64,000 nt of DNA from an uncultured Clostridium sp. (GTDB taxonomy: Bacteria > Bacillota > Clostridia > Peptostreptococcales > Peptostreptococcaceae). Within the stretch, counting starts at the first letter, position 1. Each line of letters begins with the position of its first letter. Of the stretch, positions 1 to 64,000 are shown piece by piece. The notes under the pieces are model-generated. The model saw only the letters and a program-made list of their open reading frames with translations. It had not been told where the DNA came from and did no database searches. The stretch lies in NCBI GenBank assembly GCA_945871955.1, contig CAMBXR010000005.1, positions 21,102 to 85,101 of the forward strand. Reading direction: 5' to 3'. A program made the translations under genes and the position numbers.

Positions 1-39
1 TTATCCTCCATAGCTCTTTTTATTAAGTATTATTTAAAG

Positions 40-3000
40 TTATTTTGCTTCTTCTGCTATAACTTCACTTACTTTATCTACATATGCAGATGATTTTACT
101 GGCTTAGGTAATCTTTCATTTATTACATTCATTAAGTTATCTGTGCACTTATGTATGTCAACAAATTTACCATCTTCTACTACTGCAAACTTAGGATCTA
201 TTGGAGATAATACATTTCCTTGTATTTCTCCTAATTTAGCATATCTATATCTAGGGATTCTCTCTTCCATTTCCATACTTATATCACAAGTATCTTTGAA
301 ATCAAATTCAACCTCATATACACGAGCTATTTCTAAGGCTACTTCATAATTTGATAATACTACTCCCTCATCTATAGCAGCACTAACTGATTGTAATCTT
401 CTTTCTGTATTTGTAAATGTTCCATTTACTGAAGCAAATCCAGTCCCCGGTATTACTACATCTGATATATCACAAGTTTCTGTCATATGAGTATCGCAAA
501 CCATTAAAAATTCTAAATTACTTAAATTAGACATTATTGGATTTTCACCAAAGCATAGAAGTGCCTTCACCCCATCCATTGCTTCTTCTCCAGCTTTAAT
601 ACCTAAATCTATCAATCCTTGTGAGTTATTTTTAGCTTTTACTTGAAGTATTCCATCTCTAGGAGCACCTATATGCCCTGAAAGAAGAGCAATATTTGAT
701 ATCATAGCTGCAGCTTCTGTTGATACTATATTTTGTTGGAATACTATCATAGCCTTTTTAGCATCAGCATATGCTTTTGCTACTTCTAATATCTCATCAC
801 TTACAACTACATTTTCCAATGAGTTTTTAAATTCATCAAAATTATCTGCTGATGATACTTTACCCATATCAAGTAATACTTTTGATATTTCTTTTATAGC
901 ATCAAGATTATTTTCTGTATATATAATCTTTGTAGCAAAATCAAAGTTATTTACTTCACAATCCTTTGGATTTATTACATATACTTTAACTCCACCTTCC
1001 GCTGCTTGTTTTAACTTAAGCTGAATTACTGGGTTATTTTCCACTATAAATCCAAATGCTATAATTACATTTGTTGATAATAATTCATCTATAGTATTTG
1101 GTGAAGCATCAAGACCTAAAACTTTTTCTACTCCACTTTCTACATTGTTAAAGCAAAGAGTTTTAGCTCCCATTATATCTGCTAATTTTTTAATTACATA
1201 AGCTTCTTCATTTGTATATCTATCAGATATAGCAACTGCTACTGCATCTTTACCATATTTAGTAGCTATACTTTCAGCTTTCTTAGCAGTAAGTACTAAT
1301 GCTTCATGGTAGTCAGTTTCTCTAAATCCATCTTCACCTTTTACAAGTGGTGTAGTTAATTTCTCTTCTAGTACTGAACAGTCAAATCCCCATTTACCTT
1401 TACCACATAAAAGACCTTTATTTACTGGTCCATCTTTGTCTGGATTAGACTTAATTAACATGTCTCCATAAGTTTCTAAGTTTAGAGAACATCCAACTGA
1501 ACAGAATGAACATGTAGTATTCGTTACAGTAGTATCTAGTGGTACTTCTTTAGCTACTGTTTGTTTTTCTTGTAAAGCACCTGTTGGACATACACTTACA
1601 CATTGTCCACAAGATATACATCCAGACTCAGCTAAAGGTTTTTCTAAAGATGGTTTTACAACTGTATCGAATCCTCTATTAACTAAACCTAATGCTCCAA
1701 CACCCATTACTTCATCACAAACTCTTACACAAAGTCCACAAAGGATACATTTATTAGGATCTCTAACTATAAATGGATGGTCATCTTCAAATTCTATTAC
1801 ATTTTTATCTCCAGCAAGTCTTTCTGGTTTAACATTATACTTGTTAGCATAATCTACTAATTTACATTCAAAGTAATCATGACATCCACATTCTAAACAT
1901 CTAGAAGCATCTTTTAGAGCTTGCTCCTCATTATATCCAAATACAACCTCTGTAAAGTTATCTTTTCTTTCTTCTGCTTCTAATTGTTCCATAACTGGTC
2001 TACACATTCTTTCTCTATCTTCAAATGTTTTTTCAGTTATATCAAATCTTTCCACTACATATGGTTTTTCGTATTTTATTATTTCACCATTTAAGTAAGC
2101 ATCTATTGAAGCAGATACCTTTTTAGCGTCTGCTATAGCTTCTATTGCTATAGATATCTTATCATTACCACAGTCTCCACCTGCAAATACACCAGGCATA
2201 CTTGTCATAAATGTATCTTTATCATAAGCTATAGCATTTTTTCTAGTTTTTTCTAAATTTTCAAATGGTGAAGCATCTACTGCTTGACCTATGGCAAGTA
2301 TCATAGTATCTATGTCTATAGTTTCAGTTTTACCTTCAACTGGTACTGGTTTTCTTCTTCCAGATGCATCAGGCTCACCTAGTTCCATTACTTGAAGTAC
2401 TACTTGTTTAACTTTTCCTTCTTCATCAGCTATTACTTCTATAGGATTAGTTAAGTTTTTAAATATTACTCCTTCTTCTTCAGCTTCTACTATTTCTATC
2501 ATATCTGCTGGCATTTCATTTTTAGTTCTTCTATATATATTATAAACTTTTTTAGCTCCAAGTCTTACGGCAGTTCTACAAGCATCCATTGCAGTATTTC
2601 CACCACCAACTATAGCTACATTTTCACCAAGATTTATTTCTTCATTTCTAACAACTTTTCTTAAGAAGTCTATACCACCAATAACACCTATAGAATCTTC
2701 ACCTTTGCATCTAACACCTGTAGATACCCAAGCACCTATTCCAAGTAATACTGCATCATAATCTTTTCTTATTTTTTCAAAAGATATATCTACACCAACT
2801 TTAGTATTAGGTATCATTTTAACTCCCATACTTTCAATTAATGCTATTTCTTCATCTAATACTGCTTTAGGTAATCTATATTCTGGTATACCATATCGAA
2901 GCATACCACCAAGTTTTGGCATAGCTTCTATTATTGTTACTTTATGACCCTTTTGTCTTAAGAAATATGCTGCAGATAGACCCATTGGACCACCACCAAT

Positions 3001-3594
3001 TATAGCAACACTTTTATTTGTTTCAGGAGCTATTTCTGGTATAAATGGATTTTCTACTTTTAAATCTTTATCTGCTGCAAATCTCTTTAAATTAGCTATT
3101 GAAATTGGTTCATCCACAAGTTGTCTTCTACATTTTTCTTCACATGGATGAGGACATACTCTTCCTATAGCTGCAGGTAGAGGTATTTTATCTTTAATAA
3201 GCTCTATGGCTTTTTCATATTCTCCATTTGCTATTAATCCCACATATCCTTGGCAGTCAGTGCCTGCAGGACATGCAAGTACACATGGAGGTCTACAATC
3301 TCCCACATGGTTAGATAATAGTAACTCTAAATTTGTTTTTCTTGATTCTATAACTCTTTCAGTATTAGTTTTTATTATCATGTTTGGTGAAATTTCTGTA
3401 GCACAAGCTTTTACCATCTTAGGCATTCCCTCTATTTCAACCACACATAATCCACATGAACCATAAATCTTAGTTCTTTCATCGAAGCATAAAGTAGGAA
3501 TGAAAATATCATTTTCTTTTGCAACTTCAAGAATTGTTTGTCCTGGTAATCCTAATACTTCTTTACCATCTATATTTAATCTGAATTTATTCAT
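40..3594 (-). CDS. Fused iron-sulfur flavoprotein: N-terminal 2Fe-2S/NuoG-like domain, GltD-like FAD/NAD(P) oxidoreductase, two 4Fe-4S clusters, C-terminal molybdopterin-oxidoreductase-like domain without an evident catalytic Cys/Sec
   Basis: CGLCVVEIEG 2Fe-2S motif, HVGDCRPPC, two dinucleotide-binding motifs (AIIGGGPMGLSAA, VAIVGGGNTAMDA), CILCGLCVRVC and CISCGQCVSVC, CSFCSVGC...LLCGKGKWG. Confidence 0.85.
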   Translation of the reverse strand: MNKFRLNIDGKEVLGLPGQTILEVAKENDIFIPTLCFDERTKIYGSCGLCVVEIEGMPKMVKACATEISPNMIIKTNTERVIESRKTNLELLLSNHVGDCRPPCVLACPAGTDCQGYVGLIANGEYEKAIELIKDKIPLPAAIGRVCPHPCEEKCRRQLVDEPISIANLKRFAADKDLKVENPFIPEIAPETNKSVAIIGGGPMGLSAAYFLRQKGHKVTIIEAMPKLGGMLRYGIPEYRLPKAVLDEEIALIESMGVKMIPNTKVGVDISFEKIRKDYDAVLLGIGAWVSTGVRCKGEDSIGVIGGIDFLRKVVRNEEINLGENVAIVGGGNTAMDACRTAVRLGAKKVYNIYRRTKNEMPADMIEIVEAEEEGVIFKNLTNPIEVIADEEGKVKQVVLQVMELGEPDASGRRKPVPVEGKTETIDIDTMILAIGQAVDASPFENLEKTRKNAIAYDKDTFMTSMPGVFAGGDCGNDKISIAIEAIADAKKVSASIDAYLNGEIIKYEKPYVVERFDITEKTFEDRERMCRPVMEQLEAEERKDNFTEVVFGYNEEQALKDASRCLECGCHDYFECKLVDYANKYNVKPERLAGDKNVIEFEDDHPFIVRDPNKCILCGLCVRVCDEVMGVGALGLVNRGFDTVVKPSLEKPLAESGCISCGQCVSVCPTGALQEKQTVAKEVPLDTTVTNTTCSFCSVGCSLNLETYGDMLIKSNPDKDGPVNKGLLCGKGKWGFDCSVLEEKLTTPLVKGEDGFRETDYHEALVLTAKKAESIATKYGKDAVAVAISDRYTNEEAYVIKKLADIMGAKTLCFNNVESGVEKVLGLDASPNTIDELLSTNVIIAFGFIVENNPVIQLKLKQAAEGGVKVYVINPKDCEVNNFDFATKIIYTENNLDAIKEISKVLLDMGKVSSADNFDEFKNSLENVVVSDEILEVAKAYADAKKAMIVFQQNIVSTEAAAMISNIALLSGHIGAPRDGILQVKAKNNSQGLIDLGIKAGEEAMDGVKALLCFGENPIMSNLSNLEFLMVCDTHMTETCDISDVVIPGTGFASVNGTFTNTERRLQSVSAAIDEGVVLSNYEVALEIARVYEVEFDFKDTCDISMEMEERIPRYRYAKLGEIQGNVLSPIDPKFAVVEDGKFVDIHKCTDNLMNVINERLPKPVKSSAYVDKVSEVIAEEAK

Positions 3595-3607
3595 ATTATC
3601 CTCCTTC

Positions 3608-5356
3608 CTATTCTCTAACTATAGCGCCAAATTTACAAGTTTCTTCACATTTACCACATTTTATACATATATCATGATTTATTACATGCATTTCTTTCTT
3701 TTCACCAGAAATAGCGCCTACTGGACATTTCTTAGAACAAGCTGTACATCCTTTACAATCTTCTGTAATATTAAATGTGATTAAAGACTTACAAGATTTC
3801 GCTGTACATTTTTTATTATAAATATGATCTTCATATTCGTTTCTAAAATATTTAAGTGTAGTTAGAACCGGATTAGGAGCTGTTTGGCCAAGACCACACA
3901 TAGAACCATCTTTAATCTTTAATGCTAATTCTTCAAGTAATTCTATATCTCCATCCTTACCTTCACCTTTTGTTATTCTTTCTAATATTTCAAGCATTCT
4001 CTTTGTACCTATACGACAATAGTTACATTTACCGCAAGATTCTTTTCTAGTAAAGTCAAGGAAGTATCTTGCCATATCAACCATACAAGTAGTTTCATCC
4101 ATAACTATCATACCACCAGAACCAACTATAGCCCCAGTCTTATTAATATTTTCATAATCAACAGGCGTATCTATAAGTTCTGCCGGTATACATCCTCCAG
4201 AAGGTCCACCCATTTGTACTGCTTTAAATGCTTTATCTTGTTTTATTCCTCCACCTATTCCAAAGATAACATCTTTTAAAGGCAATCCCATAGGAACTTC
4301 AACAAGTCCTCCTTTTTTTATTTTTCCTGCAAGAGCAAATACTTTAGTTCCTTTACTTTTTTCTGTACCCATTGCACCAAATGCAGCTCCACCATTCGCT
4401 ATTATCCACGCAACATTGGCATAAGTCTCAACATTATTTATATTAGTAGGCTTTTGCCAATATCCTTTTGCTGCTGGGAAAGGTGGTTTAAGTCTAGGCA
4501 TACCTCTCTCACCTTCAAGAGAAGCTATAAGTGCAGTTTCTTCACCACATACAAATGCTCCTGCTCCTGCTTTTATTCTTAAATCAAAATCAAAACCTGA
4601 ATTAAATATATTCTTTCCTAAAAAACCCTTTTCCCTTGCTTGGGCCATGGCTATTTCTAGTCTATGTATAGCAAGAGGATATTCAGCACGAACGTATATA
4701 ACACCTTCTGTAGCTCCCATAGCATATCCACCAATTATCATACCTTCTATTAATGAATGTGGATCTCCTTCAAGAACAGATCTATCCATAAAAGCACCTG
4801 GATCACCTTCATCAGCATTACAAACTATATACTTTTGATCTGCTTTATTTTGATATGCTGCATTCCACTTAAACCAAGTAGGAAATCCAGCTCCACCTCT
4901 ACCTCTAAGACCAGATACTTTTATTTCTTCTATTACATCTTCTGGAGTCATTGAAGTGACAACTTTTTTAGTTGCTTCATACCCTCCTACAGATATATAT
5001 TCTTCTATTTTTTCAGGGTTAATTAAACCACAATTTCTAAGTACTACTCTTTTTTGTTTTTCAATAAATAATTTATCTTCATCTGAAATTGATATAGTTG
5101 TAGCTACCTTCCCATTTACAAGGTGTTTCTCAACTATTTCAGATACAAGATCAGGTTTTACTTTTACATATCTTGTTATTTTATTATCATCGTCATAAAC
5201 ATCTACTATTGGCTCTAAATAACAAGTACCTACACAACCTGTAATATCAACTTTTATATCTAAATTTCTTTCTTTTATTTGTCTTTCAAACTCTTCTGCT
5301 GTCTTTTTTGCACCTGTTGCAATTCCACAACTTCCTGCACCAATTATAACTTTCAT
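3608..5356 (-). CDS. NuoF/HydB-like NADH-binding flavin/Fe-S subunit with N-terminal thioredoxin-like and C-terminal 2x[4Fe-4S] domains
   Basis: GRGGAGFPTWFKW, ESCGKCNYCRIGT, C-terminal CKGCTACSKKCPVG...CIKCGKCEETC. Confidence 0.92.
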   Translation of the reverse strand: MKVIIGAGSCGIATGAKKTAEEFERQIKERNLDIKVDITGCVGTCYLEPIVDVYDDDNKITRYVKVKPDLVSEIVEKHLVNGKVATTISISDEDKLFIEKQKRVVLRNCGLINPEKIEEYISVGGYEATKKVVTSMTPEDVIEEIKVSGLRGRGGAGFPTWFKWNAAYQNKADQKYIVCNADEGDPGAFMDRSVLEGDPHSLIEGMIIGGYAMGATEGVIYVRAEYPLAIHRLEIAMAQAREKGFLGKNIFNSGFDFDLRIKAGAGAFVCGEETALIASLEGERGMPRLKPPFPAAKGYWQKPTNINNVETYANVAWIIANGGAAFGAMGTEKSKGTKVFALAGKIKKGGLVEVPMGLPLKDVIFGIGGGIKQDKAFKAVQMGGPSGGCIPAELIDTPVDYENINKTGAIVGSGGMIVMDETTCMVDMARYFLDFTRKESCGKCNYCRIGTKRMLEILERITKGEGKDGDIELLEELALKIKDGSMCGLGQTAPNPVLTTLKYFRNEYEDHIYNKKCTAKSCKSLITFNITEDCKGCTACSKKCPVGAISGEKKEMHVINHDICIKCGKCEETCKFGAIVRE

Positions 5357-5370
5357 TACACTCTCACCCC

Positions 5371-5880
5371 CTATGATCTTTCTCTAATTTCTGTTAAGAT
5401 CTCTTTCACAGAATCTTTAGTTAAATTACCATAAGTCTCATCTCCATCAGCACTTTTAACCATCATAACTGGTGCCAATGAACAACAACCTAAACAAGCA
5501 ACATTATTCAATGTAAATATACCATCTTCTGTCGTCTCTCCATCTTGTATTCCTAAAAATTCACAAACAGCTTCTTCTATCATCTCAGAACCATTTACAT
5601 GACATGCAGTCCCTTGACATAACATTATTAAATATTTTCCTATCGGTTGCAATCTGAATTGTGCATAGAATGTTGCTACACCATAAATTTTAGCTGTTTT
5701 TATTCCTGTAGCTTGAGAAATATAATTCATTGCATCTATAGAAATATATCCATAGATATCTTGAGTTTTTTGTAAAATTGTAATTAGACTTCCAGGTACT
5801 TTAGCATATTTATCTAAAATGGGATCAAGTTCTTTAAATTCTTGACATTTTTCAGTACCACAACAGCATTTTCCACTCAT
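5371..5880 (-). CDS. NuoE/HydC-like thioredoxin-like 2Fe-2S subunit
   Basis: MLCQGTACHVNGSE and NVACLGCCSLAPVMMV motifs; directly upstream of the NuoF-like gene. Confidence 0.92.
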   Translation of the reverse strand: MSGKCCCGTEKCQEFKELDPILDKYAKVPGSLITILQKTQDIYGYISIDAMNYISQATGIKTAKIYGVATFYAQFRLQPIGKYLIMLCQGTACHVNGSEMIEEAVCEFLGIQDGETTEDGIFTLNNVACLGCCSLAPVMMVKSADGDETYGNLTKDSVKEILTEIRERS

Positions 5881-6288
5881 TTACTCTACCCCCTATTGAA
5901 AAATTTAAAGCTAAATTTATATATTATGCTATTACAATAATATTAGCAAAAAATGGTAATTTTAGCAAACAAAAAAACACGTAAATCGTTATATTTTTAA
6001 CCCATTAACTTTCAACTTATACTATTTTTATATTTTTTTACAATATTTTTATATTTATAAATAATTATTAAATAAATAAAATTAATTATTTATAAATATA
6101 AATTAACAATATTATTCTTATTAGTAATCAGTAATTAATAAAAAAGAATTTTAATTATTGATTATATTAAATTAAAATAAATACCTTCATTATACTTGTT
6201 ATATTATTTAACAAAGAATATTATAATCAGTTCATAATTATTAGATAAGTTAACTAAATAAAAAATTAACTTAATTTTTAAATTTAAA

Positions 6289-6325
6289 AAATAAAGTTTC
6301 TACTTTAAAAGTAGAAACTTTATTT
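6289..6325 (-). terminator. Intrinsic terminator hairpin, perfect 17-bp stem with 3-nt loop, abutting the stop codon
   Basis: AAATAAAGTTTCTACTT-taa-AAGTAGAAACTTTATTT. Confidence 0.85.
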
Positions 6326-7194
6326 TATGCATTTTCAAAAGTATATATTGCATCTATTCTAGTAATAAAAATACTGTCATCTTTACATCCTATATATTTT
6401 GCATATTTTCTTACCTTTTCTTTAGCTGCCTCTATATCAGAAACACCTCTGTCAATTAATTCTTTAATATATATATCCATCAAAGAACTTTTATATTCTT
6501 TTAAATCAAAACCTAAATAATAAGCTAAGTTTTCTATTTCACATGAAAAATCTCCATCTTCTTTTACTAAAAATTCATAAACTTCTCTTCTATAAGGATT
6601 AGACATTATAATCTTTTGCACAACTTTACATCCATCTAACTTACTTATAAAACCGTCTTTATAATTATTAAAAAGTGCATTAGATTGTCTAATAGATTTT
6701 TTATCGATATAGGAGTTCACATCTGTAACACCATTTTCAATTAAAGCATCTAAAATAGCTAAATGAACACTAAAACAATCATTAAATAAGTACTCAGAAA
6801 GTTTAGAAATAATTGGTTTTATATCAAAGAATTTACTGCTATTTCTTTTATTTTTAGTATTAGATAAATCTCTGCTTACATTATTAAATAATCTTTCAAA
6901 ATCTAAATATTTATCACAATATATTTCTTTAAATAATTTGAAATCTATTGTAATAATATTATAAGAAACAATAGTTTCAACACCCTTTCTAATAACTTCA
7001 TTTATTAATTTTTTACCGTAATCTAAATATTTTTCATTTAAATGTCTAGTATTTGAGATATTTTCTAAACAATAAGTTTTAAAAAGTTGTGATGATTCAT
7101 TTGCATAGTTTTTAAAATTATTTCTAATTGTATTGTAATTATTTCTCTTATCATCAAATTTTATAATTGCACCGTTTATATCAAATGTAATCAT
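6325..7194 (-). CDS. Hypothetical protein
   Basis: Long ORF with start near a purine-rich RBS and a strong terminator at its 3' end; family not recognised. Confidence 0.7.
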   Translation of the reverse strand: MITFDINGAIIKFDDKRNNYNTIRNNFKNYANESSQLFKTYCLENISNTRHLNEKYLDYGKKLINEVIRKGVETIVSYNIITIDFKLFKEIYCDKYLDFERLFNNVSRDLSNTKNKRNSSKFFDIKPIISKLSEYLFNDCFSVHLAILDALIENGVTDVNSYIDKKSIRQSNALFNNYKDGFISKLDGCKVVQKIIMSNPYRREVYEFLVKEDGDFSCEIENLAYYLGFDLKEYKSSLMDIYIKELIDRGVSDIEAAKEKVRKYAKYIGCKDDSIFITRIDAIYTFENA

Positions 7195-7296
7195 TATTTC
7201 CCCTCCTTAAAATCAAATATTATTTCATTTTACTACTTATTATTTGATTTTAAGAGTTCTATTCCTTCTAAAAAAATAATTTGTCTAAAAGTTCTT

Positions 7297-7995
7297 CTAA
7301 ATAATGTTGAATATTCCAAGAATTATTGGAATAAACATGGAAGGTAGCAAATTAGCAACTTTAATATTACATATTTTTAACATATTTAGTCCTAGAGCAA
7401 AAATTAATAAGCTGCCTACACAAGTCATATAAGTAACAACAGAATCACTTAATATACTAGATAATGCTCCAGCGCCTAAAGCAATTATTCCTTCATAAAT
7501 AAATACTGCTATACTTGATAAGATAACTCCTAACCCCATGGATGCAGCAAAAAATATTGAAGATACTCCATCAAGAACTGATTTTGCAAGTAGTGTAGAA
7601 TGGTCACCATTTAATCCACTTTGTATTGCACCTACAACAGCCATTGCTCCAACACAAAATAATAAGCTAGCAGATACAAATCCTTTAGATAATTCTTTAC
7701 CATCATCTTCATCTACTTTATTTTTAGAAAATTTTTTATCCATATATTCACCAAATTTATTTAATAATTTGTCAAAATCAATTAATTCTCCAATAAATGC
7801 TCCAATGGAAATACAGATTACCACATATAATGGGTTATCGCCTTTTAAAGCTCCAGAAATACCTATATACATTACCACAAGGGCTATACCATCCATAATA
7901 GTTTTATTTAATCTTTCTGGTATACCTTTATTAATAATTAATCCTATTATTCCTCCGCCTATTATTGTTATAGTATTTACAATTACACCCAGCAT
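7297..7995 (-). CDS. DUF554 family membrane protein
   Basis: MLGVIVNTITIIGGGIIGLIINKGIPERL... multi-TM pattern typical of DUF554. Confidence 0.85.
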   Translation of the reverse strand: MLGVIVNTITIIGGGIIGLIINKGIPERLNKTIMDGIALVVMYIGISGALKGDNPLYVVICISIGAFIGELIDFDKLLNKFGEYMDKKFSKNKVDEDDGKELSKGFVSASLLFCVGAMAVVGAIQSGLNGDHSTLLAKSVLDGVSSIFFAASMGLGVILSSIAVFIYEGIIALGAGALSSILSDSVVTYMTCVGSLLIFALGLNMLKICNIKVANLLPSMFIPIILGIFNII

Positions 7996-8050
7996 AATAT
8001 CACCCCTTATTTATTTTTGTACTATATAATAAATATTATATTTCTTACAT

Positions 8051-9151
8051 TTATTTATCAATATTCTTTTCAACTAAGCTTATATATTTACCTGGATTTT
8101 GGGCAAAATCTTGAAAAGAAGCTTTAGTAAAAATAATATCTTCACCTAGAAATCTTTTATATCTCATTTCTTCTTTTTTTAAAGTTGATAAAAGTTTATT
8201 CTTATGATTGTTAATGACCATAATTTTAAGTGGTTCTTTATTTCTACTTGTTTGCACTCTTTTAAGCATATATTTTATATGTATATCAGCTTCTGGAAAA
8301 GAATATCCACAAAATACAACTAAATCTGCTTTTCTAAGTTCGCTTTCTGCCTTATTCCATACAGAACTTAAATATACATTGGACATATTCTTAAAATAGG
8401 TGGGTGGAACTATAATTGGTATAGTGTATTCTTTGCAATTTAAGCATGTTGCCTCATCTTGATTGTTTAATATTCTCATTACTCCGCCTTCATAGGGTGT
8501 TAAGGTTATACTGGAGCACACTGGACAATATAGCCAATTTAAAGATCCATGAATTTTATATAATTTAATCATTTTACCTTCCGGTCTTCTCCACTTGCTG
8601 TGTTTATAATTGAAATTTGCAAAATCAATACCATAGTCAAGCATTACAGGCATATCATTTTTATCATATAGCTTTGATATAGTATTATCTATATGAATAT
8701 CGTAATTTACACTTATAAATGTTGTATTTAGAAGCTGATTTTCTTTTAATAAATTATTCAATAATAGTTCATGATATTTATTACTTTCCTTAGATGCATT
8801 ATTTATGGAATTAGCTGTTAAAAGGATTAAATATTGCCTTAATAAATTAATAGATCCATTCCTATTATTATAAGTATCTGTTCCAAAATTTTTAAATGAT
8901 TCTCTTCTTTGTTCTGCCATATCAAGTATCCCAAGTACTTCTTCAAATGTAGGGAAGTTAACTTTATCTAAATTATCTTTTAATACATCAATATTAAATA
9001 CTTCTTTAAAAAATTCTCTAAGCTTTATATTCATTTGACTATTTGAATGTAATGGTAGACTATATTTAAAGTAAGTAGAAAACAATTCATTTTGAATAGG
9101 TAAATTTTCAGCTGCAGAAGCTCCTGCACCTAAGAAAATACATATATTCAT
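8051..9151 (-). CDS. SIR2-like domain protein
   Basis: FLGAGASAAENLP, FISVNYDIHIDNTI, YKIHGSLNWLYCPVC...CLNC (zinc ribbon), VVFCGYSFPEADIHI. Confidence 0.8.
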   Translation of the reverse strand: MNICIFLGAGASAAENLPIQNELFSTYFKYSLPLHSNSQMNIKLREFFKEVFNIDVLKDNLDKVNFPTFEEVLGILDMAEQRRESFKNFGTDTYNNRNGSINLLRQYLILLTANSINNASKESNKYHELLLNNLLKENQLLNTTFISVNYDIHIDNTISKLYDKNDMPVMLDYGIDFANFNYKHSKWRRPEGKMIKLYKIHGSLNWLYCPVCSSITLTPYEGGVMRILNNQDEATCLNCKEYTIPIIVPPTYFKNMSNVYLSSVWNKAESELRKADLVVFCGYSFPEADIHIKYMLKRVQTSRNKEPLKIMVINNHKNKLLSTLKKEEMRYKRFLGEDIIFTKASFQDFAQNPGKYISLVEKNIDK

Positions 9152-9258
9152 ATAACTAATTCACCTTCTTTCTTAAATTACATTCCTCTTAATGCTCTAA
9201 TTAAATGACTTATATTTCAATTGTAGTAGTTATTTTTATCAAAAGTCCACCTAATAAA

Positions 9259-9290
9259 AAAAGTCCTAATATATTTATATTAAGACTTTT
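9259..9290 (-). terminator. Terminator of the COG4100-type gene
   Basis: AAAAGTCCTAATATA...TATATTAAGACTTTT. Confidence 0.7.
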
Positions 9291-9303
9291 AACTGTTATT
9301 ATT

Positions 9304-10584
9304 CTATTTATTTAACTTTTTTATATACTCAACTGCTTTTAATGTTCCCATTTTAGAGTGATCAAATGTAAGTCCACCTTGGAAGTATACGTTATATGGA
9401 GGTCTAATTGGTGCATCGGCACTAAGTTCTATAGAAGATCCTTGTATAAATGCCCCTGCTGCCATTATTACCTCATCTTCATACCCTGGCATTGCCCAAG
9501 GTTCTGGCTTAACGTAAGAATCAACTGGAGCTGCTGCTTGAACTCCTTGACAAAATGCTATAACTTCATCAGCATTTTTAAGTCTCACAACTTGTATTAT
9601 ATCGCTTCTTAAATCATCATATTTAGGAAGGACTTCATATCCTAATTTTTCAAACATTCTAGCACAATAAATTGCACCCATCACTGCTTGTGATGTTATA
9701 TATGGAGCCATAAAGAACCCTTGAAGTACATTTCTTGTAGTTCCAAAAGTAAGACCACATTCTTTTCCTATACCTGGAGTAGTTAATCTATAAGATATCA
9801 TTTCAACTAAATCTTTTCTACCAGCTATATATCCTCCAGTTAAAGCAAGTCCACCACCTGGATTTTTAATTAGAGAACCTGCCATTATATCTGCTCCAAC
9901 TTCTGTTGGTTCTTTTGTATCTAAAAATTCTCCATAGCAGTTATCAACCATTACTATTAAATCCTTATTTACTGATTTAACTACTTCTATAGCTTCTTTT
10001 ATATCATCTATTGATAATGACTTTCTCCAAGAATATCCCTTAGATCTTTGTATCATTACAAGCTTAGTTCTTTCATTTATCTTTTTCTTAACACCTTCTA
10101 AGTCAATATTTCCATCAGGTAAGAAATCAACATCTTGATATGTTACACCAAATTCTTTAAGTGATCCTTTTTCTTCTCTTATTCCTATTACACCTTGTAG
10201 TGTATCATAAGGTTTTTCTGTTATTGACAGTATCTCATCTCCTGGTCTAACTATACCTTGTATACATAAACTTAATGCATGAGTTCCATTTACTATTATT
10301 GGTCTAACTAAAGCATCTTCTGCTCCAAAAACATCTGCATATATTTCTTCTATTTTTTCACGACCTATATCATTATAACCATATCCAGTAGTCCAGTTAA
10401 AGTGGTTATCACTTAAGTTAGCTCTTTGCATAGCTCTAAGCACCTTATATTGGTTATATTCTCTTATTTCTTTTATTTTATCAAATTGATCTTTTATATC
10501 TTCCATTACTTCATTAGATAATTGAAAAGTTTCATCATCTAGTCCGTAATATTCTTTTAATAATTCACTAGTTTCTTTAAGCAC
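9304..10584 (-). CDS. Methionine gamma-lyase family / COG4100 PLP-dependent protein
   Basis: PLP enzyme pattern (VRPIIVNGTHALSLCIQGIVRPGDEIL, MVDNCYGEF, AGSLIKNPGGGLALTGGYIAG); typical clostridial position next to hfq-miaA. Confidence 0.85.
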   Translation of the reverse strand: MLKETSELLKEYYGLDDETFQLSNEVMEDIKDQFDKIKEIREYNQYKVLRAMQRANLSDNHFNWTTGYGYNDIGREKIEEIYADVFGAEDALVRPIIVNGTHALSLCIQGIVRPGDEILSITEKPYDTLQGVIGIREEKGSLKEFGVTYQDVDFLPDGNIDLEGVKKKINERTKLVMIQRSKGYSWRKSLSIDDIKEAIEVVKSVNKDLIVMVDNCYGEFLDTKEPTEVGADIMAGSLIKNPGGGLALTGGYIAGRKDLVEMISYRLTTPGIGKECGLTFGTTRNVLQGFFMAPYITSQAVMGAIYCARMFEKLGYEVLPKYDDLRSDIIQVVRLKNADEVIAFCQGVQAAAPVDSYVKPEPWAMPGYEDEVIMAAGAFIQGSSIELSADAPIRPPYNVYFQGGLTFDHSKMGTLKAVEYIKKLNK

Positions 10585-10685
10585 TTAATCTCACCTATTT
10601 TCTTTTATTTGTCACTTTTATTTGTCACTTTAAAAATTTTATCATAGTAAAAATTTCAGTGCAAGATTTATAAGTAAATTCTAGA

Positions 10686-10742
10686 TAAAAAGGTACTTAT
10701 ATTAACCCTATATTTATTGTAGGTTAGTATAAGCACCTTTTT
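10686..10742 (-). terminator. Terminator downstream of hfq
   Basis: AAAAAGGTACTTATATTAACCCT...AGGTTAGTATAAGCACCTTTTT. Confidence 0.75.
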
Positions 10743-10769
10743 ATTTTCATATATATATACTATTATATA

Positions 10770-11024
10770 CTATTTTACATTATTTTGGTTTGTATTTTGT
10801 AAATTTATGTTTTTGCCTGGTACTATTGTAGAAACTGCATGTTTATAAATAAGATTTTGTTGCTTATTTTCACCCTCTAACAATATTATATAGCTATCAA
10901 ATCCTTTTACATGACCTTTAACTTGAACACCATTTATTAGATATATTGTCACAGGTACTCTTTCTTTTCTAGCATTATTTAAAAATAAATCTTGTAAATT
11001 TAAAGCAGTATTTTTCATTAACAA
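10770..11024 (-). CDS. hfq: RNA chaperone Hfq
   Basis: [42 protein letters not shown]...[10 protein letters not shown]. Confidence 0.96.
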
Positions 11025-11093
11025 TATCCTCCCGACTAAATTATATTTTCAATATAACTCCTATTTATAAAATGTTGTATTATATCTATAATA

Positions 11094-12035
11094 TTATACA
11101 TTTTTAGATATATTTTCAATATAGTTCAAAATATCTTCTTTTAGCATTTGTGTATTATCATATTTATCTAAATCAAACCATTTACTTTCTTTATATCTTT
11201 TAAACCAAGTTATTTGTCTTTTAGCATATCTTCTAGAATCTCTTTTGATTATTTCAATAGCTTCTTGTAAAGTGTATTCACCTTCTAAATATTTTACTAT
11301 TTCTTTATAACCAATCCCTTGCATAGATATTAAGTCTTTATTATATCCCATATTAAGTAGTTTTTTAACCTCATCTACTAATCCTGACTCAATCATAATA
11401 TCTACTCTTTTGTTTATTCTGTCATAAAGAACTTGTCTATCTCTATTTAGTACTATTATTACAGGTAAATAATTGTCGTTATATTTTAAATCTGTAGAAA
11501 AGTCTTGCATCTTCTTTCCATCTAAACACACCTCTAAAGCTCTTATTACTCTTTTTGTATTATTTTTATGTATTCTAGAAGCTGCATCTTCATCTAAAGA
11601 TTTTAATTTTTCGTGCATATAATCTATGCCTTTTTCCTCTAATTCCTTTTCTAGTTCTTCTCGAAGTTTTGAATTACTATTGGATTTTGCAAAATCCATA
11701 TTATATATTAAAGAGTTAAGGTATAGTCCTGTTCCACCTGTAACTAATACATTTTTATTTTCATTAGTTATTTTTTGTATATATTTATTAGCTCTATGTT
11801 GAAATTCTGATACAGAAAATGGATAATCTGGTTTAACTTCATCTATCATATAGTGAACTACTCCATCCATTTCCTCTTTAGTAATTTTTGCACTTCCTAT
11901 ATCCATATACTCATATATTTGCATAGAATCTGCTGAAATTATCTCTGCATTTAAATCTTTTGCTAATTCTATTGATAAAGCAGTTTTCCCAACAGCCGTA
12001 GGTCCTGTAAGTATGATAAGTGGTATCTTTTTCAT
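11094..12035 (-). CDS. miaA: tRNA dimethylallyltransferase MiaA
   Basis: LTGPTAVGKTALSIELA, ISADSMQIYEYMDIGSAK, RRYAKRQITWFKR. Confidence 0.97.
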   Translation of the reverse strand: MKKIPLIILTGPTAVGKTALSIELAKDLNAEIISADSMQIYEYMDIGSAKITKEEMDGVVHYMIDEVKPDYPFSVSEFQHRANKYIQKITNENKNVLVTGGTGLYLNSLIYNMDFAKSNSNSKLREELEKELEEKGIDYMHEKLKSLDEDAASRIHKNNTKRVIRALEVCLDGKKMQDFSTDLKYNDNYLPVIIVLNRDRQVLYDRINKRVDIMIESGLVDEVKKLLNMGYNKDLISMQGIGYKEIVKYLEGEYTLQEAIEIIKRDSRRYAKRQITWFKRYKESKWFDLDKYDNTQMLKEDILNYIENISKNV

Positions 12036-12047
12036 AATATTCCTTTC

Positions 12048-14090
12048 TTACATAATTCGTTTAAACATTTTTTCTATTTCTTTTTTAGTTATTTCAACTA
12101 GTGTTGGTCTACCATGAGGACATGTAAATGGATTTTCACAAGTCTCCATTTGTGATAGAAGCTTTTTCATTTCCATTGTGTGAATTTTATCATTGGCCTT
12201 TATTGCCGCTCTACATGCCATGGATGCAAATTTATCGCCCTTTAAATCATAGCTACTAGTTAAGTCATCTATATTATCAATTATTTGAAGTATAAACTTT
12301 TCTGACTCAGGAGTTCCAAATATAGTTGGTACACCTCTTACCATAATGTGATTATTTCCAAATAACTCTACTTCAAAACCAAAATTTAAAAATAAATCTA
12401 TGTTATTTTCTACTTTTAACATATCCACATTGGATAATTCTAAAATAATTGGATCTAGTAACATTTGCATATCTATTTTATGTTTTTTGAATTTTTTCAT
12501 ATATTCTTCATATAATATCTTTTCATGTGCTGCATGTTGATCCAGTAAATACATAGACTCATTTTTTTCTAGCACTATATAAGTATTAAATATACTTCCC
12601 ACAACTCTAAAGTCTGTAATAGAAAATCTATTTTCACTTTTTGTATTATTTTCTTCAAGTATATACTTATTCGTATCTTGTAATTTATCAACTTTATTAA
12701 TTTTATTCAAGTCATCAAGTTCATCAAAAGTAAAAGATTTACTAACATCAATTACACCATCAATAAAAAATTCGCCCTTTTTATTATCCAGTGGTTTAAT
12801 TTTAATTTCATCATGAATATAATCAGTTTTATCATTTATTTCTTCTTTAATAGGTATATCTTGATTATCATGTGAATTTGATTTTTCTTTACTAGCATTA
12901 GTTTCTTCTTTATTCTTATTTAATGCTTCTGATAAAGACATAAATGAGTTTATACTGCTTAAATCATTTTCTTTAGGCGTAGCCTCATTTAGATTTTCTA
13001 TAATAGTATTTTTTGAAACTTCTTCTTTTTCTAAATAAGCTTCTCTACTTTCATTTATTTTATATTTGTCATCGTAACTTTCATACTTTCCTATAAGAGC
13101 AGTATTTAATAACTTTCTTTTTAGTAAATCTCTAATTTCTATATATAAATCTTTATCATTTTCAAATTTAATTTCCATTTTTGTAGGATGTATATTCACA
13201 TCAATTTTAGCTGGATTTATATCTATATTTAAAAAACATATTCCATGTTTATTTATAGGAATAATACCTTTATATGATTCACTTATAGCATCCAATATAA
13301 TTTTACTTTTTACAAATCTATTATTTATATAAATATGTTGTAAATTTTTATTTGATCGATAGATATTATTATTTCCTATATATCCTGAAATACTACAGAA
13401 TTTACCTTCTTCATTAATTTTAATTAAGTTTTCTACTATTTCTTTTCCATAAATACTTCTAATAGCAGAAAGAAGCTTGCCATCTCCAGGAGTATTTAGC
13501 ATCATCTTTCCATTATTTATATATTTAAACTGTATATTAGTATTACCTATGGCTAATTTATTAATTAAATCACTTATATTTATAGTTTCAGCATGAGTAG
13601 ACTTTAAGAACTTTTGTCTAGCTGGAGTATTAAAAAATAAATCTTTAATTATGATTGTAGTTCCATTTTTTGTACCTACAGGCTCTTTTAAGATTTCTTT
13701 TCCACCTTCTAATACAACCTTAGTTCCTAAAGGTTCATCCTTAGTCTTTGTAATCATTTCTAAACGCGATACAGAAGATATGGAAGCTAGGGCTTCACCT
13801 CTAAAACCTAGTGAATATAAATCATATAAATCATCTATCTTTTTTATTTTACTAGTAGCATGTCTTAAAAATGATTTATCTACTTCACTAGATAAAATTC
13901 CATCTCCATTATCAGTAATTCTTATTTGTTTTTTACCTCCATCTACTATATCTATAACGATTTGTGTAGAATTAGCATCTATAGAGTTTTCAATTAATTC
14001 TTTAGTAACAGAAGAAGGTCTTTCGACTACTTCTCCTGCTGCTATTTTATTTATAGTTAAATCATCTAATATATTTATTCTCTTTGACAT
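12048..14090 (-). CDS. mutL: DNA mismatch repair protein MutL
   Basis: INKIAAGEVVERPSSVTKELIENSIDA; C-terminal CPHGRPT. Confidence 0.98.
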   Translation of the reverse strand: MSKRINILDDLTINKIAAGEVVERPSSVTKELIENSIDANSTQIVIDIVDGGKKQIRITDNGDGILSSEVDKSFLRHATSKIKKIDDLYDLYSLGFRGEALASISSVSRLEMITKTKDEPLGTKVVLEGGKEILKEPVGTKNGTTIIIKDLFFNTPARQKFLKSTHAETINISDLINKLAIGNTNIQFKYINNGKMMLNTPGDGKLLSAIRSIYGKEIVENLIKINEEGKFCSISGYIGNNNIYRSNKNLQHIYINNRFVKSKIILDAISESYKGIIPINKHGICFLNIDINPAKIDVNIHPTKMEIKFENDKDLYIEIRDLLKRKLLNTALIGKYESYDDKYKINESREAYLEKEEVSKNTIIENLNEATPKENDLSSINSFMSLSEALNKNKEETNASKEKSNSHDNQDIPIKEEINDKTDYIHDEIKIKPLDNKKGEFFIDGVIDVSKSFTFDELDDLNKINKVDKLQDTNKYILEENNTKSENRFSITDFRVVGSIFNTYIVLEKNESMYLLDQHAAHEKILYEEYMKKFKKHKIDMQMLLDPIILELSNVDMLKVENNIDLFLNFGFEVELFGNNHIMVRGVPTIFGTPESEKFILQIIDNIDDLTSSYDLKGDKFASMACRAAIKANDKIHTMEMKKLLSQMETCENPFTCPHGRPTLVEITKKEIEKMFKRIM

Positions 14091-14153
14091 ATTATACCTC
14101 CAAAATTAGTTTTATAGGTAAATGTAAATTTTTTATTTTAACAAATATATAAT

Positions 14154-16997
14154 TTATTTATTTTTAACTTTTTTTTGAAGGTTGAAAAGTGCATTCATGG
14201 CATCTAGTGGAGTCATACTTAATATATCTAGATTTTTTATTTCATCAAGTATGTTGTTGTCTTCTACTATATCAAAAGTCATTTGATCCATACTCACTGC
14301 CACTTCTTCATTTAATTTATTATTTAAGCTTTCTGTTTTTAATTTTTCATATTCATCATGAAGTTTTTCGTAATCTTTTTTAATCTTTTTATAAGATTTA
14401 TTTAAGTTTTCTTGTTCTAACTTCAATGATTCATACTCATTTTTCAGATTGCTTTCTTCAAGCCTTTTCATTTCAGTTTCTAATTCATCTATTGAATTTA
14501 AGTCGCGCGAACAAGTGTTCTTTTCTTTGAAATCATCACTTTCTTTATTAGCTAGACCATTTATGGCGTAGCCATTGTAAATATGATTTTTTTCTAAATC
14601 CTTTAAAATTTCTGAAGATCTACTAATAACTTCGTCAGGAAGCTTAGCTAGTTTTGCAACATATATACCATAACTTTTATCAGCTGCTTGATCTATTATT
14701 TTTCTAAGGAAGATTATATTTTCTCCATCGTCCTTAACTGCTATGGAATAGTTTTTAACTTCTTTAAATTCATTTTCCAGTTCAGTTAGCTCATGATAGT
14801 GTGTAGCAAATAAAGTTTTACATTTAATATGCTTTTCAATATATTCAACTATAGACCAAGCTAAACTTATACCATCATAAGTAGATGTACCTCTGCCTAT
14901 TTCATCTAATATAACTAAACTTTTATCTGTGGCATTTTTTAATATATGAGAAACTTCACTCATTTCCACCATAAATGTTGATTGTCCTTGAGATAAGTCA
15001 TCACTAGCCCCAACTCTTGTAAAGATTCTATCGCATATTGGTATATTAGCATATTCTGCTGGTACAAATGATCCCATATGAGCCATTAAACATATTATGG
15101 CTGTTTGTCTCATATAAGTAGATTTACCTGCCATATTTGGACCTGTGATAATATTAATTATATTTTCACCACTATTTAAATAAGTATCATTTGGAACAAA
15201 GTTTTCCTCTCCAACTATATTTTCTATAACTGGATGACGTCCATTTTTTATATCAAGCTTATTATCTGTATTTATATTTGGCTTAACATAATTATTTATA
15301 TGGGCAACTGTGGCAAAAGAAGTAAATACGTCTATATTAGCTATAATTCTAGCCACATTTTGTATTCTATCTATATTGTTATATATAGTTTGTCTTATAT
15401 TTACAAATATTTCGTACTCTAATGCTTTTATTTTCTCTTCTGCATGAAGTATTTTATCTTCGATGTCTTTTAATTCTTCTGTTATAAATCTTTCTGCATT
15501 ACTTAAAGTTTGCTTTCTTATATATCCTTCTAAATCTAAATTAGCAAGATTTGCCTTAGTTATTTCTATATAATAACCGAACACTTTATTAAATCCTATT
15601 TTTAAAGATTTAACTCCTGTTTTTTCTCTCTCACGATTTTCTATTTCTTTTATCATGAAAGCCCCATTTTTAGAAATATTTCTAAGTTCACTTAATTCTT
15701 CATTATATGAAGATTTTATTATATTACCCTCTTTTATAGTGATACTTGGCTCTTCCATAATAGCATTATTTATTAGCTCATATATATCACTTAAATCTTC
15801 CATCATATCTATATATTTTTTTATAGTAGTTCCATCACAAGAATTTATTCTGTCTCTTAAAAGCGGAAGCTTTTCTATGGAATTTCTTAAATGAATCATT
15901 TCCTTTGGAGTTACTTTTTCAAAGGCAATTTTTCCACAAATTCTTTCTATGTCGTAGACATTTTTAAGTATATCTATTAAATCTTCTCTTAAAGAGAAAT
16001 CATTTTTTATTTCTTCTATAACATCAAGTCTTTCATCTATTTTCTTTTTATTAACCAAAGGTTCTTCCACATATTTACGAAGAAGTCTTCCTCCCATGGC
16101 CGTAGATGTTTTATCTAATACATGAAGTAGGGATCCTTTCTTTTTAGAACCTCTAATAGTTTGAGTAAGTTCAAGATTTATTCTAGTAAACATATCAAGA
16201 ACCATATATTCCATTGGATTATATATATTTACTAAGTTAATATTAGATGTAATTTGCTTTTGTGTATTATATATATAGTTAAGAAGTATACATAAACTAG
16301 TTTTAATTAGATTATTTTCATCAAACTTCAAGCTATTTAAGTATTCTTCAGAGAAATACTCACTTAATATATTAGTATCTAAATAATTTTCATCAAATTT
16401 TTCATTTATATATATATTTCCAAGGGTTGCTATATTTTTTAAGTTTTCTTTGAAGCTTATTTCATTTAAGATAATCTCCGAAGGACTAACTTTTGCTATT
16501 TCTTCTATAACCCTATCTTTATCTATATAAGTAGCATTAGCTTCACCTGTACTTATATCCACATAAGAAAGACCTATTTTATCATTAACTTTATATAATG
16601 ACATAAGGTAGTTATTCTTTTTATTTTCTAGTAAATTTCCTTCTAAAACAGTACCTGGTGTTACTACTCTTATAACTTCTCTTTTTACTATTCCTTTTGT
16701 ACTTTGTGGATCTTCCATTTGCTCACCGATGGCAACTTTATATCCAGCTTCTACTAATTTTGATATATATGAAGCAGCGGCATGAAATGGTATCCCACAC
16801 ATAGGTGCTCTCTCTTCCAGTCCGCAAGATTTTCCTGTTAATGCTATTTCAAGTACCTTTGAAGCTACTATGGCATCTTCAAAGAACATTTCATAAAAAT
16901 CCCCTAATCTGAAAAATAATATGCAATCAGGATATTTATCCTTACATTCAAAGTATTGTTTCATCATAGGAGTAAGCTTTTGTCTATCAATCTCCAT
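14154..16997 (-). CDS. mutS: DNA mismatch repair protein MutS
   Basis: LTPMMKQYFECKDKYPDCILFFRLGDFYEMF; ITGPNMAGKSTYMRQ Walker A; DEIGRGTSTYDG. Confidence 0.98.
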   Translation of the reverse strand: MEIDRQKLTPMMKQYFECKDKYPDCILFFRLGDFYEMFFEDAIVASKVLEIALTGKSCGLEERAPMCGIPFHAAASYISKLVEAGYKVAIGEQMEDPQSTKGIVKREVIRVVTPGTVLEGNLLENKKNNYLMSLYKVNDKIGLSYVDISTGEANATYIDKDRVIEEIAKVSPSEIILNEISFKENLKNIATLGNIYINEKFDENYLDTNILSEYFSEEYLNSLKFDENNLIKTSLCILLNYIYNTQKQITSNINLVNIYNPMEYMVLDMFTRINLELTQTIRGSKKKGSLLHVLDKTSTAMGGRLLRKYVEEPLVNKKKIDERLDVIEEIKNDFSLREDLIDILKNVYDIERICGKIAFEKVTPKEMIHLRNSIEKLPLLRDRINSCDGTTIKKYIDMMEDLSDIYELINNAIMEEPSITIKEGNIIKSSYNEELSELRNISKNGAFMIKEIENREREKTGVKSLKIGFNKVFGYYIEITKANLANLDLEGYIRKQTLSNAERFITEELKDIEDKILHAEEKIKALEYEIFVNIRQTIYNNIDRIQNVARIIANIDVFTSFATVAHINNYVKPNINTDNKLDIKNGRHPVIENIVGEENFVPNDTYLNSGENIINIITGPNMAGKSTYMRQTAIICLMAHMGSFVPAEYANIPICDRIFTRVGASDDLSQGQSTFMVEMSEVSHILKNATDKSLVILDEIGRGTSTYDGISLAWSIVEYIEKHIKCKTLFATHYHELTELENEFKEVKNYSIAVKDDGENIIFLRKIIDQAADKSYGIYVAKLAKLPDEVISRSSEILKDLEKNHIYNGYAINGLANKESDDFKEKNTCSRDLNSIDELETEMKRLEESNLKNEYESLKLEQENLNKSYKKIKKDYEKLHDEYEKLKTESLNNKLNEEVAVSMDQMTFDIVEDNNILDEIKNLDILSMTPLDAMNALFNLQKKVKNK

Positions 16998-17088
16998 CTG
17001 TCTACCTCCTTGTCTTTAGTTATTATATCATATAACACAATTTATATGTTAAACTATAAATTTAACTTTATTTTATCAAAAAATAAAT

Positions 17089-17122
17089 AATAGCTATTTA
17101 TGATTATTTATAAATAGCTATT
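17089..17122. terminator. Hairpin between mutS and the small ORF at 17197
   Basis: AATAGCTATTTAT-gattattt-ATAAATAGCTATT. Confidence 0.6.
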
Positions 17123-17196
17123 TTAGTGATGATATGATAAACACCCATACAATTCCAATCATACACTCTATGAAAATTTATTTTTAAATACTAAGT

Positions 17197-17295
17197 CTAT
17201 CTATTATTTTTCAAAATTACTCTTAAAGATAATCCTGCTGCACCTACTATGATTGTAAAAGCTGTTCCCATAAATACCCAAGCTACACCAGTCAT
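17197..17295 (-). CDS. 32-aa putative single-TM small membrane protein, absent from the supplied ORF track
   Basis: Manual translation MTGVAWVFMGTAFTIIVGAAGLSLRVILKNNR*; SD AAAGGAG upstream; loosely MetS/NSS-small-subunit-like. Confidence 0.55.
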   Translation of the reverse strand: MTGVAWVFMGTAFTIIVGAAGLSLRVILKNNR

Positions 17296-17409
17296 ATTAT
17301 CCACTCCTTTTTATTTTATAATACTATAAAAGTGGATTAATATTTCATATATTAACAGTACTTTAACAGATTTTACAACAAATTAACAACTTAATACTTT
17401 TTTAACATT

Positions 17410-18681
17410 TTATAATATTAAATTACCTTCTTTGTCAAATTTTATTTCCATAAAATCACCATCAGCTTCCACCATATTAGAATTATATACATGGTTGTAT
17501 GCTTCCTTGCTCATATATATTTCTTTTAAATTCTTTGTATTTTCTATTATTACTAGTTTAATACTTTCATAATCTAAAATACCGCAGGTTTTAGCGCAAG
17601 CTTTAAAAACATATTTATCATTGTCTAAAACCATGGGAAGTTTAATACTATTGGGCTCTGTAGATGTTATAGCATTTAAATATGTACTTTCAAATTCAAT
17701 TTCATTGTAAAATTTTTTAGTTATAAAGTCTGCCAGTCCCATTCCATTAGCATTGCCATTTGAAAATTTATTAAGATTTAATACTCCTATTTTTGTAATA
17801 TTAGGTCCACCAGAAGCTGCTTTAGTATGATATCTACCAATAATATTAGTATCCATACCAGTACCACTTATGTTCTTACCAATTTCCCTTACTATTAACA
17901 CGTCTATATCACTTAAGTATAATTTTCCCATTAATTCCTTTGATTTTTCCAACAACATTGGTTCTTTTGTAAGAATTTCATCTTTATCTAAAATATATAT
18001 CTCTGATACATCATCATAGGCATTTTCTATTGTTGATACACCAAATAATATATTTAACTTTTCTATTGAAACCTTTGCTGACTGTTCAATATTTTCTGCC
18101 ATTTTTTCAAATCTAAGCGAATGGGTAACATCAGCACCTTTTCTTTTACCAAGACCTATGGAGAGCATTTTTACTAAACCACTTTCATATTTTCCTCTAA
18201 AAGATGTATGACTTTTTATTCTGTTAATTAGTATTATACCATGGGCATTATAAGCATATTTATCAATATATACAGGTAAATTTTTAATAGTTCTTCCTAT
18301 TTCAATTACTTCCATAGATGATTTTATTTCACATCCCATACTTTCTTCTGTAATTCCCAGTTTTTCAAGAATGTGTTTTTGTCCTTTTGCATCACCACCA
18401 CCATGGCTACCCATTGCTGGAACAATAAAAGGAATACCTCCTTCTTCTTTTACAAAATCAACTATAGTTTTCGTTATTATTTGATAATTGCTAATTCCCC
18501 TACTACCACCTGTTATGGCAACTGTTTTTCCTTTTTCAATTTTGTTTTTAAAGTTCCCTTCTTCTAATAATCTTTTAATTTCTATTTGCACATTTTCTAT
18601 TTTTTCTTCATTAAATTTCTGTTTAACTTTTATTATTTTAGGAAGTTTTATGTCTTCTAATATACTGTTGATTTTATTCAT
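17410..18681 (-). CDS. LarA-like nickel-dependent lactate racemase family / DUF2088 protein
   Basis: FIVPAMGSHGGGDAKGQKHILEKLGI, NRIKSHTSFRGKYESGLVKMLSIGLGKRKGA. Confidence 0.8.
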   Translation of the reverse strand: MNKINSILEDIKLPKIIKVKQKFNEEKIENVQIEIKRLLEEGNFKNKIEKGKTVAITGGSRGISNYQIITKTIVDFVKEEGGIPFIVPAMGSHGGGDAKGQKHILEKLGITEESMGCEIKSSMEVIEIGRTIKNLPVYIDKYAYNAHGIILINRIKSHTSFRGKYESGLVKMLSIGLGKRKGADVTHSLRFEKMAENIEQSAKVSIEKLNILFGVSTIENAYDDVSEIYILDKDEILTKEPMLLEKSKELMGKLYLSDIDVLIVREIGKNISGTGMDTNIIGRYHTKAASGGPNITKIGVLNLNKFSNGNANGMGLADFITKKFYNEIEFESTYLNAITSTEPNSIKLPMVLDNDKYVFKACAKTCGILDYESIKLVIIENTKNLKEIYMSKEAYNHVYNSNMVEADGDFMEIKFDKEGNLIL

Positions 18682-18818
18682 TATATCAACCCCTTATATA
18701 ACCTTATATTTATACTTTAGTATAGCATAAAATATTTTTATAATTTTTTATTGTAATAATGTTATTATAATAATATACAATATTAACTACTAAGTATTTC
18801 ATATAAGGAGGTATTATT

Positions 18819-19427
18819 TTGAAAGATATAATAAATAAATTTAGTAATTATCATCCCTATATAAATGGTTATAAATCAATGAAACGAGCTTCCGTTTTAA
18901 TACCTTTAGTAAAAGAAAATGATGAATATTTCATATTATTTGAGCTAAGATCTAAAAATATGAGACATCAACCTGGTGAGATTTCATTTCCCGGAGGGAA
19001 AATAGAAGAGAATGAAACTCCAAAGGAAGCTTGTATAAGAGAAACTTGCGAAGAAATAGGTGTAAATGAAGCTGATATAAATATTATTTCTCCTTTGGAT
19101 GTTTATATATCCCATGCAAATTTAATTATCCATCCTTATGTTGGCATAATTAAAAATATAAAAAATTTAAATATAAATAAATCTGAAGTAGATCATACAT
19201 TTTTAGTTCCAATAAGTTATCTATTAGATTATGATGTTACTTGTTATACCAATGATGTAAAAGTTATACCCGTTGAAGATTTTCCCTATGATAAAATCCC
19301 TAATAAAGAAAATTATAAGTTCGCTGAAGGTCAATACCCTGTATTCTTTTATGAATATAAGGATTATGTGATTTGGGGAATAACCGCCAAGATATTAGAA
19401 AATTTTCTAGAATTTTTAAAAAGCTAA
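18819..19427 (+). CDS. NUDIX hydrolase, CoA pyrophosphatase-like
   Basis: Nudix box GGKIEENETPKEACIRETCEEIGV; upstream HQPGEISFPGG. Confidence 0.9.
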   Translation: MKDIINKFSNYHPYINGYKSMKRASVLIPLVKENDEYFILFELRSKNMRHQPGEISFPGGKIEENETPKEACIRETCEEIGVNEADINIISPLDVYISHANLIIHPYVGIIKNIKNLNINKSEVDHTFLVPISYLLDYDVTCYTNDVKVIPVEDFPYDKIPNKENYKFAEGQYPVFFYEYKDYVIWGITAKILENFLEFLKS

Positions 19428-19465
19428 AAATAAAGTTAGTTAAGTTAGCTTAACTAACTTTATTT
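19428..19465. terminator. Bidirectional terminator between convergent genes
   Basis: Perfect 17-bp stem AAATAAAGTTAGTTAAG-ttag-CTTAACTAACTTTATTT. Confidence 0.85.
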
Positions 19466-20914
19466 TATACATTGATAAAGATATAAGCTATCTAGCCATC
19501 TTCCTTCATCACTTGATCCCATAACAACACAAATATATGTTTTATTATCAATATCTGCTGCTGAAACTACACATTTGCCTGCGCTAGATGAACTCCCTGT
19601 TTTAAGTCCCTTTATATTTGAATAATAATATTCACTATAGGGATTTATAAGTTCATTTGTATTTTCATAAGTGACTTTACTACCATCTATAAATTCATCA
19701 TTTACCTGATATTGACATACTATATCGCTTAATATTTTTGATTTCATAAAATATTTTGCTATGCAAGCCAAATCGCTAGCTGTAGTATATTGTCCCTTTT
19801 TATCATATCCATCTGGTCTTAAGAAATTTGAATTATTAGCTCCTATACTTTTAGCTTTTTCATTAATAGCTTTTATAAATATGGCGATAGCTTCTTCTGT
19901 ACTCACTTTTTTATTTGATATTTTTTCTCCTGTATATTTAGCTAAAACATAAGCTGAATCATTTCCCGAAGGGAGCAATAGCCCATCTAATAATTGTTTT
20001 ACGGTAAGGATATTTCCTTTTTTAAGACCGGCTTTTGATGCATCATAACATACATATTTTATTTCATCTCCCACAATTACTTTTTCATCAATATTGCAAT
20101 AATCCAACACCGTAATAGCTGTAATCATTTTTGTAGTGCTGGCTGGGGCAATCTTCTTATCACTATCTTTATCGTAGATAACATTGTTATTATCAGCATT
20201 GATTAAGTAAGCATTAGAAGCTTGAATTTTATTATTATAAAAGTTTAAGTTTTCAAACTTCATAATAAATCCTGTTGTAATTACAGTAATAAATACAAGA
20301 AACATTAGTCCATAAAAATAAATAATTTTTTCATCATATAACTTAGATAAATTTTTACTTTTATCTTTCTTATATTTACAAAAATAATTATTCTTATCTT
20401 TTAAAATATAGATTTTTATTTCTAAAGACAACTTATAAATAAAATATCCTATTAAAGTACCCACACCACTTAAAATTACAGAGTCAATATCACTTCCCTT
20501 ATATAAAAATAACTGAAATATTTCTATAAATAAAGAAATAAATATACCTATAATCAAGCTTTTATGAACTCTTTGGAAGTTTTTACTGATAAGTGGAAGT
20601 AAAATTCCCAAAGGAATAAATATAGCTATCTCTTTTATTATACTTGTCAATCTAAATCTAAAATTATATAAAATCCTAAGTGGATTTAAGTTTAAATTAT
20701 CACTCCAATTAATAGTTGTAGAAAATCCATAAAAAGGAGATATATTTAAGGAAAATATTATACTTAAATATATAATCGTGCAAAGTAAAATAAATTTATA
20801 TTCCTTACTTATTTTATCTTTTTTCAGTATATATCTATTAATAGTAAAATTGTAAATACTACAAATTATAATTGCAGAAATAATATATGTTATAGTAGTT
20901 TGTATAAACTGCAT
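19460..20914 (-). CDS. Fusion of N-terminal VanZ-like membrane domain and C-terminal D-alanyl-D-alanine carboxypeptidase (peptidase S11)
   Basis: LNLNPLRILYNFRFR...EIAIFIPLGILLPL (VanZ-like); STTK, SGN and KTG penicillin-binding motifs. Confidence 0.85.
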   Translation of the reverse strand: MQFIQTTITYIISAIIICSIYNFTINRYILKKDKISKEYKFILLCTIIYLSIIFSLNISPFYGFSTTINWSDNLNLNPLRILYNFRFRLTSIIKEIAIFIPLGILLPLISKNFQRVHKSLIIGIFISLFIEIFQLFLYKGSDIDSVILSGVGTLIGYFIYKLSLEIKIYILKDKNNYFCKYKKDKSKNLSKLYDEKIIYFYGLMFLVFITVITTGFIMKFENLNFYNNKIQASNAYLINADNNNVIYDKDSDKKIAPASTTKMITAITVLDYCNIDEKVIVGDEIKYVCYDASKAGLKKGNILTVKQLLDGLLLPSGNDSAYVLAKYTGEKISNKKVSTEEAIAIFIKAINEKAKSIGANNSNFLRPDGYDKKGQYTTASDLACIAKYFMKSKILSDIVCQYQVNDEFIDGSKVTYENTNELINPYSEYYYSNIKGLKTGSSSSAGKCVVSAADIDNKTYICVVMGSSDEGRWLDSLYLYQCIK

Positions 20915-21302
20915 ATTCTATCTGTCCTTTCTAATATTATGACTTGATTATTTACAATTTTTTCAAAATTAAAACATTTTTGTGAAAATTTAGATTTGGC
21001 GTAGCCATCTTCAATTTATTTATCATTCCCATAGATACATTATTTTACTATAAAACTTCCATAAAGAAGCTTAAATAATATATTCTGTTTATTTTATTTA
21101 ATATAAGTTTATTTCAAGGTAGTATATAATTAGTAATAAGAAAAGAATAATATCATTACATATAAAAAATGACATCAAAGATGTCACCTTATCGCTAACG
21201 CTCTTTGGATTTTTGTCACTTTTTACTTTTCTGAACACATTGATATTACTTTAATTTATAGGTTATCCACAGTTTTTTAAGTATTATAATTTCCTTATAA
21301 GT

Positions 21303-21335
21303 AAAAAAGTGTAAAGATAATCTTTACACTTTTTT
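21303..21335 (-). terminator. miaB terminator
   Basis: AAAAAAGTGTAAAGA-taa-TCTTTACACTTTTTT. Confidence 0.85.
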
Positions 21336-21338
21336 ATA

Positions 21339-22775
21339 TTATACTTCTTCTCCAACTAATGAGAATGTTGTAGATTCAGTTACTTTTATATTCATTAATT
21401 TTCCAAGTAAATCTTCTTCTGGATTTTTTACTGAGAAGTTAATTAATTTATTTTGTCTAGTTCTTCCTGTAAATTTAGTTTCATCAGTTTTACTTCTACC
21501 TTCTACTAAAACTTCAACAGTTTTTCCAACATAAGATTCATTTATTTCACCTAGTATTTCATTAACTTTAGATAATACTCTATTGAATCTTTCGTGTTTA
21601 ACATCTTCTGGTATTTGATCTTCCATCTTAGCTGCTGGAGTTCCTTCTCTCTTAGAGTATATAAATGTGAAAGCATTATCGTATCTAACTTTTTCTACCA
21701 CATCTATAGTATCTAATAAGTCTTCTTCAGTTTCTCCTGGGAATCCTATCATTAAGTCTGTAGAAAAAGCAATATCTGGTATTTCAGCTTTAGCTTTTTC
21801 TATTATTCTTAGATAGTCTTCTTTAGTGTAGTGTCTGTTCATTTTCTTAAGAAGTCTTGAACTACCACATTGTACTGGTAAGTGTAAGAATTCACATACT
21901 TTATCACAATCTCTCATGGCATATATAACTTCATCAGATATATCCTTTGGATGAGAAGTCATAAATCTTATTCTCTCTATTCCTTCTACTTCATTTGTCA
22001 TTCTAAGTAACTCGGCAAATGTTATAGGTTCTTCTAAAGTTTTTCCATAAGAGTCAACATTTTGACCAAGTAGTGTAATTTCTTTAGTACCATTAGCTGC
22101 TAATTCTTTTATTTCATTTATTATATCTTCTGGAGTTCTAGATCTTTCTCTACCTCTTGTATAAGGAACTATACAATAAGTACAGAAGTTATTACATCCA
22201 TACATTATATTTACGAATGCTTTAAGTTCGAATTTTCTACTACTTCTAAGACCTTCTACAACTTCTCCATCCACATCCCAAACATCTACTAATAATTTAT
22301 CACTATCCATACTATTAGTTAAAAGTTCTGGGAATTTGTATAAGTTATGTGTACCAAATACTAAATCCACGTGTTTGTATCTAGATTTTATTTCTTTAAC
22401 AACGTGAGGTTGTTGCATCATACATCCACATACAGCAATTTTTAAATCTGGATTTTTTCTTTTAGCTAATTTTAGATGACCTAAGTTTCCATAAACTTTA
22501 AGTTCTGCATTTTCCCTTACTGCACAAGTATTGTATATTATTAAATCACAATCATCTGTCATTAATGTAGGTTCATAACCCATAGAATCTAACATACCTG
22601 CTAATTTCTCTGAGTCATGCTCATTCATTTGACATCCAAAAGTTGTTATCATGTATTTAGGTTTTCTTTTATTTATAGCGAAGTATCTATTATTTTTCTC
22701 TGCAATAGCTTCAATAAATCTATTTTGCTCTTCTATTTTTTCTACAGGAACTTGAACTTGTTTTCTTTTTCCCAT
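21339..22775 (-). CDS. miaB: tRNA-2-methylthio-N6-dimethylallyladenosine synthase MiaB
   Basis: [18 protein letters not shown], radical-SAM [22 protein letters not shown]. Confidence 0.97.
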
Positions 22776-22840
22776 CTGTCTTCCTCCTTAATAATAATGC
22801 AAACTCTATTATATCATAAAATTTGTTAAAATTACTAGAT

Positions 22841-22874
22841 AAAAAGCACTAGGACATAACTCCTAGTGCTTTTT
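22841..22874. terminator. Terminator-like hairpin in the divergent region between miaB and the DUF421 gene
   Basis: AAAAGCACTAGGA-cataac-TCCTAGTGCTTTTT. Confidence 0.7.
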
Positions 22875-23010
22875 ATTCTTTACCCATATAATATAATTTT
22901 AATCGGTTTTAATGAAATTTAATCAATTATATCTATATAAATTGTACATAAAGGATTTAATTTGAGAAATACTAAATTATTATATTATATAAGATATAAA
23001 AGGAGAAGTT

Positions 23011-23667
23011 ATGTTAGTAGTATTTATCAGAAGTATTATTCTGTATATTGCAGTATTAATTTCATTAAGAGTAATGGGAAAAGGTGAAATAGCAGAAATG
23101 AACTGTTTTGACTTAGTCATAACATTGCTAATAGCAGAAGTTGCTTCTACCCCTATGGAAAATAATGATATTCCTATAATTTATGGTATTGCATCACTAA
23201 TAGGTTTAGTTTTTATGCAAACTTTAATTTCAGTTTTAAGTTTAAAATTTAAAAGTATTGGGACAGTGGTTTCTGGAAAACCTTCAATTTTAATAAATAA
23301 AGGCAAAATAGATTATAAAGCCTTAAAAAAAGAAAAAATAACAGTTAATGAACTTTTAGAACAACTTAGAATTCAAGGATATTTTAATCTTAAGTATGTT
23401 CAATATGCTTTATTAGAAACTGATGGTAATTTAAGTGTTGTACCAAGTACAAATTATAATTCTACACCAAGTAAAGAATATAATCATCTTCCCATATGTT
23501 TAATTCAAGATGGAAAAATCATAAAAAATAATTTGAAAATTATTGATAAAGATGAAAATTGGTTATACGGTATTTTGAAATCTCAACATATAAATAACAT
23601 TAAAGATGTGTTAATTTGTGTATTAGATGAATATGATAAAATTTTTATTCAGAAAAAATATGAGTGA
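23011..23667 (+). CDS. DUF421 (YetF-like) membrane protein
   Basis: ISLRVMGKGEIAEMNCFDLVITLLIAEVASTPM; SKPSILINKGKI-like core (VVSGKPSILINKGKIDYKAL). Confidence 0.88.
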   Translation: MLVVFIRSIILYIAVLISLRVMGKGEIAEMNCFDLVITLLIAEVASTPMENNDIPIIYGIASLIGLVFMQTLISVLSLKFKSIGTVVSGKPSILINKGKIDYKALKKEKITVNELLEQLRIQGYFNLKYVQYALLETDGNLSVVPSTNYNSTPSKEYNHLPICLIQDGKIIKNNLKIIDKDENWLYGILKSQHINNIKDVLICVLDEYDKIFIQKKYE

Positions 23668-23678
23668 GGTGAAAATTA

Positions 23679-24059
23679 GTGAAATCTTCTTTTTTTGTAA
23701 TGCTTGGTACTGTTGTATTTATTTGCCTTGGATTATTTAATCATGAAAAAATCAACGAATTTTCCTATACTTATTTAGATGATTTCAACACTATAGAATT
23801 GAATATAAAAGATGATAACTGGAATCAAGCCTCTAAACTTCTGTATGATACAAAAAATAAACTGGAAAAAGAAAAAAATATTTGGTATAAATTAATAAAT
23901 CATTCTTATTTCAATGAAGTTTTTGCTTCAATGCAAATACTAAACCAAAGTATATATTTAGAAAATAAAATGATTTCTTTAATGGAAATAGAGAAAATTA
24001 AAATGGTCTTGAATAATTTAATGGAAGATGAATGTTACAATTTTAATAGAATTTTTTAA
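23679..24059 (+). CDS. DUF4363 family protein
   Basis: Small membrane-anchored protein directly downstream of DUF421, a recurrent Firmicutes pairing. Confidence 0.75.
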   Translation: MKSSFFVMLGTVVFICLGLFNHEKINEFSYTYLDDFNTIELNIKDDNWNQASKLLYDTKNKLEKEKNIWYKLINHSYFNEVFASMQILNQSIYLENKMISLMEIEKIKMVLNNLMEDECYNFNRIF

Positions 24060-24133
24060 AAGCTAAAATAAAATAAATTTGAATTAACAAACTCTTTTAA
24101 AATAAAACCTACTAATATATTAATTGCCTTATT

Positions 24134-24213
24134 AGCGAAGTGAATTTTAAGTAACGGAGTTGCCTGAAGCGGAAGCAAAGGCATCTCGTTGACGTTATGA
24201 ACGAAGTGAATTT
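24134..24213 (+). repeat. Dispersed hairpin element, copy A (plus tail of a preceding partial unit)
   Basis: AGCGAAGTGAATTTT | AAGTAACGGAGTTGCCTGAAGCGGAAGCAAAGGCATCTCGTTGACGTTATGAACGAAGTGAATTTT. Confidence 0.75.
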
Positions 24214-24329
24214 TAGCTTTTAAAATCAATAAGTAATACTACCTATATTATTTTAAATTTCTTTATAGGTAGTATTTTACGGTTTTTGTATAAAGAATTA
24301 TAATTTATATTATATCCTACTAGGAATAT

Positions 24330-25289
24330 TTATATTTTTATTGTACTACTATCTATGAACTCGCAAGGATAGTCTATATTTTTTAAATCATTTATTAATT
24401 TAAATAATGCTAAGTCTTTTTTCTTAGCTTCAATCATAACATCAAAGTCCCTATCCACACTTTCCTTCGCTAAATTTAAAAAGTTTGCAAAGTCTTCAAC
24501 ATCTATATAATCAGCATGTTTTCTATCAAACTCACTTTCTCTAGGACTTGAAAAGTGAACTTTAGGAGGCAGTTTTTCATCATTCCATGTATTAAATATA
24601 TCCTTCAGTAAATCTCTAATATATTCTCCTTCATTTTTACATTTATGGTGATGTAAATCTAAAACCATAGGTGCTTTTATTTCTTTGCAAATATGAAGAA
24701 CATCTTTGGCAGTAAAAACTTTATCGTCATTTTCTAATATTATTTTTTTAGATATTCTCTTTGGAAACTTTCTTATATTTGATATAAATCTATTTATACT
24801 TTCCTCCTTGCCACCTGCTGAACTTCCCACATGAATCACTAATTTTCCGTCTTCATAATTCATAAGATCATATAAATCCACAGCATGATTTAAATTTCTT
24901 ATAGTGTCTTCTATCACCTTTTCTTTAGTGCTATTTATAACATTAAATTGGTCTGGATGAAAATCTACTCTCATATTTGATAGTTTTATAATCTTACCTA
25001 TTCTACTTAATTCTTTGCTAAAATATTTCTCATATTCCCATATAACTTCTGGATGGGTTGATAATGGTATTAATTTTGATGTTAATCTGTAAAAATGTAT
25101 ATCATTTTCCATATTATATTTAAGAATAGTTTCTAAATCGTCTATATTGGAAAATGTCACTGACTTTAGCTTCTTAAGTTTTTCTTCTTCACTTTTTAGT
25201 TTATTGTAAGTAGCATAAGTTACAGGACTTGATGATGTAACATTTTTTAAATTTAATGCAATTGCCACATAACCTAATCTAATTATCAT
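24330..25289 (-). CDS. uvsE: UV DNA damage repair endonuclease UvsE/UvdE
   Basis: MIIRLGYVAIALNLK, RVDFHPDQFNVINSTKEKV, LVIHVGSSAGGKEESI, LDLHHHKC. Confidence 0.93.
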   Translation of the reverse strand: MIIRLGYVAIALNLKNVTSSSPVTYATYNKLKSEEEKLKKLKSVTFSNIDDLETILKYNMENDIHFYRLTSKLIPLSTHPEVIWEYEKYFSKELSRIGKIIKLSNMRVDFHPDQFNVINSTKEKVIEDTIRNLNHAVDLYDLMNYEDGKLVIHVGSSAGGKEESINRFISNIRKFPKRISKKIILENDDKVFTAKDVLHICKEIKAPMVLDLHHHKCKNEGEYIRDLLKDIFNTWNDEKLPPKVHFSSPRESEFDRKHADYIDVEDFANFLNLAKESVDRDFDVMIEAKKKDLALFKLINDLKNIDYPCEFIDSSTIKI

Positions 25290-25478
25290 GATTTTCTCCT
25301 TAGAATTTATTTAGTATTATTTTTTTCATCATAATAAATAGTATTCTAAAATCATCTATATTAATTTTTCTCAATATTTTTAAATTATGTCTTAAATTTG
25401 AATGAATCAAGTTATTATGATACAATTTTATTTAAAGTGTTAATAATACTTGTACATATTAAATTAGGAGTGAAATAT

Positions 25479-25859
25479 ATGAAACTAGATAAAGATTATA
25501 TTTTGAGAATGATTAATGATTTAGTCAAGTCTATAGCTTTTATAGTACTTGGTAAAAATGATATAGAATATGAACTTCCTGAAAAAGATGAATATTCTAG
25601 TGTAGATTTTTTATATGTTAAATTATTAGAATTGGTGAATCAAGGTAAGATAAACGAAGCTGAAGATATACTATTTGATGAAATAAATACATCTGATATG
25701 AGACAATTTGAAATGGCTATGTCTTTTTATTTGTATCTTAATGATTTTGATGATGATTATTTGGAATCAAATGACTATAGTCGAGATGAGATTAAAGAGG
25801 GTATAAAATCTATCTGTAAAGAATACGGTGTTTCTAGTATGATAGAGTTTTTATTTTAG
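25479..25859 (+). CDS. DUF6483-like small protein (start trimmed to the SD-preceded ATG)
   Basis: GGAGTGAAATATATG start; MKLDKDYILRMINDLVKSIAFIVLGK. Confidence 0.75.
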   Translation: MKLDKDYILRMINDLVKSIAFIVLGKNDIEYELPEKDEYSSVDFLYVKLLELVNQGKINEAEDILFDEINTSDMRQFEMAMSFYLYLNDFDDDYLESNDYSRDEIKEGIKSICKEYGVSSMIEFLF

Positions 25860-25901
25860 ATAAAAACTCAAGATTCTTATGTATTTATAATTAAAGTAAA
25901 T

Positions 25902-25950
25902 AAAAATAGCTAGGCATCTTAGTAAGACTACTAAATGTCTAGCTATTTTT
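25902..25950. terminator. Bidirectional terminator
   Basis: AAAAATAGCTAGGCAT...ATGTCTAGCTATTTTT. Confidence 0.75.
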
Positions 25951-25955
25951 ATTTA

Positions 25956-26684
25956 TTAGAATGCAAGATTATAATTATCATTTTCTTTATATATATGAAT
26001 TTTATTAATAAGAATATATTCTCCAACTAATACAACATTAAATACAATTATAACTAATAATCCATAAAGTAACGGTGGCAAATAAATTCCTATATGAAAA
26101 GGTGGAGAATTCATATATCCATAATTAGAATTTATATATCTATTAAGGTTATACATTAATACATGATATATATTTATAAATATTAAAGAATTATTTAAAT
26201 CTAACTTAGACATACCTACTTTTTTTACAGCTAATGAATAAATAGATCCCCATAATAAAAATAAATGACCTATAAAGAATGAAAATTGAGTTATATGAGG
26301 GAAACTAAAAGGGTCTAATCCTGGGAATAATAAAGCCCCTATTGATCCAAATATTCCTAAATAAGAACCTAATTTTATAAGATTTCTACTTTTAAAAATT
26401 AATCCTAATCCTAAAAATATAATAGCTATACGACAATGATATAGAGGTAGTCCTTCTTTTATAGAATTATAATTACTTATAAAATACCAAGAATATAAAA
26501 TTATTTGCTGAAAAATTAAAATACATCCTATAAATAATTCAATACGTCTATTTTCACCTTTTCTTCTAAAAATAAAAATACTTATAATTAAAGCCATAAA
26601 TAATATAAGTAAATGAACTGGCCCAAAAGTCATAAAGTTGATAGGGCTTGGCTTATTAGTGAAAAAATTTAATACATTTTCCAT
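25956..26684 (-). CDS. TIGR02206/YwaF-like integral membrane protein
   Basis: FGPVHLLILFMALIISIFIF...LPLYHCRIAIIFLGLGLIF; six-TM pattern. Confidence 0.8.
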   Translation of the reverse strand: MENVLNFFTNKPSPINFMTFGPVHLLILFMALIISIFIFRRKGENRRIELFIGCILIFQQIILYSWYFISNYNSIKEGLPLYHCRIAIIFLGLGLIFKSRNLIKLGSYLGIFGSIGALLFPGLDPFSFPHITQFSFFIGHLFLLWGSIYSLAVKKVGMSKLDLNNSLIFINIYHVLMYNLNRYINSNYGYMNSPPFHIGIYLPPLLYGLLVIIVFNVVLVGEYILINKIHIYKENDNYNLAF

Positions 26685-26867
26685 AAATTATCCTTTCAAA
26701 AAATTAATAAATTTTTATATTGTAGTATAAATTTAATTTAAGTTTTTACTTTATACATAAATGAATTATAACATGAATATGTCGTTTTTTAACTACTAAG
26801 ATTTAAATAAGATGAATTATAACAATATTGTAATAAAAAGAGCATATAAAAATACAAATTAAAATAA

Positions 26868-26997
26868 TTGAAATTAGTTTAAAAAAGTGTTATTCTATCA
26901 AAAGTAAATCTAAAAAGAAATAAGATTACTATATACAATAAATTGTAAATTGCAATTAATTATAATATTGAGGAGCTTATTATTATAAGCTCTTTTT
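26868..26997 (+). promoter_or_regulatory. Promoter plus leader ending in an intrinsic terminator, upstream of the ABC-F gene (candidate attenuator)
   Basis: TTGAAA-17 nt-TATTCT; hairpin GAGCTTAT-tatt-ATAAGCTC-TTTTT at 26973-26997. Confidence 0.6.
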
Positions 26998-27020
26998 AAA
27001 TGATAAAGAGAGGTAATAAT

Positions 27021-28760
27021 ATGATAAAAGTTGATAACTTGTCTTACTCATTTCCACAAGTAGATTTATATAATAAAGTGTCATTTACTTTAGAAGATGG
27101 TCAACACTGTGCTTTTATAGGAGCAAGTGGTAGTGGAAAAAGTACACTTATAGATATGATTATGGATCCAGAAAGTTACTTATTTGATGGTAAATTAGAA
27201 ATAGATCCAAATTGTAAAATTGGCTATGTTAGCCAGTTCTCACAAGTAGACAAAACAAAAGAAATTACTGTTTTTGAATATATAGCACAGCCATTTATTA
27301 AGCTACAAGATGAAATAGCATCTATTTGCAGCCAAATGGGAACTTCTGATGATATTGAAACTTTATTAGAAAAGTACCAAGAAGCTTTAGATGCATTTGA
27401 AGCAATTGATGGTGATAACTATGAAAGTAACATTAATAAGAAACTAAATCTTGCAAACTTAACTAAGCATAAAGATAGAATGATATCTGAACTTAGTGGT
27501 GGAGAATTTAAACTTATTCAAATAATTAAGGAAATGCTTAATAATCCAGATTTATTGATTATGGATGAACCAGATGTCTTCTTAGATTTTGAAAATCTTA
27601 ATTCTCTTAAAAACTTAATTAATTCTCATAAGAAAACAATTTTAGTAATTACACACAATAGATATCTATTAAATCATTGTTTCAATAAAATTATACATCT
27701 TGAAAACACTGAGATTCAGGAGTTTGATGGAAGATATATTGATTATAACTTCTCTCTACTTCAAACTAAAATTGAGTTACAAGAAATGGCTATGGCTGAT
27801 GAGGAAGAAATTGCAAGAAACGAAGCTTTAATTGAGATATTAAGAGAAAAAGCAACTTATAATGCTGATGCTTCAAGAGGTAGAGCTCTAAAAGCTAGAG
27901 TCAAAATCCAAGAAAGATTAGAAGCCAATAGAATTAAAGCACCATTTGTAGATATTAAACAACCATATATCAACTTATCTACAAATAATGAGATTGAAGA
28001 AACTGTTGCTTTAAAGGTTGAAGACTTTGGTGTATCATTTGATGAAGTTCTTTTAGAAAATGTTAACTTTGAGATAAAATCTACTGATAAAGTAGCTATT
28101 GTTGGTACAAACGGTGTGGGAAAAACTACTTTATTAAAAGAAATATTTAAAAATAATCACCAATCTATAGAAATAAATGAGAACATTGAAATGTCATATT
28201 TATCTCAGATGCAAGGTGAAGTACTAAACGAGTCTAATACAATACTTCAAGAATTCTATGACGTAGGATTTGAAACTTATGGTGAGATTAGAAGATATGT
28301 TGGAAGATATGGTTTTGATGCAGATATACTTACACAAAAAATAGAATCTTTATCTGGTGGAGAAAAAAATATACTTCAATTAGCGAAAGTTTCTGCTAGT
28401 AAATCAAATATGCTATTAATGGATGAGCCTACAAGTCATTTAGATATCTATTCACAAATGGCTCTAGAAAAAGCCATAAAAGATTACAAAGGTGCTATTT
28501 TAATGATTTCTCATGATTATCATTTTATAGTTAACTGTGTAGATTATGTTTTACTGATTGAAGATAAGACAATTAGAAAAATGAGTATGCGTAAATTCAG
28601 AAAAATGATTTATGCTAATCATTTTGATAAAGACTATTTACAAATTGAAGAAAAGAAAAAAGCAGTTGAAATGGATATAGCTTCTGCTTTAAAAGATACT
28701 GATTTTGAACGTGCTAGAACTTTATCTGAAAAGTTAGAAGACCTAATTAAATTAATTTAA
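27021..28760 (+). CDS. ABC-F family ATP-binding protein
   Basis: Two ABC domains: GASGSGKST and GTNGVGKTT, two LSGGE signatures, no TM segments; SD AGAGAGG before ATG at 27021. Confidence 0.92.
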   Translation: MIKVDNLSYSFPQVDLYNKVSFTLEDGQHCAFIGASGSGKSTLIDMIMDPESYLFDGKLEIDPNCKIGYVSQFSQVDKTKEITVFEYIAQPFIKLQDEIASICSQMGTSDDIETLLEKYQEALDAFEAIDGDNYESNINKKLNLANLTKHKDRMISELSGGEFKLIQIIKEMLNNPDLLIMDEPDVFLDFENLNSLKNLINSHKKTILVITHNRYLLNHCFNKIIHLENTEIQEFDGRYIDYNFSLLQTKIELQEMAMADEEEIARNEALIEILREKATYNADASRGRALKARVKIQERLEANRIKAPFVDIKQPYINLSTNNEIEETVALKVEDFGVSFDEVLLENVNFEIKSTDKVAIVGTNGVGKTTLLKEIFKNNHQSIEINENIEMSYLSQMQGEVLNESNTILQEFYDVGFETYGEIRRYVGRYGFDADILTQKIESLSGGEKNILQLAKVSASKSNMLLMDEPTSHLDIYSQMALEKAIKDYKGAILMISHDYHFIVNCVDYVLLIEDKTIRKMSMRKFRKMIYANHFDKDYLQIEEKKKAVEMDIASALKDTDFERARTLSEKLEDLIKLI

Positions 28761-28914
28761 TAATATACTCTTTACAGATGCCCTTAAAGTTAATATTTTT
28801 GTCAATTTTAAGGGCTACTTATATATTTGAAGCATTAACTTTCGAATATATAAGTATATTTATCAAATTATTTCCTACTAGGATATTTATTAATTATTTT
28901 ATATGATCTATTAT

Positions 28915-28945
28915 AAAAGACCATTGATTTTCATCAATGGTCTTT
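28915..28945 (-). terminator. Terminator downstream of the 28953-29480 gene
   Basis: AAAAGACCATTGAT-tttc-ATCAATGGTCTTT. Confidence 0.75.
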
Positions 28946-28952
28946 AAAACAT

Positions 28953-29480
28953 CTATCTTAAATCTTGTATATTATTTTCAATACTCATACATCCTAAAAT
29001 CCCAGCCAGTGGCAGTCTTTTGACTTCAATTCCAGCTCCAAAGTCTTCTAAAGACTCCTTTATATCCTTATTATAAGTCTTCACAATACCTCGTTCCAGC
29101 TCATTTAAATGAGTAAATAAGTACTCCTTCACATCATCAATACTATTTAACTTACTTATCTCACCGCCACGAAGCACATGTTTAAATATAACAAAACCTT
29201 CACCTCTAGATGTCCATATAAATATGTTAAAAGTTATAAAAGATTTCTCCAAATATAAACCTGTACTGATAGAATTCATATGATTTATATCTTCATATAA
29301 ATGTTGATTGAAATCAATAAATCCACTTGGTACCACTTCATAAGTTTTATTCTCATTATAATCTATATCACTATTACTTAGCCTTTCATAAAAATCTGAG
29401 TAGTTTTCACTTTTTAGTAGTATTTCTGTTAGTTTAGTCGCATTGGCAAATATTCTTTCTTTACTTATAAATTCTGTCAT
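28953..29480 (-). CDS. Hypothetical protein
   Basis: Complete ORF with SD; family not recognised. Confidence 0.65.
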   Translation of the reverse strand: MTEFISKERIFANATKLTEILLKSENYSDFYERLSNSDIDYNENKTYEVVPSGFIDFNQHLYEDINHMNSISTGLYLEKSFITFNIFIWTSRGEGFVIFKHVLRGGEISKLNSIDDVKEYLFTHLNELERGIVKTYNKDIKESLEDFGAGIEVKRLPLAGILGCMSIENNIQDLR

Positions 29481-29536
29481 TTTTGTCTCCTTTTTATGTC
29501 AATATAGTATTTTTATAAATATGTAATTACTTCTTT

Positions 29537-30280
29537 TTAGTTTATTACAAATCCTCCATTGGAACTTATTACTTGACCTGTAATAAAGTCCCCGCCTTCG
29601 CTGGCTAAAAATAATGCACATCTGGCTATATCAATAGGTTTTCCAATTCTCATTAAAGGTGTATCATATTTTAACATTTCTATTGTATCTTCGTCCACTT
29701 CTTTTAGCATATCTGTTTCTATAACACCCGGTGCTATAGCATTTACTTGTATATTTGATGGTCCCAGTTCCTTTGCTAAGGCTTTTGTCATACCAATAAG
29801 TGCTGCCTTTGATGTGGAATAATGAACTTCATTGGCTGCACCAACTAAGCCCCACATGGATGATATATTAATTATTTTTCCTGAGTGCTCTGGTATCATA
29901 TATTGTAAAGCTTTCTTTGTAACATAAAAAGCTGAATTTAAATTTACATTCATAACTTCATGCCACTCATCATAAGTTGTATCTGTAAATAAATTAAATT
30001 TACTAATACCTGCATTATTAACTAATACATCTATTCTTTCAAATTGTCCAATAGTATAATTTACTAAAGCATTTGCCTCTTCTATCTTTGAAACATCTGC
30101 CTTAAAAATTTTTGCACTACAATTTTCTTTTGTAAGTTCTTCAAGCAGTTCTTTTGCTTCTTTTTCTGATTTATTATAATTTATAACTACATTATAATTA
30201 TTTTTAGCAAATAATCTTGCAATTTCTCTTCCTATCCCTCTTGAAGAGCCTGTTATTAATGCTGTCTTTTTTATCGTCAT
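29537..30280 (-). CDS. SDR family oxidoreductase (FabG-like)
   Basis: TGSSRGIGREIA, NNAG, YSTSKAALIGMTKALAKEL. Confidence 0.93.
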   Translation of the reverse strand: MTIKKTALITGSSRGIGREIARLFAKNNYNVVINYNKSEKEAKELLEELTKENCSAKIFKADVSKIEEANALVNYTIGQFERIDVLVNNAGISKFNLFTDTTYDEWHEVMNVNLNSAFYVTKKALQYMIPEHSGKIINISSMWGLVGAANEVHYSTSKAALIGMTKALAKELGPSNIQVNAIAPGVIETDMLKEVDEDTIEMLKYDTPLMRIGKPIDIARCALFLASEGGDFITGQVISSNGGFVIN

Positions 30281-30293
30281 ATCTAACCTCTTC

Positions 30294-31016
30294 TTATTTA
30301 ATATTTTTATTCTTAGATTTTTTTATTTTATTAAATCTACAATTATAGTTACAATACTTACACTGCAATTTCTTATTAGACACTGGTGAAAATCTTTCAG
30401 GATGAACTTTTATCATATATTCCCACTGGAAAAAAACAAAAAGTGATAATACAAATAAACTATAGGTCCAAAAGCTTTTTATAAATACAAGTGGTGTAAA
30501 AAGCATAACATGATCCCAGTTATATATTCTACATTCATTACAACATTTACTTTTAAAGAATAATTTATGAAACGGACACCATATATTTACACAAAACATA
30601 TCAAACCAATAATAAAACATAAAAACTAGAAATACATATGATTTACTTAAGTTATACTTCTTATATATAACATATATAAATAAATTAAATAAAGTCCATA
30701 CAATTAGCACCCTTCTAGCTTGTTTATTATGTTTATCAATATACTTGTCTAACTTTTCCTTGTTATAGTTTTCTACCTCTATATAATGTTTTGCAAATAA
30801 TTTGCCATTATATGAATGGTTGTTTGTATATGGAATAATTAAAAATATCATTTCTAAAACTAAATATAACCAAATTATATGGTATATCTTAATATTAAAT
30901 ATTATTTTGTAATTTAATATACTAAGTATTATATTATTATCTCTTATAAAGAAAATGATTAATATTATAAACAATATACTTCTAATTATAAATCTAATTT
31001 TTGATTCTTTTCCCAT
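30294..31016 (-). CDS. Membrane protein with Cys-rich motifs
   Basis: Several TM segments; CCNEC and C-terminal CKYCNYNC. Confidence 0.65.
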   Translation of the reverse strand: MGKESKIRFIIRSILFIILIIFFIRDNNIILSILNYKIIFNIKIYHIIWLYLVLEMIFLIIPYTNNHSYNGKLFAKHYIEVENYNKEKLDKYIDKHNKQARRVLIVWTLFNLFIYVIYKKYNLSKSYVFLVFMFYYWFDMFCVNIWCPFHKLFFKSKCCNECRIYNWDHVMLFTPLVFIKSFWTYSLFVLSLFVFFQWEYMIKVHPERFSPVSNKKLQCKYCNYNCRFNKIKKSKNKNIK

Positions 31017-31066
31017 AATTACTCCTCTATAAAATATATTATTATATTAACCCCTATATAATAAAT

Positions 31067-31675
31067 TTAGCATTTTAAAGTGTATATAACAAATTTTTCT
31101 TTTGGATCATTTTTATATAATTCTTCTATATGTACTTCTTTTTCTAGATAAAAAGGTGTTCTATAATCTAAATACTCTAAATATTCTACAGATGGATAAT
31201 ACATAATTATATCCATATTTCTCATATTATTTTCATAAGATTGCAATATATTATCAACAACTTTTGAAAAAATCTGAATAGAGAAGGGATTAAAGAAATA
31301 AAACTTGTTATCTAAAGGTGAAATTTCGTATTGTTGGGCTAATTCACATACAAAGTTTGTCTTATCCTTTGATTTTTTATGATTCTTTTCATAATTAATT
31401 TTATTTATTAAGGCCTCTTCATAATATCTTTCATTAATTTCCACTCCTGTAGCATAAGAATGAAAATAGTGATTGATATAAAAAATTAGTCTTCCCATTC
31501 CACATCCAAAATCAACTATATGATCATCCTTACTTAATTTATAATTTTCAAATAATTCTTCCAATGCCATATATAAAGTTGGTTCATAGGGATGATTATG
31601 AGCTGATGTTTTATTCCAGTTTTGATTTCCTATGGTATTAATATTTAATAATTTATCGTAAAATTTTTCTTTCAT
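31067..31675 (-). CDS. Class I SAM-dependent methyltransferase
   Basis: DHIVDFGCGMGRLIFYINHYF...ATGVEINERYYEEA; FYFFNPFS. Confidence 0.85.
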   Translation of the reverse strand: MKEKFYDKLLNINTIGNQNWNKTSAHNHPYEPTLYMALEELFENYKLSKDDHIVDFGCGMGRLIFYINHYFHSYATGVEINERYYEEALINKINYEKNHKKSKDKTNFVCELAQQYEISPLDNKFYFFNPFSIQIFSKVVDNILQSYENNMRNMDIIMYYPSVEYLEYLDYRTPFYLEKEVHIEELYKNDPKEKFVIYTLKC

Positions 31676-31727
31676 ATATACTCCTATTTCATTAATTTTA
31701 TCTATTAATAATGATATATCAATTGCT

Positions 31728-31769
31728 AAAAAAATAGTAGCCCCAAATCTAAATGGCTACTATTTTTTT
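31728..31769 (-). terminator. Terminator downstream of the IDH-like gene
   Basis: AAAAAATAGTAGCC...GGCTACTATTTTTTT. Confidence 0.75.
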
Positions 31770-31770
31770 A

Positions 31771-32763
31771 TTATATATATTTAATTATTTCCTCAGTAAA
31801 CTCCTCTGTTGTGGCATTTCCACCTAAGTCTACAGTTAGTTTTTCTCCTTTTAAAAATACTTTTTCCAGTGCATTTTCTATCTTTTTAGCAGCATCGTAT
31901 TCTTTCAAGTGTTTTAACATCATTATGGCAGATTGTATCAAAGCTGTAGGATTGGCTATATTTTGACCTGCAATTTGTGGAGCTGAACCATGTACTGCCT
32001 CAAATACTGCATAATCTCTTCCTATATTGGCCCCAGGAATAATTCCCAGTCCCCCAACCAGACCGGAGCATAAATCTGATAATATATCTCCATATAAATT
32101 AGGCATTACCATCACATCATAGTTTTCAGGATTTAAAACAAGATTCATGGCAGCGGCATCCACAATTAAATCATCAAATTTTATATCGTATTTTTGTCCC
32201 ACCTCTCTAAAAGTATTTAAAAATAATCCATCACTAAGCTTCATTATATTTGCTTTATGAACTCCTGTAACCTTTTGTCTATTATTATCTTTAGCATATT
32301 TAAATGCAAATTCACAAATTCTCTCACATGCTGGTTTTGTTATTAATTTTATACTTTCTGCACCATAATCTCCTATTTTATGCTCTATTCCTGCGTATAA
32401 ATCCTCTGTATTTTCTCTTACTATTATTAAATCCACATCTTCATATCTTGATTTTATTCCTTTAAAGCTTTTTATAGGTCTTAGATTAACATATAAATCT
32501 AGATTTTGTCTTAATGTTACATTTACACTTTTAAATCCTTTTCCAATAGGTGTAGTTATGGGTCCTTTTATTGCTACTTTATTTTTTTTTATGGAATCTA
32601 TAACATAATCAGGTATGGGAGTATTGTATTTTTCTATAACTTCTGTACCTGCTTTTACTTCTTCCCACTTAATATTAACTCCCGTAGCCTCTACTACTTT
32701 TACCATGGCTTTTGTAACTTCTGGTCCTATTCCATCACCTGGTATTAATGTTACAATATGCAT
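31771..32763 (-). CDS. Isocitrate/isopropylmalate dehydrogenase family protein (probable NAD-dependent isocitrate dehydrogenase)
   Basis: TLIPGDGIGPEVTKAMV, VRENTEDLYAGIEH, MPNLYGDILSDLCSGLVGGLG. Confidence 0.9.
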   Translation of the reverse strand: MHIVTLIPGDGIGPEVTKAMVKVVEATGVNIKWEEVKAGTEVIEKYNTPIPDYVIDSIKKNKVAIKGPITTPIGKGFKSVNVTLRQNLDLYVNLRPIKSFKGIKSRYEDVDLIIVRENTEDLYAGIEHKIGDYGAESIKLITKPACERICEFAFKYAKDNNRQKVTGVHKANIMKLSDGLFLNTFREVGQKYDIKFDDLIVDAAAMNLVLNPENYDVMVMPNLYGDILSDLCSGLVGGLGIIPGANIGRDYAVFEAVHGSAPQIAGQNIANPTALIQSAIMMLKHLKEYDAAKKIENALEKVFLKGEKLTVDLGGNATTEEFTEEIIKYI

Positions 32764-32806
32764 TTTTTCATCTCCCCTATAAAGTTATCATCTTTATTTT
32801 TTCAAT

Positions 32807-34735
32807 TTATTTTTTCAATTTATTTTTAGTATAATTTAATTTTCCACCAGCTTTTATAACTTCAATTTCATATGGTGATAATTCTACTTTTACATAAAAA
32901 TCTTCGCCTTTAGTAGTATTAGTAATTTTTACTTTCCCCTTTTTTAAATCTTCATATAAATTGTTTATTTCAAAATCATCATTTAAATCTATATTATTAT
33001 AATCATTTTCATTATCAAATACCATTGGGATTATACCACTGTTAATTAAATTAGCTTTATGAATTCTTGCAAAACTTTTAGCTAACACAGCTTTTATTCC
33101 CAAATATAAAGGTGCCAATGCTGCATGCTCCCTTGAAGAGCCTTGACCATAATTTTCTCCTCCAACTATAAAGCCACCATTATTCTCTTTTGCTCTTTTA
33201 GGAAATTCTTCATCTACAGTATTAAAGCAATATTCAGATAAATAAGGTATATTACTTCTAAATGGAAGAAGTTTTGCGTTGGATGGCATTATATGATCCG
33301 TTGTTATGTTATCTTGTACTTTTAAAACTACTTTTCCACTTATATTATCTTCTAATAAAGTATTTAGTGGGAAAGGTTTTATATTTGGTCCTCTAACAAC
33401 TTCCACATCCTCAGTATCTTCTACTGGACTTATAATCATAGAGTCATCTATTATAAATTTATCTATTTTTTCATTATCAAATTTAATATTTATACTTCTT
33501 GGATCAGTTAACTCTCCTTTAAGAGCAGATACTGCTGCAACTTCTGGGCTAACTAGATATACTTGAGCAGATAAAGTACCACTTCTTCCATAAAAGTTTC
33601 TATTGAAAGTTCTAAGAGAAACTGCATTGGTTCCTGGTGATTGCCCCATTCCTATACATGGTCCACAAGAGTTTTCTAATATTCTAGCTCCTGCACTTAT
33701 TATATCTGCCAAAGCTCCATTTCTAGCAATCATCTCCATAACTTGTCTAGAACCTGGTGCTATGACTAAACTCACACCTTCAGGAACTTTTTTACCTTTT
33801 AAAATTTGTGCTACTTTCATCAAATCTTCATAAGATGAATTAGTACAACTACCTATGGCAACTTGGTCTACTTTTAAATTTTTTATATCTTTTACTTTTT
33901 TTATATTATCTGGAGAATGTGGCATAGCAACTAAAGGTTCCAGTTCATTTAAATCAATAAAAATCTCTTCATCATAAATAGCATCTTCGTCTGCATAAAG
34001 CTCTATAAAATCATCTTCTCTTCCTTGCGCTTTTAAAAACTCATAAGTTTTTTCATCGCTTGGAAATATGGATGTTGTGGCACCCAGCTCTGCGCCCATA
34101 TTAGTTATTGTAGCTCTTTGTGGTACAGATAAACTTTTAACACCTTCTCCACAGTATTCAAATACTTTTCCTACACCACCTTTTACAGAGCACTTTCTCA
34201 ACACTTCTAAAATTATATCCTTTGAAGATACCATATATGGAAGTTTGCCTTTTAAATTAACTTTTACAACTTTCGGTGCCTTAATACTATAAGCATTTCC
34301 TGCCATAGCAAGGGCCACATCTAGGCCTCCTGCACCAATGGCAATCATTCCCACACCACCTGCTGTAGGTGTATGACTATCAGATCCAAGTAGTGTATCT
34401 CCAGGTGTAGAGAATCTTTCTAGAAATACTTGGTGACATATACCATTTCCCGGTTTTGAAAAATATATTCCATGTTTTTTGGCCACAGTTTGAATATACT
34501 TATGATCATCTGCATTTTCAAATCCTTGTTGTAACATATTATGATCAACAAAGGCTACACTTCTTTTAGTTTTCACCTTATCTATATCCATGGCTTCAAG
34601 CTGTAAATATGCCATTGTTCCTGTGGAGTCCTGTGTTAAAGTTTGATCTATTTTTATTGATACAAAATTTCCTGGTTTTAAATCACCTTCTACCAAGTGT
34701 TTTTTTAATATCTTATATGTTAAGTTATCTCCCAC
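32807..34735 (-). CDS. Aconitate hydratase
   Basis: GSDSHTPTAGGVGMIAIGAGGLDVA, IGSCTNSSYEDL, SCGPCIGMGQSPG, GGENYGQGSSREHAAL. Confidence 0.93.
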   Translation of the reverse strand: MGDNLTYKILKKHLVEGDLKPGNFVSIKIDQTLTQDSTGTMAYLQLEAMDIDKVKTKRSVAFVDHNMLQQGFENADDHKYIQTVAKKHGIYFSKPGNGICHQVFLERFSTPGDTLLGSDSHTPTAGGVGMIAIGAGGLDVALAMAGNAYSIKAPKVVKVNLKGKLPYMVSSKDIILEVLRKCSVKGGVGKVFEYCGEGVKSLSVPQRATITNMGAELGATTSIFPSDEKTYEFLKAQGREDDFIELYADEDAIYDEEIFIDLNELEPLVAMPHSPDNIKKVKDIKNLKVDQVAIGSCTNSSYEDLMKVAQILKGKKVPEGVSLVIAPGSRQVMEMIARNGALADIISAGARILENSCGPCIGMGQSPGTNAVSLRTFNRNFYGRSGTLSAQVYLVSPEVAAVSALKGELTDPRSINIKFDNEKIDKFIIDDSMIISPVEDTEDVEVVRGPNIKPFPLNTLLEDNISGKVVLKVQDNITTDHIMPSNAKLLPFRSNIPYLSEYCFNTVDEEFPKRAKENNGGFIVGGENYGQGSSREHAALAPLYLGIKAVLAKSFARIHKANLINSGIIPMVFDNENDYNNIDLNDDFEINNLYEDLKKGKVKITNTTKGEDFYVKVELSPYEIEVIKAGGKLNYTKNKLKK

Positions 34736-34765
34736 CGTATTTCCTCCTATATTCCCTAATAAATT

Positions 34766-35923
34766 TTATATAACAACTCTATTATTTTTTAAATCTTTAT
34801 ATATTTCAACTAATTCCTTATCAAATAAATTTCTCTTCATTCTAACAGATGTTTGTCTAACAAGGTCTAACATATTTTCTGCTTCTTCATTTGTAAGTTC
34901 TATATCATATTCTCTAAATTTATTAACTATGGCTGCTTTACCAGAATGTTTTCCTATTACTATTTGTCTTTCCAAGCCTACTTCACTTGGATCAAAAGCT
35001 TCATAGTTTTTAGGATTTTTTATTGCTCCATCTGCATGTATTCCTGATTCATGTCTAAACATATTCGTTCCCACAATAGCTTTCCATGCAGGTAATTCCC
35101 TTCCTGATGCTTGAGATACATATTTTGATATTTCTCTAAATCTAGTTGTATCTATATCAGTTTCATATCCATAGACAAATTTTAGAGCCATTATTACTTC
35201 TTCTAAGGCTGCATTTCCAGCACGCTCTCCAAGACCATTAACTGTTACACCTATATGGTTTGCTCCTCCTACTATTCCTGCTATGGCATTTGCTGTAGCC
35301 ATGCCAAAGTCATTATGTGTATGCATTTCTATATCAAAATTTGTAGCTTTATAAATCTTTTCTATTGTTTGTCTTATGGTAAAAGGCTCCATAACTCCCA
35401 CTGTATCACAATATCTAAATCTATCAGCACCAGCTTCTTTAGCTAAATTTATAAATTCAATCAAAAAATCCGTATCTGCCCTTGATGCATCTTCACCATT
35501 AACCGATATATATAATCCATTTTTCTTGGCATATGTTACTGCATTGTACATATTCTCAAGAACCCATTGTCTAGATTTTTTCAATTTATGTTGTATATGA
35601 ATATCAGAAACAGATAGAGATATAGCAACAGCATCAACTCCACAATCTATGGATTGTTCAATATCCTCAATAACAGCTCTATTCCATGCCATAATACTAG
35701 ATTTTAAATCTCTTTTGCATATAGCCTTTATTGTAGCCTTTTCATCTCCTCCCATGGTAGGAATACCCACCTCTAACTGATCCACACCCATATCACTTAA
35801 TGTTTGTGCAATAGTTATTTTTTCATGGTTGGCAAAGGCAACTCCTGCTGTTTGTTCTCCATCTCTAAGTGTTGTATCTACTATTTTTATTTCCTTTTCT
35901 CTTATCTTATCTAGTACACACAT
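34766..35923 (-). CDS. Homocitrate synthase (NifV/AksA-like) or Re-citrate synthase
   Basis: IKIVDTTLRDGEQTAGVAF, MHTHNDFGMATANAIAG, GLGERAGNAALEEV, ESGIHADG. Confidence 0.85.
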   Translation of the reverse strand: MCVLDKIREKEIKIVDTTLRDGEQTAGVAFANHEKITIAQTLSDMGVDQLEVGIPTMGGDEKATIKAICKRDLKSSIMAWNRAVIEDIEQSIDCGVDAVAISLSVSDIHIQHKLKKSRQWVLENMYNAVTYAKKNGLYISVNGEDASRADTDFLIEFINLAKEAGADRFRYCDTVGVMEPFTIRQTIEKIYKATNFDIEMHTHNDFGMATANAIAGIVGGANHIGVTVNGLGERAGNAALEEVIMALKFVYGYETDIDTTRFREISKYVSQASGRELPAWKAIVGTNMFRHESGIHADGAIKNPKNYEAFDPSEVGLERQIVIGKHSGKAAIVNKFREYDIELTNEEAENMLDLVRQTSVRMKRNLFDKELVEIYKDLKNNRVVI

Positions 35924-36236
35924 ACTCTAACTCCCCCTTAAATAAGATTAATTTAAATTATACATTTTTGCATAACTAATTTTATTTTTTTCATTTTATC
36001 TAATTTGTATAAAATTTTATCCCTAATATAAAAAGCTGTATTAATCAACTATTATTCTTATTTTAGTTTAATTTAATTATAGTATCTTTTTTTATTTTTT
36101 GCATTATGAATCAGATATCTTGCATAATTCATTATAAATCAAAGTATTTTATTTATAATAATGGAATTCACTTTAATAATTATATTTTTTTATGTTTTTT
36201 CCAAATTTTATAAATTAAATTATTAATTACTTATAT

Positions 36237-36274
36237 AAAAAGAGTAGTAGAAATTTAAATCTACTACTCTTTTC
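36237..36274 (-). terminator. Terminator downstream of argF
   Basis: AAAAGAGTAGTAGA...TCTACTACTCTTTT. Confidence 0.8.
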
Positions 36275-36277
36275 AAT

Positions 36278-37304
36278 TTATTTTTGATGTCCTACACTCA
36301 TATCCACATCAACTAAAGTAGCCACCATAACAGCTTTTATAGTATGCATTCTATTTTCTGCTTCATCAAACACTTTAGAATATTTAGATCTAAATACTTC
36401 ATCTGTAACTTCCATTTCTTTAAGCCCAAACTTTTCATATATTTCTTTTGCTACTTTAGTATTTAAATCATGGAAAGAAGGTAAACAGTGAAAAAATATA
36501 ACATCTTCATTTTGGGTTTTCTCAATCATTTTCATATTAACTTGATAATCCTTAAGTAATTTAATTCTTTCTTCGTATTGGTCTTCTTCCCCCATAGAAA
36601 CCCACACATCTGTATAAATAACATCTGCACCTTTTACATCATCTATATTCTCTGTTAAAGTTATACTACCCTTAGATTTTTCTGCTACTTCTCTCATTTC
36701 TTCAAGTAGTTCTTTATTTGGCCATAACTCTTTTGGTGCTAATGAAACAAAATTTATACCAAGTTTTGCACAACCAATCATTAAAGAGTTACCCATATTA
36801 TTTCTTGCATCTCCTACATATACAAACTTTATTTTATCAAAAGATTTATCAACATACTCTGTTACAGTTAGTAAATCAGCTAATATTTGAGTTGGATGAT
36901 AAGCATCAGTTAAACCATTCCATACGGGAACTCCAGAATATTTTGCCAAAATTTCTACTGTTTCTTGTTTATATCCCCTAAATTCTATACCATCATAAAA
37001 TTTACCAAGTACTTTTGCTGTATCTTCAATTGATTCTTTTTTCCCCATATGAGAATCTCCTGGTCCTATGAAAGTTGTATGTGCTCCTTCATCTGTAGCT
37101 GCTACTTCAAAAGAGCATCTAGTTCTTGTAGAGTTTTTTTCAAATATTAATGCAATATTTTTACCTTCTAATAAATTTCCTACTATACCTATTTTCTTTT
37201 TTTGTTTTTAGGTAACTAGATAGAGCTAAAAGATATTTTATTTCTTCCTTTGTAAAATCCTTTAAGGTTAAAAAGCTTCTTCCTTTTAAACTTATTTTAT
37301 TCAT
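36278..37304 (-). pseudogene. argF: Ornithine carbamoyltransferase, apparently frameshifted near 37195-37205 (N-terminal frame 37304-37161, C-terminal frame up to 36278)
   Basis: N-terminal frame [36 protein letters not shown] then broken; other frame continues [64 protein letters not shown]. Confidence 0.8.
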
Positions 37305-37346
37305 ATTAATACCCCTTTCAAATATAATGGCCTTTATAATAAATAA

Positions 37347-37580
37347 AAAACGCCCCTTGGTATAAAACCAAGAGACGATATTTACCGTGTTACCACTCTA
37401 ATTGTTAAGATTTACTTAACCACTCAATACCTTAAGGCGGTTAAACCTACTATGCTACTCATTTCACATAATCTTCTCCAAAGTTCTTTTCAGTATAAAT
37501 TTAATTACTAGGCTTCCACCATTCCCAGCTCTCTATAAATTTTATTTATCCTACTCACTTCTTCATTGAATTTATCATAT
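37347..37580 (-). promoter_or_regulatory. T-box leader upstream of argF; candidate AGA (Arg) specifier
   Basis: AGAGTGGTAACACGG T-box sequence (minus strand, 37385-37399) followed by terminator CGTCTCTTGGTTTTATACCAAGGGGCGTTTTTT; stem I AGAGAGCTGGGAATGGTGGAAGCC. Confidence 0.9.
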
Positions 37581-37645
37581 TTATTATAATAATAGTATTA
37601 ATCTTATAATAATATGTCAACTACTTTTTATTTTAAATCTATAAA

Positions 37646-38521
37646 TTATTCATATATAGAATACTTTTCCCAAATTTTTTCTAAGTCATCAAAGTATTTT
37701 TTTATTTCTTCTTTTTCCTTCATACCTACAGATATGGCTAAAGCATTTGCCACAGTCATAGCAGGAACTAAAGAGTCTACAAAAGAAGCCATATTACTTT
37801 TTACTAGTAATGTATTATCAGATAAGCAAGCTACTGGTGCAAAATAACTATCTGTAATAGATATTATATGGGCACCTTTATTCTTAGCATAATCCACAAC
37901 TTGATATGACTTTTTAGAATATCTAGGGAAACTAAATACGATTACTACATCTTCTTCATTAATACGCACTATTTGTTCAAAAATATCTCCCATATCCATT
38001 CTTATAACATGTACATTATCTAATATTAAGTCTAAATAAAATCCTAAATACTGAGCAATTACATGAGAGCTTCTCATCCCTACAATGTATATTTTTTTCG
38101 CCTTTAATATTTCTTCTGATGCATTTTTAAATGCCTTTGGATCTATTTCATCTAAAGTTCCCCTAATATTATCAATGTCACTTTTTAGAACTTTGCTAAG
38201 TATTGTCGCATCATCAGAATAATCTTCATTTGACATTTCTACCCTTTGAACTGTAGTTAATTTATTTTTAATCAATTCTTGCAGCGCATCTTGTAACTTA
38301 GGATATCCTGAATATCCTAATGCATTGGCAAACCTAACCACAGTAGATTCACTAACTCCTACTGTTTCTCCAAGCTTACTTGCTGTCATAAACGCCACTT
38401 TATCATAATTTTTAATAATATACTGTGCTATAAGTTTTTGACCCTTACTCATTTTAGAGTAACGTGATTGTATAATTGAAATTAATTGTTTGCTATCATT
38501 TATATTATTTTTCAATTCCAT
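37646..38521 (-). CDS. MurR/RpiR family transcriptional regulator
   Basis: MSKGQKLIAQYIIKNYDKVAFMTASKLGETVGVSESTVVRFANALGYSGYPKLQ, SIS domain. Confidence 0.93.
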   Translation of the reverse strand: MELKNNINDSKQLISIIQSRYSKMSKGQKLIAQYIIKNYDKVAFMTASKLGETVGVSESTVVRFANALGYSGYPKLQDALQELIKNKLTTVQRVEMSNEDYSDDATILSKVLKSDIDNIRGTLDEIDPKAFKNASEEILKAKKIYIVGMRSSHVIAQYLGFYLDLILDNVHVIRMDMGDIFEQIVRINEEDVVIVFSFPRYSKKSYQVVDYAKNKGAHIISITDSYFAPVACLSDNTLLVKSNMASFVDSLVPAMTVANALAISVGMKEKEEIKKYFDDLEKIWEKYSIYE

Positions 38522-38648
38522 AATATGCTCCTTTTTCTTCTGTGAAAAATATGAAATATGTATAAATTAAACATTTATAACTTGATTATATCATTGTTTA
38601 TATAAAGTTATAAACATTATTTCATATTTTGGATAGGCATTGTATTTT

Positions 38649-39224
38649 TTAACCTTTTTTCTCAATTAAAATAAGCTGAGGTGGATTATTAATTTGATTT
38701 GTAAATTGCATATGTAGCACATTAAATTCCTTTTGATCTAAGTTGTTTAAGTATTCACATATATAATCCTTCTCTTCCATTCCACCTTCATGACCAATAT
38801 ATGCTGCTATACTTATTACTCCATTTGGTTTTAGCAAATTTAAACTTTTTTTTATTGCTTGTAGTGTAGTATCTGGTTTAGTTATAACTACATGTTTTGC
38901 TCTAGGTAAATATCCTAAATTAAAAACTACACAAGCTACTTCTTCATCTACATATTTATCTAAGTTTTCATGACCATCAAGAATTAATTCTACTCTATCT
39001 GTCATATTATCTCTTTCTACTTTTTTTCTTGTAGATTTGATAGCTTCTTCTTGTACGTCAAAGGCATATACTTTTCCACCTTCTCCTACTAAATTACCTA
39101 AGTATACAGTATCATAACCATTTCCCATAGTAGCGTCAATTACCACATCACCCTTATTAACAACTTTTTCTAAGAATATTTTATTTACTTCAGTTATTTT
39201 ATTTATATATTTTGCTCTTAACAT
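38649..39224 (-). CDS. Class I SAM methyltransferase, YtqB/TrmM-like
   Basis: VIDATMGNGYDTVYLGNLVGEGGKVYAFDVQEEAI, VVFNLGYLPRAKHVVITKPDTT. Confidence 0.85.
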   Translation of the reverse strand: MLRAKYINKITEVNKIFLEKVVNKGDVVIDATMGNGYDTVYLGNLVGEGGKVYAFDVQEEAIKSTRKKVERDNMTDRVELILDGHENLDKYVDEEVACVVFNLGYLPRAKHVVITKPDTTLQAIKKSLNLLKPNGVISIAAYIGHEGGMEEKDYICEYLNNLDQKEFNVLHMQFTNQINNPPQLILIEKKG

Positions 39225-39233
39225 AATTCACCT

Positions 39234-39947
39234 CTAAATACTTTTTAAGTAATTTACTTCTTCATCTGTAAGGTATCTGTACTCCCCAATTTTGCAGTCA
39301 TTTAACGTAATTTTACCCATGGCAACTCTTTTTAACCTAAGTACTGGATGATTTATGGCTTTACACATTTTTCTTACTTGTCTGTTTTTACCTTCATATA
39401 TTTTTATTTCTAATTTAGAGATATCCTTATTTTTATCGTAGTATAAAACTTTAAGTTTTGCAGGAGCTGTTTTATAGTCTTCTATATATAAACCTGATTT
39501 AAAGTTTTTGATTTCTTCTTCAGTTAATTTACCTTTTACCATAGCAATATAAGTTTTATCAATTTCATGTTTTGGATGTGTTAACTTATATGTTAAATCT
39601 CCATCATTAGTAAGAAGTAGTAATCCACTTGTTTCATAATCTAGTCTTCCCACTGGAAATACTCTTTCATCTATATCACTTAGTAAATCTATTACACTTT
39701 TTCTATCAAATTGATCTTTAACTGTAGTTATATATCCTTCTGGTTTATTTAATAATAGGTATACATTTCTTTCATCTAAAGAAATTTTAACTCCATCAAC
39801 TTCCACTATATCCTTTTTCTCATCAACTTGGAAAGATAATTCTTCTATTATTTTTCCATTTACTTTTACTTTTTTATTTAAAATAAGTTCTTCAGCTTTT
39901 CTTCTAGATGCAACTCCACAAGAAGCTATATATTTATTAATTCTCAT
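39234..39947 (-). CDS. Pseudouridine synthase (RsuA/RluB family), start trimmed to MRINKYIASCG
   Basis: S4 domain MRINKYIASCGVASRRKAEELI; VGRLDYETSGLLLLTNDG. Confidence 0.92.
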   Translation of the reverse strand: MRINKYIASCGVASRRKAEELILNKKVKVNGKIIEELSFQVDEKKDIVEVDGVKISLDERNVYLLLNKPEGYITTVKDQFDRKSVIDLLSDIDERVFPVGRLDYETSGLLLLTNDGDLTYKLTHPKHEIDKTYIAMVKGKLTEEEIKNFKSGLYIEDYKTAPAKLKVLYYDKNKDISKLEIKIYEGKNRQVRKMCKAINHPVLRLKRVAMGKITLNDCKIGEYRYLTDEEVNYLKSI

Positions 39948-40058
39948 AGTTACTCCTTTATTTCTATTAATTTTTTGTCCATAGTAAATACTAATATATG
40001 TGACAAATTTGTACAAGATATATTTTATTTATTATTTATATTTCCTTTAAAATAAAAA

Positions 40059-40083
40059 AATAAACTGCTAAAAGCAGTTTATT
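40059..40083 (-). terminator. Terminator downstream of lysA
   Basis: AATAAACTGCT-aaa-AGCAGTTTATT. Confidence 0.7.
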
Positions 40084-40105
40084 CACTGTAAAATAAATTT
40101 ATATT

Positions 40106-41401
40106 TTATAATTCTAATGAAAGTAAATCTTCATAACTTTGTCTTTTACAAACTAATTTATCTTCACCATTTTTCACAAATACAACAGGATTTTTAGGTA
40201 TTTTATTATAATTAGAGGCCATAGAGTGCCCATATGCTCCTGTAGAAGTAGTAATTAATATATCTCCACTTTCAATATCGAATATATTTGTATTTGATAT
40301 TAATATATCTCCACTTTCACAACATTTTCCCGCAATAGTTACTTTATGTGAAGTATCATTGTCATCCATTTTGTTTACGATAGCACATTCATAGCCTGCT
40401 TGATAAAGAGAAGGTCTTATATTGTCTGTCATACCTCCATCAACACTTACGTATGTTCTTACATCTTTAATTTCTTTTATTGAACCGATTGAGTATAAAG
40501 TACTTCCCGCATTTGCAACTAATGACCTTCCTGGCTCTAGTATTAAAGTTGGCATATTAATATTTAATTCTTTACATTTTTCATTGCATTTATTTATAAT
40601 TTCTATACAAAATTCTTTGATACTTTTTGGATTATCACTTTCAGTATAATAAACGCCTATGCCACCACCAAAATCTATCTCATTAATTTCAATATCGTAT
40701 TTATCTTTTAAGTCCTTAACTAAATTAAACATTACATCTACTTCTTCTTTATAAGGTTCTACTTCAAAAATTTGTGAACCTATATGAGCATGTATCCCTA
40801 TTAGTCTTATATTTTTATAATCTTTTAATTTTTCTACTGCCATATAAAAGTCACCATTTATTAGGGCGAATCCAAATTTAGAGTCTATTTGACCTGTTTT
40901 AATATATTTATGTGTATGAGCATCAATACCAGGAGTTATCCTAAAGTATATATCTTGTATTTTATTTTTCTCTTCACATAATTTTTCTAATATATCTAAT
41001 TCATAAAAATTATCAACTACAAAGATTCCTACACCTAAATCAACACCCATTTTTATTTCTTCAAATGTTTTATTATTTCCATGAAATAAAATTCTATCCA
41101 TAGGAAAATTAGCTTTATGTGCAGTATATAATTCTCCCCCAGATACTACATCAAGATATAACCCCTCTTCATTTATTAAATTACACATATATTTTGTCAA
41201 AAATGCCTTACCTGCATATGCAATTTTATTATTATTTTCCTCAACTTTAAAATATTTTTTATATTCTCTACAGTTTTGTCTAATTAACTCTTCATCAAAT
41301 ACATAAAGAGGTGTTTTGTATTTTTGGGCTAAATCAATTGTGTTAACTCCTCCTATGTATAATGTATTATCTATAATCCCCATTGTCCCATGAAGTTTCA
41401 T
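40106..41401 (-). CDS. lysA: Diaminopimelate decarboxylase
   Basis: TPLYVFDEELIRQNCREYKKYF, AYAGKAFLTKYM, HAHIGSQIFE, EPGRSLVANAG, CESGDIL. Confidence 0.95.
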   Translation of the reverse strand: MKLHGTMGIIDNTLYIGGVNTIDLAQKYKTPLYVFDEELIRQNCREYKKYFKVEENNNKIAYAGKAFLTKYMCNLINEEGLYLDVVSGGELYTAHKANFPMDRILFHGNNKTFEEIKMGVDLGVGIFVVDNFYELDILEKLCEEKNKIQDIYFRITPGIDAHTHKYIKTGQIDSKFGFALINGDFYMAVEKLKDYKNIRLIGIHAHIGSQIFEVEPYKEEVDVMFNLVKDLKDKYDIEINEIDFGGGIGVYYTESDNPKSIKEFCIEIINKCNEKCKELNINMPTLILEPGRSLVANAGSTLYSIGSIKEIKDVRTYVSVDGGMTDNIRPSLYQAGYECAIVNKMDDNDTSHKVTIAGKCCESGDILISNTNIFDIESGDILITTSTGAYGHSMASNYNKIPKNPVVFVKNGEDKLVCKRQSYEDLLSLEL

Positions 41402-41430
41402 AATATCCTCCTTTTTTATGATTTTAAATT

Positions 41431-42627
41431 TTATATGTTGAATACTTTAGCTATTTCTCTTATGGCAACTTCCTTATCAGATGAACTAATTGCACATGTT
41501 ATTCTAATTTCTGATGTAGTAATTAATTTTACAACTATATTATTATCACTAAAAATTTTAAATACTTTTGATGCAACACCACTTGTATTTTTCATACCAA
41601 GCCCTACTAATGAAAACTTCGTAATATCCTCATCCACAATTATATTTTCATTAGACACAAAGTTTTGCACAATATTTTTACATTCCAATAAGTCATCCTT
41701 TGGTATGGTAAAAGATACATTTACTTTTCCATTTATAGGAGCAGTCTGACTAATCATATCTATACTCACTCCATCTATTGCCACTTTTTCAAATAATTTA
41801 GATACATCTTCTAATTTCATATCAACTATTGTTATTGCTGCATCCTCATCACAAGTTGCAAGGCCTGTTATAACTTTATCTTCTAATTTCACTTCTTTAC
41901 TCCCCCTTATATATGTTCCCTCTATATCGCTACAAGATAATCCTACATATAACTCAATATTATATTTTTGTGCTAGCTCTACACTTCTAGAGTGCATTAC
42001 TTGAGCACCTAAACTTGATAACTCTAACATTTCTTCATATTCTATTTCTTTTATTTTTTTAGCTTCACTATATTTTCTTGGATCTGTAAAATATATACCA
42101 TCTACATCTGTATAAATTTCACATTTTCCATCTAATTTTACGGCTAAGGCAACTGCTGACGTATCAGAACCACCTCTTCCTAAAGTAGTTATATCACCCT
42201 CGTCATTTAAACCTTGAAAACCTGTAACTATTACAATTTTATCATTATCTAGACTTTCTTTAATTTTGCTTACATCAATATCATCAATAGAAGACTTACC
42301 ATGTAGTCCACTTGTTTTTATATTTAACTGATATGCATTATAGCTTACAGCTTCACATCCTAGAGAATTTAAACTCATTGATAATAAAGATGCAGATATC
42401 ATCTCACCAGTAGACATAAGAACATCTAATTCTCTTTTATCTGGAGATTTACTTATATCTTTTGCTAAACTTATAAAGTCATCTGTTGTATCTCCCATAG
42501 CAGAAACAACTACAACAATTTTAGGATCTTTCTTTTTTCTTTCTATTAAATTATTTGCTATTAATTTAATTTTTTCTGTACTAGATACAGAACTTCCTCC
42601 ATATTTTTGTACAACTACTTTTCCCAC
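41431..42627 (-). CDS. lysC: Aspartate kinase
   Basis: VVQKYGGSSVSSTEKIK, LGRGGSDTSAVALA, ACT domains. Confidence 0.95.
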   Translation of the reverse strand: MGKVVVQKYGGSSVSSTEKIKLIANNLIERKKKDPKIVVVVSAMGDTTDDFISLAKDISKSPDKRELDVLMSTGEMISASLLSMSLNSLGCEAVSYNAYQLNIKTSGLHGKSSIDDIDVSKIKESLDNDKIVIVTGFQGLNDEGDITTLGRGGSDTSAVALAVKLDGKCEIYTDVDGIYFTDPRKYSEAKKIKEIEYEEMLELSSLGAQVMHSRSVELAQKYNIELYVGLSCSDIEGTYIRGSKEVKLEDKVITGLATCDEDAAITIVDMKLEDVSKLFEKVAIDGVSIDMISQTAPINGKVNVSFTIPKDDLLECKNIVQNFVSNENIIVDEDITKFSLVGLGMKNTSGVASKVFKIFSDNNIVVKLITTSEIRITCAISSSDKEVAIREIAKVFNI

Positions 42628-42653
42628 TATACCACCCCTTAAATTATAAAAAT

Positions 42654-42872
42654 AAAACGCCCAAAGGTATACTTTGGGCGTTTATTAAAAAGCCATAGTA
42701 AACCTTGTAGCTCAACACTTATAAAAAGTGACAGCCTTATACATATTTTGTATAAGTCCAGAAACCTTATATGCCTATAAGATTTCTTCGGCTGCAATTC
42801 CTTTCCTTGTAAATCATTACTTGCCAGTCATTTACAAGTACTATTAAGTACAGCGCCTCTACCTTAGGTTTT
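42654..42872 (-). promoter_or_regulatory. Lysine riboswitch (L-box) with terminator, upstream of lysC-lysA
   Basis: GAGGCGCTGTACTT...AGTAATGATTTACAAGGAAAGGAATTGCAGCCGAAG...CTGGACTTATAC...GGCTGTCACTTTTTATAAGTGTTGAGCTACAAGG, then AAACGCCCAAAGTATACCTTTGGGCGTTTT. Confidence 0.92.
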
Positions 42873-42950
42873 TATTAATAATATATTAGTATCATAACAC
42901 CTTGTAATCTGCAACAAATTTATAAAAACTATTTGTATAATAATAATATT

Positions 42951-43586
42951 TTATAAATAATTAAACAATTTATTCAAGGATGTATCCAAAAAACATATAT
43001 TATTATTTGAATTACATTTACTATACTTTTGTTCTTTTGAAGATATAAATATAACTTTTGGTACCATAAAAAATGGTATTGTAGAATTATAAATATCTTT
43101 ACTAAGATCATTATACTTTGAATTTATAGAATTTTCATCCCTATCTATTTCTATTAATACTTGCTTCCTTATTCTACTTGGGTTTATATATTCAATAAAA
43201 ATATCATAAGTTTTATCTCCTACTTTTGCATCTCTATAAAATCTTACTATATCATATCCTGCATTTTTTAATCTAATAGCAATTTCTGAACCTAATAACA
43301 TTTTTGTTAAATTTTCTCCCTTTGTAATAGTACTTCCATTTAGATAGTACACATAGGAGTTATCTTTAAAATTAGTATAGTTAATATTACAAGGAAATTT
43401 TCTCAAAGTATAATCATTACACATTTTTCTTAAAGTTCTTTTAAGGGATTTTTTGTTATTTCTCTTTTTATTACTAAATACTTTTCCCACTTGGTTTTCT
43501 GTAACACACCTTATTCTACTAACTAAATAAAGAATATCTTTTTCTAATCCCACCATAGTCAATCTCCTTGAAGCTATTTTTACCAA
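42951..43586 (-). CDS. Hypothetical protein, possibly replication-relaxation-like (wHTH plus nuclease-like fold)
   Basis: N-terminal wHTH-like RIRCVTENQVGKVF..., C-terminal KVGDKTYDIFIEYINPSRIRKQVLIEIDRDENS. Confidence 0.5.
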   Translation of the reverse strand: MVKIASRRLTMVGLEKDILYLVSRIRCVTENQVGKVFSNKKRNNKKSLKRTLRKMCNDYTLRKFPCNINYTNFKDNSYVYYLNGSTITKGENLTKMLLGSEIAIRLKNAGYDIVRFYRDAKVGDKTYDIFIEYINPSRIRKQVLIEIDRDENSINSKYNDLSKDIYNSTIPFFMVPKVIFISSKEQKYSKCNSNNNICFLDTSLNKLFNYL

Positions 43587-43630
43587 GTTGTACTATATTA
43601 TATTAAATATCCATAATAAAATTTACACAT

Positions 43631-43667
43631 AAAAAAAGAGAGATTAATATTTTCTCTCTTTTTTTAC
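43631..43667 (-). terminator. Terminator downstream of the 43683 gene
   Basis: AAAAAAAGAGAGA...TCTCTCTTTTTTT. Confidence 0.75.
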
Positions 43668-43682
43668 TACACTATTTGATTT

Positions 43683-45410
43683 TTATTTATTATCTTTATC
43701 ATTATTATCTAAATTTGTATTATCTTGTGTATCTTCTTTAGAAGAATCTTCTTTTAATACTTCTTTACTTTTACCTATATTCTTATTATCAAATTCAGAT
43801 ATACTTATTATATTTGAATCAGTTTTTTCATAAGATATACTAACTTTATCACCAGACATAGTTAAAGGTAATTCACTAGATACTTTAGATGTACCTGTAA
43901 AAATTAATTCACTGTTATCTTTTAATGTGATATAGTAAGTTGTATTTCCACTTTTCACATCTTGATTTATTCTTGATACAGTTCCTTCTATATTTTCTAA
44001 ATCTTCTTCTTTAGTTATTTGTAAATCATTTCCCTCTGATTCTAAAATATCTTTGTAGTTTTTGTATGCATCTGATTTAGTTTCTCCCAGACCTATCACA
44101 TTATAGTCTTCTACTGATACAAAAGCCACCATTTTTACAAGTCCAGCTTTATCTTTTAAACCTAAAACATAAGTTGGCTTACCAAGAATATTATACATAA
44201 CTGGGAAAGTTGATTGATAATTTTTTTCTTGAACTTTTCCTTCTGCAGTAGACATGGCAGCCGTTTCTGTAGCTCCAGTTTGCATATATATTTTTGACTC
44301 TTTTGTTCTAGAGTCTACTAACATAAATCCTACTGTGGATTCATCTGATCCAGAAGAAGTAATTCCAGTATACCAATAAGATTTACCATCATTTCCATAA
44401 ACTAAAGAAGTTCCTTCAGATGGAAGAAGTACTCCCTCTTCTGATATTACTGAATTTAAAAAACCATTTACATATAATCCCCAGTTTCTAATTTGTTCAA
44501 CGACAAAGCTTTCAGGTTGTATTCTATCTACCCACTTAGGTGTATCTTCTATTGAATAAACATTTACTTCACCTGTTTGAGCATCTACTATAGCTGTTCC
44601 AACAGCATTAGCACCACCATATCCAATAGCATGTTCATATAAACTTACTACCCAGTATGGTTTTCCATTATCATCAATCTCAAAAGTAAATTCAGTTAAT
44701 CCATAATTTACTACACCACTTAAATAAATATGTCTGTGTAAGTCTTGTAAGAAATATGCTTCTTCTTGATATACTATTTTAATAGGTTTACCATCAAGAT
44801 TTTGTACTAATCTTACATCTTGCGGATTTGTTGCTGATACCATTATATATCCATTAGTACCACTTAAATTTGTTATCCACTTTACTATATCTCTATGTAC
44901 AAGAGGTGCTACCCAATATAATTCACCTTTAACACTTTGTATAGAATATTCACCTATTTTAGAAATACTTCCTATAGCAGGTATTTCACCAAGCTTTTTA
45001 TCGCCTAACTTCATGGCCATATCTTTGTCCACTATTCTTATTTTATCCACACTTACTGGGCTTACATCTTCAGTAAAAGCACTTTCTTCTACTTTGCCAA
45101 GTAAATTTCTGTAAGATCCTGCTCTAAATATTGGAGATGTTACAAAAAATGGTATAACAATAACTATTATTAATAACAATGCTGCAATTAAAAAGTTATT
45201 CTTTGCCATTTTAGATGTTTTTTCACCTCTATCCAACATCATATCAATTATTCCAGCTAAAACAAAGAATAGTATTAATGTACCAAAACCTGATGTAAAG
45301 TCCAGCCTTAACACTGGAAGCTTCACAAATGCATAAATAGCTACAATTACTAAAGCAATCCCATATGATTTAAATATTTTTTTCATTTTTCTCCTTTCAA
45401 TTACCTTCAT
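43683..45410 (-). CDS. Conserved membrane protein with large extracytoplasmic region
   Basis: N-terminal TM helices, repeated KPYWVVSLYE / KSYWYTGI / PTYVLGL-type beta motifs, acidic Lys/Asp/Asn tail. Confidence 0.65.
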   Translation of the reverse strand: MKVIERRKMKKIFKSYGIALVIVAIYAFVKLPVLRLDFTSGFGTLILFFVLAGIIDMMLDRGEKTSKMAKNNFLIAALLLIIVIVIPFFVTSPIFRAGSYRNLLGKVEESAFTEDVSPVSVDKIRIVDKDMAMKLGDKKLGEIPAIGSISKIGEYSIQSVKGELYWVAPLVHRDIVKWITNLSGTNGYIMVSATNPQDVRLVQNLDGKPIKIVYQEEAYFLQDLHRHIYLSGVVNYGLTEFTFEIDDNGKPYWVVSLYEHAIGYGGANAVGTAIVDAQTGEVNVYSIEDTPKWVDRIQPESFVVEQIRNWGLYVNGFLNSVISEEGVLLPSEGTSLVYGNDGKSYWYTGITSSGSDESTVGFMLVDSRTKESKIYMQTGATETAAMSTAEGKVQEKNYQSTFPVMYNILGKPTYVLGLKDKAGLVKMVAFVSVEDYNVIGLGETKSDAYKNYKDILESEGNDLQITKEEDLENIEGTVSRINQDVKSGNTTYYITLKDNSELIFTGTSKVSSELPLTMSGDKVSISYEKTDSNIISISEFDNKNIGKSKEVLKEDSSKEDTQDNTNLDNNDKDNK

Positions 45411-45524
45411 CCTCAGTGTTATAACCTTTTATTAGTATTATAACCTTATTTTTACATTTTTAAAGTGGGTTTAATGAATAATATATACTATAAAAAAAAT
45501 TACCATAGTATTATATGGTAATTT

Positions 45525-46088
45525 TTAACAAGTCGCTTGACTTAACATACCTTCTTTACCTTGAGAAGGATAATCACATAACAGACCTTCATACTCTAAT
45601 TTAAGGTTTTTATTATTATAAAAATCTTCTGGTTTAGTTAAAGCTGGTGGTTTATCAAATATATGAATATCACTTTTATATAACATATCAGCTACAAAGT
45701 GTGAACATACATATCTATATTCCTTCTCTCTTGCTTTATTAAAAGATAAATATACTAAAGCTTTAACATCATAATTATATTTTCTTCTATTATGATTTAC
45801 CTTCATTATATTTTTTACTAATTTTTCATAATTTGTATAATTAACCTCTAACGAATAAACTCTACATAATGCATTTTGTTTTATTTCATATAATCCTTCA
45901 TTTATATTTTCTTCCACAAATCCTGCAAATATTGGCGTCTTCGGATTTAATCGTCCAAAGGAATACATTGGCGATAAATCTTCATTTAAAGATAAAGAAA
46001 TATGTGCATAGGGACTTTTACTTATTTTTCTTATTAAGAAAGATAGTAAAGTTCCAGTATAAGTAGTTACTATATAAATTTTTTTCAT
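45525..46088 (-). CDS. Putative NlpC/P60-like (permuted papain-fold, YiiX-like) hydrolase
   Basis: SPYAHISLSL (His) and YRYVCSHFVADML (Cys) catalytic-like motifs. Confidence 0.55.
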   Translation of the reverse strand: MKKIYIVTTYTGTLLSFLIRKISKSPYAHISLSLNEDLSPMYSFGRLNPKTPIFAGFVEENINEGLYEIKQNALCRVYSLEVNYTNYEKLVKNIMKVNHNRRKYNYDVKALVYLSFNKAREKEYRYVCSHFVADMLYKSDIHIFDKPPALTKPEDFYNNKNLKLEYEGLLCDYPSQGKEGMLSQATC

Positions 46089-46414
46089 TCACATTCCCCC
46101 ATTCTCATCATTCTATTCTATCACAATCTTCTCTTTTCTTCAATTCATTGTAAAGTTCGTTTCTTATTATTAAATATTTTATAAAATAGTTAATTCAATA
46201 TATTATAACAAGTTGAAAATACTATATAATTTTTTATATATGTATAATAAAATTATCAATTTTGTTCAATAATGTTAAATATAATACTTTTTAATCACTA
46301 AAATATATAAATATACTTTATTTTTTTTCCATATTGAATTAAAATTAGTATTATAATTATGATAGAATTTATTACATATTAATAATTAATAAAATGAATT
46401 GAGAGGTACAAAAT

Positions 46415-48082
46415 ATGTCAAACGAAGCAATTTCGAATAACTTTATAAAGAATATAATAGTTGACGATTTAAAAACTGGAAAACACGATCATATAATAAC
46501 TCGTTTTCCACCTGAACCAAATGGTTATTTACATATAGGACATGCTAAGAGTATTTGCTTAAACTTTGGTTTAGCAAAAGAATTTAACGGGACTGTTAAT
46601 ATGAGATTTGATGATACAAATCCACTTAAAGAAGATGAAGAATATGTTAATTCAATAAAAGAAGATATAAAATGGTTAGGATTTGATTGGAATAACTTAT
46701 ACTTTGCATCTGATTACTTTGATGAAATGTATGAGAGAGCTGTACTTTTAATAAAAAAAGGTAAAGCTTATGTTGATGATTTATCTGCTGATGAAATAAG
46801 AGAAACTCGTGGTACTTTAACAGAACCAGGAAAAGAGAGTCCATACAGAAATAGATCAATAGAAGAAAACTTAGATTTATTTGAAAGAATGAAAAATGGT
46901 GAATTTGCAAATGGAGAAAAAGTATTAAGAGCTAAAATAGATATGTCTTCTCCTAATATAAACTTTAGAGACCCTGTAATATACAGAATTTCTCACGCAT
47001 CTCACCACAACACAGGAGATAAATGGTGTATATACCCAATGTACTCATTTGCTCATCCACTAGAAGATGCTATAGAAGGTATAACTCACTCTATATGTAC
47101 TCTAGAATTCGAAGATCAAAGACCTTTATATGATTGGGTTGTTAGAGAATGCGAAATGGAAAAAGTTCCAAGACAAATAGAGTTCGCTAGACTTAACTTA
47201 ACTAACACAGTTATGAGTAAAAGAAAACTTAAATTATTAGTTGATGAAGGTATAACTGATGGATGGGATGATCCTCGTATGCCTACTATATCAGGTGTTA
47301 GAAGAAGAGGTTATACTCCAGAATCTATACGTAACTTCTGTGCTGAAATAGGTGTATCAAAAGCTGACTCTAAAGTTGATAGCCAATTATTTGACCACTT
47401 CTTAAGAGAAGATTTACAACCAAAAGCACCTCTTGCTATGGGTATATTAAATCCTCTTAAATTAGTTATAACAAATTATCCAGAAAATCAAACTGAAATG
47501 ATAGAACTTGAAAATATAGCTAAAAACGAAGAAGCTGGTACAAGAGAAGTTCCATTTGGTAGAGAAGTTTACATAGAAAGAGATGACTTTATGGAAGAAC
47601 CAGTACCAAAATATAGAAGATTCTTCCCTGGAAATGAAGTTAGATTAAAAGGTGCATACTTCGTTAAATGTACGGATGTAATAAAAGACGAAAATGGTAA
47701 TGTAGTAGAAATTCACGGAACTTATGATCCAGAAACTAAATCTGGTTCAGGATTTACTGGACGTAAAGTTAAAGGAACAGTTCACTGGGTAGAAGCTAGC
47801 ACTGCTGTTCCATGTGAATTTAGATTATTTGAGCCATTAATATTAGACGATGCTCCTGAAAATGAAGGTAAGCATTTCTTAGATCAAATAAATCCAAATT
47901 CTCTTAACATATTAGAAGGATTTGTTGAACCTACTGCAATAAAAGATGCTAAACCATTAGACAAATTCCAATTTGTAAGAAATGGATTCTTCTCAGTAGA
48001 TACTAAATACACTACTCCAGAGAAACTTGTATTCAATAGAATAGTTCCTCTTAAGAGTTCATTCAAACCAAATAAAAAATAA
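46415..48082 (+). CDS. glnS: Glutamine--tRNA ligase
   Basis: [62 protein letters not shown]. Confidence 0.97.
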
Positions 48083-48109
48083 TATTTTACTTTCTTAGAA
48101 GGTAAATTT

Positions 48110-48140
48110 AAAAAAGACTATGCAAATCATAGTCTTTTTT
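48110..48140 (+). terminator. glnS terminator
   Basis: AAAAAAGACTATG-caaat-CATAGTCTTTTTT. Confidence 0.85.
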
Positions 48141-48162
48141 GTATTTAATATTATATAATTTC

Positions 48163-48342
48163 AAAAGAAAAAGCACCATTTTGGGGATTATAGTCTCCAA
48201 ATCAGTGCTTTTTCCAGGGCAAAGTTTTAAATAAGCCCTTACCTCAATTATATCACCAAATATAGTTTGCAAGCTAGCTACACTTCCAACCCTTGGGTAT
48301 TGAATCTTAACTATCTGCACGATAGTAGCTGAGGACTCTAGT
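48163..48342 (-). ncRNA. Candidate structured non-coding RNA, family unknown, ending in its own terminator
   Basis: Minus strand: TATAAT -10 at 48349-48354, CCTCA/TGAGG and AGCTAC/GTAGCT long-range pairing, CTATC/GATAG and ACCC/GGGT hairpins, AGGGC/GCCCT hairpin, terminator AAAAAGCAC...GTGCTTTTT. Confidence 0.5.
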
Positions 48343-48500
48343 ATCTTCATTATATTTGATGGATATTAAAAAATATCAATAATACTAAAACTCCCAAGGA
48401 AATCACAAACACACATATTTATGATAAGTTTAAGTTTGGTTGACTCTCATCAACCTCATCTATATATTAACCGATTTATAAAAAACTATTCATATTTTTT

Positions 48501-48618
48501 AAGCAACGGATTTGCATGAAACGGTAGTGAATGCATATCGTTGGCGCTATGAACAAAGTGAATTTTAAGCAACGGATATATATGCAGCTAAGCAAATATA
48601 TATCGTTAGCACTATGCT
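48501..48618 (+). repeat. Dispersed hairpin element, two tandem copies (B1 48501-48566, B2 48567-48618)
   Basis: AAGCAACGGATTTGCATGAAACGGTAGTGAATGCATATCGTTGGCGCTATGAACAAAGTGAATTTT + AAGCAACGGATATATATGCAGCTAAGCAAATATATATCGTTAGCACTATGCT. Confidence 0.75.
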
Positions 48619-49502
48619 TAATAACCTAATAATTGAATCCCTTCTTTAATACACTCTATTTCTAGTGGGAAATCAGGTCCTTTTTCTCCATCTATGTCTG
48701 TAATTAAATTATCTCTACATTCAATCTTCAATTTATTAGTTTTAAAATATAGTATTTCTTCTTTATTATAACCTTCTAAATGTTCACCTTTTAATATACT
48801 TATAAGAAGTGGTAGCATATTTGGTAGTAATATTTTCTTTAGTATAATCACGTCTAATAGACCATCATCAACTTTAGCTTTATATGCAAGATTAATATTT
48901 CCAGCAGTTTTACCATTAAAAATCAGCATTAAGTACATATCTCCATTATAGTTTACTTCTTTTGAAGTAACTTTTATATTAAATTGCCTCATATATAAAG
49001 CTTCTTCAATACCTTTTAAATAATATGAAACCTTGCCTATAGAATTTTTAAATTCTGGATTTATCTTTTGTGATACATCTGTAAACATTCCTGCACTTGC
49101 CACATTTATAAAGTATTTGTCGTTAATTTTCCCAATATCTATTTTTTTAGGTTTTGAATCTACAATTCTTTCTATACATTCAACTGGATCAAAAGGTAAA
49201 TTAACAGCCTTAGCAAAATCATTGGCAGTTCCCGATGGCAAAATACCTATTGGGATATTAATATCTAAGGCTTTCATAGTATTTAATATTAAATCTACAG
49301 TTCCATCTCCACCAGATATTAAAACATGATCGTAATTTGATTGTATATCAAAAAAAGCATCGCTAATAGGTCTTTCTTTACTTAGTCTAAATGGTACTAC
49401 CATATAATCATGTCTTTGATAAGTTTTTATTATTTTATCTATTTCACTTCCTATTTTTCTTTCTCCTGAATTAGGGTTATAAACAAACTTAACCTTTTTC
49501 AT
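48618..49502 (-). CDS. Diacylglycerol/lipid kinase family protein (YegS/BmrU-like)
   Basis: FVYNPNSGERK, LISGGDGTVDLILNTM, PIGILPSGTANDFAKAV. Confidence 0.93.
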   Translation of the reverse strand: MKKVKFVYNPNSGERKIGSEIDKIIKTYQRHDYMVVPFRLSKERPISDAFFDIQSNYDHVLISGGDGTVDLILNTMKALDINIPIGILPSGTANDFAKAVNLPFDPVECIERIVDSKPKKIDIGKINDKYFINVASAGMFTDVSQKINPEFKNSIGKVSYYLKGIEEALYMRQFNIKVTSKEVNYNGDMYLMLIFNGKTAGNINLAYKAKVDDGLLDVIILKKILLPNMLPLLISILKGEHLEGYNKEEILYFKTNKLKIECRDNLITDIDGEKGPDFPLEIECIKEGIQLLGY

Positions 49503-49513
49503 ATTTCCTCCAG

Positions 49514-50155
49514 CTAAAATCCTAGGCTATCATTTACAAATATAACATGTATTCTATTTGCAGTTCTTTGTCTTTTTATTAATGTATATTCACAACAAAT
49601 TCTATCGTCACTTTTGCAGTCCATACAGTAACCAACTTTTGCACAAGGTGTAGACATATTTAATCTTTTTGCATTAGCTGGACCACTTATACATTTATTT
49701 CTTTTTATTGCTTCATCAATATTTTTAACTATTTTATTTACTCCCACTACTAAAACAACTTTATCTGGACCATATAAAATAGCAGCTACTCTATTTCCAT
49801 TTCCATCAACATTAAAAATTTCACCTTCTTCAGTAACTGCATTGGCAGAAGCAAAATATGCATCTGCACTAAATGATTTTCTATATATTTCTTTTATATC
49901 AGCAGGTGTAAGATTTTCTTTGTATCTATCTAAAAAATTATATTTCCCATTTCTAAGCAAATCTATTACTTTAGTTTCAAATAATGAAATAGATCCACCT
50001 ACAGATACAGTTTCTCCTTCTTTAACTATACTCTTTATAATATTTATAAGTTCATCATTATCTTTAGCATAATATGCTTTCATATTATTTTTTTGTAAAT
50101 TATTTATAGCTCTTTCTATTTTCTGTTCATTTATCCAGTTTATATTTTCATTCAT
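49514..50155 (-). CDS. LUD-domain (LutC/YkgG-like) protein
   Basis: NEQKIERAINNLQKNNMKAYY, VSVGGSISLFETKV, GNRVAAILYGPDKVVLVVGVNKIVK. Confidence 0.88.
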   Translation of the reverse strand: MNENINWINEQKIERAINNLQKNNMKAYYAKDNDELINIIKSIVKEGETVSVGGSISLFETKVIDLLRNGKYNFLDRYKENLTPADIKEIYRKSFSADAYFASANAVTEEGEIFNVDGNGNRVAAILYGPDKVVLVVGVNKIVKNIDEAIKRNKCISGPANAKRLNMSTPCAKVGYCMDCKSDDRICCEYTLIKRQRTANRIHVIFVNDSLGF

Positions 50156-50269
50156 ATATCTAAATCCCCCTTATTATTTTCACTATTATTTTAACATAAG
50201 TTTGTATTTTAATAACAAAAAAAATACCTTATTGTACCATTGTCAATAAAGTATTTTTTTATACATATT

Positions 50270-50491
50270 TTATTTAAAACTATTTCCTTTCTTTTGAGAT
50301 AAAGAATACTTTTTATTTACATTATGCTCTCTGTCATAATCATCATTAATAGTTATATTATCATCCCAATTTATGTAGTTATTATTGTTCCATTCATTAG
50401 CATCGAAATCTTTTTCATAATTATTCATTAAATAATAATCTGATTTATGATTTAAATTGAATAGTTTATTGTTTTGAAATTTATTATCCAT
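50270..50491 (-). CDS. Small Asn/Asp/Tyr-rich hypothetical protein (73 aa)
   Basis: SD GAGGTGG before ATG; MDNKFQNNKLFNLNHKSDYYLMNNYEKDFDANEWNNNNYINWDDN... Confidence 0.6.
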   Translation of the reverse strand: MDNKFQNNKLFNLNHKSDYYLMNNYEKDFDANEWNNNNYINWDDNITINDDYDREHNVNKKYSLSQKKGNSFK

Positions 50492-50619
50492 ATAACCACC
50501 TCAAATTTATTTTTTATAAATAATTTAATATTATTTTCTCCAAGATAAATTAAATTATTTAATAAATAAAACTAAAAAATTTCCCACTAAAAATTACTCC
50601 GTGGGAAATTTAATATTAT

Positions 50620-51636
50620 TTATTTTGTATAATATATATTTTTATCTGGTAAACTACCACCTAGAACCTTTGGATTATATGAGTTTAAAGTTTCAAAGTA
50701 GCTTATATAATCATCTTCACAGTTATTTATTGATATAAATTTTAAATTCGTTCTCTCAATAGCTTTAACAAGTAACTCTGGCTTTACATTTACTCCAAAT
50801 TTTTGTGCATATTCTCCAGCTTCCTTTGGATTATTGTTAGTCCATTTTATATTTTCATCTAAAGCATTTATAAAACTTTCCACAAATTCTGGATTTTCCT
50901 TTGCAAAAGAAGTTTTTACTATCAAAGTTGATTGGGGATATCCATTTTCATTTTTAAATACTTCTTTCCAAACATCATTTGTACCACAGACTACTTTTAA
51001 ATCAGGATTTTTTGTAAGTAGTCCACTAAGTGCTGGTTCTGGTACTATAGCTGTTGTTAACTTTTTAGTTGATAATAATGAAACTAAATCACTTGCTTCA
51101 TTTGAGTAGTTAAATGTAATTTTTGATGTATCCACATTTTGTTCTTTTAATAAAGCTTGAATTGTTATATCTGGAGTCAAACCTTTACCTATATTACCCA
51201 CTTCTTTTCCTTCTAATGAAGAATTTAAGCCTGTAACATCTTCTTCGCTACTTACTAAGTAAAAAGATCCCCTTCCAACTGTTCCTACAATTTGATAATT
51301 AGATGTTTTGTTGAAAGCTATAGACGCCATATTTGATGGAACTATGGCAATATCTAAAGATTCTTTCATTACATCTGTTGACAAAGCATCTGAAGTCGCT
51401 TCAAGTGTGTACTTAACTTCATAACCTTCTTTTAACTTAAGATTTTCTTGAGATAATTTTGCAATTGCTATGGCTGGAAGTCCATCTGGTGCTCCAATAG
51501 TTACTGAAACTGTTTTATTGTTTGTAGCTTGCTGTTTTTCATCTTTTTGTTCATTACTGCATCCTATTACTAAAGATGAAGTAATTAAAAAAGATAAAAA
51601 TAGTGTAATAATTCTTTTCATATGTTCTCCCCCCAA
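50620..51636 (-). CDS. ABC transporter substrate-binding lipoprotein (NitT/TauT-like); functional start probably MKRIITLFLSF
   Basis: Lipobox SLVIGCSNEQ; SVTIGAPDGLPAIAIAKL. Confidence 0.85.
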   Translation of the reverse strand: MGGEHMKRIITLFLSFLITSSLVIGCSNEQKDEKQQATNNKTVSVTIGAPDGLPAIAIAKLSQENLKLKEGYEVKYTLEATSDALSTDVMKESLDIAIVPSNMASIAFNKTSNYQIVGTVGRGSFYLVSSEEDVTGLNSSLEGKEVGNIGKGLTPDITIQALLKEQNVDTSKITFNYSNEASDLVSLLSTKKLTTAIVPEPALSGLLTKNPDLKVVCGTNDVWKEVFKNENGYPQSTLIVKTSFAKENPEFVESFINALDENIKWTNNNPKEAGEYAQKFGVNVKPELLVKAIERTNLKFISINNCEDDYISYFETLNSYNPKVLGGSLPDKNIYYTK

Positions 51637-51781
51637 AAATTATTTATTAAGCTGACTTAATGAGCATAATATTAAACGTCCTTTCAGAAGAAAATACTTT
51701 AGAAATCAGAACTTTAGTATCAGCTATAATTAAATATTAGCAGATATACTAGCTATTCTCAATTTATTGCAAAGTTATTTA

Positions 51782-52090
51782 TTAAAACTCTATGGATAAA
51801 AGTGGGGCATGCTGCTGTGCTCCATATACATCACTTTCTCCCAAGTCTCCCGATGGAATTGGTCTTTTTATTGTTATTTTTATGGCATTTGCAGGTTCAA
51901 ATTCTACTATATTTATAATGTCACTTTTTTCTATTTTGTATAAATTACAAATAAGGTTTTCGTTTATTATATTTTTTTCGCGAACTAACTCAAAATACTC
52001 TTTTGATTTAAAAATAATGTCTAGAGTTAATTCATAAGGCCCTGAATTTTTACTACGAATAATATTTGAAATATCACTTAGCTTTGTCAT
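51782..52090 (-). CDS. DUF4387-like small protein
   Basis: IIRSKNSGPYELTLDIIF...IKRPIPSGDLGESDVYGAQQHAPLLSIEF; adjacent to the DUF1446-like gene. Confidence 0.8.
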   Translation of the reverse strand: MTKLSDISNIIRSKNSGPYELTLDIIFKSKEYFELVREKNIINENLICNLYKIEKSDIINIVEFEPANAIKITIKRPIPSGDLGESDVYGAQQHAPLLSIEF

Positions 52091-52107
52091 TACTTATCAG
52101 CTCCTTT

Positions 52108-53487
52108 TTATAAAGTTTCATAATCTATTTTAAAAATATTATCCAAGTCATCAACTTCCATTAAGTGATAGATACTAAAGTTATAGACTTCTCCTCCATG
52201 AAAATCACTTGGTGAATATGGAAAAGCTAAGTTACCTGCCGTTGCTTTTCTACCTTCATAACCAAAATGAAGCATACTAGATCTTGCAAAAGCACAAATT
52301 GTATCAGCTTTATCTTGGTTATCACAAACAGCTTCTATTACTACACCAATTTCATGACAATCACTTGTAGTAGGATTTATTTCAAGATTACCCATAACTG
52401 CATTTTTCCCGTATATTTTAATATCTAGATAGTAGTTCCAATTTTTAGATTTAAAATTATCTCTAACTCTTTCCTTCACACCTGCAATTATTTCATCAAT
52501 TTTTTCTATCATAATTGGATCCCTTGCTCCAGCTATGGAAACTGTCCTATATCCTATTAACTTAGCTCCTTCTAGTTTTATAGTGTATTTAGATGAAGAC
52601 ACAAATTTGCTGCCAGAAACCCTAACTATATTTTCACTATCTTGAATAAATTCACATTCTCTCAAGTCTAAATATCCACCAGGGCCTGGTAATATATATG
52701 GATTTGTTTTTTCATATAAAGTATGAGCTGCAACAGATACTGTGGTACATTTTCTAGTAGGATTTAATGGTTCTAGCCTAAAATAATCCCTACCTAAATA
52801 TCCAAACATACAATCAGATCCACTTCCAGGTGTGGCACAAATGGAAGAACACTCTAATATTTTCCCCAAATGAAGGGCCAAACCTTTATTATAACCTGAT
52901 TTTATGGCAGGAGCAGCAAATACAACAGGATCATAAGTACGTCCTCCTAAAATAACATCCACATCTTCATCTAAAGCTTTTAGATATGGCTCTAGTCCCA
53001 TTTGACCTACTATAGTTGTTGTTTCATCTATTAATTCTTCTGTAAGATGAGAAGCTGGTCCCAAAGGAGTAATTTTACCTTTTTTTAATGCATCTTTTAT
53101 GTCTTCCTTAGAAAACTCCGAGTGAATAGTGGCCAGTTTAAAATTTAAATTTTTTTCATTTGCTATTTCATAAATTATATCCTTACACCAATTTAAATGT
53201 ACTTCTCCTCCACTGCCACCTGCTGTACCTATAATTACAGGTATTTTATTTTTAACTCCATTTTCTAATATTATTTCCAAGTCTCTTTTTACTGCATCTC
53301 TATTTGTAAATGACTTGCCAGCTCCCAAATAATAAGGTCCTGGATCTGTAGAACCTGCATCAACTGCAATCACATCAGGTTTTCGCTTCATTCCTTCTTT
53401 AAAGGATTCTTCCGGAAATCCATATCCCAATATGGCTGTTGCAGATAAAATTTTAAATTCTTTCATCTTATTCCTCCATTTATTCAT
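52108..53487 (-). CDS. DUF1446 / acyclic terpene utilisation AtuA-like protein
   Basis: DVIAVDAGSTDPGPYYLGAGKSF, GTAGGSGGEVHLNWC, ILGGRTYDPVVFAAPAI. Confidence 0.85.
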   Translation of the reverse strand: MNKWRNKMKEFKILSATAILGYGFPEESFKEGMKRKPDVIAVDAGSTDPGPYYLGAGKSFTNRDAVKRDLEIILENGVKNKIPVIIGTAGGSGGEVHLNWCKDIIYEIANEKNLNFKLATIHSEFSKEDIKDALKKGKITPLGPASHLTEELIDETTTIVGQMGLEPYLKALDEDVDVILGGRTYDPVVFAAPAIKSGYNKGLALHLGKILECSSICATPGSGSDCMFGYLGRDYFRLEPLNPTRKCTTVSVAAHTLYEKTNPYILPGPGGYLDLRECEFIQDSENIVRVSGSKFVSSSKYTIKLEGAKLIGYRTVSIAGARDPIMIEKIDEIIAGVKERVRDNFKSKNWNYYLDIKIYGKNAVMGNLEINPTTSDCHEIGVVIEAVCDNQDKADTICAFARSSMLHFGYEGRKATAGNLAFPYSPSDFHGGEVYNFSIYHLMEVDDLDNIFKIDYETL

Positions 53488-54727
53488 TCATAATATTATT
53501 GAGAGCTAATATACGTTGCATTTCATTATAAACAATCATATACCCTTCATCTACACCCATACCTGGTTTGGCTAAAATTTGGTCTGGACCTGTGGCCATG
53601 GCAATATGAGTACAAATTTGCGCTGAACGATCTGTTTCATTACAAGTTCCACCTTGATATGCCAACATATTATTTTCTTTACAGTATAAAATTGCTTCTA
53701 CTATATTATTTATTCCCCCCAAGTCTGGAGTTTTAATTTGAATCATATGACCTGCTTTATTATCTGCAAAATATTTAATATCTTCTAAAGTATTACACCA
53801 TTCATCTGCCACAATTTCCACATTGAGATTTTTTTCATCAATTAATCTTCTAAGTTCTCTTAAAGCCATCATCTGCTTTTCTCTTTCCTCCACATCAACA
53901 GGCCCTTCTATACGAAGCTTAAAAGGTTTTGCTATTTCTCCTAATTTGCCCATGTAATTTACTATTTCTTCATAATTCTCATCTCCAAATATTACTCCTA
54001 AAGTTCCGTAAACATCTATATGAATTATAGGATTGTAATTATCATCATCTCTTAAATTTATTATTCTATTTCTTAACCAATACACATATTCTTCAAGCTT
54101 TTCTCCTCTATCTCCCAATTTATCCTTTATATTATTTATTAGTCCATGAGGAAGAACCTTTGCTTTCTTTATAATCATTTTATCTGCATTTTCGTAACGA
54201 CTATCACCACTTTGAGTAAATATAGGCACCATACGAGTTAAAACTTTAGTATTGTATTCCTTAGCTATAACTTGACACATTAAACAATGATTAGATTTAC
54301 TTACAGCATCTAGTATGGCTTGAGTAACTCCATATCTTATGGCTGTATGCAGCTTCTTATTATCCACTTTTATATTTTCTATAAGTTCACATAGTTCTCT
54401 AAAACTATCAGCTTCTTTATTTATTAATCTTGGTTTAATTTCTTTTTCTATTACAGGAATAAAGTCCTTAGCTAAAAATAGAGGATCCCTTCCTCCTGCC
54501 CCACTATATTGAACTGCTGCACAGTCTCCATATGCAATTTGTTTATCTTCCAAAATTATCATTACTGAAATTGATTCACCACTTTGTCTTATACTTGTGA
54601 ATCCTGGTGTAACTGTGTCTCCCATATAAGTAAATCCATCACTAATGGCACCCTTTTTTATTGCTCGTTGATCATCAAAATAAAAACCAGTTTTTCCACT
54701 GGAACAAACTACGTCAATGATTTTCAT
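53480..54727 (-). CDS. Methylaspartate ammonia-lyase (start trimmed to MKIIDVV)
   Basis: FTYMGDTVTPGFTSIRQSGESISVMI, AYGDCAAVQYSGAGGRDPLF, VADEWCNTLEDIK, QIKTPDLGGINN, GGTCNETDRSAQ. Confidence 0.94.
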   Translation of the reverse strand: MKIIDVVCSSGKTGFYFDDQRAIKKGAISDGFTYMGDTVTPGFTSIRQSGESISVMIILEDKQIAYGDCAAVQYSGAGGRDPLFLAKDFIPVIEKEIKPRLINKEADSFRELCELIENIKVDNKKLHTAIRYGVTQAILDAVSKSNHCLMCQVIAKEYNTKVLTRMVPIFTQSGDSRYENADKMIIKKAKVLPHGLINNIKDKLGDRGEKLEEYVYWLRNRIINLRDDDNYNPIIHIDVYGTLGVIFGDENYEEIVNYMGKLGEIAKPFKLRIEGPVDVEEREKQMMALRELRRLIDEKNLNVEIVADEWCNTLEDIKYFADNKAGHMIQIKTPDLGGINNIVEAILYCKENNMLAYQGGTCNETDRSAQICTHIAMATGPDQILAKPGMGVDEGYMIVYNEMQRILALNNIMNE

Positions 54728-54749
54728 AAGTTCATATCCTCCTTTATTC

Positions 54750-56207
54750 CTACTTATTTTTTGGACGTCCAATAAGTGTACCTTTACTTATGGCATAAAC
54801 ATCATCTATAACCATTTGGAATGATTTTTCTCTATTTTCAAATTTAGCGCGTTCTTCTATCTTTTTATTATTAAAATCAATTATCTCTGGTGTAAATGGA
54901 AGTTTTCCTGGATTTAGAATACGAATTGCTCCAAAGTTATCACGTGCTGGTAATAATTTTCCTAAAGTATGAACTGATGGTGCAAAAGGTATATCTAAAA
55001 CTCCACCTTTAAAAGCTCTAATTACTCCCAAAGCTATATCTCCCTCTCCCATCTCAAAACATTTATCTACAATACAACGCGTTTCTTTTTTAATTATTTC
55101 CTTTTCAACTTCCACTTCCTTAGTCTTAAATTCCTGATCTTTTAACATAGATAATACTTGTTTTGTACAAAGTAATCCTTGAGCATTTGCCTCCATAGTC
55201 GGAACTCCTATAGCTTCATGAGGTGTTTTTACAATAACTTTTGTTGCTTTTGAAAGAGATGCCAGTGTACTACCAAGAGCAATTACACTAAATGCCTTTG
55301 ATTCATTTTGAGGAAAACTTCCCATCCATTGATGTAGTACTGTAGTTACAATTACATCTTCATATCCATTATTTATCAGATAATCATTAGTCAATTCTTC
55401 TAGTGATTTTATAGCTGCTATATCTTGTATGAAGTTTCCACATTGACCATATCCTACAGATATATTTTTTACTCCTTGTTCTGCTGCAAGTAAACTTTCT
55501 ATAATAGCCACAGAGTGAGATATACACGGAGGTACTAATGTTCCAGTTAAAGGCCCATATGGCTCCCTATTAATTGATATATTCTCTTCTTCATAAATTC
55601 CAGCTAATCTATCTACATATTGCCAATCTTTTATGGTCTTTTCTAAAGGAACATTTTTTGCATAAGGAATATTATATGAAATTCCACCACCCTCAAAGGA
55701 TGTAAATCCAGCAGCATAAGTTATTTCACTTAACAGCCTGGCATCAGGAGTTCCATGTCTAACTTGAACAGGAGTATCAAGTGCATTGATTATTCTTCTA
55801 CAACTTTCAACTCCGTGATTCACTGCTGGAAATCCATTGAGCATAGATTTGTTATTTTTTATAGACTCAACTATACCCTTTTGTGCATCTTCATAACAAT
55901 TTTGTCTAGTATAACTGTCTATAGTAGTTGGAAGTAAATCTGCCTCTCCCACATCTTGTAAATATTTTAATAATTTGATTTGATCATCTACAAGTGCTAC
56001 ACCAGCTCTTGGCTGAATTAACGTTTTCTTTTCTTCTTTGGCTTTTATCAGTTTTTTAGAAAAAATTTTATATTCAGGTAGTTCATGATGATAACTAAAG
56101 GACTCTTCTAAGTCTACATCTTTTCCCGTGATCCAATTATTAAGAACTTCTTCTCTTGACTCCATAAATTCATCCCTAGGGATTTTTTTATTTTTAATTT
56201 CCATCAT
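54750..56207 (-). CDS. glmE: Methylaspartate (glutamate) mutase subunit E
   Basis: [74 protein letters not shown]. Confidence 0.96.
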
Positions 56208-57585
56208 ATTTTAACTCCTTTTTCATAATACGAATTGCAGCTTTTGGATATAATTGAGACAATAAACCCATAGCTGATAATATATATTTTCTGTCTACAA
56301 ATACTTGTGCTTCTTTTGGTCTTAGCGACTCTGGTTCATCATTATTAAATAATGCATATTCCATAACATTATATATATGTGCCATATGTACTAATGGGCC
56401 ACCTGTCGCTATAATTTTTTTTATATGAGTCAAGTCTTTGCCTTTTTGTAGATATGCTATGCCATTAGATGTGTATATTTTTTCTTTACTTCCACAATGT
56501 CTTTTACATGCTATTTCAACAGCCTTAGCTGCAAGCACAAAGTCTACTTTAATAAATTCTTTTTCTTTGCATATAATATGAGGGTTTGATCTTAAGTACT
56601 GAATAATTTGAATTGTTTTTTCTTTTGATAGGTTTGCCATACTTGATATTTTATCGACTCCCACTTCATCCATAATGCCAAAAATGCTATATCTCATTCC
56701 AATATCACCTTCAACAGTTCTTTTTATATAAGGTTCTTCAATCCCTTTATATATAACATTAGAGTCTTTTGGATATCCATCACCTACGGAATATACATCT
56801 GTTGTAGCTCCTCCCAAGTCTATTGCCAATAACTCACCTATACCTTTTTCTTCTTCATATCCTTCTGACAAAAGTTCTATGGCATCCATTACGGCACAAG
56901 GTGTCGGCATAAGAATTCCAGATATTAGTTTATTTATTTTAGTTATTCCTTTTGCATAAATAATTCTTTCTAAAAAAATTTCTCTTATTTTATTTTGAAC
57001 AGGCTCTATATTTAATTCACCAAATTTAGGCATCACATTTTCTACTATATATGCCTCTTTATTTTTTAATATATTTTTACATCTACCACTCACTTCCCTA
57101 TTTCCGGCTATTATTATAGGAAAAGTTGATTTACATCTAGATAATATTTTGGCATTATGCAAAATGCATTTTTTATCACCTCCATCAGTTCCCCCTACAA
57201 GCAAGAATATTTCTGGATTTATTTTTTCTATTTCTTCAAGATTTTCTTCATTCATTTCATAGCCATAAGTTTTTATTACTTTAGCTCCTGCTCCTAAACA
57301 CGCCTCTTTTGCAGCTTTAGTAGTAACATTTGGAACTAAACCACTTACAACCATTCTAAGTCCACCAGCTGCTGATGAGCAAGCAAGACAAGTATAATTA
57401 TCTAGATTACCAATTTGTTTTTCTAAGTTTTCTATAGCTAACATTAAACCTTCATTTATATCTGTATTTACAGTCGTAAAACTCAAATCACATCCAAGGA
57501 CTTCTTCTTTATCCATATCAACAGCAGTGACTTTAGTAAAAGTACTCCCAAAATCAATGAGTAATACTACTTTCATATTATTCAC
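56194..57585 (-). CDS. glmL: Glutamate mutase accessory protein GlmL/MutL (ASKHA ATPase)
   Basis: [59 protein letters not shown]. Confidence 0.95.
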
Positions 57586-57994
57586 CTATCTTTAAATCCA
57601 TTTTTAAAAATTTAATTGTTGTTTCTGGATCTGTACCAGGTGGAAATACTCTATCAAATCCCATATTTTTAAATCGTTTTTCTACTTCTTCAAAGGGTTG
57701 TTTTCCTACTACAATATTGCCTCCCACATATAATAATATATTTCTAAGTCCTGCCTCTTCACATCTTTCTCTTAATCCTCTACAATCTATTTCACCATGA
57801 CCATATAAAGAAGATACTAAAATCACATCTGCATTTGATTCAATGGCTGCTTCAACATACTCTTCTTGGGATACCATTACTCCAAGATTAATTACTTCAA
57901 AACCAGCCTCACTGAAGCAATGATAAAGGATTTTATTACCTATAGCATGTACATCAGCTCCAATAACTCCCATAACTAATGTTTTTTTCTCCAT
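57578..57994 (-). CDS. glmS: Methylaspartate (glutamate) mutase subunit S (B12-binding)
   Basis: [14 protein letters not shown] (DxHxxG), [23 protein letters not shown]. Confidence 0.96.
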
Positions 57995-58010
57995 ATCCTA
58001 TCTCCCTATT

Positions 58011-58946
58011 TTAAATTTTATTTAAATCTTTATAACTTTCATCTATGCTATCTCCCACAAGCCCTACTAACATATAAACTTTTTTTGTACAATCATAATA
58101 AAGCTTAGGAAGAAGTTTAAAATTTTCAATTTTAGAAGTACTACTTACATGTATCCTTGGTCCACTACATGGATGTATATGTTCACCAATTTTCACATGT
58201 TTTTCATCGTAATATTGAATTGGTATATCATCTTCAATTATTTTTTTCACTTTTGATTCTATATCTTTAATATCTATATCTGGTTTACAATGAAATAATA
58301 AAATAAATCCATTTAATACATCTCCATGTTCACAAGTTGATCTTATCTCCTCAGGTAAAAAAAATTCAACTAAATCCTCTGCTGAATGAGCCATTTTTCT
58401 TATATTAATAGAATGAAAAACTCTCTTTGCAATATCATCTGGTTCTGGACCAAAAATAGTTGGTCTTGTTACAATTATCTCTCGTCCTACTCCAATCAAT
58501 AAATCTGCATTTTTGTTCATTAATGGGTAGATTAATTCAAAATGTTCTACAATAACTCTTTTTCCATTTTTAATAGCTTTATTTATAGCATCTACTAATT
58601 CATACATTTGATAAAATGCCGACTCAAATCTTATATCAATATGAAAAGTATGAGGTTGAAAGAAAGAATTTTCATCTAAATCCATTATGGGTAGTGGTCT
58701 TATCTTTAAGCCTTCATCATCATTAGTTAACTCAAGTCCTGGAAACATACCTCTTATCATCATACTTTTACCTGAGCCTGCTTCCCCAATAAATCCAATT
58801 AAACGGTCTGTTGGAGTCAAGTATTGTTGTGCAATTTTCATACCTATCTCATACATTCTAACCCTTCCCCTAGGTGCAAAAAATACACTATAAAAATGAT
58901 TTCTTACTACATATTCAAAACCCATAAAATCCCCTCTTTTCTTCAT
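58011..58946 (-). CDS. P-loop protein of the glutamate mutase operon, with AlaRS-additional-domain-like C-terminal region
   Basis: Walker A GFIGEAGSGKSM; IVEHFELIYPLM; C-terminal HIHPCSGPRIHVSSTSKI. Confidence 0.75.
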   Translation of the reverse strand: MKKRGDFMGFEYVVRNHFYSVFFAPRGRVRMYEIGMKIAQQYLTPTDRLIGFIGEAGSGKSMMIRGMFPGLELTNDDEGLKIRPLPIMDLDENSFFQPHTFHIDIRFESAFYQMYELVDAINKAIKNGKRVIVEHFELIYPLMNKNADLLIGVGREIIVTRPTIFGPEPDDIAKRVFHSINIRKMAHSAEDLVEFFLPEEIRSTCEHGDVLNGFILLFHCKPDIDIKDIESKVKKIIEDDIPIQYYDEKHVKIGEHIHPCSGPRIHVSSTSKIENFKLLPKLYYDCTKKVYMLVGLVGDSIDESYKDLNKI

Positions 58947-59016
58947 TTGAATATAATAAGACTGTATTACTTATATTAAAATATATTCATTCTTATAAGA
59001 TATATTTCTATCACTT

Positions 59017-59096
59017 AAAAAATTCGCTTCGCTCATGTCGCCAACGTCTAAGTCTTCGCTACCGCTTCAGACTTATCCCGTTGCTCAAAATTTACT
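59017..59096 (-). repeat. Dispersed hairpin element, copy C (minus orientation)
   Basis: Reverse complement GAGCAACGGGATAAGTCTGAAGCGGTAGCGAAGACTTAGACGTTGGCGACATGAGCGAAGCGAATTTTTT. Confidence 0.78.
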
Positions 59097-59265
59097 TTTT
59101 TACTAAGAATTATACATATTAATAATACTTAATTATAGGAGTTTTCCACAATAAAAATGATAATATCATACCCTAGTAAGTAAAAAACCATAGATAGTTT
59201 ATATAAAACATATCTATGGCTCTTATGTATCTCTAAATATAAATTTTATAGAAATATTTAACACT

Positions 59266-59475
59266 TTATAACTTTCTAACATTAATTGCAGAAGGTCCTT
59301 TTGGAGCATCAGTAATATCAAAAGTTACATTTTCACCTTCATGCAAATCCTTATGATTTCCTTCTTCTTTTATATTAGAAAAATGTACAAATACATCTAT
59401 TCCATCTTCACTATTTATAAATCCGTATCCTTTTTCAACATTAAACCACTTAACAGTACCTAAATAATTTGCCAT
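59266..59475 (-). CDS. Cold shock protein (CspA family)
   Basis: [30 protein letters not shown]. Confidence 0.96.
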
Positions 59476-59839
59476 TTTTTAAGTCTCCTTTTTAATAGTC
59501 TATCTTTTTATATTATCTCAATTAAATAATGCTTTAATACTAGATTTTTAATTTAGGCTCTGTTAGCTTACTTCGTGATAATTATAATAAAAAATAACCA
59601 TACCTTAGTAATTTCAATTTCTAAATACTAAATACTAAGATATGGTTGTTTAATTTGTTGTAAGTAGTTCGTACTAGATTAATATTACGATTTATCATAT
59701 GGAATTAGAATTAGATAATCAATAAATGTACTTATTAGTTATAAAAACTTGCCAAATTATTTTTTAACTGTCTCCATAAAATATTCACAACTTTTCCTTA
59801 TATTAAGAATAAGCACTCAAAAAGAAAGGAGAAAATATT

Positions 59840-61687
59840 TTGAGAGATAATGTGAAAGAAGTAATACTTAAAATTGAAGGTATGGTATGTGTTAACTGTG
59901 AAAATCTTATTGAGGATATACTTTTAGATAATAATGGGGTTAATAAAGTTGAAGTCTCATATACCAAAGGTTTAGCAAAAATAAATTATAATGAAAATAA
60001 GACATCTATAAATGATTTGATAAGAGTTATTTCTGAAAACGGATACAAAGTTATTGATTTTAGTAACGAAGTAAATGAAGATTTAAGTAATAAAAATAAA
60101 AAAAGTAAGAAAAGAGATATTGACTGCGCAAATAAAGATGAAGATAATACTTTTCTAATTATAATAATAATACTAGGTGTTATATTATTACTAAAAAAAT
60201 TTGGAGTTTCAAATATTTTCAGTGTATTTCCAACGCCAAATGAAAATACAAGTTATAGTATGTTGTTTATCATAGGTTTGTTTACTTCACTTCATTGTGT
60301 TTCAATGTGTGGAGGTATTAATTTATCACAATGTATAAACTATAATGATACTATTGATAAAGGTACATTATCAACAATAAAACCTGCTTTTTTATATAAC
60401 TTAGGCCGTGTGATTTCTTACACTATCTTTGGGGCCATAGTAGGAGGAATTGGTTCTATAATAAGTTTTACTGGATGGATGCAAAGTTTAATTCAGTTAA
60501 TTGCTAGTATATTTATGATTATAATGGGATTAAATATGTTAAATATTTTCCCTTGGCTTAGAAAACTAAATCCTAGGATGCCAAAAATATTTGCTAAAAA
60601 GTTTAAGTCTAAAAATAATAATAGTCCATTTTTTATAGGGTTATTAAATGGATTTATGCCATGTGGTCCATTGCAAGCAATGCAAATTTATGCTATTTCC
60701 ACAGGTAGTGTAACAAAAGGTGCTATTTCCATGTTTTTATTCAGCTTAGGAACAGTACCATTAATGTTTGGATTGGGCACATTAAGTTCTTACATGAGCA
60801 AAAAATTCTCTAATAAAATTATGAAGTTTGGAGCAATACTAGTTATTGTTCTTGGTTTTTCCATGTTTAATAATGCTTTAGCATTATCAGGAATTAATTT
60901 TTCTCAAGGTTCAGAAAATGATTCTGGAGTTAGGGCTGAAATACAAGATAATATTCAAGTAGTAACTACAAAGTTAAAAGGTGGAACATATGAACCAATT
61001 ATTGTTGAAGTAGGAAAGCCTGTAAAGTGGAATATACAAGTTTCAAATGGTAGTTTAAATGGTTGTAATAATAAAATAATTATAAGAGAATATGAAATAG
61101 AAAAAAGTTTAGAAATGGGAGATAATATAATAGAATTTACTCCAACCGAGGCAGGAACTTATACTTATTCATGCTGGATGGGAATGTTAAGAAGTAAGAT
61201 ATATGTAGTTAATCCTGGACAAGAGCCTGAAATTTCAGAAAACTTACAAAATGGATTAGATACACTTAATAAAATAAATTCGAATTATAAAATATCTACT
61301 GATGAAGTTGCAGTAGCCAAAGTATCAGGAAATGAACAGGTAGTTAATATAAATATTGAAAATGGTAGATTTACACCGGCAGTAATAATAATTCAAGAGG
61401 GATTGGAAACTAAGTGGAGTATAAATAATACTGATAATAAAAGTATATCTCTAGCATTTCCTATTTATAATCAAGTAGTAGATATGAACAAGGGAGATAA
61501 TGAAATTTATCTAATTCCAAGCGAAGACTTTACCTTTGCAGAAGAAAATTACAATTACTTTGGGTATGTGAAGGTTGTCAAAGATATTGACAATATAAAT
61601 CTAGATGGAATTAAAGAGGAGGTAAAAAAATATAAAATTTCTGAGAAAGACTATTTATCTGTGAATAGTCAAGCAAGTTGCCACTAA
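59840..61687 (+). CDS. Membrane protein with N-terminal HMA (CxxC), TauE/SafE-UreH-like TM domain and two cupredoxin-like segments; putative copper/heavy-metal handling
   Basis: IEGMVCVNCENLIEDILLDNNGVNKVEV; FTSLHCVSMCGGINL, NGFMPCGPLQAMQIYA; KPVKWNIQVSNGSLNGCNN...GTYTYSCWMGM. Confidence 0.85.
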   Translation: MRDNVKEVILKIEGMVCVNCENLIEDILLDNNGVNKVEVSYTKGLAKINYNENKTSINDLIRVISENGYKVIDFSNEVNEDLSNKNKKSKKRDIDCANKDEDNTFLIIIIILGVILLLKKFGVSNIFSVFPTPNENTSYSMLFIIGLFTSLHCVSMCGGINLSQCINYNDTIDKGTLSTIKPAFLYNLGRVISYTIFGAIVGGIGSIISFTGWMQSLIQLIASIFMIIMGLNMLNIFPWLRKLNPRMPKIFAKKFKSKNNNSPFFIGLLNGFMPCGPLQAMQIYAISTGSVTKGAISMFLFSLGTVPLMFGLGTLSSYMSKKFSNKIMKFGAILVIVLGFSMFNNALALSGINFSQGSENDSGVRAEIQDNIQVVTTKLKGGTYEPIIVEVGKPVKWNIQVSNGSLNGCNNKIIIREYEIEKSLEMGDNIIEFTPTEAGTYTYSCWMGMLRSKIYVVNPGQEPEISENLQNGLDTLNKINSNYKISTDEVAVAKVSGNEQVVNINIENGRFTPAVIIIQEGLETKWSINNTDNKSISLAFPIYNQVVDMNKGDNEIYLIPSEDFTFAEENYNYFGYVKVVKDIDNINLDGIKEEVKKYKISEKDYLSVNSQASCH

Positions 61688-61721
61688 TTAGATTAAAAGT
61701 AGACAAAGGAGTTATATAATC

Positions 61722-62411
61722 ATGAGTAAAAAGAAAATATTAATTGTAGAAGATGAAATAAAAATTCTAGAAGTTGTCACTTCATTAATGGAAAAACAAG
61801 GCTACGAAGTTTATCAAGCAGAAGATGGAAAACAAGCACTAAAAATATTTTATAACAATGAGATTTCATTAATTATATTAGATCTTATGTTACCTGATAT
61901 ATCCGGAGAAGAAATCTGTATGAAAATAAGAGAAAAATCTAGAGTTCCAATTATAATGCTAACTGCAAAAGTTGATGAATCAAATCTTTTACAAGGACTA
62001 GATATTGGGGCTGATGACTATATAACAAAGCCATTCAGTTTAATGGAATTAGTTGCAAGGGTAAAGGCTATATTAAGAAGAACATCAGAAGAATTAAATC
62101 CTTTATACAACTCATTTCAAAATGGAGATTTATATATAAATGTTGAAGCAAATATTATAAAAAAGAAAAATGAATTACTTAATCTAACCCAATCAGAATG
62201 GAAAATACTATTGTCTTTGATGAAATACCCCAATAAGGTATTTACTAGAGAAGAACTTATTCAAATAGCACTTGGAAGTAATTTTGATGGTTATAATCGT
62301 ACTATAGATACCCATATAAAAAACCTTCGCCAAAAGATTGAAGATAATCCTAAGTCACCTGTATATATAATAACAGTATTCGGTAAAGGTTATAAGTTTG
62401 GAGGTGAATAA
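61722..62411 (+). CDS. OmpR-family response regulator
   Basis: ILIVEDEIKILEVV, LIILDLMLPDISG, IMLTAKVDE; wHTH GYNRTIDTHIKNLRQKI. Confidence 0.95.
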   Translation: MSKKKILIVEDEIKILEVVTSLMEKQGYEVYQAEDGKQALKIFYNNEISLIILDLMLPDISGEEICMKIREKSRVPIIMLTAKVDESNLLQGLDIGADDYITKPFSLMELVARVKAILRRTSEELNPLYNSFQNGDLYINVEANIIKKKNELLNLTQSEWKILLSLMKYPNKVFTREELIQIALGSNFDGYNRTIDTHIKNLRQKIEDNPKSPVYIITVFGKGYKFGGE

Positions 62412-62416
62412 CTTAA

Positions 62417-63805
62417 TTGGAGCAAAGTATCAAAAGTAAACTATCCATATCTATAGCATTTATAGTTGTACTAACTGTTCTACTGATTAGTATACTTTCA
62501 AACTTGATTATAAAAAATGAATTTACTAAATATAAAGAAAAGCAACAGCTTGGAAAAATTGAAGAAATAGTTAATTCAATACAGGATCAATATAATATAA
62601 AAGAAAATAAATGGGACGAAAAAAATATTAATAATATAGGTATTTCATCATTAAATGAAGGATATATTATAAAAATTTACAACAAAGATAATAGTATATT
62701 ATGGGATGCCAAAGTTGCTAATATGCAATTGTGTAAAGATATAATGGATGAAATATGCAAAGTTATGGAGAATAATTTTCAAGTTGCAAATGGTAAAATA
62801 ATAAGTGAAAAATTTGAATTAACTAAATTTGGAAACAATATAGGAAATATGGAAATAGAATATTACGGTCCATTTTTCTTATCACAAAATGATTCTGAGT
62901 TCATAAAATCACTTAATTATATATTTATAGTTATTGGAATTGTTTCATTTATAATTGCTATTTGGGTCGGAAGTATATTATCTAAAAATATTAGCAAACC
63001 TATATCAAAGATGATAGGAGTAACTAAACATATTGCAAATGGAGAATATGAATATAGATTTGATAAAAATACTAAAATAAAGGAATTATCTGAATTACAG
63101 AACTCTATTAACCTTATGGCAGATTCAATTGAAAATCAAGAAAATTTAAGAAAACAATTAACTGCAGATATGGCTCATGAATTAAGAACACCATTAACAT
63201 CAGTAAGTACTCATTTAGAAGCTATGATAACTGGGCTATGGGAGCCAAGTAATAAGCGACTGGAAAGTTGTTATGAAGAGTTAAATAGAATTACTACTTT
63301 AGTAAAAGATTTAGAAAAACTTGCAAATGTGGAAAATGGATGTTATAAATTACAAAAAGTTCCATTTGATATGTTTGAGTTACTAAAAAAAGTTTCATAT
63401 AATTTTGAATATAAGATAAAAGAAAAAAAAATCAAATTTGAATTAATTGGTGAAAAACTTATTATTGAAGCAGATCAAGATAGAATATATCAAGTTATTA
63501 CCAATATATTATCTAATGCAATCAAATACACTAATAAAGAAGATAAAATAACAATTAAACTGTATAAAGAATCTGAATATGCTGTATGCGAAATTATAGA
63601 CACGGGAATAGGAATTTCACAAAATGAGCTTCCATATATTTTCGAGAGATTTTATCGTGCAGATAAATCAAGAAATAGAAAAACAGGCGGAGCCGGAATT
63701 GGTCTAGCTATTGTTAAATCAATACTTCAAGCACATAATGGAAAGATACAAGTAAATAGCCAATTGGGAAAGGGTAGCTCTTTTAAAGTGTTTTTACCTT
63801 TATAA
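62417..63805 (+). CDS. Sensor histidine kinase
   Basis: HAMP segment, DMAHELRTPLTSVSTHLEAM, NILSNAIKYT, GGAGIGLAIVKSIL. Confidence 0.95.
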   Translation: MEQSIKSKLSISIAFIVVLTVLLISILSNLIIKNEFTKYKEKQQLGKIEEIVNSIQDQYNIKENKWDEKNINNIGISSLNEGYIIKIYNKDNSILWDAKVANMQLCKDIMDEICKVMENNFQVANGKIISEKFELTKFGNNIGNMEIEYYGPFFLSQNDSEFIKSLNYIFIVIGIVSFIIAIWVGSILSKNISKPISKMIGVTKHIANGEYEYRFDKNTKIKELSELQNSINLMADSIENQENLRKQLTADMAHELRTPLTSVSTHLEAMITGLWEPSNKRLESCYEELNRITTLVKDLEKLANVENGCYKLQKVPFDMFELLKKVSYNFEYKIKEKKIKFELIGEKLIIEADQDRIYQVITNILSNAIKYTNKEDKITIKLYKESEYAVCEIIDTGIGISQNELPYIFERFYRADKSRNRKTGGAGIGLAIVKSILQAHNGKIQVNSQLGKGSSFKVFLPL

Positions 63806-63848
63806 ATTGATAATTATATTTTCAGACTCATTTATTTATATAAAAAAA

Positions 63849-63866
63849 TGAGAGCATAGCTCTCAC
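63849..63866 (+). terminator. Terminator-like hairpin after the histidine kinase gene
   Basis: TGAGAGC-ata-GCTCTCA. Confidence 0.6.
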
Positions 63867-64000
63867 CCTTTTGGTTCGTAATATATAACAATTACGAACT
63901 TAATTATATTATATATGATTAATCACGAAGTTAGCTAACAGAGCCTTAATTTAATATTTTTATAGTTTTATTTAAACTTATTCTTCCTATTCTTTCCTTT

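Follow-up and report, generated by a model that had tools for sequence, protein, structure and literature searches.

The locus examined here raises the question of how a 4.4-kb unit that carries a metal-type protein and a two-component system, with no transposase of its own, came to be where it is, and how its cargo came to lie between its ends. The window is the whole 64-kb stretch of DNA that was analysed (64,000 nucleotides, uncultured Clostridium sp., Peptostreptococcaceae), and the element within it spans 4,390 bp (59556-63945) between inverted ends (TIRs) that match at 23/24 positions and point inward. Its features are listed below by position and strand, where one applies.

59548..59555: target duplication TTAATTTA, 8 bp, left copy, by direct reading
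59556..59579, plus strand: left TIR, GGCTCTGTTAGCTTACTTCGTGAT, the same TIR as in the source genome and the family
59556..59682: left shell end, consisting of the TIR, a terminator-like hairpin (AACCATACCTTAG...), and the outer half of a T-type site
59668..59691, minus strand: T-type site, degenerate, ATCGTAATA|TTAATCTAGTACGAA, switch between 59683 and 59682, by site comparison (L003:1613)
59683..63889: cargo cassette, the span between the two site switch points, deduced from the site positions
59840..61687, plus strand: 615-aa membrane protein with HMA, a DsbD_2 transmembrane domain, and two cupredoxin stretches (Pfam)
61722..62411, plus strand: OmpR-type response regulator, 229 aa (Pfam)
62417..63805, plus strand: sensor histidine kinase, 462 aa, with HAMP, HisKA, and HATPase (Pfam)
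63875..63898, minus strand: G-type site, TTCGTAATT|GTTATATATTACGAA, an exact consensus match, switch between 63890 and 63889
63890..63945: right shell end, consisting of the TIR and the outer half of the G-type site
63922..63945, minus strand: right TIR, GGCTCTGTTAGCTAACTTCGTGAT, by window search and shuffle control
63946..63953: target duplication TTAATTTA, 8 bp, right copy, by direct reading

Outer ends, affiliation, and cargo of the element

A preliminary description of this DNA had reported inward-pointing TIRs matching at 23 of 24 positions between identical 8-bp flanks, and both features proved real when re-read in the sequence; its coordinates hold for the left end, whereas those for the right end were 1 too high. 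At ≤3 mismatches, the two TIRs are the only matches in the 64-kb window (0 in 100 dinucleotide shuffles), and the source genome contains 20 matches versus 0 for the reversed control. No transposase ORF was found within 59556-63945, either in the ORF list or by Pfam; with IS-like ends, passenger genes, and no transposase, the window unit has the make-up of a mobile insertion cassette.

The suggested search for further TIR copies succeeded in the source genome and in relatives, where some of the elements encode a transposase: in related gut clostridia (Intestinibacter and Romboutsia), the same TIRs enclose a 348-aa protein that matches the IS1595-family model NF033547 at 195 bits (cut-off, 75). 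The IS6-type resemblance proposed at first, which drew on the 8-bp duplication and on ends starting GGCTCTGTT, is countered by this transposase and by the sole DDE_Tnp_IS240 gene in the source genome (C34), whose locus has no such TIR at ≤5 mismatches; we regard an IS6-type element as having a negligible chance of being correct. An ISL3 origin was also rejected, as the ISL3-type transposase of the source genome (contig C18) sits in an element ending GGCTCAACAC..., with different TIRs. The source-genome copy of the IS1595-family transposase, on contig C82, is 95% identical but interrupted by a stop, and the contig ends within it; no intact cognate transposase was found in this draft assembly. 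Further TIR-type elements in the source genome carry Erm/HflX, ABC-F, GNAT, and ABC transporter cargo. Among 23 TIR-bounded elements, a set in which TIR pairs were chosen for ≤1 mismatch in the duplication, 22 (window included) have a perfect 8-bp duplication and the remaining one has one mismatch. The TIRs and the 8-bp duplication fit an element of the IS1595 kind, and on these sequence features we assign the window unit to that kind as a non-autonomous (transposase-less) member. Neither the TIR nor the inner site was found in viral contigs, and a megablast of the window cassette against plasmids gave no match.

Comparison between genomes also shows that the whole unit has relocated. In a second species (genome G005), a copy of the 4,390 bp that differs by 1 mismatch lies in another place and is flanked by the duplication TAAAATAA, and the orthologous cspA locus, a check that the preliminary description had itself put forward, lacks the unit in four congeners (G001-G004). 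Both refuting conditions named in that description, no further TIR copies and conserved loci in relatives, thus turned out in its favour.

The cargo probably comprises a membrane protein for copper handling together with a dedicated two-component system, the copper function being a prediction; ORFs and domains agree with the earlier reading of a transposase-less cassette with a metal-type protein and a two-component system. All matches of the 615-aa protein to NCBIfam copper/mercury chaperone models fall below cut-off, as do those of the response regulator to TIGR01387, a heavy-metal regulator model, and of the sensor kinase to TIGR01386, a heavy-metal kinase model (221 bits; cut-off, 292.55).

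Sites inside the ends and proposed exchange of cargo

Both the left (59556..59682) and the right (63890..63945) shell ends are kept among shells with unrelated cargo. The conserved shell stops near each end at a 24-28-bp palindromic site, AAGTTCRYAATT|GTTATA|TWWTRYGAA, which in a logo from 128 sites consists of 11-bp arms and a 6-bp spacer; the cargo switch point is AATT|G, the boundary between left arm and spacer, and both sites of one element share orientation. The preliminary description did not include sites inside each end or modular exchange of cargo there. Matches to the site pattern number 34 versus 2 reversed in the source genome and 17 versus 4 reversed in G005. The left site of the window is degenerate, and its cargo may therefore no longer be exchangeable. 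Covariation across the palindrome arms gave no clear compensation, so a folded single strand lacks support.

Comparison of sequences places the switch points at the site in several cases. Source contig C12 and contig C340 of G005 share a 1.9-kb stretch of 99.6% identity that runs as far as the site, beyond which their cargo differs; the lnu(P) cassette has an identical right side and a different left half in source contig C15 versus L232 (a megablast of this cassette against plasmids gave no match); and at the start of the HflX/Erm cargo, 222/224 positions are identical right of the switch versus 39/80 left of it. A PadR cassette was found behind two left halves, and an Rpn cassette bounded by sites is common to another genus at 91.8%. 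A single-site junction of 173 bp (source C33:15526-15698) lies inside a larger element; a search for a free-standing empty shell flanked by its own duplication found none.

These observations could also be read as ordinary mobile insertion cassettes, in which IS1595 elements gained passengers and lost their transposase, the palindrome is merely subterminal (for transposase binding, or as a promoter or terminator), and cargo differences arose through homologous recombination and separate capture events. Passenger genes in IS1595 elements are indeed known: tISCpe8 with lnu(P) and MTnSag1/ISSag10 with lnu(C) combine an IS1595 transposase with inverted ends of 25 bp and duplicate 8 bp of AT-rich target DNA (PMC5704250). 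ISSag10 on pL8, which starts GGCTCTGT and is flanked by the duplication TTATAAAA, has similar ends without a recombination-like site, and terminator-like hairpins commonly follow T-type sites, so that part of the site conservation may be transcriptional. However, sites also exist without TIRs, clustered over about 50 kb in genome G063, and in several independent cases the switch in otherwise near-identical sequence falls at one and the same position, which is unexpected for homologous recombination over 24 bp; we hold this explanation to be unlikely.

Proposed mechanism and candidate recombinases

We consider it likely that IS1595 shells move in trans and dock cassettes that are exchanged by site-specific recombination. 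In the outer layer, an IS1595-family transposase from an autonomous relative would act in trans to cut and join the 24-bp ends, with transposition yielding 8-bp duplications in AT-rich DNA. In the inner layer, cassettes would be swapped at AATT|G, also in trans, by a site-specific recombinase, most likely one of the tyrosine family, and would presumably excise as circles. Shells and IS1595 elements would thus serve as docking platforms, and loaded cassettes would transpose along with them.

No recombinase is encoded inside the listed shells, and PF00589 had no match inside them or in the G063 site cluster. It is possible, though we are inclined to doubt it, that within the same two layers the role of inner recombinase falls to a phage-type integrase, such as one of the two flanking the terminus, instead of host XerC/XerD. 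In G063, two divergent integrases lie on either side of the replication terminus, with similar pairs in G019, G053, G056, and the source genome (C5:3750, minus strand, and C5:10580, plus strand), where sites at 176-3042 of C5 adjoin one integrase of the pair; searches for a chromosomal dif resembling the site also gave nothing clear. The B. subtilis-type dif pattern does not occur in the source genome, and neither a weight-matrix scan with dif sequences nor a cross-genome comparison at the terminus (G063 included) gave a convincing site. Against a phage-type integrase, G015 has similar integrases and no site match in the site search, no site was found at ≤3 mismatches in the sampled 1.16-1.26 Mb around the G063 pair, and the 11-6-11 layout suits Xer equally. 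One dif candidate, at 1197412 in G063, was set aside, since sequences like it are clustered next to an integrase gene.

Relation to known systems and significance

MIC231 of Bacillus cereus is reportedly a mobile insertion cassette of the IS231/IS4 type, whereas the window unit is of the IS1595 type. The accessible part of one account (PMC3129680) describes mobile insertion cassettes as having IS-like ends and passengers, no transposase, and presumed movement by a related IS, and that part describes no internal exchange site, unlike the sites of the window unit. IS1595 passenger elements encode a transposase, which the window unit does not. Like tISCpe8, the system studied here includes an lnu(P) gene.

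Integron attC sites share the conserved motif GTTRRRY / RYYYAAC, which is absent from the logo of 128 sites. Likeness to integrons lies in cassettes with a recombination site, mostly in same-orientation clusters (G063), resistance cargo, and carriage on transposons; in contrast to integrons, no integron integrase was found beside the sites (listed shells and G063 cluster), and the cassettes are often multi-gene and in either orientation. The dif (pdif) modules of Acinetobacter plasmids hold varied cargo, resistance and toxin-antitoxin genes included, between two-arm sites with a 6-bp spacer, which point in alternating directions (C and D modules), lie on Rep_3 plasmids, and resemble chromosomal dif (PMC13141974). 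The window cargo likewise lies between two 11-6-11 sites, the right exact and the left degenerate, but here the sites share orientation and occur in chromosomal clusters as well as transposon shells, and the searches showed no likeness to a dif of the host. The system thus resembles dif modules or integrons and matches neither. In the open-access literature, we found no description of IS1595 elements with cassettes or integron-like systems, or of such in Peptostreptococcaceae, and nothing on dif in Firmicutes.

We see roughly even chances that this is a previously undescribed, two-tier form of gene capture in Gram-positive gut bacteria, in which a dedicated family of sites of about 28 bp marks clustered cassettes on the chromosome, and IS1595 elements or transposase-less shells acquire these, resistance genes such as lnu(P) among them, by site-specific recombination and spread them across genera by transposition. 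Under the two-layer reading, one would expect circular cassettes or site junctions, together with a recombinase that acts in trans, and the 24-bp motif may be used to annotate such cassettes. If the reading is true, it would explain how unrelated cargo (lincosamide/macrolide-type resistance, ABC-F, metal handling, and transporters) comes to lie within the same ends, as well as the assembly of lnu(P)-type elements; gut clostridia would own a cassette exchange comparable to integrons and dif modules, riding on IS1595 transposons.

Ends, cargo and relocation of the window unit

The unit occupies 59556-63945 of the window (4,390 bp) and is flanked on both sides by TTAATTTA; the inverted ends and target duplication reported in the preliminary description are present as claimed, with its right-hand coordinates being 1 too high. 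The cargo consists of three genes, all on the same strand:

Gene 1: membrane protein of 615 aa that combines HMA and DsbD_2 domains with two cupredoxin stretches
Gene 2: OmpR-type regulator
Gene 3: sensor kinase

The HMA and cupredoxin domains suggest a "copper" role, a reading that we keep tentative because the regulator and kinase score under the cut-offs of the named heavy-metal models. Near the insertion site, at 52108-57994 of the window, are genes that by eye, from their translations, resemble a glutamate (methylaspartate) mutase cluster.

In G005, the MAG Clostridium sp. SUG825, the unit recurs over its full 4,390 bp with 1 difference, in other surroundings and with the duplication TAAAATAA. 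Orthologous loci without the unit, which had been put forward as a check, were also found: in four congeners, the cspA-side flank runs on uninterrupted. The comparison rests chiefly on this side, as the contig that carries the unit ends 47 bp past the right-hand duplication. From these sequence comparisons, we conclude that the window unit has moved.

As anticipated, copies of the 24-bp terminal inverted repeat (TIR) occur elsewhere, with 20 matches in the source genome (a draft of 2.96 Mb in 119 contigs) at ≤3 mismatches and 0 for a reversed control; the TIR is present in 21 of 72 genomes of the bacterial family, several relatives being drafts or MAGs as well. The 8-bp duplication is perfect in 22 of 23 distinct paired-end elements, all of which were picked for ≤1 mismatch in it. 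Among complete elements of the source genome, cargo differs from element to element.

Complete TIR elements of the source genome and their cargo (C, contig)
C3:50068-54466, HflX, Erm-type methylase and RlmA-like methylase
C33:11017-15698, ABC transporter genes and a small secreted protein
C33:20483-22809, Lsa-like ABC-F protein
C46:5191-5900, 710-bp element
C42:314-2100, GNAT-like gene (by eye)

The secreted-protein/ABC-transporter cassette of C33, bacteriocin-like by layout with no family match, is also found at both ends of C66 and on contigs C73 and C92 of G005; the copies lie on plasmid-like contigs, which break within the cassette, and their 8-bp duplications differ. An IS91-type transposase (Y2_Tnp plus a zinc-binding domain; locus L012:3350-4630) is encoded about 390 bp from this cassette on C33.

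An IS1595-type transposase in related genomes

Relatives including Intestinibacter bartlettii DSM 16795 (G019) encode a 348-aa transposase between TIRs like those of the window unit; it scores 195 bits against NF033547 IS1595 (cut-off, 75) and matches DDE_Tnp_IS1595 above the Pfam cut-off. These autonomous elements carry varied passenger genes too. As proposed earlier, such a transposase may act on the window unit in trans; in the source genome, the only close copy, on C82, is interrupted by a stop and truncated at the contig end.

Recombination-like sites within the shells

The shells, i.e., the conserved element ends around putatively exchangeable cargo, match as far inward as a palindromic site near either end, beyond which they diverge. 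With a right-end query, the inner half matched many TIR-less places, both behind the transposase gene of autonomous elements and in clusters elsewhere. The site logo (n = 128), AAG TTCRYAATT GTTATA TWWTRYGAA NTA, comprises 11-bp arms and a 6-bp spacer; a variant with the spacer TTAATA (T-type) is found at the opposite cargo end, commonly with a terminator-like hairpin after it, and both sites of one element have the same orientation. The pattern occurs 34 times in the source genome versus 2 for the reversed pattern, and 17 versus 4 times in G005; in the closed genome G063, sites cluster at ~185-240 kb, and most of the other stretches sampled are free of them. The left site of the window unit is degenerate, and the cargo of this copy may therefore be fixed in place. 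A second IS1595-type transposase, diverged (354 aa, ~48% identical), adjoins the same kind of site at L117:348-1412 (G063) and L118:4670-5800 (genome G055). In several genomes, a second left-end type (GGCTATGTTTTAAATGAATGTTGAAAATGATACAATATAATTAAC) precedes the site (L008:2677, L016:3617, L114:4486 and others), perhaps as the end of another shell type.

Contig C12 of the source genome and C340 of G005 are 99.6% identical over ~1.9 kb spanning chromosomal flank, TIR and left arm, after which the cargo differs; over 200 bp compared, the first mismatch falls within the site, 7 bases past the switch point AATT|G, because the spacer is common to both. Two further cassettes were located as follows:

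C15:39639-40377 (= L216:9640-10378), lnu(P) cassette of the source genome (NF000061, 386.6 bits; cut-off, 300)
C5:279-1106, Rpn-family nuclease gene, source genome
218574-219389, Rpn-family nuclease gene, G063

The source C15 and the MAG contig L232 have in common the lnu(P) cassette, the flank and the shell end between them, but part company to the left of AATT|G: there, the IS1595 transposase stands in L232, and an end unrelated to it (GGCTATGTTTTAAAT...) in C15. L232 reads transposase-site-lnu(P)-site, and C15 is without the transposase part; the simplest account of these sequences is that the C15 form would have arisen by deletion between two direct sites, with loss of the transposase. In both, the Lnu(P)-type lincosamide nucleotidyltransferase gene is full-length. 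The start of the HflX/Erm cargo recurs in G005 C181 (222/224 identical right of the switch, 39/80 left), a PadR-type cassette (98.4%) stands behind two differing left halves in Romboutsia genomes, and the Rpn cassette, with sites at its bounds, is 91.8% identical between C5 and G063, which belongs to another genus. Of the 1,523 alignment ends in the full set of retrieved loci, 251 coincide with a site, sites and margins making up 0.74% of the DNA; this enrichment is descriptive only, because the loci were chosen for carrying sites. No independent empty shell was seen.

Candidate recombinases, hosts and precedents

As known from Xer/dif systems, exchange at the arm/spacer border of such palindromes is an established outcome of tyrosine recombinases. 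An enzyme of this class would exchange cassettes at the same border of the 11-6-11 palindrome; no tyrosine-recombinase gene was found inside the listed shells or the G063 cluster, so it would work in trans. The simplest candidate would be XerC/XerD of the host, but the chromosomal dif of the family, sought in the source genome and at the G063 terminus, was not identified, and a different integrase may be responsible. We infer the mechanism as a whole, in both its steps, from sequence. Divergent tyrosine integrase genes occur in pairs a few kb apart in G063 (C1:1197488 and 1205452), the source genome (C5:3750 and 10580), G019, G053 and G056; the G063 pair lies where the GC skew changes sign, at the replication terminus, and the genes in between are conserved among genomes with such pairs.

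Exact sites were found in Romboutsia, Intestinibacter, Paraclostridium ghonii and several Clostridium-labelled genomes, and on a Ligilactobacillus salivarius plasmid behind an IS1595 transposase, upstream of an arsenite-efflux gene. The ends of ISSag10 with lnu(C), from the Enterococcus faecalis plasmid pL8, are similar, but this element lacks the site. Passenger genes in IS1595 elements and mobile insertion cassettes devoid of a transposase have been described before (PMC5704250, PMC3129680), as have dif modules, reported as found in Acinetobacter only (PMC13141974). A search of the open literature, with most subscription journals outside its scope, returned no description of IS1595 shells combined with internal sites for cassette exchange, a combination that may be new.
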